Below, piece after piece: positions 1 through 64,000 of a DNA stretch of 64,000 nt; positions within the stretch are counted from its first letter, which is position 1; every line of letters starts with the position of its first letter. The position numbers and the translations under genes were made by a program. The notes under the pieces were generated by a model. It worked only from the letters and a program-made list of their open reading frames with translations, had not been told where the DNA came from and ran no database searches. This stretch comes from Polytrichum commune (lineage: Eukaryota; Streptophyta; Polytrichopsida; Polytrichales; Polytrichaceae), in contig OX485805.1 of the NCBI GenBank assembly GCA_950295325.1, positions 16,045,501-16,109,500 of the forward strand, written 5' to 3'.

Positions 1-2134
1 GAGTACTTGATAAAATTTGAAGACACAAATTAATACCTTTAAAAATGTATGACATTGAGACAGCCCAAATCAAGCCTCGAGTATAAATAAGCCTCTAGAG
101 ATTCATGGCACATGAAGTGCGATTTTGTGTACATGCTTGCATCCAACACCGACCAATCTCTGTCGTCTAACAAGGCCCCAAAAACAAAAGGTACCCAACA
201 TGGAGGATCCAGTGAGCTTAGAACTAACAAACTTGTTGTTTCCATCCAATCACCTTGTTAACCAAATCATGTGCATCAAGTGATCACCCATAGCAATGTT
301 ACCAACGATGAATGGAGTAGTGGCAACACTAAAGGCCAGACATTGTTGGCGTAGGTTGTCAACTGCGATGAGAAGATTTTCATCGAAGTCCACGTTTGCA
401 TTGGCCTGGCAACTGTGAATTGGAATGCCATGGATGGGAAAGTGGGGCTTGCCACTTGGCTAACATCGTAGGACAGCACCTGACCTGTTATGTTGAGTAC
501 TGTATATGTCACCAAGCTTTTGGTGATTCTGTCGATTGCAAACATGCCCACCAATTGAGTTTGACATTACTAATTGGATTACATCCTTGTAGTCTTCACA
601 GATTCAACCCATACTACCAACTAGTGGAAATTGTGGATAATATGACCTTAGGAGTATCACAACTTAATGTACACAGTAGATATGAAAAAAGCAGTGTTAG
701 ATCATATTGCTCGCATGTTTTAATGTCGAGGCAGCAACTACGTCTACCTCCCACAAAGATCAGTGTCTCCAGAAACTGATCTGGAGTTGCTAAACATATT
801 CAAAATAATGTTACAAAGATTCGTTACACTATAAAGTCTCTTAAGAGTGGAAACATTGAACCAGGAGGTCCGGGGATGGTGACATCTACTCTAGGAAAGT
901 CTCTCCTAATTTGTTCTAAATTCGACATCAAATATGCAATTCTTTTTTCTGATTTTTCCGACACAAATGATAGATAAAATGGACTCCTCCCAATTATTCC
1001 CTCTTTCCAAGCTTGTTGCTCATCTTTGTAAAGAACATTATGAAGTCATTCAAAGCATCAAAAGTGGTTAGAACCAGCTGTTACGTTTATACACGTGGGA
1101 GGTTGGTTGCCAACTTGGGATATGTTAAGTCTGGCGAAGATATGTCGGTAACAACAGAGTGCGATATTCAGTTGCAAGTTATATGTTTCATACCTGCACA
1201 ATGGCATCAATGCTGCTTTGATCCAAGCTGTTGAGTGTTGTGCCCAAGTCAAAGATTACTCTGCCCGAGGAGGTTGTGGTGTTGAAAGCAAAGTTGGATG
1301 AAGGGATGCCCATATCCACTCCAACCCACTGTGATGCCCACCATGGAGACATAGTAGAATGTGGGATGCAGTGTTCAAGATTGAAGCCCTCATATGAGTT
1401 TCATTTTGAAGGGCTCTCAAATTTCAATTGTTGAGTTGAAGGGCTGGTTCAAATCCAAGACGTCAATCTAAGAATATAAAAATGAAATATAAAACTCATA
1501 TTAAACTTGTGCATGAATTATATGGTACATGCTTCTAGTACAATGTGAAGGATTAAGAGTCAATCGTCTAACTCCACTTCTTGTAGTAACAAAATACCCT
1601 ACACTTGTTGGTTCTTGTGGTGGGCATATTATATTACGGACTTCAAGTGACGTCTTCATTTTCAATTTGGGGTTGTGTTTGAAAGGGTTGTTTTGAGAGA
1701 GGTATATGTTGAAGGGCCAAATCGCATTTGAAGGGCATCGAAGACTTCAATCTTGAACACTGGTGGGATGCACTGGGACACTGAGGATTGATGTCTGATT
1801 GATGAGTCCAGGGGCACCGCTGGATGTGGACCCAAATTGCAGAGTGGAAGTGGACGTTGTTGCCGCACTTTTATTAGACCAAGCAGTAGGAGAACACTTC
1901 GGAGTAAATACTAGCCATCTGGCTGGGCAGTGATATAGCACCTTGGCCAAACCCTATCAGGCCATCGGCCCTGTTGAAGATCCTGGTTTGAATCTGCCCA
2001 CACCCGAACTGGGGACCTTCAAGTGCAGTTGCCGGTTCCAATAGAGTCCGTCAGAGTGATGGTGTCCGTTACAAAGTGCCCATCTATTGTGCTACCATCC
2101 CCACAGATGTAAGCATAATGGTCTTACAACACCA
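1..2134. other. Unassigned intergenic DNA
   Basis: No gene can be supported. Open frames of 60-130 codons occur on both strands (for example 276-554 minus and 396-779 plus, which overlap), but none shows a family motif and none has the asymmetry expected of a coding strand. It may be old transposon sequence. I see no tandem repeat or terminal inverted repeat. Confidence 0.4.
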
Positions 2135-2460
2135 CAGTCTAACCTCGTTAATACGACACTCGTTTATGCTACACCCTCGATATTACGACACATTTTTGTA
2201 AGACCAAACTTTTTAGTTCAAAACTCCCTCTTTTATACGTCTACGACACTCGATAATGCGACATTTGAAATCTCCATTTTGTCATATTAAAGAGGTAGTT
2301 AATGCTAAAATTTCTTTTATCTATGTTATGTGCATCTAACATACATCCATTTTCACTTGGGAACTACTTGGGAACTTTACTCATCATTGGGAACTTAATG
2401 AGAATTAGGGTTACTAGTGGAGAGTGGACATGGTTAGAGTAAGAGTGGCCTCCTGCCTAG

Positions 2461-2655
2461 ATGGAAGGGGAAGAGTTTACTGAGCTAGAATTGAGTATTG
2501 ATGAGTTGGTGGATGTTTCATCGGAAACCAATTCTACACAAGACTTTGATCTTAATGTTGATCTAGATTCAGTAGATGTGGATGATGTTGCTCCACCCAC
2601 ATTAGAGCTTAGTGATGCTAAACATCATGCATCATTATTGTCTAGTTTCTTGTGA
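2461..2655 (+). pseudogene. C-terminal tail of a pogo-type (DDE_1/CENP-B-like) transposase
   Basis: This is a 64-codon frame rich in Asp, Glu, Ser and Leu. It resembles the variable acidic tail of plant pogo/Tigger transposases: an ELxxSIDELVDV stretch near residues 9-19, an Asp/Val block near 47-58, then a short Leu-rich end (ASLLSSF). The DDE catalytic core and the N-terminal helix-turn-helix are absent. Copy B keeps the matching end in diverged form and stops with TAA at the homologous place. Here the stop TGA is supplied by the first bases of the inserted LTR (TGTGAG), so the reading frame was ended by that insertion. It is not expected to be functional. The assignment rests on tail composition and on the pogo-like terminus, so it is an inference. 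Confidence 0.5.
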
Positions 2656-4357
2656 GGCCAAAACCACCCCCCTTAGGCGTCCTAGTCCGGGTGATGGTGT
2701 TGAGAATCACATGTATTGTTCGTATCAAAAGAATGATCTCTTTGCATCCCAAGGCATACATGTCATTTTGAATCACTTTGTTTATTAGTAATGACCTCTT
2801 GGCTTGTGACCGAATTGGCCTTCTCAAGAGTCCAACCGGCAGCCTTGGCAACACAAGCTCTCAAGGGTATTCTCCTTGCGCCTTTGATTATCCTCTCCTT
2901 CACCTTGCCAATGCTAGAGTCCTCCTCCCTCTCCATTGTTATATAAGTGATTGATTTTTTTACCAACAAGGATGTAAGTGTTGAAAAACACTCCCTCAAT
3001 GGTTAACCTCAAATATAGTTGCTTGTAAAAACCCCACACCCTCCTAGCTATCTAACCACACAACTCACACATTGACTAATTTCATTAAGTCTTCTCCCTA
3101 AGTCCTAATTCTAAGTCACTAGGATAATGGCACTAAAGTTTGGCCAAGTAAGCTTGTATGCTGCCCCACCGTAAGTTCGTCTGTTGGCCCAACCGTAAGC
3201 TTATATGCTGCCCAACCGGTAAGCTCTTCTGCTGCCCAGCCGTGAGCTCGTCTGCTGGCCCAACCGTAAGCTTATATGCTGCCCAACCGGTTAAGCTTGT
3301 CTGCTGCCCAACTGTAAGTTTATATGCTGCCCAGCCGTAAGCTCGTCTGCTGACCCAACCGTAAGCTTATATGCTGCCCAACCGGTAAGCTCTTCTGCTG
3401 CCCAGCCGTGAGCTCGTCTGCTGGCCCAACCGTAAGCTTATATGCTGCCCAACCGGTTAAGCTTGTCTGCTGCCCAACTGTAAGCTTATATGCTGCCCAG
3501 CCGTAAGCTCGTCTGCTGACCCAACCATAAGCTTATATGCTGCCCAACCGTAAGCTCAGTCTGATGGGCAGAGCCTAGTATATTTGCACTAAGGTTTGGC
3601 CAAGCTCCTTAATGGCCCTAAATTAACACACAAATTAGGAGGCTACCTAAGGGATTTCAAACTACAAACTAATTTGGTGACTCTACCTTCTAATCAAATA
3701 CTTTTCTACTTGGTCTCTATGATTTGGAATAAGTAACTAAACTAGCTCCCTAACATCACTAAGGCTAACTAATCCACACATGTGGCCTTCAAGCTATAAG
3801 AGCTTACTCCCATGGGGTGAATTGAGAGAGAGAGCTTAACTAACTAACTTCACTAGAAAACTAACAATCCACACACGTGGCTCAAGCTCTTAGGAGCTTG
3901 CTCCCTTGAGAGCGCTTGATGGAGAGAGAGGAAAATGAGAGAGAAAACACCTTAAGTAGCAAAGAGGGAGAGAGGGGGAGAGGGAGAGAAAAGTGAGGAT
4001 AGGGTGAGAGGATTAGCACCTCCAATCACAATCCCTTAATCTTCACCTTCAAAGTAGGGACTAATCCCCTTCCACCAAGCTTCCTTCTTCCTAAACTAAC
4101 AAGATGGATCCAAAAGTGGGCATTTAACCCGCGGAGCTCACCTTGCCTCACCTTACCCCTTACTCACATAATCAAGGCATTCTCCTATTGAACTCAACCC
4201 TTGAAATAACCACCCAACACATTCTAATGCCTAAACTTAAATCCACACCACACTTCACTCTTTTTATGTTTTGTGAATAATCGTAACACCTCAAAGTCAA
4301 ACTAAAATTGGTTTCGAAGAGTTAATCACCACATGTGGGCACCATTTTGGGCTCACA
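2651..4357. mobile_element. Solo LTR (about 1.7 kb) with 5-bp target-site duplication
   Basis: The segment begins TGTGAGGCC and ends GGGCTCACA, giving TG...CA ends with a short inverted repeat (TGTGAG/CTCACA). It is flanked by the direct 5-mer TTTCT at 2646-2650 and 4358-4362. Copy B of the host element, at 23980-24685, reads straight across the homologous site without this insertion. This is the signature of an LTR of a retrotransposon left after recombination between two LTRs. No gag or pol and no second LTR are visible. It contains a minisatellite (3149-3561), purine-rich GA tracts near 3820-4000, and a TATA-like stretch near 2939. A short non-autonomous element with undetected internal structure is the alternative. 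Confidence 0.8.
3149..3561 (+). repeat. Higher-order tandem array: 23-25-bp monomers in a 166-bp unit
   Basis: About seventeen monomers of the form GTAAGCTYRTMTGCTGCCCAACC follow each other. Seven distinct monomers (23, 24, 24, 23, 25, 23 and 24 bp) make a 166-bp higher-order unit: the same start recurs at 3191, 3357 and 3523. Because 166 is not a multiple of three, the long frame seen across it is not coding. The array is bracketed by near-identical 19-mers, GCACTAAAGTTTGGCCAAG at 3130-3148 and its one-mismatch copy at 3586-3604. Confidence 0.9.
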
Positions 4358-4720
4358 TTTCTTATCAAAGAACTCTTTATATTTTGATGTTAATGAAATC
4401 ATTAGTTTTCAAAAGTTAGTAGGGAATTTAAATAAGATGACAATTGCTAACTTGGGTAGGCAACACCAAAAATCTTCGGACCCCTATTTCAAGAGTTCTT
4501 GAGAATGTTTGTATTTGTTCGGAGTTATAAGTTATTATTTCATACCATCTATATTGCTTAAACTCGTTGTATATACTTTTAAGCTCATGTTACTTATGTT
4601 TTCGTATTCACTCAATAACACAACAACTTTACGCCATTGTCATATCAATGAGAAGACAACACCTCGATAATACGACTTTTTCTGAGTTTCCCAAACGTGT
4701 CAAACTAAAGAAGGAGAACA

Positions 4721-6229
4721 AAACTAGGTTTTGAGGTAGTTATCAACACCAGTTCGTAGCTTGGATCCTTATATCAACATTGGTGTTGCTACAGTAAATT
4801 GTAGGGTGTGTCGTGTGGTACTTTTGGGCCACCCCCTTTCGAGGGAGCCTAAAAGTATCACACAAGCCCTTCGGTGAAGGTGGCCTGCATTTGCAGGCGC
4901 CCAAGCCGAACCCGGATGATAGATGTATAACGTGAGTAGTTAGATTTTTAAGGGAGATTAAATATGCGTCGTAGTACCTCCGGAAGTTGGGCCTTAGTTT
5001 TTTACTAGTGTGGCTTTAAACTCCATTAACCAATTTCATATCTAGTTCTAACCTTAACCTACAACCTATTCTACGCGCAGACGCACCAGCCTTGAAACCA
5101 AGGCAATCCTAATTTGTGAATTGGGATGGTTCTGATACACCCAACCGGGTGTGACTTATACCACCCTAACTCAACGAACGGAATAACGACAATTTGATGG
5201 ACCATTCAATTATTCCTATTTCTTTATTTAGTTCTATTTAGTTTTCTAAGCGGGGGAACTTGGTCTAAGTCCCACCCTTCACACAAATTCCTTCTTAATT
5301 ACTTACTTTTGTTTGCACGTCCTAACTCACTACATTAACATATTAGGCATCACCCCTTACCTGGTTGGTGCACCCCTTACCTCGGAATCTTCTAAGGCCT
5401 CGTGCAAGTCCTTTGAAGGTCGAGTAACATCTCAAACCCTTCGGACATCAATGGTTCGAAGGGTGGTGTCACTCTACCGAGTTAAGTTTCCGATTCGGGT
5501 CTCTTGCCAACAAGGGTTTACGATTTATTTTGTATGTTTTGATTGTTAAATATGTTTACACTGGATAGACCACGAAATGCAACTCAATGGGACCAGGGTG
5601 ACGGGCAACCTGTAGGTTCAACCTGTTGCGCAATCTTCATAAATTGGGGCCATTACTCCCAATCTATGGGGCCAACAACATAATAGTGGATTCGCGGGTC
5701 ATTAACCCCACCTTTCCACCAACAACATTCAGAGTGGTCGTGTCGGTGATTAATCCGACTTACCACACACGAAATTTGCTAATAAATGAAGCTATTACCA
5801 CAAAACATACCAAGGGCCCCGAAAACAATGGAGTTGGGTATTCCCTTGGCGGTCAAGTGGTCAAGCCACTTGACCTTACGAGATAGGTGAGTGGGTTTAT
5901 AGATGCGTACCTTAGCCGCGCTCCCTCCAACCCTAAATGGAAGGCTAGCGTTAGTAAATTTACCTCAATTCTCCTCGGTTGATTTGGACTCGATGTAGGC
6001 TGAGCCGCTACCTCCTTCCTTGCTCCACTTCCCTAGCGTCGACCTTGCCTCCTTCTTTGTAACTAGTTTGGTAGTAAGCGTACCTTAGTTAACAATTAAA
6101 ATATAAAGTATTTATTCTGCACTGTAATTTAATCCTAAGAATAATATTTATACTTAGTGCACCTAATTATCTTTCCAATGATCTAAAAATCACTTGAATC
6201 GGATAAGAAATACAAGAGTTATGAGGGTT
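4721..6229. other. Repeat-derived non-coding DNA
   Basis: No supported gene. The segment is richer in GC than its surroundings and includes the hairpin cluster at 4813-4898. A GTTCTGATACACCC stretch near 5133 resembles the antisense of a tRNA-iMet primer-binding site next to a possible LTR beginning TGTGAC, which would fit a decayed minus-strand LTR retrotransposon. I could not find the partner LTR. Confidence 0.3.
4813..4898. repeat. Cluster of three adjacent hairpins
   Basis: Arm GTGTGGTACTTTTGGGC (4813-4829) pairs with GCCTAAAAGTATCACAC (4847-4863), with only two G:T-type mismatches. Its loop holds a small CCCT-TTCG-AGGG hairpin. CCTTCGGTGAAGG follows, then a perfect inverted repeat GCCTGCA/TGCAGGC (4883-4898) with a 2-base centre. 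The density of stems suggests a structured RNA or an element terminus. No family was recognised. Confidence 0.7.
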
Positions 6230-6960
6230 GGAAGTGTGAGGTCGATTCAACCGACCCTTCCAACCCACCTATCTAGCTTCTAACTTCAAAAATTCATAGC
6301 ACATTCCTTACTACTTGGGTCTAGGCTTTCCTTATACCATTGGAAAGCTATGAATATGTTCTAACTAAGAAAATTATGACATCAGCAGGTTAAGCTAATA
6401 GAAATTCAGCAGACTCCTTGTAACACAACAGTCAATCAAGAAGGCTTAAACTATGTATCTCGCCTTCAACAATTCATATCTAATTCAAATCTTATTCAAA
6501 TCAAACGTTCTATATAACCTTGGAGAGATATTAAAAATATGTATTTGACAAAAATATGTGATTAAAAAGGTAAGCCGAAGTGAACCCAGCAGATCCTCTG
6601 TAATGCAGCAGTCAACCAAAAGTTCTCAAACTATGTGTCCCATCTTGTACAATTCATATCTAATTCAAATCATGCTCAAATAAAATTTTCTAAGCCATTT
6701 TGGAATGCTACACAAAAGTTCTACTTGGGAAAAATATAACTTCTTGGAATTAAAATTCCTATTGGGCTTGCAGGTCTGATCCAGCAGCCGCTACCCACAA
6801 GACCACCCAGTTTTTTCTACTCCATCTTTGAAAATCCATAACTAATTGTCATCTTAACCAAATCACAAATGGGAAACGGCTATGGATAGCTATAGGAAAT
6901 CTCTCTAAGAAAAAAATGATAAGTATCTTTTTCTAGCTTCTGAACTAAGCCTTCAGGGCA
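6230..6960. repeat. About 180-bp tandem repeat, 3-4 diverged copies
   Basis: A unit containing CCAGCAG...CAATTCATATCTAATTCAAATC-like segments followed by a TGGAAAGCTA...AAAATATGA stretch recurs. Anchors CAGCAGACTCC at 6407 and CAGCAGATCC at 6587 lie 180 bp apart. A third, more diverged CAGCAGCC lies near 6792, and a partial first unit precedes 6407. The length is typical of plant satellite monomers, but the copies are too few to call a satellite. Confidence 0.6.
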
Positions 6961-7071
6961 TTGGCAGATGAGGTCTACAATGCCTCCACTCAAAATTCTA
7001 CCATCCAACCTACCTCTATAAAAGAAGGAATCATTTTGTTGGTGTGTTAATAAACACACATTCTAACTAGG

Positions 7072-7276
7072 AGAGAGAGTAGAGGAGGTTCTCATGCCTT
7101 TCTTTTAGGCCATTGAGAATGCATGCTAAAGGATTTTTCCTAACTACATTGAAGCAGGGCTTCGCCCAAGCATTAGAGGAAGAGAGAGTAGAAGAGTTTT
7201 TCAAGCCCTTGTCTTAAGCCATTGAGAATACATGCTAAAGGATTTTTTCCTAACTACATTGAAGCAGGGCTTCGCC
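7072..7276. repeat. Tandem duplication of about 100 bp
   Basis: The block from GAGAGAGAGTAGA to GAAGCAGGGCTTCGCC (7072-7165) is repeated, slightly diverged, at about 7181-7276. The two copies are most alike over GCATGCTAAAGGATTTTTCC and the following 40 bases. Confidence 0.75.
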
Positions 7277-7626
7277 AAAAACTAGAAAAAAAAAAAAGCT
7301 ACAAGGTGGAAGGAGGGGTTTTTAAACCCTCTTACAAAAGGGTTGGACCCCTCCTCCACCGGATCCATTTTTCAAACCCTTTCCCGAAATTTTGGCTCGA
7401 GGGTTTTCCCGGTTGAGGTTGCCACCCTTTCGCTGAGGTGGCTCCGACGGGTACCTTAGAAATCTTTCTAATTTTTTGCCATCGAGTTGGCAAGGGGGCA
7501 AGTGGGCAAGTAGCCCCCTTGCTCTCTTTCTTTTTTGTCTTCAAAAGTCTTCAAGCCGATTTTGTCTTCTTACGTAAAACACCTCCATTAGTTTTGTGTG
7601 CCTCACACTAACTAATAAACTAACAC

Positions 7627-7745
7627 TTGCTTAGCTAGCATTTACTAACATTTGCTTAATAGCTAGCATCTACTAATATTTGCTTAGCTAGCATCTACTA
7701 ACATTTGCTTAATAGCTAGCATCTACTAATATTCGCTTAGCTAGT
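7627..7745. repeat. 53-bp minisatellite made of 25- and 28-bp subunits
   Basis: The GCTTAGCTAGCAT motif recurs at 7629, 7682 and 7735 (period 53). A second motif GCTTAATAGCTAGC lies between the copies, which splits the unit into 25 + 28 bp. NheI-like GCTAGC cores give every subunit a palindrome. Confidence 0.85.
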
Positions 7746-9764
7746 TGTTTTTACTAGCTAGCTTATTTTTTCTACTTTTCTATCTTCTAGCACTACTTAG
7801 TTTCATTTTGACCTTCCTTCTTCTAGGCTAAATGCTAAATGAACTAATTTTCCCTAAATTCCCTATCAATTCTAACTTTTAATGCTAACATTCTAACTAA
7901 AAGTGATCCCGCGGAGTGGTGGACCACTCAAAGGGTTCACATGTCGGCTGCTGGATATAACTATTTTTAGCAATGTCAGATTCTCGTTTGTAGTGTACCG
8001 TGCAGTAGTGAGGGAAAGTGCTCTTCTCTCTGTTAAGAGCATATCCACCCTGCCGCGTTAAAGGGACTTGGCAAGCTGTGGTACAACTTTTTGGTCTCAG
8101 AATAGTCGTTTTAGAATTTTGATAGGATGTGAATTCATATTGTCACTCAGAATGTGAAATGGACGCTAAAGTAGGTCATTAGTGACCAATTATCCGAAAT
8201 GAGCTAAGGGTGAGACATTTAGTACATATGAAACAGATCCCAAGAGGAAGGGTCTTTTGGGCAGGGCAATAGACATGTGACCAAGTCGAAGAGCCTTATG
8301 AAATCTGATTCTAAGAGACGAGGTAGTTAATTTAGGGGATATAGAGAAGAAGAGAGAGAGGAGAAAGGCAGTCCTCTCGAGAAGAGAGTCTCCCTCATCT
8401 TGCAGTTTTTGAGCCATTTCAGCTTGGGTGTGAAGCCCTTTTGAATGTACATCTTACTCTACATAATATCATAAGCGTGAAGCTATATTATCACTTGTGT
8501 GTATGAGGATCGAAATTGTAATATTGTTGGTTGTGTTGTGTGAATCAACTGAATTAAATTGAATACTTTCTGGAACGTGAAGTAACCAGTGGGGAATGAT
8601 TTGATGTGTCTGTGTGATTGTGAACTCTACCAATTATCGTAACGAGAGTGTGAAATTCTTGTTCGTAGTAAGAGTTTCTGAAGTGTCACCCCTTAAGTGA
8701 AACAGGATTAAGTGAATTCCTGAAGTTTGTGTGATCGAAGTGAAACTGCATAAAGCATTGAGAATGCTTTGAATCTGTGTTCCCTCGTTATAAGTGGCAT
8801 GTGAAATGCCCTCGTGAATAAGTGCGTACATTCACCTTGACCAATCAGTAAAAGAGGATTGTTACAACACTCTTGGAGGGAAAGTCATAATCATTTAAAC
8901 GCCAAAGTGAACTTACCTAATGTTATTAAATGAGGTTGACGTGCAGAAAGTCACGATGAAATTGAATCCCAATTTGAGTGTCGTCTTCTAAGTTGAAATT
9001 TGTGTCAGAAGTGAATTTCAAGTATCCTCGTCTTGCGAGTGATTGAGATCGAATGCGTGAAGCAGTGTGATCATCATAAATCCCTTGAGATTATTTATGT
9101 GTGTGAATTGAAATAGGAATGTGAAATTCCTTGAGGCCGACTCTATGATGTAAGTTCTGCAGATTTAATCAAGAGTTTCCCAGTCAAATAACTAATTGTG
9201 CCTGGATGTATGAGACGGAAAATGTGTCAGTTATGGGCGAGATCTTGTTTTTGCGAGCAATCTTCTTTTTCCTCAGAGTTCAGAGTGTCGTAGTAATTCG
9301 TCATAAATGAGCGAGGTCTGATACCCCATTCGAACTAGAAATTAGTGTCGAAAACCCATCAGTCCCAAGGGAGAGCGAAAGAGGAGATTACTCAAACTGA
9401 ATTCAGTGGAGAACCAATTTTGAGGTTAAATCCTCCGAGAGCAGGCTCGTTCGGTGATCAAGTTGCTCGTGGGGAGAAAGGGAATACCTGTATGCACAAA
9501 GCTGCAATGAAGTTTGCTCAAGTTTAGCAATATTCACCACCTTGGGAAGAGGTAGGCGAATTGAACCTGCGAAGCTTTGAAGTGAAAACGCTGTTCCTAG
9601 GAGAAGGGAGAAGAAGCAGTCGCGCGGAGTCAGGAAGAAGACGTTGTGAAGGCGGAAGAAAGAGAGAGACATTAAACCCATATCGTTTGGGTGAGAGGAA
9701 GAAGGCAGCAATAAAAGGAGGAGTGGCCAGCTCCTTTGTCGAGAACTTGACGCTGACTGGTTAT
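7746..9764. other. Non-coding DNA, GTGA-rich
   Basis: No supported gene. From about 8440 to 9300 the plus strand is rich in GTGTGA and TGAAAT words, which produces overlapping frames on both strands without family motifs. A TCTGATACCCC stretch near 9319 resembles the antisense primer-binding site of a minus-strand LTR retrotransposon, but no LTR pair was found. Confidence 0.3.
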
Positions 9765-9960
9765 TGGCTACTGTTACTGGTTACTAGTTATTAAGACTAT
9801 GGTTACTGGTTACTCAGACTATGGCCCTACCTTTCAGACGTGACTTGACACTGGTTACTGGTGACTAGACTATGGCCGTGCCGTGTAGACTATGGTCCTG
9901 CGATTAGACTCTTACGGTCCCGGTTCGGTTCGGTTCTAGACTCGGTCACTAGGTTACTGT
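9765..9960. repeat. Degenerate GACTATGG / GGTTACTGGTTACT repeat tract
   Basis: GACTATGG words separated by GGTTACTGGTTACT-type words recur irregularly over about 200 bp. Further GACTATGG copies follow near 10180 and 10220. The spacing is not constant, so this is a decayed minisatellite rather than a clean array. Confidence 0.55.
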
Positions 9961-9964
9961 CACA

Positions 9965-10615
9965 CGTTAGACTTTTGTTAATTTTAATAATTAATGCATT
10001 CAATTCCACTGTGATAGTGTTAAGTCTAAAACTGGCTAAGGAAATAATTCATTTCTGTGGTCTTTATCTAATGTAATTAAATCAATCACTTAACCATAGA
10101 AGGAGTCAATTGTGAACATGATATCATTACTAACTGTGGTGTGGCCTTTTGGTACTTGGTTACTTTACTGAAGAGACTATGGTTCACTCAAGGTGTGGAT
10201 GCCTTGGGTTTTCTGAGACTATGGCGTACTCAAATGTCTATGGCTGAGCTGTGACTCCCTGAATTGCAAAACACATTATAAGAGTGATGTTACTGACGAG
10301 AGTGGGTTGTGAGGGAGTGACTGATCAATTGCATGTACGGCTGTGAGTGATCCCCAACCTTAATTAAATCAATCCTAAAACTCACTCTAGAAGTCTTTTT
10401 CCCTGTGTTTGTTGTCCTAAATTCATCTTAATTCCCTTGTAATCTATCAATTAACTCAATGGTGATCCCTAGATGTAACACCTGACACTCATTTGGTCTC
10501 CCCTGTGTGGTTTTCTTAATTGGAACCCAATCTAAAAACCTATCTACACAAGCCCTTTAACGCGGCCTTGGAGAAAAACCTTCCCCACCCCTCCCCAACA
10601 CCGAGGCCTTGATTG
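9965..10615. other. No feature seen
   Basis: AT-rich sequence with scattered GACTATGG words. No coding frame, RNA gene or terminal repeat can be supported. Confidence 0.4.
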
Positions 10616-10935
10616 TCAAGGCTCTTCAAACTTCCGGCTCCACTCACTATCCTCGCGGGTGAGCGTTGCCCTTGCTGCGCCCACATTCCGGGGCCTCATC
10701 CACTTGCGATTCAGTGAATCGTGCCACTTTTGGGAATCAGGAGCAGTTCTGTAGGGCGGAGATGACAGGACGTGGGTGCGGTCGCGGAGGAGATCCCGCA
10801 AGCGTCGGGCGCAGCCGGGCAGTGCGTGGATGAGGCCGCGGGATGGCAACTCAACAATCATCGGCAGGTGGTTGTGATGTCGGAGGTGCAGTGCGGGATC
10901 AGGTATTTGGGTTATCTGCCACTTCACAGTCACCG

Positions 10936-11274
10936 TCAAATCCCTCGCCTGTGACCGGGAAAATGAAATGCGGCTGCGTCCATCTCCACGCACTCACGCA
11001 GCGCATCCACCAGGGGGGTTATGGGTTTGTTCGCAATGTCACCGTCAAATTCACCATCTCTTTTTGCGAACCCATGGCCTATTGTTGTTGAAGAATCTCC
11101 GTTGTCTGTCACGTGAACCCCAACCGAAACTGGCAGTGAAGAAGTGAATGTCTTCCTCTTGATAGAAATTCGAGCTTTCTTAACATCAAATTGTACAGGA
11201 AAGCTCTTGCTGCGTTCATGGTAGAGTTGTCCACCGAATCCCGAACAGCGACCGTTAAGCCTCGTGAGATTCAT
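10936..11274 (-). pseudogene. Broken first exon resembling an Orn/Lys/Arg decarboxylase
   Basis: This 112-codon minus-strand frame ends with PLVDALRECVEMDAAAFHF followed by PGHRRG. That matches the conserved start of the PLP-dependent Orn/Lys/Arg decarboxylase major domain, where a PLV-AL stretch leads to the HFPGHNRG motif. The first about 75 residues are rich in Ser, Arg and Lys, as in an N-terminal organelle-targeting region. A stop follows directly after the GHRRG motif, so the PLP-binding lysine domain and the C-terminal domain are missing. The downstream 10616-10935 is GC-rich and has a different open frame (10993-10616 minus) that I cannot align to the enzyme. It may be an exon ending near a splice site, but a truncated pseudogene is more likely. 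The family match rests on one short region. Confidence 0.45.
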
Positions 11275-11423
11275 GGCGCTCTACGCGACATTCACATGGT
11301 ATTCATAACGGAAGAGGGTCAATTACTGTTCCAATTTTTCTTCTCTTGCAACTCTGCAGTGCATCTCCCCCATTCCTTATCTTTCCGATGGTTCCGAGCC
11401 CAAAAAGTTATGCTAGGATGACA

Positions 11424-11555
11424 GCAAGCCACAAGGTTTAAACCCTTAACCCTAAACCTCAACCTTAAACCCTCGTGTTGGACCCAGCTTTGAATACTTT
11501 GATAAGGCTGTCCGCACATTATCCAGGTGAATTTCTTACAAGCAGCCTTTATCCT
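11424..11555. repeat. 132-bp direct repeat, copy 1
   Basis: The block starting GCAAGCCACAAGGTTTAAAC and ending in CCTTTATCCT recurs at 12631-12762 with few differences. It includes a (T)TAACCCTAAACC telomere-like stretch on the plus strand. Copies lie 1207 bp apart in the same orientation and could be the ends of a small element or a dispersed repeat. Confidence 0.85.
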
Positions 11556-12630
11556 CAGCGAACACCTCGCATTTTTCAGATTCTAAGTCACAGTGATTGA
11601 CCATGAAGATAACCTCTAGTTATTAAGTTCACATCACACGACTTTCAAGACACTGTGCTGGCAAATTCCACAACTTGATGTAGGGGAAAATCAAGGATCT
11701 CACAGGATTGAATTGATGGATTTGCGAGGAACAACTTTCTGACTGGACCCATATTTTGAACAAAATCTGCCCCACTCAGATTGTGTTTATATAAAAAAAA
11801 TTACTAGATTCATCAATCTTTAACCGATTTTTCTCCTGGACTTGAATAGAGACAGAACAAATCAGACAAAGAGTTTCAAACTCTAAGGATAAATGTACAT
11901 TTGTGAGATTGATTCTTCCATTTACATCCTCATAAAAATGTTCTACAATGACACTCGTACAGTGTGAGGCGAATGAGCTGCCACCTTGGTAATGCCGGAT
12001 ATTACCGTCCAAGGAAAAATTCAGCTACTGGATCAACTAATGGATACTCTTCAACTCTCACAACGAGTTGCACCTATCAATGTAGGTGGTGACTATCTGT
12101 TGATACATGGATGCCACATCCTTTGAAAAGAGTAAAGCCAATGCCATAATAACATTTCTGTGTTGTAAGCTTAAACTAAAAATAAGCTCAAGCGTCAATT
12201 CTGGGCATGTTGCTCATCTATGTCTTTGTGCGGCTTCCTTGTGCCTATCCAATCACCTGAAATTGCTCGAATCTTTGCTATCCACGATGGCTGGGGCTGG
12301 GCACCCTCCCCCGCCTTTGTTTCATTGCTGGGACTCTCCCCACCATCTTTAGAGGTAAGTTTCTTTTTATTTACTTCCTGCAATGAAATTAACCAGCACT
12401 CATTCAGTCAAGTTAGAAAAAACTCCTAGGCCAATTTCAAAAGTGTCCTGCTGACAAAGGAGAGAATGCACATTAATACACGTGCGTCAAATTATCTCTC
12501 ATAAAACTAAAGTGGAACTCTTGCCCCCCTTCCCTCAGCATGTCGTGTGACGATTTGAAACAATCAAATTATTGTTCCTGATATGTGTCCCACTCCTGAA
12601 CCTTACAATATTACGTGTGAGAAGATCAAT
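11556..12630. other. Sequence between the two 132-bp direct repeats
   Basis: No gene can be supported. A GAGGTAAGT plant-like 5' splice consensus occurs near 12351 at the end of a short frame, but no gene family is recognisable. If the direct repeats are ends of a mobile element, this is its body. Confidence 0.3.
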
Positions 12631-12762
12631 GCAAGCCACGAGGTTTAAATCCTTAACCCTAAACCTCAACCTTAAACCCTCGTGTTGGACCCAACTTTGA
12701 ATACTTTGATAAGGCTGTCCGCATATTATCCAGGTGAATTTCTTACAAGCATCCTTTATCCT
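12631..12762. repeat. 132-bp direct repeat, copy 2
   Basis: Near-identical to 11424-11555 and in the same orientation. It is followed by different sequence (TACAAGCAGCTTAAGC), so the repeat boundary on this side is sharp at about 12762. Confidence 0.85.
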
Positions 12763-13337
12763 TACAAGCAGCTTAAGCTTAATGTACTAGCACAATTTGT
12801 GAAACTAGTGACTGCAATTAAATCAAGTGATTGTAGCTATGATGGTCAGAAGTGCATCTGTGTTTATTCTAATCTGGCGCAATGTGAAGCTCGTGCTGAT
12901 TTTGGACCTGGTTGTGTGCTGTATAGTGTTTGCTATTTGGCTGGGTATCTGTAGGGGCTTCAACTGTGTAAAAAGTTAACATTGTGTTGGCTTGTGAAGC
13001 ACACAAATTATTCTGTGCTATTGTCAAATTTTGTGAATGTTCTAGGTTTCTAAATCAGTCTATGTGATATATCTTGTCCGTAGCTGATTTTGAACATTGA
13101 ACTTCACATGATAGACCTTGAAGGCGACTTATTTTGTGAGGAGGATTTTATTGTGGGCTTCAGTGGTGCGGGCTTTGGTAGTGGTGTGGCATCAAGACCA
13201 TCAACAAATGGACGTGGTGTGGCATGAAGAATTTTGCAACATGAGGCTGGGAGTTCGAGGCGCGCTCAATTGCCTTAGGTACAAGCCAATTTCGCAACTT
13301 GCGACGAGTTCGGGCAAGCACCATTGGTGAGCTCCGA

Positions 13338-13663
13338 AGCATTTTTTGATAATGATTTTCAAGGTGTTGGTGGAAATAGGGGGGATCAGAGTTTAGGCCC
13401 ATAGAGGTAGTAGAACCGGGGGTCAAGGCCGGGGTCGTGGAGCAGCTGCTGCAAAACCCACAAAAGGGAAGAATTTTGTGCCGGACGAGGAACGGCAGCT
13501 TGCTAAAAGCGTTTTAGCAATTTCACAGGATCCAATTGTAAGCAATCAGCAAAAAAACAGTGCATTCTGGGAGAGGATTTACGAACATTACGAAAACTTT
13601 AATCCGGTGTCGGGTAAAGAAGTTTTTGCTTTGGAAAAATACTGGATTTCTTGCTGCAATTAG
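13338..13663 (+). pseudogene. Myb/SANT-like N-terminal half of a NAM-associated (PIF/Harbinger ORF1-type) protein
   Basis: The plus strand encodes a GRGRG-rich linker, then FVPDEERQLAKSVLAISQDP, IVSNQQ and FWERIYEHY. This is the SANT-like helix set of plant proteins that also carry a NAM-associated C-terminal domain and that are encoded as the second ORF of PIF/Harbinger transposons (DNA-binding partner of the transposase). Typical relatives read SQDPIVGNxQK followed by FW-RI. The upstream frame (from about 13338) needs a frameshift near 13400 to join. The frame degrades after FALEKYW near 13645 and stops. The matching second half of such a protein lies at 15550-16470 on the same strand, so the two are probably one gene broken by 1.9 kb of inserted DNA. 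Non-functional. Confidence 0.65.
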
Positions 13664-14231
13664 TTTTGGCTTAAGACATTGGAGACTAGAAAATGCACGA
13701 AGTATTCATCCTCAAAACCCCTACAAACGTTTCTATGCTCTGTTGAAGTTGGTCGACACCTTTTATTCTCGAATCTGATTGGCAGCTCATTACCCTTTCA
13801 CCTTGAAAGCCATAATTCTCTCTTCAACACTCTAAATCAAGAAGTATAAAGTTTCATAGAGAGATGACACAATATCACTTCACTTGCTCGAGTTTCATAA
13901 ACAAAAACACTATACACGATTTCTACAAGTCTTTGAAGTCATGGTCTTCTAAATTTTATTGCAACAAACATTGTTCCCCTGTACACCTCACAAAAATCGC
14001 ATACAAATCCAAATATAGTGTGTTTATCTCATTTTGGAACCACACCGACAATACGTATCAACTTCCAAAATTTCCATAGAAAAAACTTCCAAATATACCC
14101 ACATTTTTTTCCTTCTCCCCACACTATTCCCCCCAAAACTCAACAACCCTCCCTTGAAGAGAGAGGGATCCGATCCCTTAGCCTCCTCCCAAAGTCAATA
14201 CTAGTCCATGTCTATGTTATATGGGCTTCAA
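13664..14231. other. Inserted or unrelated DNA between the two halves of the SANT/NAM-associated pseudogene
   Basis: No gene motif. The plus strand is C- and A-rich with short frames only. Together with 14232-15549 it separates the two pseudogene halves. Confidence 0.35.
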
Positions 14232-14395
14232 CTTAGTCATTGGCTAATCTCCATTAGCTTACTCATCCTTATATATCCCTTAGCTTAGTCATCTAACCCT
14301 TATCTTAGCTTACTCATCCTTATCTATCCCTTAGGTTAGTCATCTAACCCTTGTCTTAGCTTATTCATCTATTCCTAATCTTAGCTTACTCATCA
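14232..14395. repeat. 51-bp minisatellite, about three copies
   Basis: The phrase TTAGCTTACTCATCCTTAT, then TAGCTTAGTCATCTAACCC, recurs with anchors at 14256, 14307 and 14358 (period 51). The last unit is shortened. Confidence 0.8.
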
Positions 14396-14634
14396 AAATT
14401 TGAACCGAAATGGTAAACTATCTTTATTTTTTAATTTTTTTTACCAAACTTCAAACACACAAGATGAAGTTTATAAATATTAAAACTAAACGTATAATAT
14501 CAATATATGTCTAAAAGATGTTGAACATAATTCTAAGAGGAATTTTACTCCAACTGCAAAAACTTGAAGATGCGTCGAAGAATAAGTGCAACGTAGTCTG
14601 CACGATCAGCCTTAGTCAATAGATTAACTGGACC

Positions 14635-15003
14635 TTATAGGCAACGTTGATGGCCGCAACTTCCTTTCACATGCTTAAGACAACAAAAATATTGATCGTC
14701 ATTTAAGCCTTCAAAAATTCCTCTAAATGTCACATCCCGAGTGCCAGGTTTAACATACCCAGCCTGCAACAAAATCACCAATGTACGAGCATCTTGTTGA
14801 AGGTTTTTATACCACCGCTGCTCCACACAAGGTTGCTTCAACAGTCGAGAAGGCCCACCTTCTTCTTGTGGACGCTCATGTAGTGGTGAAGGACTAAGTG
14901 GGAGAAGAGTACGAATCGGCAGTTGAGATAAAGAAAAGTCCAGCTCAAGTTCTGGTTGAAGTTCTTCATTTTGAGACTTAGGCAAAACTCTCCAATTCGA
15001 CAT
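14635..15003 (-). CDS. Unrecognised 122-codon ORF
   Basis: I do not recognise this frame. It starts at an ATG with an Asn/Glu/Leu-rich region (residues 1-45), then a Pro/Ser/Glu stretch, then a more ordered-looking part (about 70-110: LQQDARTLVILLQAGYVKPG and a following TFRGIFEGL segment) and ends in a Cys/His-containing tail (CCLKHVKGSCGHQRC). It has balanced composition for a random frame in AT-rich DNA. It lies inside the DNA that separates the two halves of the SANT/NAM-associated pseudogene, so it is probably a transposon-borne or captured exon. No start context, promoter or partner exon can be shown. Confidence 0.25.
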   Translation of the reverse strand: MSNWRVLPKSQNEELQPELELDFSLSQLPIRTLLPLSPSPLHERPQEEGGPSRLLKQPCVEQRWYKNLQQDARTLVILLQAGYVKPGTRDVTFRGIFEGLNDDQYFCCLKHVKGSCGHQRCL

Positions 15004-15223
15004 GTTAAAAAAAAATCCAAATTAACCACATCAAACTGGTGAAGCTCTGAAATGGTCATTATTCTTGTAACCTAAATACTTTCTAGTAGGAAGGCGTCAT
15101 TCTGAAGCTTCCCCAAAAGATATGATTATTTCTTCGACTCAAAATCCACTCAAATAAATAAAAAATAAAAAACGTATAAGCAATAGATAGGAATATAAAT
15201 CCCTTCAGCATGTTCTGATAAAC

Positions 15224-15540
15224 ACCAAGCCGCGGAAGCCCAACTGGTAAAGTGCTTCAAGCGCCATAGCACTGGTCGGGGTTCGAAACCCTCTGGACCC
15301 GTATGAGCAGGCGAATGGCCACGTGACTTGGCACTGCTGGTGAAAACTAGGCAGGTAACTACTAGTTGGCGCCACCTACTCCTTGAGCATATGACTCTAA
15401 ATTTCGTGGTTCTAACCACGGTTCTTTCTCTTCTTCCCTCATTCCTCTGATCTCCCCTCTCTCTTTTGTCTATACCTTTATTTTTCTTTGTTTTAAACCT
15501 TACTCTCAAAACATTTCACACTATATTTACTTATTAAACC
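15224..15540 (+). mobile_element. tRNA-derived SINE
   Basis: Box A-like AGCCCAACTGGTAAAGTG at 15236-15253 and box B GGTTCGAAACC at 15280-15290 sit about 35-40 bp apart, as in a tRNA-type RNA polymerase III promoter. The sequence between them cannot fold into a full tRNA cloverleaf and no acceptor-stem pairing closes around it, so this is a SINE head rather than a tRNA gene. A tRNA-unrelated body follows (GGCACTGCTGG...GGCGCC) and runs into T-rich sequence (TTTATTTTTCTTTG near 15480) that can end pol III transcripts. Ends and target duplication were not resolved, so the limits are approximate. Confidence 0.75.
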
Positions 15541-15549
15541 ATTTTTTAC

Positions 15550-16470
15550 ACGACACCCGTAGTTCATCGGGGTGCGCGGTCTTTAGAGTAAAAGTGGGGC
15601 GTCATTAAGCACGATGCCCTCAAGTTTATGGAATGCTATCAACAAATTAAACGGTTGAATAAATCGGGAGTAGGTGAAGTTGATATCATTTGCATGGCCA
15701 AAGAGTTGTACCGCACAAAAAAAACAAAAAATGGTAAGTTCACATACAAACATTGTTGGTCAATTGTTAAAAATTATCCGCGGTGGACTGATGGTGTGAC
15801 GACCACGAGGCAGTTAATTCATTTGAAAAGGAAATCCGTGTCTTCAGAGCATGAGTCCCAAGCGGGCACCACTGAATCCGTGGGTGTTGTAGACTCTCCA
15901 CTCAAGCCCAACGTGTCATTGAGGGACTGACCCATGGAGACAAAGGCGGCGAAGGAGGTACAACGATCAAACAAGATTTTTAAAATGCGGCGAACCATCA
16001 AGCCATAGTCACAGCGACAATCGATGATGCCCAAATTCGTAAGGTGAGTGTTTTCAAGGATCAAAACATGATTCTACTAATGCAAACCATCAACTCTTTG
16101 GCAACACTGACCGCCCATGAATATTTCCGTCTACGTTAAGATGAAGAATTAGAAAAACTTCGCAAGCGTCTTGTGGAGAAGACAGAACGAGAAAGGCGAG
16201 AACTTCGAAGACGGTGAGGCAAGGAAGAGGATGGAGCCTGCTAGAGAAAGAGAGGTTGCGGAGGCCGAAGCCCGTGAAGACATGGAAACGATGCGGCAAA
16301 TGCGGAATGGCCGAAGCCCGTGAAGACATAGAAACGATGCGGCAAATGCGGAGTGTGAGCAACCACATTGATGGACGACAAAACTTCGATGCGGAGCTCG
16401 AGCAATTTAAGAGTGATCATGAACAACATGAAGGTGATTTTGAAGGTGCGCATTTCACTTAATTGAATAT
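15550..16470 (+). pseudogene. NAM-associated C-terminal half of a PIF/Harbinger ORF1-type protein
   Basis: Reading across stops and frameshifts gives the ordered hallmarks of the NAM-associated family: RSLE-stop-KWGVIKHDALKF (15575-15630), GKFTYKHCWSIVKNYPRW (about 15740-15790), then PMETKAAKEVQRS (15932-15970, usually RPxGxKAAK), a helical INSLATLTAHEYFRLR segment and a charged coiled coil, LEKLRKRLVEKTERERRELR (16150-16215). The last part contains a tandem echo (GAAGCCCGTGAAGACAT occurs twice, near 16266 and 16314). Interruptions include TAA near 15590, TGA near 15928, a frameshift near 15980, TAA near 16138 and TGA near 16214. Related proteins bind DNA and help PIF/Harbinger transposases. 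No DDE_4 transposase was seen next to it. Confidence 0.8.
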
Positions 16471-19060
16471 TTGTAAATTATTATTTTGCGCATTTTGCAC
16501 ATGGTTGGGAGCTATTTTTTGTACAGTTTTGTGAAGCTTGAACTTTGAGAATTGTTTTTCGCTTGGAATTATTTTATTTTTTCATTTTTTTGTGCGTTGG
16601 CTTAGGCAAGCTTTTGTTTACATATTTAAAAAATTCATAAAATTTGGAAATTTGGAAATTTGGAAAATTTTAATATTTTGTGATTCAAATTAATCAGGAA
16701 TTGAGAGTTAGGATGTATTGGGATAGTATGGCATTGGTTTCATATTTATTGGCTTTTACATACATGTGATGTTCACCATGACTTCCCGGTGTCGAGTTTG
16801 TTTGTTGATACTCTGAAGGTTGTGGCCTCTCAAGCTCGTATTTTTTCGCGCCCAATTTATGGAGATGAAATGGGGCACGATATTTCATACCGTAATGGTG
16901 TAGACTACGATGGAATAAAATATGTGTCTTTGAATGAGCCCACTGCATGAAATGTTATTGACAAGATAATAGTACGCATAACTTGGAGGTAGAGGAAGAG
17001 GTGGACATCGCTTGATACTAAACGGAAACCGATATTACCATTGATTATGTAAGTGTTTCAAATACATATTATGCCATATGAGTGACACCTTTTAGTGCCC
17101 ACAAATGTTCTATCAAATCACCCCTTAGTTCAAAATGAGTGTCGCGATTCTGTACCTCTTTTGTGGTTTCTATCAATTGTTCAAAAGACAGCCCACGGCG
17201 TAATGGTACCGCATCTTCTCTCAATTCCAAAATGATGTCTTCAAGTCCTTATATGTCCGCTTCGTCTTCGATTATTATGATCTTGTTACAAAATTTGATT
17301 ATGACATGGGGTGTGCGGACCTTAGATATTATGATCAAGAAGCATAGTAAGGGTTATACGAATATGTGAGCTCTAAATCCCCACCCGGATTACGACGCCT
17401 AAGGGTGGGGTTCTAGGGCTGACACATAGGTCTAGGGGTGGAACGAACATACACTTCATTCACGTCGGTCCCTACGGAAATCAAAGTTTCTTCTCTCTCT
17501 CACTACATATCAACACCAGTATTATTGATATAATACTGCAATGAAATTTGCCTGCAGAAGCACTTGATGAGAGGTAAATCCAGAAGTTCGACAAAAGTAT
17601 GTAAATATAAAGTTCAAAAACAGACAGGACCTTTTGAAGAATCATAGTTATTTCCAATCCTATAATTGGCGTGGGACTGAGTTCAAATTTTGATCTATCT
17701 CTGAGCACTTGACAGAAGGAATTAGACGTCAGGGTCTGAACCGATGTATATGAGGTATGCATGCATAAAGTCCAGGAAAAATGGTAGTTGCAACTCTGAT
17801 TTTATGCAAGCAATATCGAGAGAGCTTCTGGGGCTCTGCGTCGATCACTCCATTCAAACGGCCAGTTGCTCGGAGTGGCTTGCATTTGTGCTGAGTGGCG
17901 AGTCGGGGTGGTCTCCGGTGGATCAAATCTGTTCAAAGCACCTTCATGTGGAGACATGCTCATTAACAGGAGCTCATCATAATTTATACTAGAACTGATT
18001 ACGTGAGAGGATGATCAACAGCTATGAGGATTAGAAGTGTTAGTAAGGGACCACATTCCTACTCAAAACAACAAAGTTGATTCATAAGAGGAACCTGTGC
18101 CACAGAGGAAGAAATGTTAACTTATCTTTTAACCTTCTCAGAGGCAAAGGTGTTGCAAGCAAGCAATACAACACATAATTTCAGATGTCAAATTTGCAAG
18201 ATTGTGAATGAACTCCCACAAGAAGCAATATATCTGCTTCGACATATCGCTTCGCAGAGGAGTAACAGGTGCTATTGCATGATTGCTTCACAGAAATCTG
18301 CGCAAATTCAATCCAATATTGTAAGAATTTCCTACAACGCTCTCGCAAATTGATCAGGTATGTTGATTAAGGTAGTTTTTCATAAATTGTGTAATCATCG
18401 AGGCAAAGGAACAAGGAAATTTATTGAAGGTTGCATGATCACCATTGCTTCATGAATTTTGTTTGGAATCTCTTTCTTCAATCCCTAAGCTATGTGCTTG
18501 TCGATAATAGTTTATGTGGATTGTGGTTGTGGAAGTAGAAGTGTTTCCTACCTTCGAGAAATTCAAGGCTACATGCTTAAGAGTCATGACTTTTGGCAAA
18601 AAAAATTCAACCTTAATTCAATATGTTACAAATTTGTTAAATTGACCCACAAACTTAAAGAGATCGTATCCATTGTGAAAGAGGTAGTAATTCGTAATGC
18701 TTGTAATAGTCGAGAAAAATATTTAAGAGTTTCATTGAAAATTGAAGGTTGCTTGCTTACTCAGTTGTATCATGAATTATGTTCAAGTTTCAAGGTATTC
18801 TTAATGTGCTCAATTGTTATTGTGCATAATTCTAGGATGCAGTACTTGCAGTATTTTTGTTATAGTGATCCAACTTGAGGAAATTTAAATGGCAAGCGAC
18901 AAAATAAGTAATGTGTAAAGGCATGTTGTTGGTGATGATGACTTTGCCCTCCTTATTACTTGAAGTTTTTGTGATTATGTACTTAGTGTTGGTGATGTGC
19001 GTGTATGTCTATGGATTTGTCCTTCGACAAACATTTTGGGATATTAAACTCCAAGGAGTA
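16471..19060. other. No supported feature
   Basis: AT-rich sequence with many overlapping short frames on both strands and no family motif. A TTTGGAAATTTGGAAATTTGG triplet-phased run lies near 16640. Frames of about 80-128 codons (17744-17992, 18492-18878) lack recognisable domains. Confidence 0.35.
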
Positions 19061-19088
19061 GGACAATAATTTTGGGACGGAGGGAGTA
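19060..19088 (-). mobile_element. Stowaway-type MITE terminus
   Basis: TTTTGGGACGGAGGGAGTA at 19070-19088 is the reverse complement of the classic Stowaway end (CTCCCTCCGTCCCAAAA) abutting its TA target dinucleotide. Stowaway MITEs are non-autonomous Tc1/mariner elements. The opposite end (CTCCCTCCGT) was not found in the preceding few hundred bases, so this is a truncated copy of unknown length extending leftwards. Confidence 0.7.
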
Positions 19089-19649
19089 TACCAAGAAGGT
19101 GTGTTGGTGATGTGTCTATCTATGGATTATTCTTTCTTAAAATATTTAGCAAGGGGTGCGCTATATTAATAAAACACCCACATAAGTAGTCTTGAATAAA
19201 GGACACCATGGAAAGAATGCCCAATTTGAACAACATTTGCTACTGCTTTACTCGTTTGACCAAAAACACTATGGATTTATTATACCGGAGCACCTTTTTG
19301 GTCCACTTTACCATGCTTGCACCCATGTACTTTACTAAAATTGGACAAAATTCGATAAGTTTGTACATCAATATCTAGTCAAGTATTGATGGAAATAAAC
19401 ATGAGTTTCAAACTTATATTTTATTGAATATAAAATTCTATTCTATTTTAATTATATTTGAACAATTTTGGGGACTTGAATGAAAAATAACCATTGCGTG
19501 GAGTGGAGTCATCAACAGGATTCAGTCAACAAAAAAGTTTGGATTTTAAAAATTGCTTAATTTTGGTTTTGGGGTGTAGAACCTCAAATAACCAAACCCC
19601 AATCGCGCCAATGTAGATCCTACACACACACGTCCATAAAGACTCACAC

Positions 19650-20048
19650 AGTAACTCCACCACTATACTAAATATGATATTTAGTGTCACCAATTCTAAT
19701 TGTCTTGCTCAATACTAATTGTAAACTGCAGTTTAGTGTCACCAACACTAAATGCTAACCCAACATTATTTGTCATTCCTTGTAAATTTTTCAGGGGATT
19801 ATTGATTTACAGTGTTGCAATCACTGTCACTCACCAAACGATTTTTCCATCCAAATTCAATCATCCATGACAACATTTCATCACAAGTTGCTGACAAGAG
19901 AAGGCAGGGTTTTGGCCAATCAATGAACTCATCCATCATCCATGACAATATTTGTTCACTTATTCATAGGAAAAGTCATCATCCAAAAAGTTACCATAGT
20001 GACATTGAATACCACATGACACTAAATATCATATTTAGTGTAGTTACT
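19650..20048. mobile_element. About 0.4-kb MITE with palindromic ends
   Basis: The left end AGTAACTCCACCACTATACT and the right end, read in reverse complement, AGTAACTACACTAAATATG agree over about 35 bp. Both contain the palindrome ACTAAATATGATATTTAGT (19667-19685 on the left). Further TTTAGTGTCACCAACACTAAAT copies lie inside. A diverged relative with the same ACACTAAAT/ATTTAGTGT words is at about 29745-30000. No coding capacity. The target duplication is not clear, so the superfamily is open. Confidence 0.65.
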
Positions 20049-20772
20049 CGCAACCAAACAACACATCTAGACTTCCATGTTTTTATTCCAAGAAACCCCT
20101 CTATTTAAATGGTTACAATTTGTGGCAACATACCATCAAGTTTCTACATCAATGTTGATTTTAAGCATCCAACCTTTCTACGCCTTTGTTGATGATACAA
20201 AAGACCCCCTCCCCTCCCTAGGCTCATCAATCACAAAGTTTGACCTTGTCTTTAGTATCATTGCTCAGATAAAGTGTCATGCTTCGTTTGGGATCAAATT
20301 GGTTGAACTCAACCTTACAACCAAGAATCATATCCATTGATTCCCTTCACCTTCTCTATTGTTATTGTATTCTCCCCTTCCTATGGCCCATATATAATGT
20401 GGGTGTAAGGTGCACCGATCACCTTGCCTTTGCGTTGCACCTTTCATCAAAACCACATGGCGCCAACTAAAATCCCCGCATTAGCAATTATAGCTTGAGA
20501 TTCTTGCCGATTTTCTAAAGCGAGTACACCGGAGATAGAAAGGGAAACTAGGATTCAATATGAATATAGCAGAGGATCTAAAATATAACTACACACTCAC
20601 ACAATCTTGTAAAGAGATAGGAGCGTTCGGTGAAACCGGTGAACCACACATTGCATTAATTCGAGTCCATGCAACACCTCACCGATTTCACGAGCATGCC
20701 CTCGTACAGATTACGATCCTCCAATGCCCTACATTGTGTGAATCGATTCAAAGACAACCAACACTAAGCCCC
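20049..20772. other. Downstream flank of the lectin gene
   Basis: On the minus strand this is where an L-type lectin receptor kinase would have its kinase domain. Translation shows no glycine-rich loop, HRD or DFG motif. Otherwise no feature. Confidence 0.5.
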
Positions 20773-21864
20773 TCACGCAAATGCGCATAGTTGGAGTGAA
20801 TCTTTCTCTTTTTCTTTTGTTTCTGTTACCGTTCTTTTCTTGAGGAGACACACAAGACCCATAAGAACAACCATGGTGGACGCCCCCGCCAGTCCCATGA
20901 CTCCCACAATCAACGCAACTTGACGAGATCTGATCGTATTCTCATCATCCGATACCAACAAACTACTTTGGAAGCTCCATGACTTGATCTCATGCACCTC
21001 ACCGAACAAACCCACCGAGCCGCTGAACCCGACATACATGTCATTGTAAAAGACATCACTTAGGTCGAGGTTTAGCATTGTTAGGAGAGGATCTGAAGGT
21101 TTTTTTATGCCGACAATGCTCGACCCGTTCGCAAGATGAATTTCCAGCTTCTGCTTAGTGGCATCGTAGTCGATCCACGATGTGAAGTCCTGGCCCGTGT
21201 CGAAGTAGTTGCAATCAACGATTTCATTTAGACTAGTATTGGCGCACAAATTATAAGTTTGCATCGAGTTCATGCTATTTATGTTCACACCGATGTGGTT
21301 GTTACTCGGGTCCTCAAACTCGGGGTTCAACCACGTGTCGAATTCCACCGCAAACATATGGTTGCTCCGTCTCCCACTCATGGTCTTGTTCAAGAGGCAC
21401 ATGGAAGCGCCCGCACTTCCACTATAGGTCTTATTATTGACAAACATGAATGCAAATCCTGCAGAATTCCTACCTGTGATTGAGAACGTGAAGGAAGTGC
21501 TAAACGAAGCCACCGATGAGCTTGAAGAAGAAGATCGAAGCGGAATGCTATCTCCATAGACAACCCTCCCGCAATTGTGTTGTTGGGCTCCATGGCCACT
21601 TTGTAAGGCATGGCTATTCAGCAACACTGATGTGAAGTACGAGCTCATAGACGCGTCACCGATTCGTAGCAGGTTGTCACCGGATGCGAAGGGCTCAAAG
21701 GAAAAACTTGCCTTCTGGACATTACTAGAACACATGATGGAAGGTGTCATGGTCGTGAGCTGAAGAAAATGAAGCCACATCCACATTGCTGGAAACTTCA
21801 AATGAAGATGCCGATGATTTGAAACCCCCAGTGAACCTCCATAATTCACTGCCTTATAAACCAT
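20773..21864 (-). CDS. L-type (legume-lectin) receptor-like membrane protein lacking a kinase
   Basis: Intact single-exon frame of 363 codons. A hydrophobic signal-like stretch starts at Met27 (codon at 21786), which is probably the real start: residues 27-48 end in MCSSN before the mature SFSFEPF. Residues about 53-300 form a legume-lectin beta-sandwich with metal-site signature AVEFDTW (E174, D176) and DPSNNHIGVN (D185, H190), then SWIDYDA (229-235), YVGFSGSVG (277-285) and SWSF (296-299). A transmembrane helix spans about 315-341, followed by a basic stop-transfer LKKR and about 20 cytosolic residues. In L-type lectin receptor kinases a Ser/Thr kinase would follow; here the frame stops and no kinase motif is visible downstream (below 20773). 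It is either a kinase-less lectin receptor-like protein or a 3'-truncated gene. Expected site: plasma membrane, carbohydrate or ligand recognition outside. Cys-containing CANTSLNEIVDC loop is unusual. Confidence 0.85.
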   Translation of the reverse strand: MVYKAVNYGGSLGVSNHRHLHLKFPAMWMWLHFLQLTTMTPSIMCSSNVQKASFSFEPFASGDNLLRIGDASMSSYFTSVLLNSHALQSGHGAQQHNCGRVVYGDSIPLRSSSSSSSVASFSTSFTFSITGRNSAGFAFMFVNNKTYSGSAGASMCLLNKTMSGRRSNHMFAVEFDTWLNPEFEDPSNNHIGVNINSMNSMQTYNLCANTSLNEIVDCNYFDTGQDFTSWIDYDATKQKLEIHLANGSSIVGIKKPSDPLLTMLNLDLSDVFYNDMYVGFSGSVGLFGEVHEIKSWSFQSSLLVSDDENTIRSRQVALIVGVMGLAGASTMVVLMGLVCLLKKRTVTETKEKEKDSLQLCAFA

Positions 21865-23979
21865 ATTGTTGTTGAGCGTGTGACGAATCTACCAATGCAT
21901 GGCCAGTCCCCCCTTGAACCTCACCCTAAACCTACAACAAAAACCAAAAACTCATGCACTTACTCTATGAAACATGAGCACAAGGCTTCTTACAATTTAT
22001 GTGTGGCAAAAAATCAAACACCCTGGCTTATCTAAATTTCGAATGCGTTTGAGTCTTCCAAGTGTAGGTTGATTGATCAAATGTGCTTTTACTAGGTAAG
22101 CAATCTCTCCTTCCATATACCATAGCTCATGGTCTAAGAGAACCTGAGACCGTAGTGGTCATTTTGAAATATCAACTATGTTATAAAGTAATACCACAGA
22201 TTTTACATTCAAGCGAAGTGTTTGATCTGTGATATGGCAATTCGGATGAGACTCGTGGACATTATGAGCACTTCATTTTACGACTACCGCCATACCCAAA
22301 GAAAAGGGAAGATGAAGATGAGAAAGAACATTTAGCTTCCTCACTCCACTTTGAAACAAATTTAAAAGACCAAGAAGACGTACAATAAGGCGTATAATTT
22401 TGCAAGTGTTGGTGACAAACATTGACATGTTTGCAAGCACTTCATTGTGTATTCTCCATAGTTCAAGAAATATGACAGGAGGAGAAGAACAATTATAAAG
22501 ACAATGGAGAACACAACCACATTAAGTTGTCCCTTCTATTAAATCTCCCCCCCCCCCCCCTCTTCCATCATAAATCTTGACATTCAGTGATCACTAGATC
22601 AACACAAGCATGGTGTTGACGATTACATTAAATCCCCAAGGACATCAAATGAGCTATTCTCTCACCAAACTTTAATCAATTCAATTACGCAAGGTCCTTA
22701 CAACTGTGACGATGACAAATTGTAGCAACAAATTTCACCACAACAAGATCCTACAAGAAATCGACACCAATGCCTTCAAGCTCACGTTCAATCTATACTC
22801 ACAAGCTCAAGTGATGAGGAACCATGATAACCCGAGAGCATTCATGATCGAGTGTGGAGTATCAATTGTAGTTTTCTATGTGTCACAAAGTCAACTTCAC
22901 GAGCATGCATGACGTCGGCTTTTGTCATCAAGCTTTTAGCGATATTTTCAAATGATATTTGAGGAGCCTATATTGATTTCAATGCAAGGCATGTAGTTGA
23001 AGTCAAAGGCAATAAACATGATGCTCACTTGATGTCTATGGAAAATTTTGGGATTTATGATCTCTCATATCACTTACGCATATTTCAACTTTACTTTCAT
23101 AGATATTGAAATTATGGAATGTAAGTAGAATCTATGGCATGCTTATATAAATTTGCAATGTAGAATGTTGTTGATTGTTGGGGAATTTGGAGTTCATATG
23201 CCTATTCTAGAGGTGGTCAAAGTTCATTGACTAGGTGATGAGTGTCTCTCACAATGAGCTTGAATAATAATTTGCAACATATTTGGTTTGGGGTGTTGCC
23301 CACACTACGAAAGATGGTTGATTCCTATAATAAACAACACTCATAAATAAATAAATAAAATATTTTTTCCTCATTCAAGTCTTAGTGACCTTCTACGAAC
23401 TTCAAAATCACTTGGGTGCATCCTCCTCCTCAAATTCAAACAAATTTGTACAAGAACCTACACATATCTATTCTTGAGACATAATAGAATCTCCATGTTG
23501 AATGAGAAAACCATATGAATACACATGACATGACTCCACAGTAGCTTCTCTTTTTGTGAAAGACCCCGTGGGGCTCTCAAAGGGCACTAAAAGGTTAACG
23601 TAATGGTATGGATGTTAAGAAAACCATAATTAATTTGAACCATAGTTTTCATCCAAACCTGAAATTTATTGTGATGAATTAAGAATGTTAATTGCCATCG
23701 GTGGTCCAAATTTCAAACTCCAAGGCATTCGTTTTCTATTTTAGTTTATTTGGTACAATTGAAGAACTTACTTGCTTTACAAAAGAATCCAAGAATCAAA
23801 GAACAGTACCATTGACCTCCAATGTCAGGCATTTTTATTTTTATTTTAAAGTAAAGGCCCAAATCGGATGTTTCTAGGGGGATGGATGGAGGATGATAAT
23901 CTTCTTCTTTGGTCCACACTTTAGACCCGATGTGGCTCATTTGAACCCCGACACCTTTCTCCAGGTGATGTATCGTACT
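21865..23979. other. Upstream flank of the lectin gene; no other feature
   Basis: AT-rich, non-coding. It should contain the lectin promoter but no confident TATA or motif could be fixed. A homopolymer of about 13 C lies near 22548-22560. Confidence 0.4.
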
Positions 23980-24685
23980 GTTCTCCCTCTTTAGTATGAC
24001 ACGTTTGGGAAACACAAAAAAAGTCGTATAATTTATCGAGGTATCGTCTTCTCATTAATATGATAAATGGCGTAAAGTTGTTGTATTATAGAGGGAATAC
24101 AAAAACATGAGTAATATGAGCTTTAAAATATATACAATGAGTTTAAGCAATATAGATGGCATGAAATAATAACTTATAACTCCAAATAAATACAAATATT
24201 TTCAAGAACCCTTGAAATAAGAGTCCAAAGATCTATGGTGTTGCCTACCCAAGTTAGTAACTATCATCTTCTCTAAATTCCCTACTAACTTTTGAAAACT
24301 AATAATTTCATTAACACCAAAATATAAGAGTTTTCTTATGAGAAACTAGACAACAATGATGCACAACGTTTAGCATCACTAAGCTTTACTGTAGGTGGAG
24401 CAACATCATCCATGTCCATTCTACACTAGTAAATCAATAAGTTTTCAATGATAAGTGAACTTCCCAAGTAGTTCCCAAGTGAAAATGGATGTAGTTTAGA
24501 TGTGCATAACATAGATGAAAGAACTTTTAACATTAACTACCTCTTTAATAGGACAAAATGGAGATTTTAAATGTCGCATTAGCAAGTGTCATACTTGTAT
24601 AAAAGAGGGAGTTTTGAACTAAGAAGTTTGGTCGCGCAAAAATGTGTTGTAATATCAAGGGTGTCGTATTAACGAGGTTAGATTG
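23980..24685 (-). mobile_element. Pogo/Tigger-like element, copy B (inverse of copy A, uninterrupted)
   Basis: Read on the minus strand it begins CAATCTAACCTCGTTAATAC next to TA and matches copy A over both of A's flanks: the subterminal CTCGATAATACGAC-like words, the transposase tail ending SLLSSFS then TAA, and the CCAAACGTGTC end. It lacks the 1.7-kb LTR found in copy A and so shows the empty site. No usable ORF remains. It is diverged from copy A by many substitutions, so the family is old. Confidence 0.7.
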
Positions 24686-25213
24686 TATCACCTACCAAGG
24701 GAAATGGTGAAAACGGTCACATTAACAACTAAATTTGGATGAGAGGCCTGAGTTAATATCATGAGGTTTAAATAAGATGACTCAACAACAAAATTGTAGG
24801 GAGCAGGGATTTACTACACTCTCAGTGGCAGGTGTTGGAAAATGAAACCCCTCCCCGCTCTTTGAATGCACAAAAATGTGAATTTAGGTTCCATGATCAT
24901 CTAGGGTTAAGCCCTAAGGTATGTGGATTGTTGTGTACACTTCCAACTCCACAAATAATGTAGACCGTTAGATCAACTCATGAATTGTTCCATCCATTTC
25001 GAAATTGCAAATCATGAAAATTATCATGAAAATTTCAAAATTGAAATAGACATCAAAAAGGGATGAAGGTTCCAACCATCAAGGATAAAACACACCTAAC
25101 CGATCTTGTAGGGTCTTTCTTTTTAAGCCATCTTAATCTAAATGGTTCTTTGGCTAATTTTCCTTATTAGTAATCTAATGTTTTTGCTTAAAAACCTCAA
25201 TTGTGAGCCTCTT
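24686..25213. other. No feature seen
   Basis: AT-rich, non-coding; no repeats or motifs supported. Confidence 0.4.
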
Positions 25214-25640
25214 TGACGTTGAGGACAACTCTAAGGCCCACAACGCCCTACCTAACGAGAGCCACATGAAAGCTTGTATAATGTTAAAAAAAAAAAATGA
25301 AATAATTTGGAGAAACGAAAAACATATATGATAGTTTAAGGCAAAGGGGTAAGGAATTAACACCATACTTAATGAGAACCAACTATAAGTGCATGTAATG
25401 CTAAAACCCAACATGAAATAATTTTGAAAAACAAAAAACACATAAGACAGTTGAAGACAAAGGGGTTGGACATCAACACCCTATCTAATGAGAGCCAACT
25501 GAAGGTGTATGTAATGCCAAAAAAACAACATGAAATAATTTTTTATTAAATACACATATGACAGTTGAAGGTGAAGAGGTAGGACGTCAACGCCCTACCT
25601 AATGAGAGAGCCAACTGAAAGCTTGTATAATGAAATAAGA
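25214..25640. repeat. About 115-bp tandem repeat with a palindromic core, 3.5 copies
   Basis: The phrase ACGCCCTACCTAATGAGAGC, followed by AACTGAAAG..TGTATAATG and AACATGAAATAAT, recurs with anchors at 25251, 25369, 25484 and 25598 (spacings 118, 115 and 114). Between units runs GACAGTTGAAG-GAAGAGGTAGGACGTCAACGCC, so each unit contains an imperfect palindrome centred on GTAGGaCGTcaACGCCCTAC. Related palindromes continue to 26374. Confidence 0.8.
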
Positions 25641-26040
25641 AAATAGAATTAATAATAATAATAATTTGGACTATTTATGACATGTTATAGAAATGAATTA
25701 TTTGAATTTTTAAACCATCTTAGAATGAATTACACTCATGGAGAAAAAATGATCTTGGAAGTTTTTCAAAATCTAGGCTATGGGTAGATTTTGTAGAAAT
25801 CTACAATGTCTCCAATTTTAGTACTTTTGAAAAATTATTGTAATTTGATTTTGGAAAGAAAAAATCTGAAATCCTTTGTACAAGTACATAAGTTGATGAT
25901 GTCTATGTACAAAAAAATTCAAACAATTTCAATTTGGTAGGCGTGAGGTAGACTCTACTAAAAAATTGTCAGTACAAGTTTTGGTGTTTTTCTTGTTTTT
26001 TTTTTGGGTTCTTTGGCTTCATACTCCCACACTATACACT

Positions 26041-26374
26041 TCAGTTGGGGTTGCGGGGATAAGGCATTAACGCCCTACGCCTTTGACCCTAACTGTTCTC
26101 AAAACAATGACTTCCAATGGGTATGCATGCATGCGGTTGTTCTGACATCAGTTGATGTTAATATCATAGGGCGTTAACGCCCTACCTCCATGACCCCAAT
26201 TGATATCATAATTGCCCAATATAAGATGTATTTTGCTTATGTTTGTTTTGCATCCACTGCGGTCACAAAACATCTGCAGACATGCAATGCACCTTGGATC
26301 TAGTTGTGTAGACTTAAGTTGGGGGTGATGGAGTAGGACGTTTATACCCTACTCCATCATCCCCAACTTAAGTC
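26041..26374. repeat. Three dispersed palindromes sharing a GGGCGTTAACGCCC-type core
   Basis: (1) About 26041-26094: CAGTTGGGGTTGCGGGGATA pairs imperfectly with the reverse complement of CGCCTTTGACCCTAACTG. (2) AGGGCGTTAACGCCCT at 26168-26183, a perfect 16-bp palindrome inside a longer imperfect one. (3) 26311-26337 pairs with 26348-26374: arms of 27 bp with a single mismatch around a 10-base loop. The halves of all three echo AGTTGGGGT-ATGGAGTAGG, the same words as the 115-bp array upstream. Confidence 0.8.
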
Positions 26375-26819
26375 AGCTTGATTGTTCATATATTTATCTT
26401 TCATAATTAAATTCAATAAATTATGTTCATTTGTTGATAATACAATGTATTCGATCTACCTTAGACAAGAATATTGTTTCTTCAAAAAAACTAAGGACAT
26501 GATTACATCATATAATTACATACATTTAAATAAATTGCATGAATTGAACTTCAAATTTGAAACCTATCAATATTGTAGAGCTTTAGTTGTTTTTACCCTT
26601 ATCAGATATGCTAGCCATAATCATTACGTAGTGGTCATAAAGTCAGCTATTCTTCGTTGCATATGTTGTTATCATTTAGAATGCCAACCTCATTTTGTTC
26701 TACATCTTTATAATCTCCCATCAATCTCAAGATTTGGCCTTCATATTCAAGATCCGCCTTCATTCCACTTTCACTTTCACACTCTAGACCCATTTTTATT
26801 TCCACATGCAAATCATTTA
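26375..26819. other. No supported gene
   Basis: The plus-strand frame 26382-26849 (155 codons) has His/Tyr/Cys-rich content without motifs. The minus strand is the purine-rich one and has acidic short frames (26647-26835) that may be a decayed transposon protein interrupted by the adjoining MITE, but this cannot be shown. Confidence 0.3.
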
Positions 26820-27320
26820 TGCACGGGTAGATCACTTAGTGCATTTTAAAAACGACGTGCGGCATAATATAGAGAGGATTAAAATCATTTGAAATAAAAA
26901 TTATAAAAGAATTCCAAATAATGAAGGGGGCATTAAATGTAGACAATCTCATTATAAGTAAGTTAGATGGACATAAAACGTGGGCCATTAATTTTTTGTA
27001 AAATTAATATAGGGGCTGAAGATAAGGATCCTAGAAGGTATGTTTAGTATGGTATGTAAATGGGTTTAGGACTCATGGGGATGGATGATAACTGGGATTT
27101 CCGTCTGTCCAAAATTACTTAAAAGGAATATAGAGTACAAAAAATTGTAGTGACTTGGACAATATAAGTAATGGAAGGGTACAAACAAATGGGCCATTTT
27201 TGAAATTTAAGTAATTATAGGGAGGCTTTAATTCAACCCTTGAAGGTAAATAGCCCCAAAACAAAAAGCCCCCAGCCGCACGTGGTGCACAAAAATGCCT
27301 TAGAGTGATCTACCCGTGCA
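26820..27320. mobile_element. MITE of about 0.5 kb with 44-46-bp terminal inverted repeats
   Basis: The left end TGCACGGGTAGATCACT (26820 on) and the right end AGTGATCTACCCGTGCA (to 27320) are perfect inverted repeats over 17 bp. The inverted repeat continues, with mismatches, to ACGTGCGGC at 26863 and its complement at 27275. Flanking TTTA occurs at 26816-26819 and 27321-27324, a possible 4-bp target duplication (or 3-bp TTA with one added base per end, as PIF/Harbinger elements have). No coding frame. Superfamily uncertain. Confidence 0.85.
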
Positions 27321-27324
27321 TTTA

Positions 27325-28785
27325 TGTAATTATAATTGACAATTGACAAATGCTTACATCTTTTTCTTCTTTCTCTTCTTCATTGTTCGTAATCGTATCC
27401 ACGTTGATAATTGTGCGGTCATTTTCCCTGTCATTTTCTTCACACTAATCTTTCATGTCTCTAGATGTCAATGTTTCTATCTCCCCATCGAAAATCAATG
27501 TTTTTTTGGTCTCCACTATATCATTCAATTTCCTATTATTTCCTATCTTTTGTCCTCTTGGCATGTTCTTCCTTCTACACTTTTGTTTTTTTGATGTAAA
27601 ATATAACAATTTCCTACGTTTCCTCTTTAATCTCTCAGGTGCTACAACAACAATGTCTTCCAAACTTATCAAACATACTCATATGCTTCGTGCTTCTCAA
27701 ATACCTCTACATTTCTTTCTTATGTACCTTCATATATTTCATTTGTTTATATTCATATATTACCAATATTACCAATATGGTTGTCCTATATGTCACATTC
27801 TTACAACACATTCTTTATCCTATTTTAGTTTAATTTATTTCTATCTTCTTCACACTGTCCTAGCTATATATTTTTTAATTGACCACATTCAAATTATCAT
27901 ATTTTTATAAAGTTCTATATAACTATTGTTCAATATATTTCTTTTGTGTTACCGTTATTTTTTTTACTTGTTTTCATTACAATGTTCTTAAATATCAATT
28001 TCAAATGTGTCTATCCCACATGAACCTGGCATGTATTACGATCATCTGTGTTGCAATTGGCGTTCAATGACCGAGTTATTTCTACGCGTCTTTCATTCTA
28101 CTTATAATACTCACCTAATTTCTTTCACATCCCAACCTTTTACAATCATTTGTTTCTATTCAAAATTGCCAATTATTTACCTTCTTGGCCAAATCTAATG
28201 GTTTCTACATCTACATCTAGCCTACACCGCCACAATTCAAAAGTCTGCTGACTTGTGTCTTATGTATTGTTGTTTTCTCCATGATTTCCGTGCCCGCATT
28301 TGTCCCGTGTTCTTTTTTTTATGATATGCATTTTTATTTTTATGTATTTTATTTTATTTTTTATCTTCATGTGATAGACTTATAACCCATATCTTCCTTA
28401 TGGGTTGGAATTCCCTATGATTTAGTTTCCAAATGAGATATTTTTGAGGATTTGGTTTAGGGTTCTATGCCTTGTCCACAAATATTATTTTATTATTGTT
28501 TTGATATGTCTACTTCTGTATTGTTAAATGCTATAATATCACATGTTTTTATCTCCATCCATTATTGCACTATACACTACTCAATACAAAAGCTCCACCG
28601 ATTCAATATTACTGTGATGTGATGTTCATCTATTACTTTGTTTCTCCATGGCTATCATTAGAGCTCATGGATCTTTTGTGCCCTTCATGTTGCCACTTCA
28701 TGATGATGGTCATGTGAGCGTCTTGGAGGATTTGCTTAGTTTGAGGTTCAACCTCCAGATAGGAACCATGTATTTAAAGTAGGAT
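27325..28785. other. Pyrimidine-rich stretch, no supported gene
   Basis: The plus strand is strongly T/C-rich, so its long frames are hydrophobic Phe/Leu/Ile artefacts of composition. The minus strand gives Lys/Arg/Glu-rich pieces (for example 27445-27672: PERLKRKRRKLLYF) that could be the remains of a charged nuclear or transposon protein, but without a diagnostic motif. Confidence 0.3.
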
Positions 28786-29169
28786 ATGTACTTTGCAGAT
28801 GCAGAGGTGTATGAAACAATTTTGATTCAAGATAATAGAAGTGAGGTTGGTTCCTTGTGGATTTTAGGGCCTAGTTCATTTAGGGTGATAGGTCTTTTTG
28901 AGTTTCAGATGCAAACTTCAACTGTCATATTGACAAACAAATTTAATACATGCACAGTCCAAATCTCCTTTGTCGCAACTGTTAAATTGGAGCCCACTGA
29001 TGATAGTGTGTTTGTGCTATCAGATTCAGAAGATGATATTTGTGCATCTATTGATCTTTCAGATAAGTCACCATTTCCATTTAGAAGTGCAAATTCTACG
29101 CCCTCACAACTTCCCATGCATGCAACCATATCCACATGTAATCCTATGTATAGGGGGTCGGTTCGCTAG
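28786..29169 (+). CDS. Unrecognised 127-codon ORF with a SUMO-interaction-like motif
   Basis: I do not recognise the family. The striking part is residues 66-84: VKLE (a psi-K-x-E sumoylation consensus) followed directly by PTDDS and VFVLSDSEDD, which fits the hydrophobic core plus Ser/Asp/Glu tail of a type-a SUMO-interacting motif. Upstream residues 1-60 look like part of a beta-rich domain; downstream is Ser/Pro-rich. The frame starts mid-sequence after an in-frame TAG region, so it may be an exon or a transposon-protein fragment. The upstream plus strand (28630-28780) reads MAIIRAHGSFVPF and MLPLHDDGHV in nearby frames, suggesting more coding remnant. Function unknown. A chance motif cannot be excluded. 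Confidence 0.3.
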   Translation: MYFADAEVYETILIQDNRSEVGSLWILGPSSFRVIGLFEFQMQTSTVILTNKFNTCTVQISFVATVKLEPTDDSVFVLSDSEDDICASIDLSDKSPFPFRSANSTPSQLPMHATISTCNPMYRGSVR

Positions 29170-29355
29170 ATATAGCCTTCTCAATGTCCTCCACTACACC
29201 CTTCAACTTCATCTATAGGGTTGACTATTGTTGATGCCTTGAAGCTCTTAAAGTCGAGAAAAATGTGAATATCAAATCTCGCATTCATTGATTTTGTCAA
29301 TATAGATGTTCGTGATGTCAAGTACTTACCATCTTCTTTTAATTTGATGGCGACG

Positions 29356-30703
29356 GTTTGTTTTTCTTGCCCATGTGGTCCGAGTTCATGGTCCGAGTTC
29401 ATGGTCCAACTTCCATGGTCCAACTTCTTAAATTAGTTTGAAAACCTTGGGCCCCTCACTAGGTGTAAACCGAACGTGGACCAAAAAGAATGACCATGCA
29501 CCAAAAAGTGAATGTGCTGATTTGTTTTAATACATGCCCAAAAAGGGCAGTTTTGAAAAAAATTCAAGTTTGACCATTCTCTGTCTTCTCTTGGGCTTCA
29601 CTTGTCTTCACTTCTTGTTAAATGTGTCAAAGATGTGGCTTGCAAATCTTCTCACAACAATTTTTACAAAAAAATGACCGATTTAATTTGTACATGTGAC
29701 ATGTAATTTACATGTGACATGTACCTTGTGTTGTCACTACACTAAATAGGATAATTAGTGTTTGTTTAAATTTAATGTGGTTACCACCGTACCTTGCTCA
29801 ACACTAATTTTCAATTCTTTGATAATTAGTGTTAGAAGATTTGCTAGAAGATTTTCATATCCTTAGTAACACTAAATTAAAACATGTAACTTCCACATAT
29901 TACCTTAGTTGATATTTAATGTTTAAGTTTACATTTAATGTTACTTACTTTTATAGGGTGTATGCGTTTGTATTTAGTGTATCAAACACTAAATATCTTA
30001 TTTATTTTAGTAGAAAACTATGCGAAAAAAGAACCACAATCGTTTTCTCATTGCGGTTCTTTTGACCACCCTGATCTACAGTCGCTACACGACTACAAAT
30101 TTTTATTTTTTTTGCAACTATAAATTTAAATTTTTTGGGGCGTGTAATATACCCTTGGAAAGGTATTTTCCAGACCTCTCCGATGGCATATTACAAGCCC
30201 CCAAATTCCAAACGTTTTTGATAGACTAAAAAAAAAAATTTGCACTCAAATTCTTGAGTTCTAGATGTTCCACATTGTTTGATGAAACATGTGGGAGCAA
30301 GTTTAAGGGGTAGGGCATGGAAGAAATGATATGTCATGATATGATCTAGGCACATAGAGGGCGGACTTGCTTCTCAAGATTCATTACATCATATAGATGT
30401 TGAAAAGTGAGCCTTGCCTAGTGGGAAGGGTTGTATGTAAACCGCCCAAAAAAATTCATCAAAAAAGTATTATAACAACATTTCTCTTCCATGGGCCCTT
30501 GCCTTTCCTACCATACCACCTCTCTCACCGCAAAACCCATTGGACCATGAAAATTGTATTTTGGGGACCTCGGCCTTTGTGGTCCCTTTGCCATTTTTTC
30601 CTTAGTGTAAACCAAAGTGGTGCCGGTATGAGTTCAACAGCCAATCAATGCTCTTACAGCACCTTGGTCCGACTTTGTGGTCCATAGTGTAAACCACCCC
30701 TGA
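29356..30703 (+). mobile_element. hAT-like non-autonomous element, copy 1, split by a nested insertion
   Basis: Segments 29356-29620 and 30446-30703 match, in order and in reverse complement, the continuous element at 45249-45806: shared words include GACCATGCACCAAAAAGTGA, CCCAAAAAGGGCA, and at the other end TTTTTTCCTTAGTGTAAACC and TCCATAGTGTAAACCACCCC. The right end reads, inverted, TCAGGGGTGGTTTACACTATGG. The left terminal repeat is missing. About 0.8 kb (29621-30445) has been inserted between the halves. hAT is inferred from the TAGGG-type ends; no transposase is present. Confidence 0.65.
29621..30445. mobile_element. Insertion inside the hAT-like element, containing an ACACTAAAT-type MITE
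   Basis: This DNA is absent from the second family member at 45249-45806. About 29745-30000 shows repeated ACACTAAAT / ATTTAGTGT words like the MITE at 19650-20048, including TTTAGTGTATCAAACACTAAAT near 29975. The rest is unassigned. Exact insertion borders and a target duplication were not resolved. Confidence 0.5.
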
Positions 30704-33700
30704 GCCTTCCAGCTCCATTTTCACACCTCTTTGTTGCCCTAGCACATGACTTTTGTCAACCATAAAGTGGGTAATAACTCTCACTTTTGGCAATCACTGC
30801 AAATGCATCAAAGGTATTCACCTTGAATAAGTCCCATAAGCTGTCGAGAATGAAATGTTTCCCAAAACCACAAACTTGATATATCAATTCCTCTAGCATT
30901 TCATGCATTCCAAACATTGCAATCTGAGGACAGCAGCGCTATTCATCATTTTGTTAGAACTAGAGGAACCAAAACCAGGGCAATGCCACCATTAATTGAG
31001 CCTCAATTGATTGGGGTTCCTTTCTGTTCAAAGATACATACTAATTCATTTAGTGTGAGTACTATAGAAAGTGAATGACCAAAACTGAGGTCCATAGAGT
31101 TTGTGCCTAAAAAATGTACTCAGGTAGAATAATGTACAAAACAGGCAATGACAGCCCTGTCTAAGAACTGCACAAATTCTCAAATTTTAAAACGCAAGAG
31201 TACTGCAAACTTTGTGCAGCGACAAACTGCCATATCTGCCTTCACAAAAGTTAAGCTCAATTTCCTCTAACGCAATCCTCAGTCCCCAGATCATCGGGGG
31301 AACATTTACACACTTCGAGCCAGGCTGACAAAGAAGCTGTGCCAAAGCATTCTAATTTAATTCTGCACCTGAATCGAGGCATTTTCATGCATGACCTGCA
31401 GGATATACTTATGGAAAGACACACACACACACGAGCATTGGAAAGATCGAGGCGTATTCAGCATGTCAAAAGCGCTTCTTGTCAGTCACCCGACTTAACT
31501 CATCAAATGCTTTGTATTTCCAGCATGTTGTGGCATTTGTGGAAAATTCGGACACTAGGTAGACATAAATTTAAACTGCCTGCCATGCACTGGTCACTGC
31601 CAGAGTTTGGATCATGGACAAGCCTCAGAACAACGGCACCCCAATATCTCAGCTTCAATTGTGAAATATCTCCTGAATCTTATGGTCTTGAATGGCTGCC
31701 ATGATTATTGGGCAGTTACCCTTGCACGTAGCAGCTTTTTGAGTCCTTAAGTAACTGCAAAAGAGTAACTGGCAGCTTCAATAAAATATTTCCTGCCTGT
31801 ACAGAATAAATACTTGTTTCTCTATTAATCCACCCATAATGCCTTCAACTGCTCTGAGTTATTTGTATATGCTTCAGAGAGCATTTCCATAATCCGAGAA
31901 AGAGTTGCATCCAGTATTAATTAAGTAGTCCACTACAGACTTACTTGCTTCCATGATCTGGGATTCTGACTTCTAGAGAACCCACAGCATGTGAACTATT
32001 GAGTTCTATTTTCTTCAATGACCTCGCGGTTATCAAGATCATTATGTAGTAGCCTGGAACACTGAACATTCGAGGACATAGCAGTCAGAGACTAGAGTTT
32101 AGACACAAGGTTGCTGAATATCTGATTGGTGAGACTGTGAACCTAAAGAAATCAGGAGATATTCATCACACAAAATTGAGAGGAGCTGACAATTCTAAGA
32201 AATATCTATCAGGAGCATTCCAAGTTGGACATAACATTACTCAGCTGATGAGCTGCAATGAACGCGGAGAACCGACAGCTAGTTACAGATGAACCAGTTG
32301 AGTTTAACAAATAACCGGTTGAAGTTCGAGACTTCAAGATGAATACCGACCATTTACCTGGTTATGCTCAAAAATCTTTCCGGACAACGATGAGTTGTGT
32401 TTATGGGTCCCACAGTGGATTTAAGAATAAAGCCTCTAGATGTCGGAATCTCAATGTTGCAAACTGAATTTGAAGATACGACAATTAAACATAACTCATT
32501 AGTTGAGTAACATTATGGATGTATTTGAAATACAAATAGTCTTTTATATTCAAGGGGGATGAGCGAAGCATCAATGGACTAGAAAGGACTAGACCAAATT
32601 ATGGTATTTAGTGTCATGCACACTATTGGCGAACAAGTCTAAACTAGATGCCTAGAGGATTCAATGTGCCTTGTCCACTAATTATCAACATAATATTTTC
32701 CATCGATGTAAGTAATTTTCTAAAGTGACATTATGACAATTAGCATAGCACATTGGGATACTTAAGATGATAGTTTTGTGTTTTAGTATGCAAGGAAAAT
32801 AATATGAACATACTAATGGCAAGTGTTTATTTGTTTACATTTTAGTATCTAAGAGAAAGATAATCTTGAGCATACTAATGTCAAGTGTCATCTATGTACA
32901 CTTTTAATCAACTTGTAGACCATTGTGTAACATAGGCATATGACATAACTTAGGGTTCCTAGAACAAAGTGGTAATCGCACTAACACATTGAAAGTTCAA
33001 ATGACAAACATGAGCATAGAGAGTAAATTTTTCGGGAGTCAAGATGAATATCTCTTAAATTCTGAAAGTGTTTGAGTATAGTTTCTTAGAAGGTCATGGT
33101 TCTCTTTCAGTTATGTTCTTCAGACATGAATATGTACACATGCGATTTGAAATATATGAACTAATGTTTTGAATATGGCATGTCCACCTCAGAAGACAAG
33201 ATGACTGCAAGTCCCATATTGTACCTCATCAAGGTAGATTGCCTTGCTCAATGTGACTATCTATTGCATTAACAATTGAACTGTTAATTTAGTCCAACAA
33301 TTTGGTACCAGTGGCTGCTGGCTACGATGTTGCACCAACGCCCAATGTGTTCAAGCAAAAATGTCATATCATCTTAAAGGCTTGGATAAAAAGCAAGCCT
33401 TTCTCCATAGACCCACTTCTCTAATGCAATGTCTAATGTGCTTATATCCATGCACTTTACATCGCCTCAATTATTCCAAATTACAACAAAATTCTGAGTA
33501 TCTTATCACACGACTGCTACTAATACTCCTCTGGTAAGATGACTTCATGGAAGTGCAAAGTCAACTTCATGAACCTTCTAACTCATGTTATCGGAGTATT
33601 TTAGTAATTTTATGAACTTTTTAAATTAGTTCATGATTTGTTTAAATCGATTTCACATGTGGCACACCTCAATTTTTATGATAGTGGACTTTTCTCTAGC

Positions 33701-35842
33701 AACTTTATGAATCTTCCAAGCCAATTTTATGAATTTTCCAAACCAAGCGGTTTTTGTATTCTCAACTTCTCAACTTTTCGCCTTCTCATTTCGCATTCTT
33801 TGTCTTTTTGTTTTGCAACATCCGGTTGTTGGTGAGAGCCTTCGTACTAGGTCTACCAATAGAATCGATTTGGTAGTGAATTTGTGTGTCCAGCAGTGAT
33901 ACAATTCTCTAGTTCTCTAGTCGCCCATGTAGATATAACCGCATAGATGATGCACTTCACTTGCGGATCATAATGAGAAACAATAATGCATATGATGCTT
34001 TGAATTTATTTTTTCAGATATTGATTTTTCATTTGCAGTATGTACACATACAGAACTCTCATGTCAATTGCTACACTAACAAATCAGCCAAGAGATGCAA
34101 TATCATTTGACCTCCCTACCAAATCAGTAACAAACCAAACCACCTGCAAGGTGAATGGTTGGCAGCTCTTGTAAACATCAATCAACTGACACAAAAGGTC
34201 ATACTTCAAACTTAGGAATGAACTCAATCCTAGTAGACAAATTATGCCTATTACACCACCGTTGGCATTGCAGAGCAAACATACTCAGAGAATTACACCG
34301 AGGGAATATTCTATTTCCTCACCAAATTGATGTAGGTGTTCACCATGGAAAGTGGTCCAAAAGATGAATAGCTCAGAACCTTATGATTTCATTCCACAAA
34401 ATCGTTTGAGCCCCCAGAATCACCATGTGGGGAGGACATATGTTTGCAGCTCATGTTGCTTGCAGCAACGGCATGGAGATTGGTGTGAAGATTTGAACCC
34501 ATTTCACTTAAATGGATGCTACCAGAGAACTACAAAACACAACATAACCTACAGAGCCTCAAAATGTTTTGAATTTGATCCAAGACAGTGTTTCATTTCT
34601 ACTACTCAGTTACTAAAACTTTGATTTGTTGGTGTCCACTGTTTGACCACCACCACCACCCGGACCTGCAATTAAAAGCTCCAAATTTTGACAACAGAAT
34701 AGGATGGAGAAGGCATTTTTGTCTCCTTGATAGAAACAACAATCAAGCAAGTGTACATGAGACATTATTTGTGCCGACATGTATTCAAAGTAGGTCTTGT
34801 GAAAGCTCATACTGTTACCTAAGTCTGCAAGGATGCAGGAGAACAACCGTGCTCATAACCCTCCACGACACAGCATTCACACCCAATAAACATTAAAAGA
34901 CACAACTACAATTTCTCCAATATTCATCAAATAAAGTCACTTGAAGAGAATTAAACTGTAAGATGTGATCAAAAGTTCAGGTACATTATAAAATCTTAGT
35001 CTCAACCACCAACTAGGATAGGATTAACGAATGGGAGTGACAAGACTAGGGATAATTATGTTTGGATGCGAGTCTAGGCACTGTTTTGGGAACTGCTCGG
35101 AGAAAGACAAATTTATTCAAGCTGCTAATTTTCTCAGCAAACTTGTTTGATCGGATACTGAAGAGCACCGCCATGCATATCGACACCAAAACAATAATTC
35201 ATTTGTCTGATCATTCAGAGCCACGAATTGGTTCCAAGTTGCTAGTGTTGACAGAAAATAATATGCACCTGGGTTGAAGAGATCATGGTGGAGCGCATCG
35301 GATTGGAGACTAATTAGTTCAACCCCTTCCCAAATTGATCTTGAAATTTAAAGAAACAGTCAGCAAATCGGATCCGAACACATCAACTTAAGATCCCCCA
35401 ACTGCTTATATGTTCGAGTTTGCACTGCAATTGCAAAGCATACCAAGCTAAACCTCTGGAGGTATAACCAAACTTCACAAATCCAAGAACATCATCAACC
35501 ACAGATCTAGCCAAAATTGAATTAAAAAACTGCCTAAGAGGGAATCATTGCATCTTCACTTCTTTCCAAATGTAGATCTAGGCAAACACCATCATCTCCA
35601 TCCCAAAAAAAACCTTCACCTAACCAACTTCACATCTGGCAAATCCCAGGCATCTCACTTGCAAGCTCCGTGTTGCTATCTATAAACTGTCCGCTTAAAA
35701 TTAGAGCATTCTCGTGAAGCCCAACATGGAGGTCTCATATTCCAAGAGATGGACGGAGGGTAAGTCCATCTTGCAAGATCTAGAAGCAACAACGGCTCTA
35801 ATCTGACACCCAAAAAGAACAACAATGATAAGCAACTTGAAC
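30704..35842. other. Five-kilobase stretch without a supported gene
   Basis: Composition is more even than in the TE-dense parts, and frames up to 121 codons exist (31339-31704; 34352-34624; 34588-34896), but no domain is recognisable. A short CA repeat lies near 31421. It could be intron or UTR sequence of a gene whose exons are too short to see by eye. Confidence 0.35.
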
Positions 35843-36370
35843 TTAGGGCATGTTTAGACTTGGGGCCAAGGCCATTGTGAACAAAGGCCAATATGTCCCA
35901 TGTGGCATGCAAATCAGCCCCCAAGGCCATTAATAAGAAAGTAACCTAACTTTATTCATTGCTTTCATGTGTAAACCTATGTAGGTGGGGTTGGGGCCAT
36001 TTGGAGGTTGCAATTATGAGAGGGTTATGAGAGGTACTCATGAATTATTCTATGGATAATGATTAAAGTACAATAAATTTAGAATTTATCCCATCCTATT
36101 CAATGCTCAAAGAATAAACTACTACAAGCAAATAAAAGCTATGACAATGGCCTCAACTAGAGGGAAAGAGTCCACAAGGTTGGGAGCTCTCTTTTCCAAG
36201 GCTTGAGGCCATTGTCATGATGAATAAAATAATTTATTTGTTAATTGGCCCCAACTCATGGTGTAAACTTGAAGAGGCGAATCCCAACCTCTCTACCAAT
36301 GAGAGGAGTGGATTTCTTTCATCCCAACCCATTTTTTTGAGCCTTGACTCCAAGTCTAAACCCGCCCTTA
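35843..36370. mobile_element. hAT-like MITE, about 0.53 kb
   Basis: The left end TTAGGGCATGTTTAGACTTG (35843 on) and the right end, inverted, CTAAGGGCGGGTTTAGACTT agree, and the similarity continues into GGGGCCAAGG / GGAGTCAAGG. The same TTAGGGC--GTTTA-AC style of terminus is found on the elements at 29-30 kb and 45 kb, so they belong to related groups. No coding frame. A clean 8-bp target duplication was not seen. Confidence 0.7.
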
Positions 36371-37679
36371 GAGTCAAGGAGCTCGACAAGTGAGCCTCTA
36401 TAATATTTTCCTTTCACCATCCTACTTACATCCTAAAGAAATTTCACATAATTTGGGAAGAATAAATTACATTGGCCTCTGTAGGACTCTGTGACGCCCT
36501 ACAAGAGTGCCTAGTATACTTGTAAAACTTATATCTAACGAGTTTGAAATGAAGATTGTTCATGTCAGTTTGTATGTTCATAAGTTACAGCAATTCTAAG
36601 GTTCACTAGCATTTTGAGGTGTAAGTTTAGGTAACCCAAAGTTAATGGTTGTATTTATAATAGTTGTATTTATAATGTTTGTGGTCATAAATCAGGTAAT
36701 TTTTTGTAACCATTTAATGGGTGCTTATACAACTCATCTCTCTAGAAATTAAGAAATAAAACATATTTAATCTTTTCATTCAACGAAGCTTTGTATTGAT
36801 TATCAGACAAGACATTAAACTTAAAGTATTCTCTTAAGATTGAAGACCTTTATCCATACATGATATGCAATATCTAATGAATGGAGGAGATTCATAGTAG
36901 ACAAAAGTGGACTAGTCACAGTGTTCAAATTAAATATTGTAATACCTTTAATAAATATTTTATGTACTTAGAATTTGGTTATTAGGTTTAAGGTTTAAAG
37001 TAACATCTTTTTTACATTGTGAACATTTTTTAACTTGATAAAAAATTCATATTCGTTACATATCCAGAAAGTCTCAATAAAAATATCACTAACACAAATT
37101 ATAACTTTTTTTAAATAGTGGTCTATTTAAAATAACAGATGATATTTTTCATATGACATAAACATTAAAGATCAAGTATATTAAAAGATGCTAAAGTGAA
37201 AGAAGAGTGGAAGGCGTACAAACATGATTAAACACTATCTTAGGTAATTGGAGACTTTCCATTGTCTCAAATTAATATATGGATGACAACAACATGAAGT
37301 CACCCTAAACATATGCTATGGTACATTGGCAAGAAATATATAGTCCGATCCCAAAGTTAGTGGTTGGCCAATACAAGCACATTGCATAGAGCACTTGTTC
37401 ATGTACATTTGCAAATGTTATGTACTTTTGAGGAATGAATAGTGACCCACTATGATTTCTATGGTTTCCATGCTATAAATGTGGAGTTTGTGTCTATCCA
37501 ACTTAGACCATGCTCAAAATCCACTTTCTAATTAAAATATTAATTGTATCCTAGTATATGTAATGACGAATCACATCTTCATTCCACATTGTTGGTTGGT
37601 AGTATTTCACAAGAATATGTTGGAAATGAGGACTAGAGGTTACAATATTTATGTTGAGACAAAGCTCTTGCTATCCAAA
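36371..37679. other. AT-rich DNA, no feature
   Basis: Nothing supported except a short direct repeat (TAATAGTTGTATTTATAATG twice near 36657-36680). Confidence 0.4.
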
Positions 37680-40398
37680 TTAGTTTAGTGTACATCTTAT
37701 CTCCACAATGCAAAATGAGCACAAAACTTTCATGGCAATCCACTGCAACATGGAAAGACGGTGGAGGATGATTACTAATAGGCCAAACATAGTGGTCATC
37801 CTCATCAAACTCCTCACGAACCTCCCCATACCCAGAAGCCTAGCCTCCATAGCATGAACATTCACACAACTTTGGAGCCAAAAACCATGCCTCAAAGTAA
37901 GGGGGCTATCTTGGTGAAGGTTCATCAAAGCAAAACAAACACGTCTCCCATAGCCTATCCAAATTTCAATACGGTGGTGAAATGATCCACCAACATTTGC
38001 TATCCGCAAACATTCCCAATATTGGGATTAAGGTCATTGCAACCCTAAACCCTAAACCCTTATAATATCCTCCACATTTTTCATGGGCATTTTTTTTCCA
38101 AGGTTTGGGCTCCCCACCCGGTAACACCGTCTTGTCCTATTTGTAAACGTGCTAAACAAGAAGATACTCCGGTGGGCTCCAACCTTGCATCGTATGCAAT
38201 AGTTTGTACTCCATGGCTAGAATACCATCATCACACATGTAAAGCCCAAAATTGTTGAGCCTTATTATAGCTCCACTCCGAAAATATGGTTCAATAGATG
38301 CTTGTAGTCAAACACCTCCTCGATCATATGTGGGGATGACGGGAATGTTGTCCATGTACGACTTCATCAAGAGTGGGATAGTTAGGAAATCCTCCTCATG
38401 CAACTTCATGCTCCACCATCCAAAAAATACATCAATATCATTGTGCATGTGGCGCACTAATAGAAATGATACAAACATCTCCTTGAAAATGCCTTCTCAA
38501 CAACAAAGACCAATAGGTGAACACAAGTATGTTTTTATTGTCCTTGATGTAATTGTTTAGTTGGACCCACATAGTGGAGGGTAATGTTTTGGAAATCAGA
38601 GCCTCGTCGATAATTTTGGCAATGGTATCAAGCATACATCTTTTCCATCCAACATTGCCCTATATAGAGGTGTTGACCCATCATTTTTCAAATAACAATC
38701 TTGAAGAGTTGCATGCACTTACTCCAAATCACGTAAAAACTTTGCAAATGATCCAATGATGTGGTTTGAAACTGCCAGATACAAAGCAAAAGCATAATGG
38801 ACAAACTTGGCATCACCAGGTCCATGAACAATCATCCCTACAAGAACAATCAAAGAGTCATTGTTAAGTAAGGAATCAAAATTGAGTACGCCTATGCTCT
38901 TAAGTACCCTAACAATAGAGTTGTGAAACCCCACAAAATAAGAAACTGGATGTAAGATGTTGGAGAGAACCATACCCATAACCAAGATGAATAGCTTAAA
39001 ATGACTATCTATAGCCTTTGTTTGATGTGCAAAACATGGTGAGGTTGCTTTGGCATGGTTCATTTTGTCATGACTGACCATGAGGACCTCCAACGGCCTA
39101 GCAATGGACAATGCTCTATTTGTGTAATAATCGTTAAGATGTGCCTCTTGCATGTTCACATGCTTGAAATAGTCCACATTGCATAAGACTCGGTTCCGAT
39201 CGCATGTGCATCCCAAAAGCACTTCAACATCTCACATTTGGAACATTGAGCAAACTTGTCGCCGTTTCTTTTTATAATATAGTCCTTAAAGCTTGTTTTC
39301 TTTCTTAATAGAGCTCAACTTGGACAACGAAATTGCCTCCAAAACAACCATCTCACCAACCGCATTCACATCCAACAAGAGGTCTTTCCATTTCGATCTT
39401 GTGGGAAAAAACTTTTTTTAACAATTTTATCCCCTATTGAGAATGTTTGTGTTTTATGCAGCATCGCATCACACCATCAGCAAGGCACAATGATAGTTGC
39501 TAGAGGAGCAATTCTTTGTCACGTTGTTTGCCTAGGTTCCTTTGAACCACATTCCCATGGTCATGAAACCAACAACCTTCTTTGGTATAAGTTGTTTGTC
39601 TATAAAATTCAACCTTTGACACACCAAGAATGATGTACCATGCGGTACAACACACAACTATGTTTTCAAGCATGATCACTTTGCGTTCCATCTCATTCAC
39701 ATGCATCCCTCTATGAACATCAACTTCCTTTAAAGATTTGAGGCGGAAATCTCCAAGCCACATTTCTTTCCAAATAGCCTTCATCTTCTCCCATAGAAAC
39801 AACTGGCAATAACAATGAATACAACAATCCTTTATGGCCACTTTTCTAATGGACTCTTTTGTAAGCAATTCTTCATGTTCACACTCATTCTCAATGCGAG
39901 GAACATGTGCCAATGAATTACACTTCCGGAGGCCTTGGCAAGGTTGTATGTGGGCCTAGAGTTCCTCTTGGATTTGCATGTGGTGTTGCTCATGATTATG
40001 GAAGCTAATTCCTTCAAGTAGGACATTCCATAGTGACCACCTAATGTGAAAAAACGTTTGAGTGGGATGCACCTCAAAATTAACAAGAGAATCAAAGATG
40101 ACAAACATCCCTCATTGCCAACTAGGTTTTGATCAACACAATCATGTAGATGACTCTTACAACAAATACCCTCCACAACATGAACTCCACTCTCATTAAA
40201 GAGGACCACATCTAAATTCATCCATTCCAATCTTGAAAACCCAAAATACTCAACAATGGGCTCCACCAATATTGAGGCCAAAAGACTCCCCACATGCTCA
40301 TCCTCTTCACCATCATCAATCTCACCCTCCCCAACAATGTCAAGATCATCTTCAAACAAAGATAACCTACTACCTTCCTCCTCAAAGCAGCAATCCAC
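37680..40398 (-). pseudogene. Decayed DUF7869-like (RNase-H/DDE-like, transposon-type) protein gene
   Basis: Minus-strand frames follow one another over 2.7 kb in the order expected of one protein of about 900 residues. N-terminal part 40398-39832 has an acidic start, LKRFFTLGGHYG, then the NLAKASGSVIHWHMFLALR block. 39913-39500 has CCIHCYCQLFL, EVDVHRGMHVNEMERKVIML and VSKVEFYRQ. 39222-38719 has QEAHLNDYYTNRALS, VSHDKMNHAKATSPCF and SNHIIGSFAKFLRDLE. 38635-38438 has WVQLNNYIKDNKN then FTYWSLLL. A frameshifted continuation near 38470-38330 reads HNDIDVFFGWWSMKLHEEDF, and 38009-37680 is the C-terminal region (a shifted frame reads REEFDEDDHYVWP). The Asp-bearing HDKM, QLNNxxKDNKN and HNDID blocks correspond to conserved blocks of DUF7869-type proteins that look like RNase-H-fold transposases. 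Several frameshifts and stops make it a pseudogene. Assignment is from memory of the family. Confidence 0.65.
38041..38060 (-). repeat. Telomere-type repeat (TTTAGGG) inside the DUF7869-like pseudogene
   Basis: The plus strand reads AACCCTAAACCCTAAACCCT, i.e. nearly three TTTAGGG units on the minus strand. They sit within the decayed frame just after the block that reads KNVEDII, and are followed by a frameshift. Interstitial telomeric repeats of this kind can be left by break repair; chance expansion is possible. Confidence 0.7.
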
Positions 40399-40734
40399 TC
40401 ACTCCCTCCATTACGTCAATGCCTACACAAAAGTAGGTTGAAACAATCAACATTCTTGAACTCCGTCCATTGAGTGTTTGGGGCAATCGACTCAAATTTA
40501 GCTAGAGATAAAGTTGACCTACCCAAACGAAATATCTTCACAAATGAAACTTGGAAACATATACAAACAAGAATGTTAGCATACATTATCATTGTGAATC
40601 AACGTTTTCTCACCATAAATTCTTACCAAATATTATGCATGTCGATTTGAACTCAAATACTTGAAACAAACATTCTCATGACATGCAACTAAATGTGGAT
40701 GACATGTTGTGGTCCAACTACACATGAAAGGTTG

Positions 40735-41110
40735 GTGTGGATTTGGATCAAGCGACCCAAACCATTGAAAAGCTACAACATACGGCCCTACATTTTTGGG
40801 CCGACCAACCCAAACCCTTGAGCATCATAATTAACTTCAAGCATGAGTTTGGGTCGGTCGACCCAAACCTTGTCTCATGGATAAGGGGCCCCATGTTCAA
40901 GTTCATTGATGCAAACTTTAATACATTGATTAGGATTAGCGTGTTTTGGTTGGGTGATCGAAACCCATATCTATCTTCGATAGGATTTGAAAAAGAGTTT
41001 GGGTCAGTCGACATAGTTCTTATCCCTTGGAAAAGGGCACCTAGGATCAAGGTCACTAATGCAAACTCTAGAATTTATATTGGAGTTAGCAAGTTTCGGT
41101 TGACCTCCAT
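40735..41110 (+). repeat. 150-bp tandem duplication with coding-like periodicity
   Basis: GAGTTTGGGTCGGTCGAC at 40845 and GAGTTTGGGTCAGTCGAC at 40995 are equivalent points of a 150-bp unit. A partial earlier unit begins near 40735. Since 150 is a multiple of three, the plus-strand frame 40737-41120 shows a 50-residue repeat (EFGSVDPNLVSWIRGP versus EFGSVDIVLIPWKRAP). A minus-strand frame is open as well, so coding is not established. Confidence 0.75.
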
Positions 41111-41946
41111 AAAACGCTAGACTACACCATGTGGACACATAGTATACACGGACATTAGTAGACGCCTCTTGATGAGAGGGTAATCCGAGAGTTGGAGGAA
41201 GCGAAGAACAAAAAAATATTGACATTTCGGGAGAGGTAGCCCTTTTTACTAGTCCGTGGAGTCTACTACTCCACCTAGGACTCATGCACTTCCTCATTGG
41301 ATGTTTTTTGGATAGGAATTTAGTGTATAGACTTTGCTTCAAAGATGCTTTTGAAGTTTCCACTTCCATACTACAACATATACACATATGCATTCATTGG
41401 CAAACAATAGTGGACCATAGTGTAAGATTGGTTTTATTCCATTATTTAAGGTGGGCAGCGAGGTTTAGGGAGTTGGTTGGGTAGGTAATCATAAGAAATG
41501 TGAGGGTGGATTTGTGATAGTGAGTGGGAGGTAAGTGCATGATAGGTGCAGTCCCATGGGGCACTTAAATACTAAAATAAATCATGATAGAGGTTTTGCT
41601 AAAGCACAAACATGTTTCATTGTGTAAATGTAATTGCTAGAAGTTTAAGAACTTGAAAAAAAAACGAATACCACATCCATACCTCACCTAACCTAAGGTG
41701 AGGATTAAATATAGATTTAATTAATTATAATTACAAGAGCTAGCAGAGAGGCGTTTGATCCTGCAAGTGCCTATTCTTGCAACAAAATGGGGTGGGGTTC
41801 TCTCTCTCTCTCCGCCTTCGCGAAGCACTACAAAATTGCACCGCTTGAGGGAAAACATGTTTGAGTGAAGTCCCAAACAATGCAATAAAGGATAGAGAGT
41901 AGAGAATTCGAGATTAATAATTTAAAGAGAGGTTTCAGGCGCGCAC

Positions 41947-41948
<2 letters not shown>

Positions 41949-42000
<52 letters not shown>
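41949..42000. repeat. (GA)26 microsatellite
   Basis: Uninterrupted GA dinucleotides, preceded by the alternating GCGCGCACGC. Confidence 0.95.
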
Positions 42001-42003
<3 letters not shown>

Positions 42004-43432
42004 TGTATTGATAAACCTTTTGTCATGATAAGATATATCATTCCTATTTTAGAGTTTTTTTGGTAATGATAACATACATCCCTTACACAAAAGGGTCCAG
42101 ATAATCAAGTGATAAATCATTATTCATACTTCAACGTGTTATTCCATGTCTAAAGGTAAAGACTAGTGTAATATCTTTGTGTTGTTACTCGTTGTAATCA
42201 TTAGGTTGATCATGAAAGCATTTCATTACAACTTATGATATGGACATCTCTAAGTGTCGGATTTTTGTTCTTTGTGTTCATAAGAACCTTAATCAATCAT
42301 CTAGTATTTGCATAAACATTTGAAGAATCTGTTATTTCATACCAAGTCATATAGTCCTTATTCTCTCAGCAATAGTCTTAGCTACTTCAGCTATAAGCTT
42401 GTTTGTGCAACCTGCTCTTGTATAGCCATCCCCATTGTATAGGATATTATTAGTTTTGTCACTGAGTGATTCAATAGTCACATTATTCACAGCGAGTTAG
42501 TCTTCATCGGCACAACACCCATATATGTGCATGGTATTAATTATTATATCTCAGCAACTTATTAGTCATTTTATTCAACAAATTATGTCTCATTCCCCAA
42601 CTATCTTTTCAAGTGGATTTGTGTAAAATCAAGCTCGGTTGTCAATCAAAGTGTTTAGCAAGAAAGATAAACTCATAGTCAATATTCCATATTCAAAGAG
42701 AAATGTTTTGGAAAATTGAAATGAGTACCCAATTCTTTAGAAGGCTTACAATACTTGTAGAAGAGGTCATATATGCTCATGCTCCCCAAAAATATCACAA
42801 AGTATGTCAGTATAGCGTACATCAGGTGTTAGCAGACCTCTTACTTGTTATCGATGTCAACAAGGCTTTACCACTTCCTTAGAGATAGGTAACATACACC
42901 ATCTCTACATACACTATTGCACATAGTTAAAAAGATTGACAAATAAACATCCAACTCATGCAAACCTTGTACTAACTCAAGTTTGTAGTCACATTTCAAG
43001 TGAAGTATGTTCATATATTAGACTTAGATATACACCTTGAAATCATCAATACTTGATTTGCTCATCTTGTTGCTACTAGAAGTTCTTGAACTTAGTAAAT
43101 CTCAGCAACAGGCTTCCAAGAACTTTCTGAGCAAATAAAACCAGACTATATTGTCGAAGAATTTCACACGTTGAGAGTTATCTGAGCATGAAAGCTTCAA
43201 ACTACAATGCCTGAGAGTCTCAAACACTGAAAGCTATCTGCTCAAGTCAGAACCCACACTTCGTTGCTAGAGATTTTGCGGCATTGAGAGCTATTTGCAT
43301 GGGTGTTTACATAGCTAGATTGTGTTGCCGGAAATCCCACATACTCACTGGTGTCCATATCCTTATACTGTTATGTTTCTCCTTCCTAATATTTTTTCCC
43401 CCTTGGACAACCCTTGAGAGAATATTTAGACC

Positions 43433-43435
<3 letters not shown>

Positions 43436-43474
<39 letters not shown>
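43436..43474. repeat. (GA)19 microsatellite
   Basis: Uninterrupted GA dinucleotide run. Confidence 0.95.
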
Positions 43475-43476
<2 letters not shown>

Positions 43477-45248
43477 TAGCCAAGATGAAAAAGAAGTGAA
43501 GCTAGGAACCACTCCATAGCTATTGATGGTAGCAAATCTAGGGGTAGAAGGCGACAAGGACTTTGGAAATGAAAAAAACTACAAAGGGGACATACACCAC
43601 AAAGGACAAGGGATGTGGGAGCAAGGCTATAGCCCAAGAGAACGACGGAAGATGACAAATATCATGGGAACGTAGGAACAAGGCGAAGGTCATGAGGAGC
43701 CGCCATGTGGAAGTTGAAGACTCCCCTACCAAGACTTTGTTCAAAACCCCTTGCCAAGATTGCATTGAAAACTCAATTGAAGACCCCACCAAGACTCAGT
43801 TCAAGACCCCTTGCCAAGATTTGGTCTTCAAAAATCTAAACCTTTAAAAGTAGTTGGGGAGAACTACATAACCGCTAGATGTCAACAGAAAATATATTTA
43901 AAAATAGTTAGAAATGCTCAAATAATAGATACATCAAGCTAAAATTGAATAAGTGTATATATATTTCTATATTTAGATAGTTGGATGCCCATTGAATATT
44001 TTCTATTTTTAGATTTCAAATACTATATAAAGGGGAACTTGGAGGCCCTATTTTACTTCATTTCAACCCTTAACAATTTTCATGAAGTGTCACCAAGGTC
44101 TTTATATAGATGGCAAACCACTTGGGACTTGGAAATAAGATTGGACACATAGATATGGCAATTGGAATTTGGCATATAGATACTCAAAATTTTACTTGGA
44201 ATCCGAAAGCTCAAGTTTTGAGTATTCTTCTAGAAATTACTCAAGGCTCAAAGGCTCGAGGTTAAAGCCTTCTCATGAACACTTAGGAAATGATCAAGGA
44301 TGTACGAAACTTGTAACATTCTTTGAGACAGATGAACAATCAATCCCCTTGGATACATAAGATTGGTAAGTAGAATTTATGGAGTTTGGGACACTTCAAA
44401 ACATAGATTCTTGGATCTCTAAAAACCCAGCTACTTAGACATTCACATTAAAATGGTAAACTTGGGAGTTCAATTATATTTAGGAGGAGCTACCCCAATA
44501 AAAGGGGTTACTTGGATACTAGAGTTGAAACTTGTCAATTTAAATACTTGGGTATTCGAATCCCTCACCGGTCAGTAGCAGGTTACACCATCTAAGGATG
44601 AGGAAATTGTATGACTAAAAAAACAACCTCACCAAGAGGGAGAGGTTTAAGGTTTGCGAGAGAGGTTTGAAAGATAGAACATTTTGAGAGATTTCATAAA
44701 TAGTTCGACAAGAATTGTAAGGTATATTTGGAAGATAATTGTGAATCCTTTAAGCGCAACATTGATAATGAATAAGATATACATACGAGTTCAAATAATC
44801 ATATGGAAAATGGCTAGATACAAGATTTGGATTTGCCAATCATCGTGCACGAAATGCATGATTTGGAGCCTATGAGAAGTGGTTGCATGGCGAAAAGTGC
44901 CTTTTAAGGTCCAATTCCATTGGTGGTGCAAAGAAGACATTGACAAATAAATGATTATTTTTTCATGCAATCATTTAAAATGCATTTTTTGTGTTTTGTT
45001 GAGAATAAGTCATGCAAGTCATGCTCAACGTACATACAAATGTCCCCAATATTTTATTCACATAGAATAGACACCCTTATGTTGGTCTGGTATTGTCAGC
45101 TTTAGATACCTTTCAAGTATCCATCATAAGGATTTCAAAATTTTGAACATCATGAAAAGGGTTTGAATATTTGAGAGTATTTTTATTTTTGATACTATTC
45201 GAGTTTTATACCATGCAAGAACCTTTGCACCTAGGCAAAATTGCCCTA

Positions 45249-45806
45249 AGGGGTTGTTTACACCATGGACTATGAAGTCATCCCAAGGCCCTATAAAATT
45301 GTGATTGGTTGTTGAATTCATTTTGGGACCACTTCAGTTTACACCAAGGAAAAAATGAGAAAGTGACCATGAAGTTCGAGGTCTCCAAATGACAAGTTTT
45401 AAGGCCTACATTATCCACTCACATTGTCCAACGGATTTTGGGGTGCTAGAGGCAAAAGAGGTGCTCAAGTAGAAAAAGGTAGGGGCTCATGGCAGAAAAA
45501 TGTTGATATAATAATAATTTAATGAACTTTTTTGTTGGGGAAGAGAAGATAAAGACAAGAGAAGGCAAGAGGATGGTCAAACTTGAATTATCTTTCAAGT
45601 TTTCCCTTTTTGGGCATATGTTAAAGAAAAAATCAAAACATTCACTTTTTGGTGCATGGTCATTCCTCTTGGTCCATATTCGGTTTACACCCAGTGAGGG
45701 ACCCAAAAACTTTGTAAATTGATTTTTTACAAAATCGGACCATAGAAGTTGGACCATCAAGTCAAACCATGAAAAAAGGCCATCTTCCATAGTGTAAAAC
45801 GGCCCT
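45249..45806 (-). mobile_element. hAT-like non-autonomous element, copy 2 (uninterrupted)
   Basis: Left end AGGGGTTGTTTACACCATGG; right end, inverted, AGGGCCGTTTTACACTATGG: imperfect terminal inverted repeats of about 20 bp. It matches both parts of the element at 29356-30703 in reverse complement and shows that the 0.8 kb there is an insertion. CCTAA flanks both ends (left CCCTAA before 45249, right CCCTAAC at the end), but whether this is part of the termini or of a duplication is unclear. No transposase. Confidence 0.7.
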
Positions 45807-46727
45807 AACATCAATAAAAGTTCAAAATAATATTAAGCCATGCCAAATAACAATTGGGTCACACAAAGATTCTCTCACCTTCACATACCCACCAGATACC
45901 AATCTTTGACTAGTTTTACAAAGAAAATTGATACCCGTATTAATGGCACATTCGTTATTATCGATGTTGCTTGTTGATTCCATGCATTCACCTATATACC
46001 ATAGCAACCCCGGTCAAGACGTGACTTGAAGGCAGCTGACTTGAAACTTGTCTGGTATGACTTTGCAAATCATTGAATAAACCCCGAATACATTCACCTA
46101 CCACACACATCCAACTTGAAAGCCCATTCAAACAATCAAATTAAACCAATGTGTTCAGTTAGACTATATCATTCAAAATGTGACATAGTCCGGCGGAGCA
46201 TGCTAAGATAGTGGTTGAAACAACAACCATCCAAGTTTGAAATGATGGTTCACAATGTCCTAGGGTGATCTTATCGGGTAGTACTAGTATCCTCCATCCA
46301 TGGTCATACTTAGTATTATTCTTATAAGTAGAGGCAAGCGGGTTGCATCGACTGCAGTCCTACCTCTTTAAGGTAGATTAGGGTGCTTAAACCAACACTT
46401 GAAGCTATTGCACCATACATATGGCTATGTGGTTGATATTAAAAATTGTATATTCATACTATAGGTATAAAGAAAGAAAAATGTAGCTTCAATTGAATAT
46501 GTGATAAATATTCAAAGTCAAAACCACTAGCTTTCTTAAGCCAATCTCTAGGTCCCATGTATGATGACTTTGGATATGATGAGGACCCTCGCCTTCATTC
46601 CCTAGAACTGACACAACATAGTTGGACACTCGACCCAAGCTAGATCATTTCATATGTAAAAGTTACATAATATTAAGTTTAACTATATACTTATGCATGT
46701 GTGGGACCCATCATGTATGAACTTATT
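45807..46727. other. No feature seen
   Basis: AT-rich, non-coding; no repeat or motif supported. Confidence 0.4.
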
Positions 46728-46902
46728 ACCTCTATAATATGACATTTTGAGGTCAGGAGTGTCTTAGTAACAAAGTTGTATTCAGAATGTTATAATTGTA
46801 TTATAGAAGTAGATTATCCCTAAAAAAGTTTGGTCTACATAATCCGTGTTATTATATCGGGGTTGTTGTATTCTTGAGTGTCATATTAAATGGGTAGGAT
46901 TG
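46728..46902 (-). mobile_element. Pogo-like element fragment, copy C
   Basis: It aligns with 24538-24685 of copy B: CCTCTATAATATGACATTTT at its start, then a GTTGTTGTATT..GAGTGTCATATTAAA end that stops GGATTG followed by TA (46903-46904). It is a terminal fragment, much diverged. Confidence 0.55.
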
Positions 46903-46904
46903 TA

Positions 46905-49557
46905 TCATACACTAATGCAAACTATATCCAAAATCAACAATATAAGTCTCATTGTCATACATTTGGAGGCTCTCAAAGCTCGGATAACGGTATCTAGGGT
47001 ATATATATTCATAACAAACATTGAATCGTCATGCTTCTAGGGTTTTGGTTGGATGTGAATCATACATATTGTTGGTTTTAGGTGACGTGTTGGTTCCACT
47101 TTTGGGTATGGGTACGAGTATGTGTATTTTAGCATTTACTTCCCAAGCCTATGGAAGGGTTGTCTTCACTGCTTAGTGTTGGTCATGGAATTCTTACGGA
47201 TAAGTTTGAGGTGAGAATGGGATTTACCTGTAGGATCTTGAAACATGCGAGATGAGCTATTTTGAGGAGAATAATAGGCATGGATAATTTTATGTATTCT
47301 TAGATTATGACAATGGAAGGAAGGGATGCACTAAAAAATGCCATGTTTATCCCCCGGAAAAATATCTTTGATCACTCAAGTGAGTAGAATGCTTGTGTGA
47401 TCCACTAGGTGGGAAAAAGTCAATAGCTGAGCACCTCCACAAATTTTCATGCCAAAATGTGCAAATCACAATGGGCTAGCCACCTTTCATTTGGAGTATG
47501 TAACTTGTCCCATATTTCTAACCACATATATGCAAAGAAGTCCTTGATAAATTTAGAGTGTCCAAATATTAAATTGGACAACCCATGTGAGCACAAAAGC
47601 CATTTTACATGAACATACAAAATAAATTAGTTTTACCAATATAAAGATCATTGATGTTCATGCAAAGTTTGCAATGGAGTGGCAACTATTGATTGGAATC
47701 AACACCAACACATAAGCTCCCAACACAAGGACAACATGACCACATCCCACTTTGACATTTCTTTCTACAATCTAATCATCTCCAGATGACAAATCTCATA
47801 TGTCTATGAGTAGATATCCATGTTAGATTGATGTTTATAGTTAGTTTAATTGCGAATGAATGAACAAGGTGGGGTTAATGTAGGAAAGAAATCATTTATA
47901 AACCCAACATGGGATGCAAGGGAAGTTAGAGGATAATAAGTGTCCAAGTCAACACATGAAACTTAAGTTTTTATGAGGAATATAAGTAAGTCAAATGAGT
48001 GATTATGCCCCAACTGTCCCACAAAGGCTTGTACTTTTATACTAAAAGTCACATGTCAGCCTCATGTGTGTGTAGAGAACATGTGTGCCACGTTAGGTAG
48101 CTTTAGATTACCACAATATATGATTCTTCGTTAACCACCATGTGTCCTTTGTCTAGTTCTTTGTTTGCCACCCGGTGATTGCACAACAATTGATGTAGAT
48201 TGATGAAAAGATCGTGTGGCCCACAATACATTATACTTCTCATGGAGCTTCAAGTGGGTATGTAGAAGAGTCCATACCAAAGTTTTTTCTATGTTTTTCC
48301 TATGTCCCCCTCCCCCCCCCCTTTTCTTGTAGATGGGTTGGCATCATTACACAAGTAATAGTATACAATTTGAACACGCTTTGTGGTTATGATTTTGATT
48401 TAGTTGTTAAAGAAAAAAAATATGACTATCACAATCAATGTCATATAAATTTGAAAACTCCCATACATGATCTACTATATATATATATATATATATAGGT
48501 GATATCAAATTGATTGTGGCCATTCCGACCCTACATGTTCACAAAATATATCAATTTCTCCATACTCTAGATGATGCTTTAGATTTTAAATGGATATTGA
48601 TGAATAATGTCAATAGCAAGTACAACACGTTGGTGTCAAAGTGTTGATTTTGAAAGTGGCACATGGAAGTTCTAACATATATAAAAGACACATGATTTTC
48701 CTTCTTCTTTTCTTTCAAATTTTGGATCAATTTGCACCTAGCACGCAAACACCATGCAATATTTATTTGCCAAGACAAGTGAAAGGTGTCCATGTCATTG
48801 GGAAGTTATGTTGAATCATGTGTAGCATCATTATTTGATTGTTTGATTGTTTTCTATTAATTTCATGAGGCCATGACATTTTCTCTAGATTGAAGGGAGT
48901 TCATTCATTATTGACAATCACAATCTAGTCACCTTATACCTCTAAGATCATACAAAACTCAACCAACAATACACCTTCACCTTTACAATCCCCCATCTCT
49001 ACAACTTTTAGCCTTTCAAGATTAAGCTCCTTTTCCAACAACTACATTCACTACAATGAAGAGGCTAAAAAGGTTGGGCATTGTAGAAGAAAGTCCTTGG
49101 CTCCAAACTGAAGAGGTCAACAATCCAATGGAAAGGATTGTTGATTTTGTGTATTTACAAATAGATAAGCATTGGAGATAAGAGGAGCATATTGAGTGAT
49201 ACGGGAATGGTGAGGTAGTGATGGGACTAATGATGTCTAGTGAAGAGTAGCTAGTTTATAGGGTCCACCTCAATTCCAAACATGGTCCACACTTATTTTG
49301 AGACCACACTAATTGAAACAAGTATTGTGTTTGGTTTGTCATTGCATTACATTTTGTGATCTTCTCACTACTTTTTGAGAACCTTTACATGTCTCATCTG
49401 CCCATTTCAGGCTTCAAGACATCATAAAAGGGCATTCATGATGTCAAAAGCCCAACACCACCATCACCATTGTGAAGATATGCGATGTTTAGTTGATGAT
49501 GTCAAAAGACACCCTATTTTAGTTTAATTGAATAATATATTACATCGTACCAATTGA
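46905..49557. other. No supported gene
   Basis: AT-rich. It contains a run of about 10 C near 48308-48320 and a (TA)12 tract at about 48474-48497. Frames such as 48214-48498 have no domain. Confidence 0.35.
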
Positions 49558-49576
49558 ATATATATATATATATATT
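49558..49576. repeat. (TA)n microsatellite left of the CENP-B-type element
   Basis: Alternating TA run. A matching TG/TA run lies at about 50216-50242 beyond the element, so the element probably inserted into one microsatellite and split it. Confidence 0.8.
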
Positions 49577-49581
49577 GTGTT

Positions 49582-50209
49582 CTCCCACTTAAGTACACAC
49601 CCATTTAAGTACGCATCCCAGTTAAGTGCACAAATTTTTTGACAAAAAAAAAGGCTTCATACTATATTATTTGAACATGTCATGCATAGTCATTTGCCAT
49701 GAATACATGAATTTTTTAGAGTTGAAATTTAAAATTAGTTTGTTAATGTTCCACTGAAATGTCTCAATTGATCGTCGCAGTTCGTCATACATTTGTTTAG
49801 CTTCCATTTGAGCATTCAAGCAAAGGAATCGGTCCTCAATGTCGAGGGCATTGTTGTGTAGAGCTTCAAAGCCTTTGAAGTCGGTAGCACTTTCATATTC
49901 AACAAATGTCTCGATAAGTTGGATTTCGTTGCAGTATGTTCTCCCGATTATCCCCGACTTTCCGGATAGCGCCTTCAATGACTTCATGCTCTTGCCCCAG
50001 TGCCCGCTTGCTTGGCGCATTCGGTTTGCTCAACTTTGTAATGATTTCACATTGTTCGGCTTCAGTCAAGCGAGTTGCCTCATGTTTCATCCGTTTCGTG
50101 TTGCAATTCATTGAATTAGAAGGTCTAGAAAGCAATATAAGTAAAGTACGCACCTACCAACTAAGTGCGAACCAATGGCTCAAGTTCAAAGTGCGTAGTT
50201 AAGCGGAAG
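49582..50209 (-). mobile_element. Second pogo/Tigger-type element with CENP-B-like HTH, internally deleted
   Basis: Ends are inverted repeats: left CTCCCACTTAAGTACACACC, right (inverted) CTTCCGCTTAACTACGCAC. On the minus strand the first ORF (50153-49899) contains LTEAEQCEIITKL then GAIRKVGDNRENILQR, a psq/CENP-B N-terminal helix-turn-helix as in pogo/Tigger transposases. The second ORF (50020-49667, another frame) is a helical C-terminal region (ALHNNALDIEDRFLCLNAQM, RRSIETFQWNINKL) ending in QMTMHDMF, similar to tail motifs of Tigger-like proteins. The DDE catalytic core is missing, so this is a deletion derivative with a frameshift near 49930. AT/TG microsatellite lies on both sides. The family differs from copies A-C, as its ends are unlike theirs. 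Confidence 0.65.
49899..50153 (-). pseudogene. CENP-B/pogo-type helix-turn-helix remnant
   Basis: An 84-codon frame. Residues about 28-75 match the CENP-B N-terminal DNA-binding fold of pogo-like transposases: a first helix RLTEAEQCEIITKL, a turn with Ser/Lys, and the recognition-helix end AIRKVGDNRENI where relatives read I-kI-kNre-I. The protein then breaks into another frame. In the complete enzyme this domain binds the terminal repeats. No second DNA-binding half and no DDE_1 domain follow, so it cannot transpose itself. Confidence 0.6.
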
Positions 50210-52594
50210 ATTAGTGTGTGTGTGTATATATATATATATATGTGAATGAAACCTAAAATATGAAGACATTTAAACATATACAAATGACCAAGATTTAAAG
50301 CACATACAATGTATATCCGGTCACTAATAGTGCATAAAACTGTATTTACATTTCTTGCTCATAAGAAATAATGGTAAATATAGTTTGAATGCCCTACAAG
50401 CCCAAGAGACTTTGCACCCTTCTATGACACGTGAAAACATATATGAGTGCATAAGAGAGGGTTTTATTAGGATAGGGTTGTACAATATGTATACTTAGCA
50501 TGTACGTAATGTAAAAGTAAAAGATATTTCCAGATGGGAAGTCTTACGAGGCTATTCTAAAATTGTAATAGTTAGGTACAGATTCAAGAAAATCATTTCA
50601 AAGACTAGGGAATCTAGACGACAAGTGCATGAAAAAAACTTGGACACAATGGCTTCAACGGAAAATTTAACTAGACATTTGTGGATGAGTGTTGGTTGGT
50701 GTCTAGTGTTGGGGTCAGATATAGATATTATATCTATATCCACGTACCTAAGGGTAGGAGAGATCCTTCCCACACATCCGATGGTATTTAAAGTGTTTTG
50801 GGAACAAATGGACTTACAAATTAAGTGATCAGTTGATGGCAAACTTAGACATTGTTATTGCATTGGTGTACATGACACATAGCTATGAACTTCATCCAAA
50901 CAATGGAAAGTCTTGAATGGCTTTAGAATTGGAAATTAGATTTCAAACATTATACACATAAAGGAAATAATTTTCCCTTCTACACTATTATGATATATAT
51001 ATCTTATTGTCTTTTCTTTATTGAATTTGTTTTTTTGTGTACATATCATGGGCTTGTTTCTCTCACTACAAATTCTTTGTATATAAGGGATTTTAAGAGG
51101 ACTATTATGGACGTCCATGTTTCCATATACCGAAGAGGGGACACCCCCTAGGTGTACACCAAATGAAAATCAAATCAAATCAAATACTTGTCCAAAGCTT
51201 ATACAATGGTTGTAGGTTACATGCTATGTAGACATGTGATGGTAGCTTAAAAACTTTAGATTTGGGTAAGCTTCTAATTTAAAGATGCACAATGGAACAC
51301 TAGAACTTCATTCTAAAAGTTTCCAAATAACATTTTTATTTTTGATGCTTGAAAACATTCGACTGCCAATCTACCAATTATTTCAACAATTGGACCTTTG
51401 GAGCATTCTTTGTAAATGACACCAACGTAGTGTTTGGCACAATTATACTCCGCCCCCCTGCCCCCCTCACCCCCTCTTTTGAAAATTCAAGTAGAGGCAC
51501 TTGATTTATCATTGCCATGGTGGCACTCATGTTGGTTGCTTTAAGATTTCTTTACCATGTTGGTTCTTCAAGTGTCTGTGTCCCTAATTGAGGTTGAAGT
51601 GATCCATGAAGGGAGGGCTAGATGATCATGGCCCTTCCCTTCCCAACGGGCTAGATATTTTAAACACAATTTTTGCAAAAATACAGGAGTAAAAGGGTTG
51701 GGGGAGGATGGCCATTCAAGCTAGCATGCCAAACAACAAAACAAATCTACTCTCTCATCCATTACCCTCTCTACTCCACATGAAAATTCTTGGCCAATGA
51801 GATGTTGGAAAACAATGGTGAAATCTTTGTTGATGTCAACAAGCTCTCTTTTTCTTCTTCTTCTTGAACGACCAACACATGGAAGTGTGCCCTTACTTAG
51901 TCTTGAGTCTCTTGCTCCTTGGCTGCACTTGGGCGTTGGCATAGTGTTATGTTTGTTCCTTCCAGCAATAGAACTCCATTTGCATCCAAACTAATCAATC
52001 AAAATCATATAGAAAATATCAATCTTTGTTTATATCCTCCCCTAGCGACAGTGGTTGCATGGGAAAAGTGTACAAGGCTGCAAGGTTTATGTAGAATTGG
52101 TATACACATGCCTCCAAATATCTGACTAACTTCACCATAAACAATGCCAAATATTGGAAGCAAGTGATCACACGCTCACATTTTGGAGAGCACAAATCCA
52201 TGTCTTTCTTGCAAATATGCATATGAAAAGAAAGAATACAGAGTTGCGGAAGCAAACAGTTTCTTGAATGAAGAGATGATGATGAGCACATGCATTACGG
52301 AAAGTACCAAGTCCATGGTGGCTCACATAAGTTAGACATCATGTGGACCGCGCACTTTGTGATCCGGGGATACAAGGAGAAGCGTACACCTTTGATTCTA
52401 ATGAGGAGGTGTACTTGAGGGAATCACTCATTCCTCACATATCAAGTCAAGGTTTATGTTTTGAAAAACAATACATTAATATTTCTAACTCTCTCTCTAA
52501 CTCGTCTATGATTTCCCCCACACAAACCTCCAACACACACACACAAAGGTGTGCTCGTATGTCTCAATATGCATTAACCAAATTTTGGTGACAA
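50210..52594. other. No supported gene
   Basis: AT-rich, with short frames only. A C-rich tract (CCCCCCTGCCCCCCTCACCC) lies near 51450. Confidence 0.35.
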
Positions 52595-53330
52595 AATTTG
52601 TGTTATAATAGAGTTACGCATATGTTTTGGTATCAAATTTTGGATGAGTTGGTTAAAACATAAGTTTGATAGCTTATGCATAAAGTCACCTAAGTATTTT
52701 TAAGACTCCAATCACCATGTTGAAAAAGTTGTGTCAGGCTATTGAAAACCAACTTTCTAAATTGATATGTACAATCAGGTTGCCCACACTACTATATCAA
52801 CATTCAACACTATTTCGAATATTTACAACCACAATATCAAAATAATCTAATTATATTTTTTTGGTAGTTGTTTTAGGGATGAGTAAATAAAATCTAAGTT
52901 TGTGTAATATATATTTCACCTAGTGTAATTTCCATGGGTAAAGCAGCAACCTATTCACAAAAGCAATCTAATTGCACATATGACTCATGAGTGCAACATG
53001 TCATATTAGAATGAATGGGTCAACCTAGCCTTTGCAAGGCTAATCTAAGATTGAGGGTGACAAGTCACATGGACAACTCTATTTTTCACCCTAATTTTTC
53101 TCAAAAAGTTTTACTGAACTTCAAAATAGGGTCCAACAAAATATGAGCTAATGAGTTTTTTTCAAAGAATTTCCTCAAAGAATGATTAAGCATGCAGTTT
53201 TGTCATTCCACGAGGGACTTTATGCATAACTCTACTATAAAAGGATGCCCAACTACATTTCCACCCAAAAACTACATGTTAAAAAAACTTAATATCAAGG
53301 ATGTCACATTAGCATTCGTCACGTCGTATC
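52595..53330. mobile_element. Possible pogo/mariner-like MITE
   Basis: TTATAATAGAGTTACGCATA near 52594 pairs with the inverse of TATGCATAACTCTACTATAA near 53221. Beyond the right arm, AATATCAAGGATGTCACATTAG echoes the end of pogo copy B (AATATCAAGGGTGTCGTATTA). Borders and target duplication are unresolved. Confidence 0.35.
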
Positions 53331-53439
53331 ACGTCTTGTGATGGTGACATCACACTGGACCTAAAAACGTCATGTCCACGGAGGGGGGGGGGGAGAGAGA
53401 ATCATGTACCTCGGAAAAAAGTGTGCAACTAATGGTGGG

Positions 53440-53520
53440 AAATTGACTGGCAGCCAAGTTCACTACTAGTGAGCAATCGATTAGCAGCCAAGTTGATTAC
53501 TAACAAGCAATTGACTAATG
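53440..53520. repeat. Two-copy tandem repeat of about 37-41 bp
   Basis: GGCAGCCAAGTTCACTACTA..GAGCAATCGA is followed by AGCAGCCAAGTTGATTACTA..AAGCAATTGA. Similar words (AAGTTGATTG, GAGCAATCAA) recur diverged near 54100-54160. Confidence 0.65.
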
Positions 53521-54314
53521 AAATACCGGAAGATTTCACCGGGATTACTTATGCACTAAGCGCCATAACACTAAGGACTTTATAGAAATTCAAACACCAT
53601 TCATTATCATTCTCAACTCTTAACCTTTCCATAGAAATCACTTACATACTCAGGCCAACATTGTACAAAATACAATTCTCATAATCTCTTCACTAACTTT
53701 ATTACGCTAAACATAGTCCACACTACAACATGTTCGCGTCTCTCACTCCACTCTCACCACAAATGAACTCACTATCTCCCCCTTTATTCATCTTGCCTCC
53801 AAGAACTGGCCCATGTGCATGAGGTCCAAGAACAAGGAGTGTTTCAAGAAGACTACTCACTCACCTAACCACCAATGAACCATTGCTTGATCATGCCTAT
53901 AGTATGGGCATTTCGCCATGGCTTCTTGAGGCTCAAACGATCTACTAGTAATCTACTACCTATAAAATTTTCATGCATGACACTACTCACTAACATTTGG
54001 CTTCTAAACTAGACAACTAGTTAAGAGCAGTCACCCTAGTGTGTCATATGCTTAAGAGTAGTCGCCTTGGTGTGTCAACCGTTAATGACCAGTCGTCGGC
54101 CCAAGTTGATTGTGGCCAATGCAATCGATAAAGTAGGCGACTACTCATGAGCAATCAATTTGTGGATTGCATGTCCACCCAAAGACATGTGGCGTCCATG
54201 GGTTGGGTGGGGAGAGCCTGAGAGGTCACATCCAATAAACGCCTACCATTTTCATTAGCCATTAACATAATCTCTACCTCTAAGGCTCTAAGCCTCAAAC
54301 GCTGCAAAACCCTC
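53521..54314. other. No supported gene
   Basis: Non-coding, CA-rich. GAGCAGTCACC / GAGTAGTCGCC repeats lie near 54025-54065. Confidence 0.35.
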
Positions 54315-54528
54315 AATAACTAGCAATACAACTAGAAACATTATAACAAACACATTACAACAGAGTAGAAGCAACACAACCATAATCATTACAACGGAGT
54401 CATTACAACACGGTAGAAGCAACACAACCAAAAACCTTACAACAGAATCATTAGAACAAAGCAAAAGTAACACAACTAGAGGTATGACAACATAAACATT
54501 ACAACAGCACAGAAGCAACACAACCTTG
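54315..54528 (-). repeat. 48-bp minisatellite in register with codons (16-residue repeat)
   Basis: GCAACACAAC-type anchors at 54371, 54419, 54467 and 54515 give an exact 48-bp period. On the minus strand the frame 54533-54288 therefore reads as 16-residue hydrophobic repeats (VVLLLLCCNVFVIMFL and variants such as VVLLLPCCNDSVVMIM). All four copies keep the frame and contain no stop, but no start context, promoter or homologue supports a real protein. Confidence 0.85.
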
Positions 54529-54741
54529 ATCAATTAACATGCAAAACATGGAACTGCAGCCGATTGTGGCTTTCATTCCAACAATCATATGTCCATGCAA
54601 TTCACTCCAGCAACCACGTATGTGTACCACAGTTCTTCAACATGGTTTACAAACCCTTTCATTCAACATTAATGGGGTTTTCAAGCATTTTTGTTCAACA
54701 TTCATTTTTCTAGCATCCTAGAAACTTTGTGCCTCTACCTA

Positions 54742-54745
<4 letters not shown>

Positions 54746-54799
<54 letters not shown>
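54746..54799. repeat. (GA)27 microsatellite
   Basis: Uninterrupted GA dinucleotide run. Confidence 0.95.
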
Positions 54800-54802
<3 letters not shown>

Positions 54803-57800
54803 TAACCTTCCAACCACCCCCTTCCAACTACAAAGCTTTACCAACCATAAATCAAGTTGTTTCTAACGGTCAGGATATACAACCAATTTCACTTTAGATA
54901 TCATTCTCTAAACCCCTAAATCCAACGATCTTCGTTAGCTGCCCTTTTGATCCAACAATCTTAATCTGATCAACGGTTTCATCCGCATATGCTCGTCATC
55001 CGCTCGACGCCTTCATCTGCATACGTTTTCATCCGCTCGACATCGTGCCAGATCTTCATGTATTGCTTAATCGTCTTAACAATGCTAATTGATTGATATT
55101 AATCTAACTTTTAACAACTTACTTCATTTTTTACTAGACCGTAAACCTTATCCCAACCTACGAGCAGTTTGGGTGGCTCACAACCACCCCACCTCAAGTG
55201 TGAGATTGGAACCTAGCATGCCTAGCATACTTTGCTTATTGATCAAAAAGGATCAAGAGGAGTTGGAAGATTGGGAACAGGGTCAAACCCTTGTCAATTT
55301 TGGATTGGATTTTAGTGGCAATAAGACGTGGATACCACTGTGTTTGTAAACATGTTTAAATATATTTTTGAAGATAAGTATACAACATTATTAAACACGA
55401 TGCGAGAGCAAAGTTGGATGATGAGAGATGACAAGCCGGAAGGTTTCAAAGGTTGTTTAAACAACCTAGAAAAAAAGAAAAAAAGAAAAAATAATAAAAA
55501 TAATCGAATATGGGATTGGCTAATCCTTTGGGTTGTAACCAAACTTACTTTGTTCAAAAGGTAGCATGCCATTCATCCAATTGTCCATGCACACTCATGC
55601 AAGTGAGAAATTTACAAGGCGTCAGGGTCATGCACTAAGAATGGGAAGCCAAAGGTGAAATCTTCACAACACCATCATAGACTGGTAAGTACTTGACAAT
55701 GTGGATGACATCCAATGGAAATTTATTAGGTATTTTTTGAAAGATCAAATGGCCAATGGAATGAAGAAGTTGATTGAGGAAATCATTCAATACTCAATGG
55801 ATGGACCAAAATTTACAGAGGATCAAAATCTCATATTTTTTTACTCTTGAGTTGAAGAATAAGGCCCAAAATGGAGTTTTCAACCTCAATAAATTGGTTG
55901 ATAATGTATTCCCACCCCCCCCCCCAAAGCAGGTGAGATGGTGACCCCTCTAGTGGTGAAAATGCAAGAGTTGCTTATGTGGTGTGAATCCCAAGCCAAA
56001 AGGTTTTCCAAGATGACCAATGAAACAATTCCTTGGAAGGAACATAAGTTGGAGAAGTGATTAAGGACACCAAAGACCACCAATCTACATGCAACTCATA
56101 TCCAAGCTAGTGTCAAGGCATTGGTTTGAAAGAACTCAAATCATGGATTTATCAAGTTTTGCTTGATCAATAGTGAGACCAAATGCAGGCTATACACTAT
56201 GGTAGAACATGCAAACTCTATGAGAAACTCTACGAGGTCTATGACTAAATGATAACATCACATTTATGGGTCCAACCGAATTGCAACAATGGGACCATGT
56301 GGAAAGGTTCCAAAAGAAGAGGGTAAAGTTATTGTGGGTTTCAATATGGCTCATGTTGGAATTGCACGATGTGCAACACAACAATCTTCCCATAGACAAC
56401 ATTATGCTTCATTGGGAGTCGGACTCTCTCGACCTATTGCAAACGCACAATCACTCTTCCCTCATAAGGTTATCGCCTTTCTTGAATTCTAATGATTTTG
56501 TACCTTTAATTAACTAACTTGCTCCCATTTGTTTTCCAAGGCTATTCTTCTAAAGGCAATTTCTCCTCATTCCCTCTCACAAGTAGAGTGGATTCATTCG
56601 TTGGCATATTACCAACAACCTTTCCCATGATATATTGGATTTCTCAATGTCTCATGTTCATTCTCTTTTTCTCTTAGCTCATCACCAAACTTCACTCATT
56701 CAAATAGATTCACTCTTGGTTCTTACAACCCTTAACCACTCACTAGCCTAATTGGCTTGTTTATTTTTCACTGACCATTGTGTTTGTCACATCTCTATGC
56801 GTCACAACATTACTCATAAGTTATCCCGACAAACTTTCCTCTTCAACTTCTTCACTCAATCCTTCTAATCCTTGGCCTATTGCTAGAGTTTTCTTTACTT
56901 ATGCTCAGCTTGGATTAGCACAATCTCATATTAACTCACTCATACTCTTGACTATTGATGGGTCTATACTTGTGCTTATAGCCCTCGCTCACATACATCC
57001 CATATTCAAATGTCAAATAGGTCTAAAGTTTAGGTTCGTCCAACTAGCCACATCAACGGCTTAGTCACTTGTTCTTCAACATCAAATTTTACTTAATCCA
57101 AGAAATTGAATTACTCGTTTCTCATAAGTCTATTGCCTTATCAACGTAATGTCTATCAACCCAATCTCAATCACTGAACATCGGTGATTCCCACGCCTAT
57201 AACTTTCTATGAGAATATGCTTGATTATGCACATGAAAATAGCATACATTTTGTAGGGCAACCTCCCTCTTGTAGAGATGACGATGATTGAGGCTTGTAA
57301 CTACCTCTAAGCAACAATAGCCTTCACAATCCATTTTGGATGATAAGTTAACAACCGATTGTTGAATGAAGAGAAGAAGGAATCGTAAATTGTATGCTTT
57401 GACCACGCTATAGCTGAAAAACATGACATACAATAATTCATATTCCAGTGACAAAATCCCATATATATGTTCACCTTTGCAAAGTGAAAATATGTTGAGC
57501 ATTGTTCATATTGCAATGGTGAGCCAATATAAATGGGAAATGATTCATAGAATATTTTGAACACTAGGGATGCAACGCCCTGGTAATGAGTGATGTTATG
57601 CCCGTCTTATACAAGTGTCCTTTAAAAATAAAGAAATAAAGAAACAAAGAAATCCCCCCCTCCAAAAAAGAGAAATCTCATGTGAGTTCACAAGCAGTCT
57701 CAAAGGAAAGCCTCTTTGTGTTCAATATTCACTACTTCAAGCACCATTCTAAGACACAAAAACGTTGCAGACAGTGCATATTTTGCCAAGCAACTCAACA

Positions 57801-59750
57801 GTCAAGATGCCTTCCCTAGAGAGGAGTTAGAGAGTTGTAAGAGGACACTATCTACTTCGCCATCCTATTACACAAAATGGAAATGTATTACCAAATCTCT
57901 TTGTGGTGGATAGGATTTTAGAAGTCTATTTTCAGCAGAGGTGGGAGTTTACAAAGATGGGCCCTTGTCCAACTACGTTCTACACTTAATATCCCAATTA
58001 GTGTTTGTTACTATTTAGAGATTCATAGTGCAATAATGTCTTATTCATGAGTTCACTTTTTTCTAACAAAAGTTCAATAGGTTGTTCAAACATTATCAAT
58101 TATAAGCGATTTTGTTTGGTAAACTACTACATTCTCGTTAAATAGTTATAGCATTGCGCAATTCTCAATACCAACATTCAACTTTGGGTTAATTAATGTA
58201 GCGTTTCCAAAGAAAATGGGCACCTGCGAAAAAAACTTTCTCAAAACAAACATGTGACAAAAGAAACATGAAACTAATGTGGAAAGGTAGGGGACTACAA
58301 GTGTAGAAGGTGGGCATGATGGGGAAAAAAGAGAGGGAGGTGGCATGCATGGAGCTAAGGCAGTGATATGGCATGGGCAAAAGAACAAAGTAGGACAATT
58401 AAAGTTTTGTTTCTTTAAATTCATTTTTCGTAAAGTGCTCCCATGGAGGCATGGTGGTGGGTCATGGGGGGCTTATGAGCATGGGCATGGGCATACATGC
58501 ATATGGCGGATACACACGGGCATGTGCATATGGTTGCATGGGTGCATGGATGTGTCATGTTGAGTTCATCTAGGATATCAATTCATATGCGTGGGTGCAA
58601 CATTCCGGGACAGCACATGTCCAAGCTAGTCCATTACATACAAAAAAAAAACAAAAAAAAGCAAAATGGTCTCAAATAACACGGATCCAAACAATTGCTC
58701 TCTTAAATTGACATGCCCAATATGTATACAAGCATGTTGTTTGAGACCATGTTTTCTATTTCATTTATGGTGAGATTACAGTATATAGCTCAAGCACATG
58801 CATAATGGGATAAAACTTCTACATTCATGTAGTGTGGCTCACATTATACACCTTCATGGAATAAAATAGTGTACAACCCCATACCCACTTCCTTCCTTTA
58901 GGTCGGAAGTCTCCAAATGCACATTATTTCAATCCAACATCATTATCGTAACCTACAATGTGGACCTATAATGTTATACACTCTGAATTGGTACTACATG
59001 TGTGCCTACATGATCATCTCAGATTTTAGCATCAAAATCAGATCTATAGTGTGACCCACAATATTTATCATCATCAGTGTAGTATAGATGATTCATTTTG
59101 CTTTTACCCTCTTGCTTGCAAGCCCGTGAAAACCAGCAAGAGAAAATGTATTGCATGCAAGCATGCCTCTCATTCATTCATTCAACAACAACAACGCCAT
59201 GTAATAGGATGTAAAATGATGGTTATATATTGAAGGTGATTTGACATCCGAATAGTTTCAAAAACCCCAAATTAGTCGAGCGAATCTTTATTAGGATGAA
59301 GTAGCCACAAACCTATAATGTGCAAGTTTTGAAGACAGATGGATGACTAGAGGCACGCTCAGTGTGTGCAACAATTGTCATTTGCATTGAAAGCATTCCA
59401 AGCAGACCACCAACTTAGGGTCACTTCAAACATGTGCCAAGAGCCGTGACCTTGTAATGGTGAGGACCCTTGACTCTCATCCAAAGGCCGTACCATGGGT
59501 GTTGGGAAAGCCATTTTATGTAGTCTTTGGCCCTCAAGCATAGTGTGAAGTGAGAATGAACCATGTTGCGGGACCATTGCATATTTTGTTGGCGGAAAAA
59601 GAGGGGAGGATTTGGTTTAATATAATATGTCTCCAAGTTTATCAATTTAAGATAACTACCTGGTGGTGTTTGTCTATCCTGGATACTGTCTTGGAATCTG
59701 CCATGCAGTCTGTCTTGAAATTTGTCCTGCTGGAAAAAATATAAAAAAGT
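54800..59750. other. Five-kilobase stretch without a supported gene
   Basis: Short frames only. Around 55620-56260 the plus strand reads like a fragmented protein (pieces such as KKLIEEIIQYSMDGPKF and KELKSWIYQVLL), possibly a decayed transposon gene, but no domain is recognisable. Homopolymers of C occur near 55914 and 57653. Confidence 0.3.
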
Positions 59751-59821
59751 CATGGTCTCCCGGAATTTGCGTCAAGCCCATCTCTTGGAGGTGGGTCTGA
59801 CGCAAATTCCGGTAGACCATG
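59751..59821. repeat. Long hairpin: 30-bp arms, 11-base loop
   Basis: 59751-59780 (CATGGTCTCCCGGAATTTGC...) pairs with 59792-59821 at 27 of 30 positions around the loop TCTCTTGGAGG. Transcribed, it would form a near-perfect stem of small-RNA-precursor size. No transposon end or gene is seen around it. Confidence 0.9.
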
Positions 59822-61019
59822 CACCCTTATCCACAACTAGCCGTGTAGGACTCCATGTAGACTTTTCATCCACGAACTTTTCTTTGGGCCTTTAGGCCTT
59901 CACCTCCTAGTGTGAAGTGAACTTGGACGGTCTCTGCCTTTTCGACCAATGAGAGCTCTTACATTGCCATGGTCAAGGGCCTTCAGCCTTGTGTGTGAAG
60001 TGGCCCTACATGACCTCAGACACTATCCTTGCGACCTCATGAATTTGAAATGAGACCAAGATAATTCCCTATGTAAAGCATGACAATGACGCCCTGAAAT
60101 AGAGTGCAGCCTGCATGTTATGTTCTAGAGGTGATTCCACATCGAATCATCTTCAATAGAAGAGTGAATCAATGTTCGGGGAGATTTTTGGGCATAATCG
60201 GTTGAGATCCTAGTGTTTGCAAGTCTAACCGGTTACATGTTGACATCCTTCAGTTTTTCTTTATTAAATTGGGGTATATTTCATAAATTTCTCTAAAATG
60301 ATTGGTAATTTTCCTGCAGTTTTGAACTTTAACCGGATATTTTTCAAATTCAACCAATTGATATATAACTAACTCTCGGTTCTTCCGGATCATAGGAGTG
60401 AAATTGAATTAAGATGGATTAGCCAAAAATCTATAAGGGTCACTTTACACTAGAGCTACACGCCCATGACCCGTGATATACAAGTTATCGGTGACATAGA
60501 TAGTCCAAGTTCACTTTACACTAGACTTTGAAGGTTTGATGGATCAAAGAAATATGAATGGATGAAAAATCTACATGGCGTCCTACATGGCAACAAAAGG
60601 ATAATTCTTCATGGTCTGCCACATACTACATTAGGCCCATCAAAAGATGCGAGTCTAGCATAAAATTAAGGGTTGTGGCAATTAATTTAAATTGCCATTT
60701 GCTTCTAGAGATATTATATTATTATGTTGGGAAACCCGAACATATGTTGTGATCCCTCAACATGGTCCACTTTCATTTTACAGTAATCTTGAGGATACAT
60801 GAATTGCAAAATTGAATCTCTAAATTGCATGGTATGGCCTTTGCATGGTTTTCAAGGGCCTTAGATTTACATGGTCATGGCTCTTGGCCTATGCGTAAAG
60901 CATACATAAGATACAAATTGTTTTTTTTTTTATCATGGATAGACCAAAAGGGTACACTCATGTGCTACAACTCCCATTCGCCATGAAAGCATTCCTAAGT
61001 ACAGTCCACCCTCGAAATG
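59822..61019. other. Degraded repeat DNA
   Basis: TAGTGTGAAGTGAACTTGG near 59908 is inverted at 60508-60528 (AAGTTCACTTTACACTAGAC), which could mark the ends of another hAT-like MITE of about 0.6 kb. 60005-60075 resembles 61806-61880 (both end GAGACCAAGATAA.TCCCT-like). No gene. Confidence 0.35.
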
Positions 61020-61770
61020 TGCTACCATGATAAGGGTTAAAATTATCTACGTGTTAAAGAAAATCGTACTCCCCAAAAAGAATCCAAAAAACACACTTGA
61101 TAAGTGTTAATTGTCAAATGTTAAGAGAATTTATAAAAATCGTGCTACCCTCTTCAATGAATTCACCTCGACAAGTGTTAATTTGGATGATAACGAGGTT
61201 ACGAACTTTAGTCATTTGGATGAAATTGAATCAGGTCCATCGTGCATTTGACTTCTACAAAGATTGAAACTGTACCACTATAAAATGCACATGGATTCAT
61301 CAATTATGATGGAATTTGATCTAAATAATCCTATCGAGCAGAAAATTATAGGATGCTTGATGGAAGAGATGATGCGGCTATAATGAACCCATTGAAGAAG
61401 TTGACAATGTGTGAATTAATGATGTGGTGGTAGATAAAGTAGGATTCAAGAATGTTGAAAGTGCATAAGTTACCTTGAAACAAATTTAGAAACAAAAACC
61501 TTTTGATATTACACTTCTCATCCATAGCAATCAAACACTTCGAAAGGAAATGAGGTCTTGACGTGCACAAGAATCTCATCAAATCACTTTAGATTCGTCC
61601 TTTCATTACACTCAGATGTATGATAACATTCATATCTTGTGTATTTTCATTCTTTATTTACTTCTCAGAATTCCAAACTCACGTAAATGTTGAAAATTGT
61701 TTGTACTACCCTCGATAAGTGTTAAAGCGTTAACGCCATATAAGTGTTACAAGTTCCCTTGCTCCAAAAT
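61020..61770 (+). mobile_element. Possible third pogo-type remnant
   Basis: CTTGATAAGTGTTAATTG near 61098 and CTCGATAAGTGTTAA near 61712 resemble pogo-style subterminal words. Between them, the plus strand in broken frames reads LMEEMMRL, NDVVVDKVGFKNVESA-VTLKQ and KSHQITLDS, similar in flavour to the C-terminal tail of Tigger transposases (which often end in a TLDSFF-like motif). Several stops intervene. Weak evidence. Confidence 0.3.
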
Positions 61771-64000
61771 GTCAACAGATATCGAGGGCGGATTGTAGTT
61801 GGCCACCAACTTCATGGAATGACCTTGAGAGTTGTCCTTGTGAGCTCATGAACCTTGAAGCAAGACCAAGATAACTCCCTGGTGGTATATATGGTACCTA
61901 TATATACTACTTGCTCAAATGTCGGTGTCTCTTGAATGTATGGTACCGGGGGGGGGGGGGATGTTAAATACTTGCACTCCACGTTCACTTGTGTGTTGAC
62001 CACCACAATCATGAGCTTTTGTAGGGACAACGTATGCCTATGCATCATCATGTGTTGACTAGACATGTACATAGTGCGGGGAGAATGGAATGTATGTCCT
62101 TATACTTTATTGGGCAACCGGTGAAATGGAATGGAATGGAATGTCATCCTCCTAGTTTGTTTTATTATTCTATTTTATAGTGTAGCGGACCTGCCTTGAC
62201 CGTGGCTATCTAGCCACTATGTGGAGCTCAAGTGGAGGAAACACACCCGGAGCTTTTCATGAAAGGCCATCTCAGACCAAAGAGGTGCAATCGGATGTTT
62301 TGAAATTTGCGGTCACATTACATGAGCCGGCATTCTCAAAAGTTAAGTGACATGTGGCAAGTTCAAGAGTCCCCCCCCCCCCCCCTTGAAATCATTTTAA
62401 AGAAATGGCAGTTTGGAGGAATACAAATCCATGTTCCCAGCGAATAGTTCACTATGGAGTAATCTCTTAGTTTTATTCACGAATAACGTGATGGTAGTTG
62501 CCACCACCTAAAATGTTAGTTCTTGACCATGTGTGGTTGTAATGTGGCAATCCACATGGTCATGGCGAACATTTAACCAATAAGGTAGATGGGTTACATA
62601 GTTACTCTCGGAATAACCCCTATGAAGGGTTCGATTGATTTCTTGATCAATTAACCTCTTGATTGTTGTAATTAAGAGTTCAAAAATAAATAATGAGGTT
62701 GGTTGATTGATTTTAATGATAGAAATTAGCTTAGTTAGATGAAAACTTAAACTATGAATATAAAATAATTATTAATAATTTAGGTCCAAGACAAATGCGA
62801 TGATTAGGAGTTATAAGGTGACTTTGAAGACCCAAAATGATTACACGCCAACACAATCAAATGAGTGGAGCTACTACGCTAAGTTGATTGGAGAATTGTT
62901 ATATTTGACCCTTGATCTAGTAAGACACCCCTCAAGAAGGGATTATTTTGCTTCACGAGTCTCTTTTGACACAACTAAGTCAATGATGAATGAATTGTGG
63001 ATGAAAATTAACGAGGACTTAATCTTTGAATGGATTTTTTAAATAAAGAGACAGTGAACGAAGCTATACTTAGTCAAGTGAAACGTGGTGAGGCCAAACT
63101 CAAAGAAAAAGCTCACCCCCTATTGCTAGAAGCAATCCTTTAAAAAAATCACAACTTCAACTTCTACATTTCTTACTTCTCCAATTCCAAATTCTTATTT
63201 TTGTACTCGGATCTTAGGAAGCTAGAACCAACACTCTATCATCTCCCATATTGTTTTCAACCAACTCTACCCTTAAGTAAGACATGCAACTTAGTCATCT
63301 TTGTGAGTTTTAAATGATATTTTAATATTGTATAAGAGAAAGTGATGTGATATTCACTCCTTAAATAAAAGTCTTTTTACGTCAAGTTCTTTACATTTAC
63401 TTTAGTTGAAAATATTTGATTAGTGAATCATCTTAAGTCTGATAAAAACAACTCACTTCAAAACCTTACCACCTTTTATTTTTAAGTCCATTATGTATAG
63501 ATCTTTCATGTGTATATAGATCTTAAAGTTTTTCAGAAGATATATCCTTGTAGCAATTTAATTTTTTTTGTCTAGAAGTAACGGAAGATACCTTGAGACA
63601 AATACTTATAATTATATTAGATGTTAAGCATAATTAGGTGTATTTCAGTGATTAAACATATGATAAGGGTCTAAGTTACTTACTCCATGGTGATCAAGCT
63701 TAAATTAGACTTTAGATGCTTAGTAAGACTAATTAGATCCATTTCACTCCTTAAAAAATTTTGAATTTTAATCTAGTTATTTGTAACTAAAAAATAAGTG
63801 CAAACCCAACTTCGACTTCGAAACCAAGGGACACTTACTTTATCTCACAACCTACTTTTACAAGCATATAAAATATATAATTAGTACAAGGTGGTCAACA
63901 AATCCAAATCAAAGCCATAGCCACTTTCTTCATAATTTTTGGAGCTCATATGAATGTCTTAAGATAAACTTGTTCACGAAGGATCAATACACAAATGTAT
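61771..64000. other. No supported gene
   Basis: Contains a 12-base G run near 61949 and about 15 C near 62371, plus TGGAATGGAATGGAATG near 62125. The plus frame 62800-63042 (80 codons: YYAKLIGELLYLTLDLV) faintly recalls the Copia reverse-transcriptase region (YR-LVGKLLYLT) but the following motif is missing. Confidence 0.35.

Follow-up and report, generated by a model that had tools for sequence, protein, structure and literature searches.

A region of the Polytrichum commune genome very probably represents what is left of the 3′ part of a dead DNA transposon, in which the DUF7869 protein most likely served as transposase. Pfam assigns no function to DUF7869 (PF25273), and our analysis ties this family to a transposon with TIRs. 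The window that we analysed comprises 64,000 nt (GCA_950295325.1, OX485805.1:16,045,501-16,109,500, forward strand).

An earlier note on this DNA had described ordered conserved blocks of a decayed DUF7869-like gene, probably a transposon, at positions 37680-40398. All six amino-acid blocks were indeed present, in order and on the minus strand, scattered across several frames, and two of the ten window pieces scanned matched PF25273 (curated cut-off 26 bits; Table 1), the other eight giving no match. In a tblastn search, an intact relative found elsewhere in this genome aligned collinearly with the window from 40395 to 37407 in three frames (E down to 5e-115 and 1.6e-104), and DNA homology to intact elements ran from 40415 to 37408 at 71-72% identity. 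The gene lies where the note had placed it, but its extent needed revision: because a match to an intact-element terminus occupies 37231-37295 and upstream palindromes reach 40868, the recognisable relic runs from 37231 to about 40868, and it includes a 3′ TIR that had gone unseen. This relic has lost its 5′ end, the second of its predicted catalytic Asp residues and its reading frame. Its second block reads QLNN, with Asn for the Asp of QLDN, where intact families read Q-x-DN. Global alignment put the gene at 74.8% identity, and of its 67 gaps, 56 have lengths that three does not divide. Its CpG count has gone from 142 to 21, the strong C-to-T decay at CpG that prolonged methylation would be expected to leave. 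One open piece (38719..39231) reads through what we take to be a remnant of the A/B intron at about 38850-38980; this putative remnant is an insert relative to L064, a locus from outside this genome, and A has exons, while the C and L064 frames are uninterrupted.

The 3′ TIR emerged only with a mismatch-tolerant scan combined with blastn against element ends; searches of the window that allowed up to 3 mismatches to 22 bases of the A TIR, or up to 2 to a mixed A/C TIR core, gave no match, and an inverted-repeat search revealed no TIR pair among the 25 longest of 887 pairs. It shares 23 of 28 bases with the young A/B TIR, the runner-up place in the window on either strand reaching 18 of 28, and the terminal stretch is 84.6% identical to the terminus of copy A1 over 65 aligned positions, stopping on the terminal base. 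We did not locate the 5′ end in the window, where the best 5′ TIR candidate within 40.2-56 kb matched 18 of 28 bases, the background level. Because this end was not found, the relic's own target-site duplication cannot be verified; young relatives carry 4-bp duplications at the equivalent position. Upstream of the gene, as in intact elements, lie three palindromes spaced 53 bp apart with 3, 3 and 0 mismatches (0 in 100 shuffles), and a fourth, with 4 mismatches, lies at 40476-40497. No accessory genes were detected in the window at E 1e-3.

Table 1. Features of the relic within the window (TIR, gene pieces and palindromes).
Feature	Position	Strand	Remarks
3′ TIR of the relic	37231..37258	-	Reads AACACTATCTTAGGTAATTGGAGACTTT on the + strand; wider terminal match 37231-37295
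Expected site of the 4-bp target-site duplication	37227..37230		ATTA; 5′ end not found
Relic of the presumed transposase gene, broken by frameshifts and stops	37408..40415	-	Homologous to both A/B transposase exons; 71.3% identity to A1 over 3,084 bp (blastn)
N-terminal open piece, WHMFLALR block	39832..40398	-	ORF; inside A_tnp1 tblastn match
Open piece, GMHVNEMER block	39500..39955	-	ORF; inside 185-aa match, 56% identical to A_tnp1
Open piece, first putative catalytic Asp block (HDKMNHAK) and LRDLE	38719..39231	-	ORF, tblastn
DUF7869 piece, second putative catalytic block	38438..38659	-	PF25273 E 9.8e-7, 29 bits
DUF7869 piece, third putative catalytic block (HNDIDVFFGWWSMKL)	38308..38496	-	PF25273 E 1.8e-9, 37.9 bits
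Three A/B palindromes, GTTTGGGTCG-NN-CGACCCAAAC	40741..40868		40741-40762, 40794-40815, 40847-40868

Young relatives were sought in the same 408-Mb land-plant genome, where the living relatives are unusually large, at 16-25 kb. Families A and B, of about 16 kb, share the TIR AACACTATATTCGTTAAATTGAGAC, which has 2,088 matches when up to 3 mismatches are allowed, against 0 in the control. Family C, of about 25 kb, has a different TIR (95 matches, control 0). The flanks of these paralogues, which the note had proposed to compare, defined both the TIRs and 4-bp target-site duplications, the latter in 23 of 24 insertions (10/10 A/B pairs, 10/10 C pairs, two deletion derivatives and A2); the sole insertion without one was A1, with AATT against CCTA. 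The copies are dispersed and numerous rather than single-copy, and their TIRs pair in one orientation only: among 91 exact TIR matches on one chromosome, we counted 35 neighbouring (+,-) pairs within 60 kb versus 0 (-,+) pairs, and 21 of the 35 span 14-19 kb. The TIR core was not found in L064. We infer cut-and-paste movement, in which the DNA of young members, bounded by TIRs of about 28 bp, would itself be mobile and the target would be cut with a 4-bp stagger. The reading as a transposon was thereby borne out in its DUF7869 matches, TIRs and target duplications alike.

Both A/B and C have a 22-bp palindrome of their own (10-2-10), present in 21-35 copies per element and mostly outside ORF blocks. 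A1, A2 and C1 contain 31, 30 and 21 copies, with 0 in 18.3 kb of flanks; among the sites read by hand, those outside TIR-defined elements numbered 19 out of 100 for the A type and 8 out of 50 for the C type. The L064 transposase is flanked by a third, different palindrome, which suggests the same design outside this genome, and five D/E-type loci (5.1 kb each, partial elements only) showed no repeated short dyads. An element-encoded dimeric protein would bind these family-specific, two-fold symmetric motifs, and such binding would most likely maintain expression of the element in the face of host DNA methylation. We hold it possible, at a little under even weight, that the palindromes are bound by an element protein acting in anti-silencing; we have no binding or methylation data, nothing shows which protein binds them, and the function is inferred by resemblance to VANC/VANDAL. 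VANDAL target duplications are longer. Arabidopsis VANDAL elements, which have VANC anti-silencing proteins, have short motif repeats in noncoding regions and introns that differ between related families (PMC5735166, PMC10398659). The elements studied here likewise combine a family-differing repeated motif with extra genes besides the transposase, whereas VANDAL belongs to the MuDR group, and the 22-bp motif here has two-fold symmetry about a 2-bp spacer. We identified no VANC-like protein in the elements, nor has the hypomethylation of the VANC system been shown here.

CACTA elements have repeated subterminal sites, and the palindromes could similarly be binding sites for the transposase itself, assembling or regulating transposition. 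Some copies are indeed no more than a few hundred bp from the 5′ end (252 and 352 in A1; 261 and 361 in B3), the 25-kb C element has copies near both ends (240, 431, 614; 23699, 24582, 24818; up to 5 mismatches), and A/B and C differ in their motif as they do in their transposase. Most copies, however, are far from the ends, where they form an array upstream of the transposase gene or fall within the accessory region; in A1 and B3 the last sites are at 12238 and 12202, so that the final 3.8 kb up to the 3′ end has none, and the two deletion derivatives retain only 2 and 3 palindromes, each with 4 mismatches. We regard this role as unlikely but still a serious contender beside binding by an element protein in anti-silencing.

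On the strand opposite to the transposase, the elements carry an accessory block of NIF/FCP1-like phosphatase, acidic, ParB-like and MTase-like proteins. Among the accessory domains, only the NIF phosphatase has support (Pfam, E 4.2e-15). The ParB-like and MTase-like names are labels given by eye only: Pfam, PHROGs, NCBIfam and PDB lent no support to an identity as ParB-like and DNA-methyltransferase-like proteins (motifs DGQH, FGGS), off-target matches being GHBP (E 0.00077 in Pfam, below cut-off) and, in PDB, the unrelated Cas1 (E 0.19) and a cytochrome c555 construct (E 0.0012). Viral contigs held no relative of the ParB-like profile. Since NIF phosphatase domains are known from eukaryotic host genes, the block might consist of host genes that were captured recently and do nothing for the element. 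This is improbable in our judgement, given that gene order is identical in A, B and C, and that BLAST links A with C for the phosphatase (E 1.2e-12) and the MTase-like/p4 pieces (E 1.3e-10, plus 0.005 at the C-terminus); the ParB-like link rests on a multiple alignment judged by eye only, and that of the acidic protein on position alone. Also against capture, dN/dS between A and B was 0.06-0.28 in the three accessory pieces with unsaturated dS, so that the genes look kept by selection, and at least 54 of the 86 MTase-like copies scored had a divergent transposase within 25 kb (1 convergent, 2 same-strand). This count set the 150 listed transposase matches against 86 of 87 MTase-like matches, the one omitted being a 27-aa piece adjoining a match that was used.

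The DUF7869 protein itself scored 144 bits in A, 158.2 in C and 145.7 in L064, with up to 195.6 in the genome. Across the five protein types compared, it keeps a pattern D...DN-x(40/42)-D, with D2-D3 spacing of 40 or 42, which is likely a catalytic triad judging by its conservation; we infer, without activity data, that these three residues make up the catalytic site of an RNase-H fold. The RNase-H/DDE-like fold proposed earlier is backed by nothing more than the three conserved Asp blocks and their fixed D2-D3 spacing; two structure predictions (pLDDT 32.6 and 39.7) were too poor to use. The transposase profile had no match among PDB sequences at E up to 1 and no relative in viral contigs, and the L064 transposase had none in phages and plasmids.

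Plant transposons capture genes, these elements hold several, and DUF7869 could be a passenger beside another protein that is the true transposase. The two TIR-bounded deletion derivatives might be read this way: exon 1 lacks its first 222-234 residues in them, and the sufficiency of the DUF7869 gene alone is therefore not shown. Yet most of the DUF7869 gene survives in these short copies, and no more than a phosphatase fragment of the accessory genes. When A is compared with C, moreover, DUF7869 is the best-conserved gene, at 34-52% identity, where the accessory proteins reach about 30% or give no BLAST match; its Asp triad is conserved, and it also occurs in types D, E and L064; we consider a passenger role very unlikely. 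Mobilisation of the derivatives in trans was not shown, because no second full match to their deletion junctions was found among the best 40 of 778 candidates for one and the best 40 of 598 for the other. That the window region is merely an old host gene with a chance likeness to transposon blocks is hardly conceivable: it is single and divergent (relatives of one 170-aa piece at most 59% identical among the best 150 of 1,606 candidates), but its TIR sits exactly at the expected end, its palindromes at the expected place, and collinearity is gene-wide.

With DUF7869 as the likely transposase, the element fits the Sola superfamily, although no Sola sequence was compared. Sola elements are described as having a DDD-type transposase, 4-bp duplications and TIRs, with some over 15 kb, and as reported in moss (PMC10741241). 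Our elements resemble them in the 4-bp duplications and TIRs, both found in the relatives (the relic retaining its 3′ TIR), in large size and in the moss host, and of a DDD-type transposase only the conserved Asp can be claimed; they differ in their 16- and 25-kb lengths with an accessory block and family palindromes, which the section on Sola in that source does not mention. The description as a little-studied type holds for the Pfam name, but the element fits a superfamily already described.

CACTA/EnSpm elements end in CAC..GTG and make 3-bp duplications (PMC12730594); the termini here are AACACTATATTC and ATGGGGATATT, with 4-bp duplications. Helitron/Crypton, considered for a hairpin near the 3′ end, was dropped upon the TIRs and target duplications. 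Ginger has an integrase-like DDE transposase, and no Pfam integrase was found in the A and C transposases (E up to 1) or in those of L064 and D (E up to 5); its duplication length of 4-5 bp (PMC10045372) does fit. Academ elements encode a nuclease or helicase with the transposase, with 3-4 bp duplications in AcademX; we found neither domain in B, where four accessory ORF blocks were scanned at E up to 5. The same was true, at E up to 1, of the transposases of A and C and of those of their accessory ORFs that were scanned, which did not include every ORF.

These results give DUF7869 a probable role, which the ends and target duplications make testable, and they describe plant DNA transposons of 16-25 kb at high copy number, with extra genes seemingly under selection. 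The accessory block in constant order and the family-private palindromes look new within the searches made. Only tentatively do we propose that giant Sola-like land-plant transposons have an anti-silencing or chromatin system of their own that is sequence-specific and arose independently of VANC, in which an accessory product recognises the palindromes. If an element protein does act at the palindromes, this would be a second plant transposon lineage with a VANC-type strategy, and escape from DNA methylation could be compared directly between two independent systems.

The earlier note had read a nearly full-length but decayed DUF7869-like gene in the window, and this was borne out: two open pieces of the relic matched Pfam DUF7869 (PF25273) above cut-off, and in tblastn a relative that is still intact in this genome was collinear with it in three frames over nearly its whole length. 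At the DNA level, the relic shared ~75% identity with intact elements, both A and B, of A/B, one of two young transposon families in this genome, with 56 of 67 gaps against A and 55 of 62 against B not a multiple of three. Its second Asp block reads QLNN, as opposed to Q-x-DN. An insert in the open piece at 38719–39231 is, by our own reading, the probable remnant of an intron that we infer to lie between the VTG and MIAHGHGD blocks of A/B elements; since the intron apparently remains visible, the relic probably arose by DNA copying and not from a processed transcript. Of 142 CpGs in the aligned stretch of A1, an individual A copy, 21 are left in the relic (17 of 131 for B), and C-to-T/G-to-A differences number 318 compared with 141 in the reverse direction, together a pattern that we infer to be the mark of long-methylated DNA.

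Positions of the relic gene, its element end and upstream palindromes in the window
Feature	Position	Strand	Remark
Decayed single gene (relic transposase)	40415 to 37408	minus	
3′ end of relic element	37231		A1 terminal stretch aligned, 84.6% over 65 positions, up to terminal base
A/B palindrome upstream of gene	40741		3 mismatches
A/B palindrome upstream of gene	40794		3 mismatches
A/B palindrome upstream of gene	40847		0 mismatches
Fourth, weaker A/B palindrome upstream of gene	40476		

At the 3′ end of the relic, a 28-bp terminal inverted repeat (TIR) matched at 23 of 28 positions, compared with 18 at the next best place in the window, and the three stronger upstream palindromes had a chance level of 0 in 100 shuffles. 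Neither a 5′ TIR nor an accessory gene was found when looked for in the window, so this copy is either 5′-truncated or decayed past recognition. Outside the relic, six short window stretches (35948–36241, 29767–30007, 32812–32891, 33523–33815, 58459–58581 and 19858–19947) matched non-transposase parts of A, B or C elements at 73–98% identity.

That the gene belongs to a transposon, as the note had also suggested, was supported by comparing the flanks of paralogues, which revealed relatives with TIRs and 4-bp target-site duplications at 23 of 24 insertions. Four matches to the LEAFY family (PF01698), a marker of land plants and the algae closest to them, fit a land-plant genome (408 Mb, 64 contigs). 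Searches of this genome gave at least 150 scored DUF7869 matches among 1,491 candidates, and at least 150 among 1,606 with a piece of the relic as query. Element ends were located by pairwise comparison of copies. Family A/B is ~16 kb long (copy B3, 16,033 bp from TIR to TIR) and has the TIR AACACTATATTCGTTAAATTGAGAC, for which the genome contains 1,045 forward and 1,043 reverse sites with up to three mismatches (reversed control, 0). The second young family, C, is ~25 kb long with the TIR ATGGGGATATTAACTAAAATGAG (A or C) CAA, and its 28-base version was found 49 times forward and 46 times reverse at the same tolerance (control, 0). The 91 exact matches to the A TIR listed for contig C1 (not to be confused with element C1, a copy of family C) formed 35 neighbouring pairs less than 60 kb apart in the order (+,−) and none in the order (−,+); of the 35 spans, 21 measured 14–19 kb. 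Perfect 4-bp duplications flanked 10/10 A/B and 10/10 C copies, all picked because their two TIRs were spaced as expected; 4-bp duplications were also present at copy A2 and two short derivatives (3.6 and 4.8 kb) and absent at A1 (AATT vs. CCTA). The duplicated sequences varied between insertion sites.

Three A-type transposase copies on another contig (G000 C3:10611368, 10695143 and 10778985) share one orientation and are spaced ~83.8 kb from one another, which points to a recent large tandem duplication. At about bases 10510–10571, A1 contains an internal copy of its terminal 61–62 bp, ~97% identical to the ends; it may be what is left of a nested insertion or an abutting one. Beside A1 are two ORFs judged by eye, one RNase-H-like (585 aa; L001:53-1810:-) and one Ulp1-protease-like (L011:3098-3838:-), both probably other transposons.

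The motifs HDKMD or IDGMD, Q-x-DN and GHTH-x-D-x-D were common to the transposases of A, C, two more distant DUF7869 types (D and E) and L064, and in 5/5 types the third block places its two Asp 40 and 42 residues after the second Asp. BLAST aligned A with C in three stretches (40%, 52% and 34% identity) and with D in two (24% and 37%). L064 (CADCWO010000071.1, 1-4327) is a contig of 4.3 kb that is assigned to a cyanobacterial metagenome assembly; it carries an intact 963-residue DUF7869 frame, the sole match of its kind in that 4.8-Mb assembly, and may be eukaryotic contamination. Structure predictions for L064 alone (pLDDT 32.6) and for its core with window pieces (pLDDT 39.7) were too poor to use, and the transposase fold is therefore only inferred. 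The term DUF7869 was not found in the literature searched. The Sola superfamily is described as having a DDD transposase, 4-bp duplications and elements mostly of 2–9 kb, some exceeding 15 kb, and as being present in a moss (PMC10741241). Both the 4-bp duplications and lengths above 15 kb recur in A/B and C, and Sola is the likely home of the DUF7869 elements, without evidence from sequence homology.

Each young family carries its own 22-bp palindrome (10-2-10). With up to 4 mismatches in 20, GTTTGGGTCG-NN-CGACCCAAAC occurred 31 times in A1 and 35 times in B3, and CCCACGGGTG-NN-CACCCGTGGG 21 times in C; cross tests between the two families gave 0 copies. Exact 8-base half-sites were 2 bp apart in 25/26, 31/34 and 19/20 close pairings (A1, B3 and C). 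Across 70 A/B and 24 C copies with up to 5 mismatches, half-site positions held 1.3–2.0 bits in A/B and 0.7–2.0 in C, the spacer 0.3–0.4 and 0.8–1.0 bits (in C mainly AA or TT), and flanking positions at most 0.6 bits; choosing copies by motif inflates the half-site values, not those of spacer or flanks. A dimeric DNA-binding protein would select for this combination of half-sites that are fixed, a spacer that is free and flanks that are unrelated; under plain tandem duplication, spacer and flanks would be copied along with the half-sites. The array that precedes the transposase gene is partly tandem, mainly in 56–78 bp steps, so duplication also contributes.

ORF blocks, which make up 48% of A1, held 5 of its 31 palindromes (8/36 in B3, 2/24 in C), and none lay in 18.3 kb flanking A1, A2 and element C1. 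Genome-wide, the exact A core (8-2-8) had 10,011 sites and the exact C core (9-2-9) 819, with 0 for either control. The first 100 A sites and the first 50 distinct C sites were compared by hand with the TIR positions. Of the A sites, 63 fell between paired TIRs, 18 were no more than 16 kb from a TIR without a partner and 19 were in neither setting; of the C sites, 38 fell in TIR-bounded spans, 4 preceded an unpaired end by no more than 44 kb and 8 were elsewhere. L064 has a palindrome of its own, TTTAGCTCGA-N-TCGAGCTAAA, in five copies (0–3 mismatches; 0 in 200 shuffles), three 5′ of the gene and two after it. No repeated dyad was seen in five D/E-type loci, of which 5.1 kb each was covered.

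Near the 5′ end of A, B and C, an accessory block on the opposite strand encodes, in the same order, a ParB-like, an MTase-like and an acidic protein and a NIF/FCP1-like phosphatase. The phosphatase alone had Pfam support (E 4.2e-15 in B, 1.9e-10 in C); the other three pieces had none. A and B pieces matched throughout (72–83% identity, tblastn). Between A and C, BLAST linked the phosphatases (E 1.2e-12), MTase-like/p4 (E 1.3e-10) and the MTase-like C-terminus (E 0.005). The ParB-like pieces gave no match at E 0.01, and their link is an alignment judged by eye; for the acidic proteins, position is the only link. When a single A copy was compared with a single B copy, dN/dS (Nei-Gojobori; ORF blocks, not verified exons) was low in the accessory pieces, at 0.06 (MTase-like), 0.16 (acidic) and 0.28 (phosphatase), and the two transposase halves gave 0.21 and 0.125. 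The ParB-like piece had a saturated dS (pS 0.755, pN 0.103). As dS exceeded 1 or was saturated in three of four accessory pieces and was 0.27–0.45 in the transposase halves (L001/L007/L011 vs. L061/L062), A and B may be mosaics with parts exchanged between families. For 86 MTase-like copies from the listed part of 1,443 candidates, a transposase among the 150 listed matches lay within 25 kb in divergent orientation at least 54 times, convergent once and on the same strand twice; copies without a listed neighbour are not evidence of absence. Titles and abstract openings in the literature searched contained no report of such a block or of the palindromes, which does not rule out that one exists.

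The data show the TIRs with their 4-bp duplications, the number of copies, the conservation of the protein blocks, low dN/dS of the accessory pieces in the one A–B pair compared, and the palindromes private to each family; how these work together is inferred. DUF7869 would cut at the TIR ends and join them to the target with a 4-bp stagger, and the palindromes would be bound by a protein of the element. Room must be left for these being sites of transposase binding instead, and palindrome copies do lie near both ends of C. VirB is a ParB-related anti-silencer of bacteria (PMC10770331), but the accessory piece here is ParB-like by eye only. VANC proteins bind short motifs repeated in VANDAL noncoding regions and induce methylation loss (PMC5735166; PMC10398659). 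By analogy with these, palindrome binding would probably serve to protect the element's activity from silencing.
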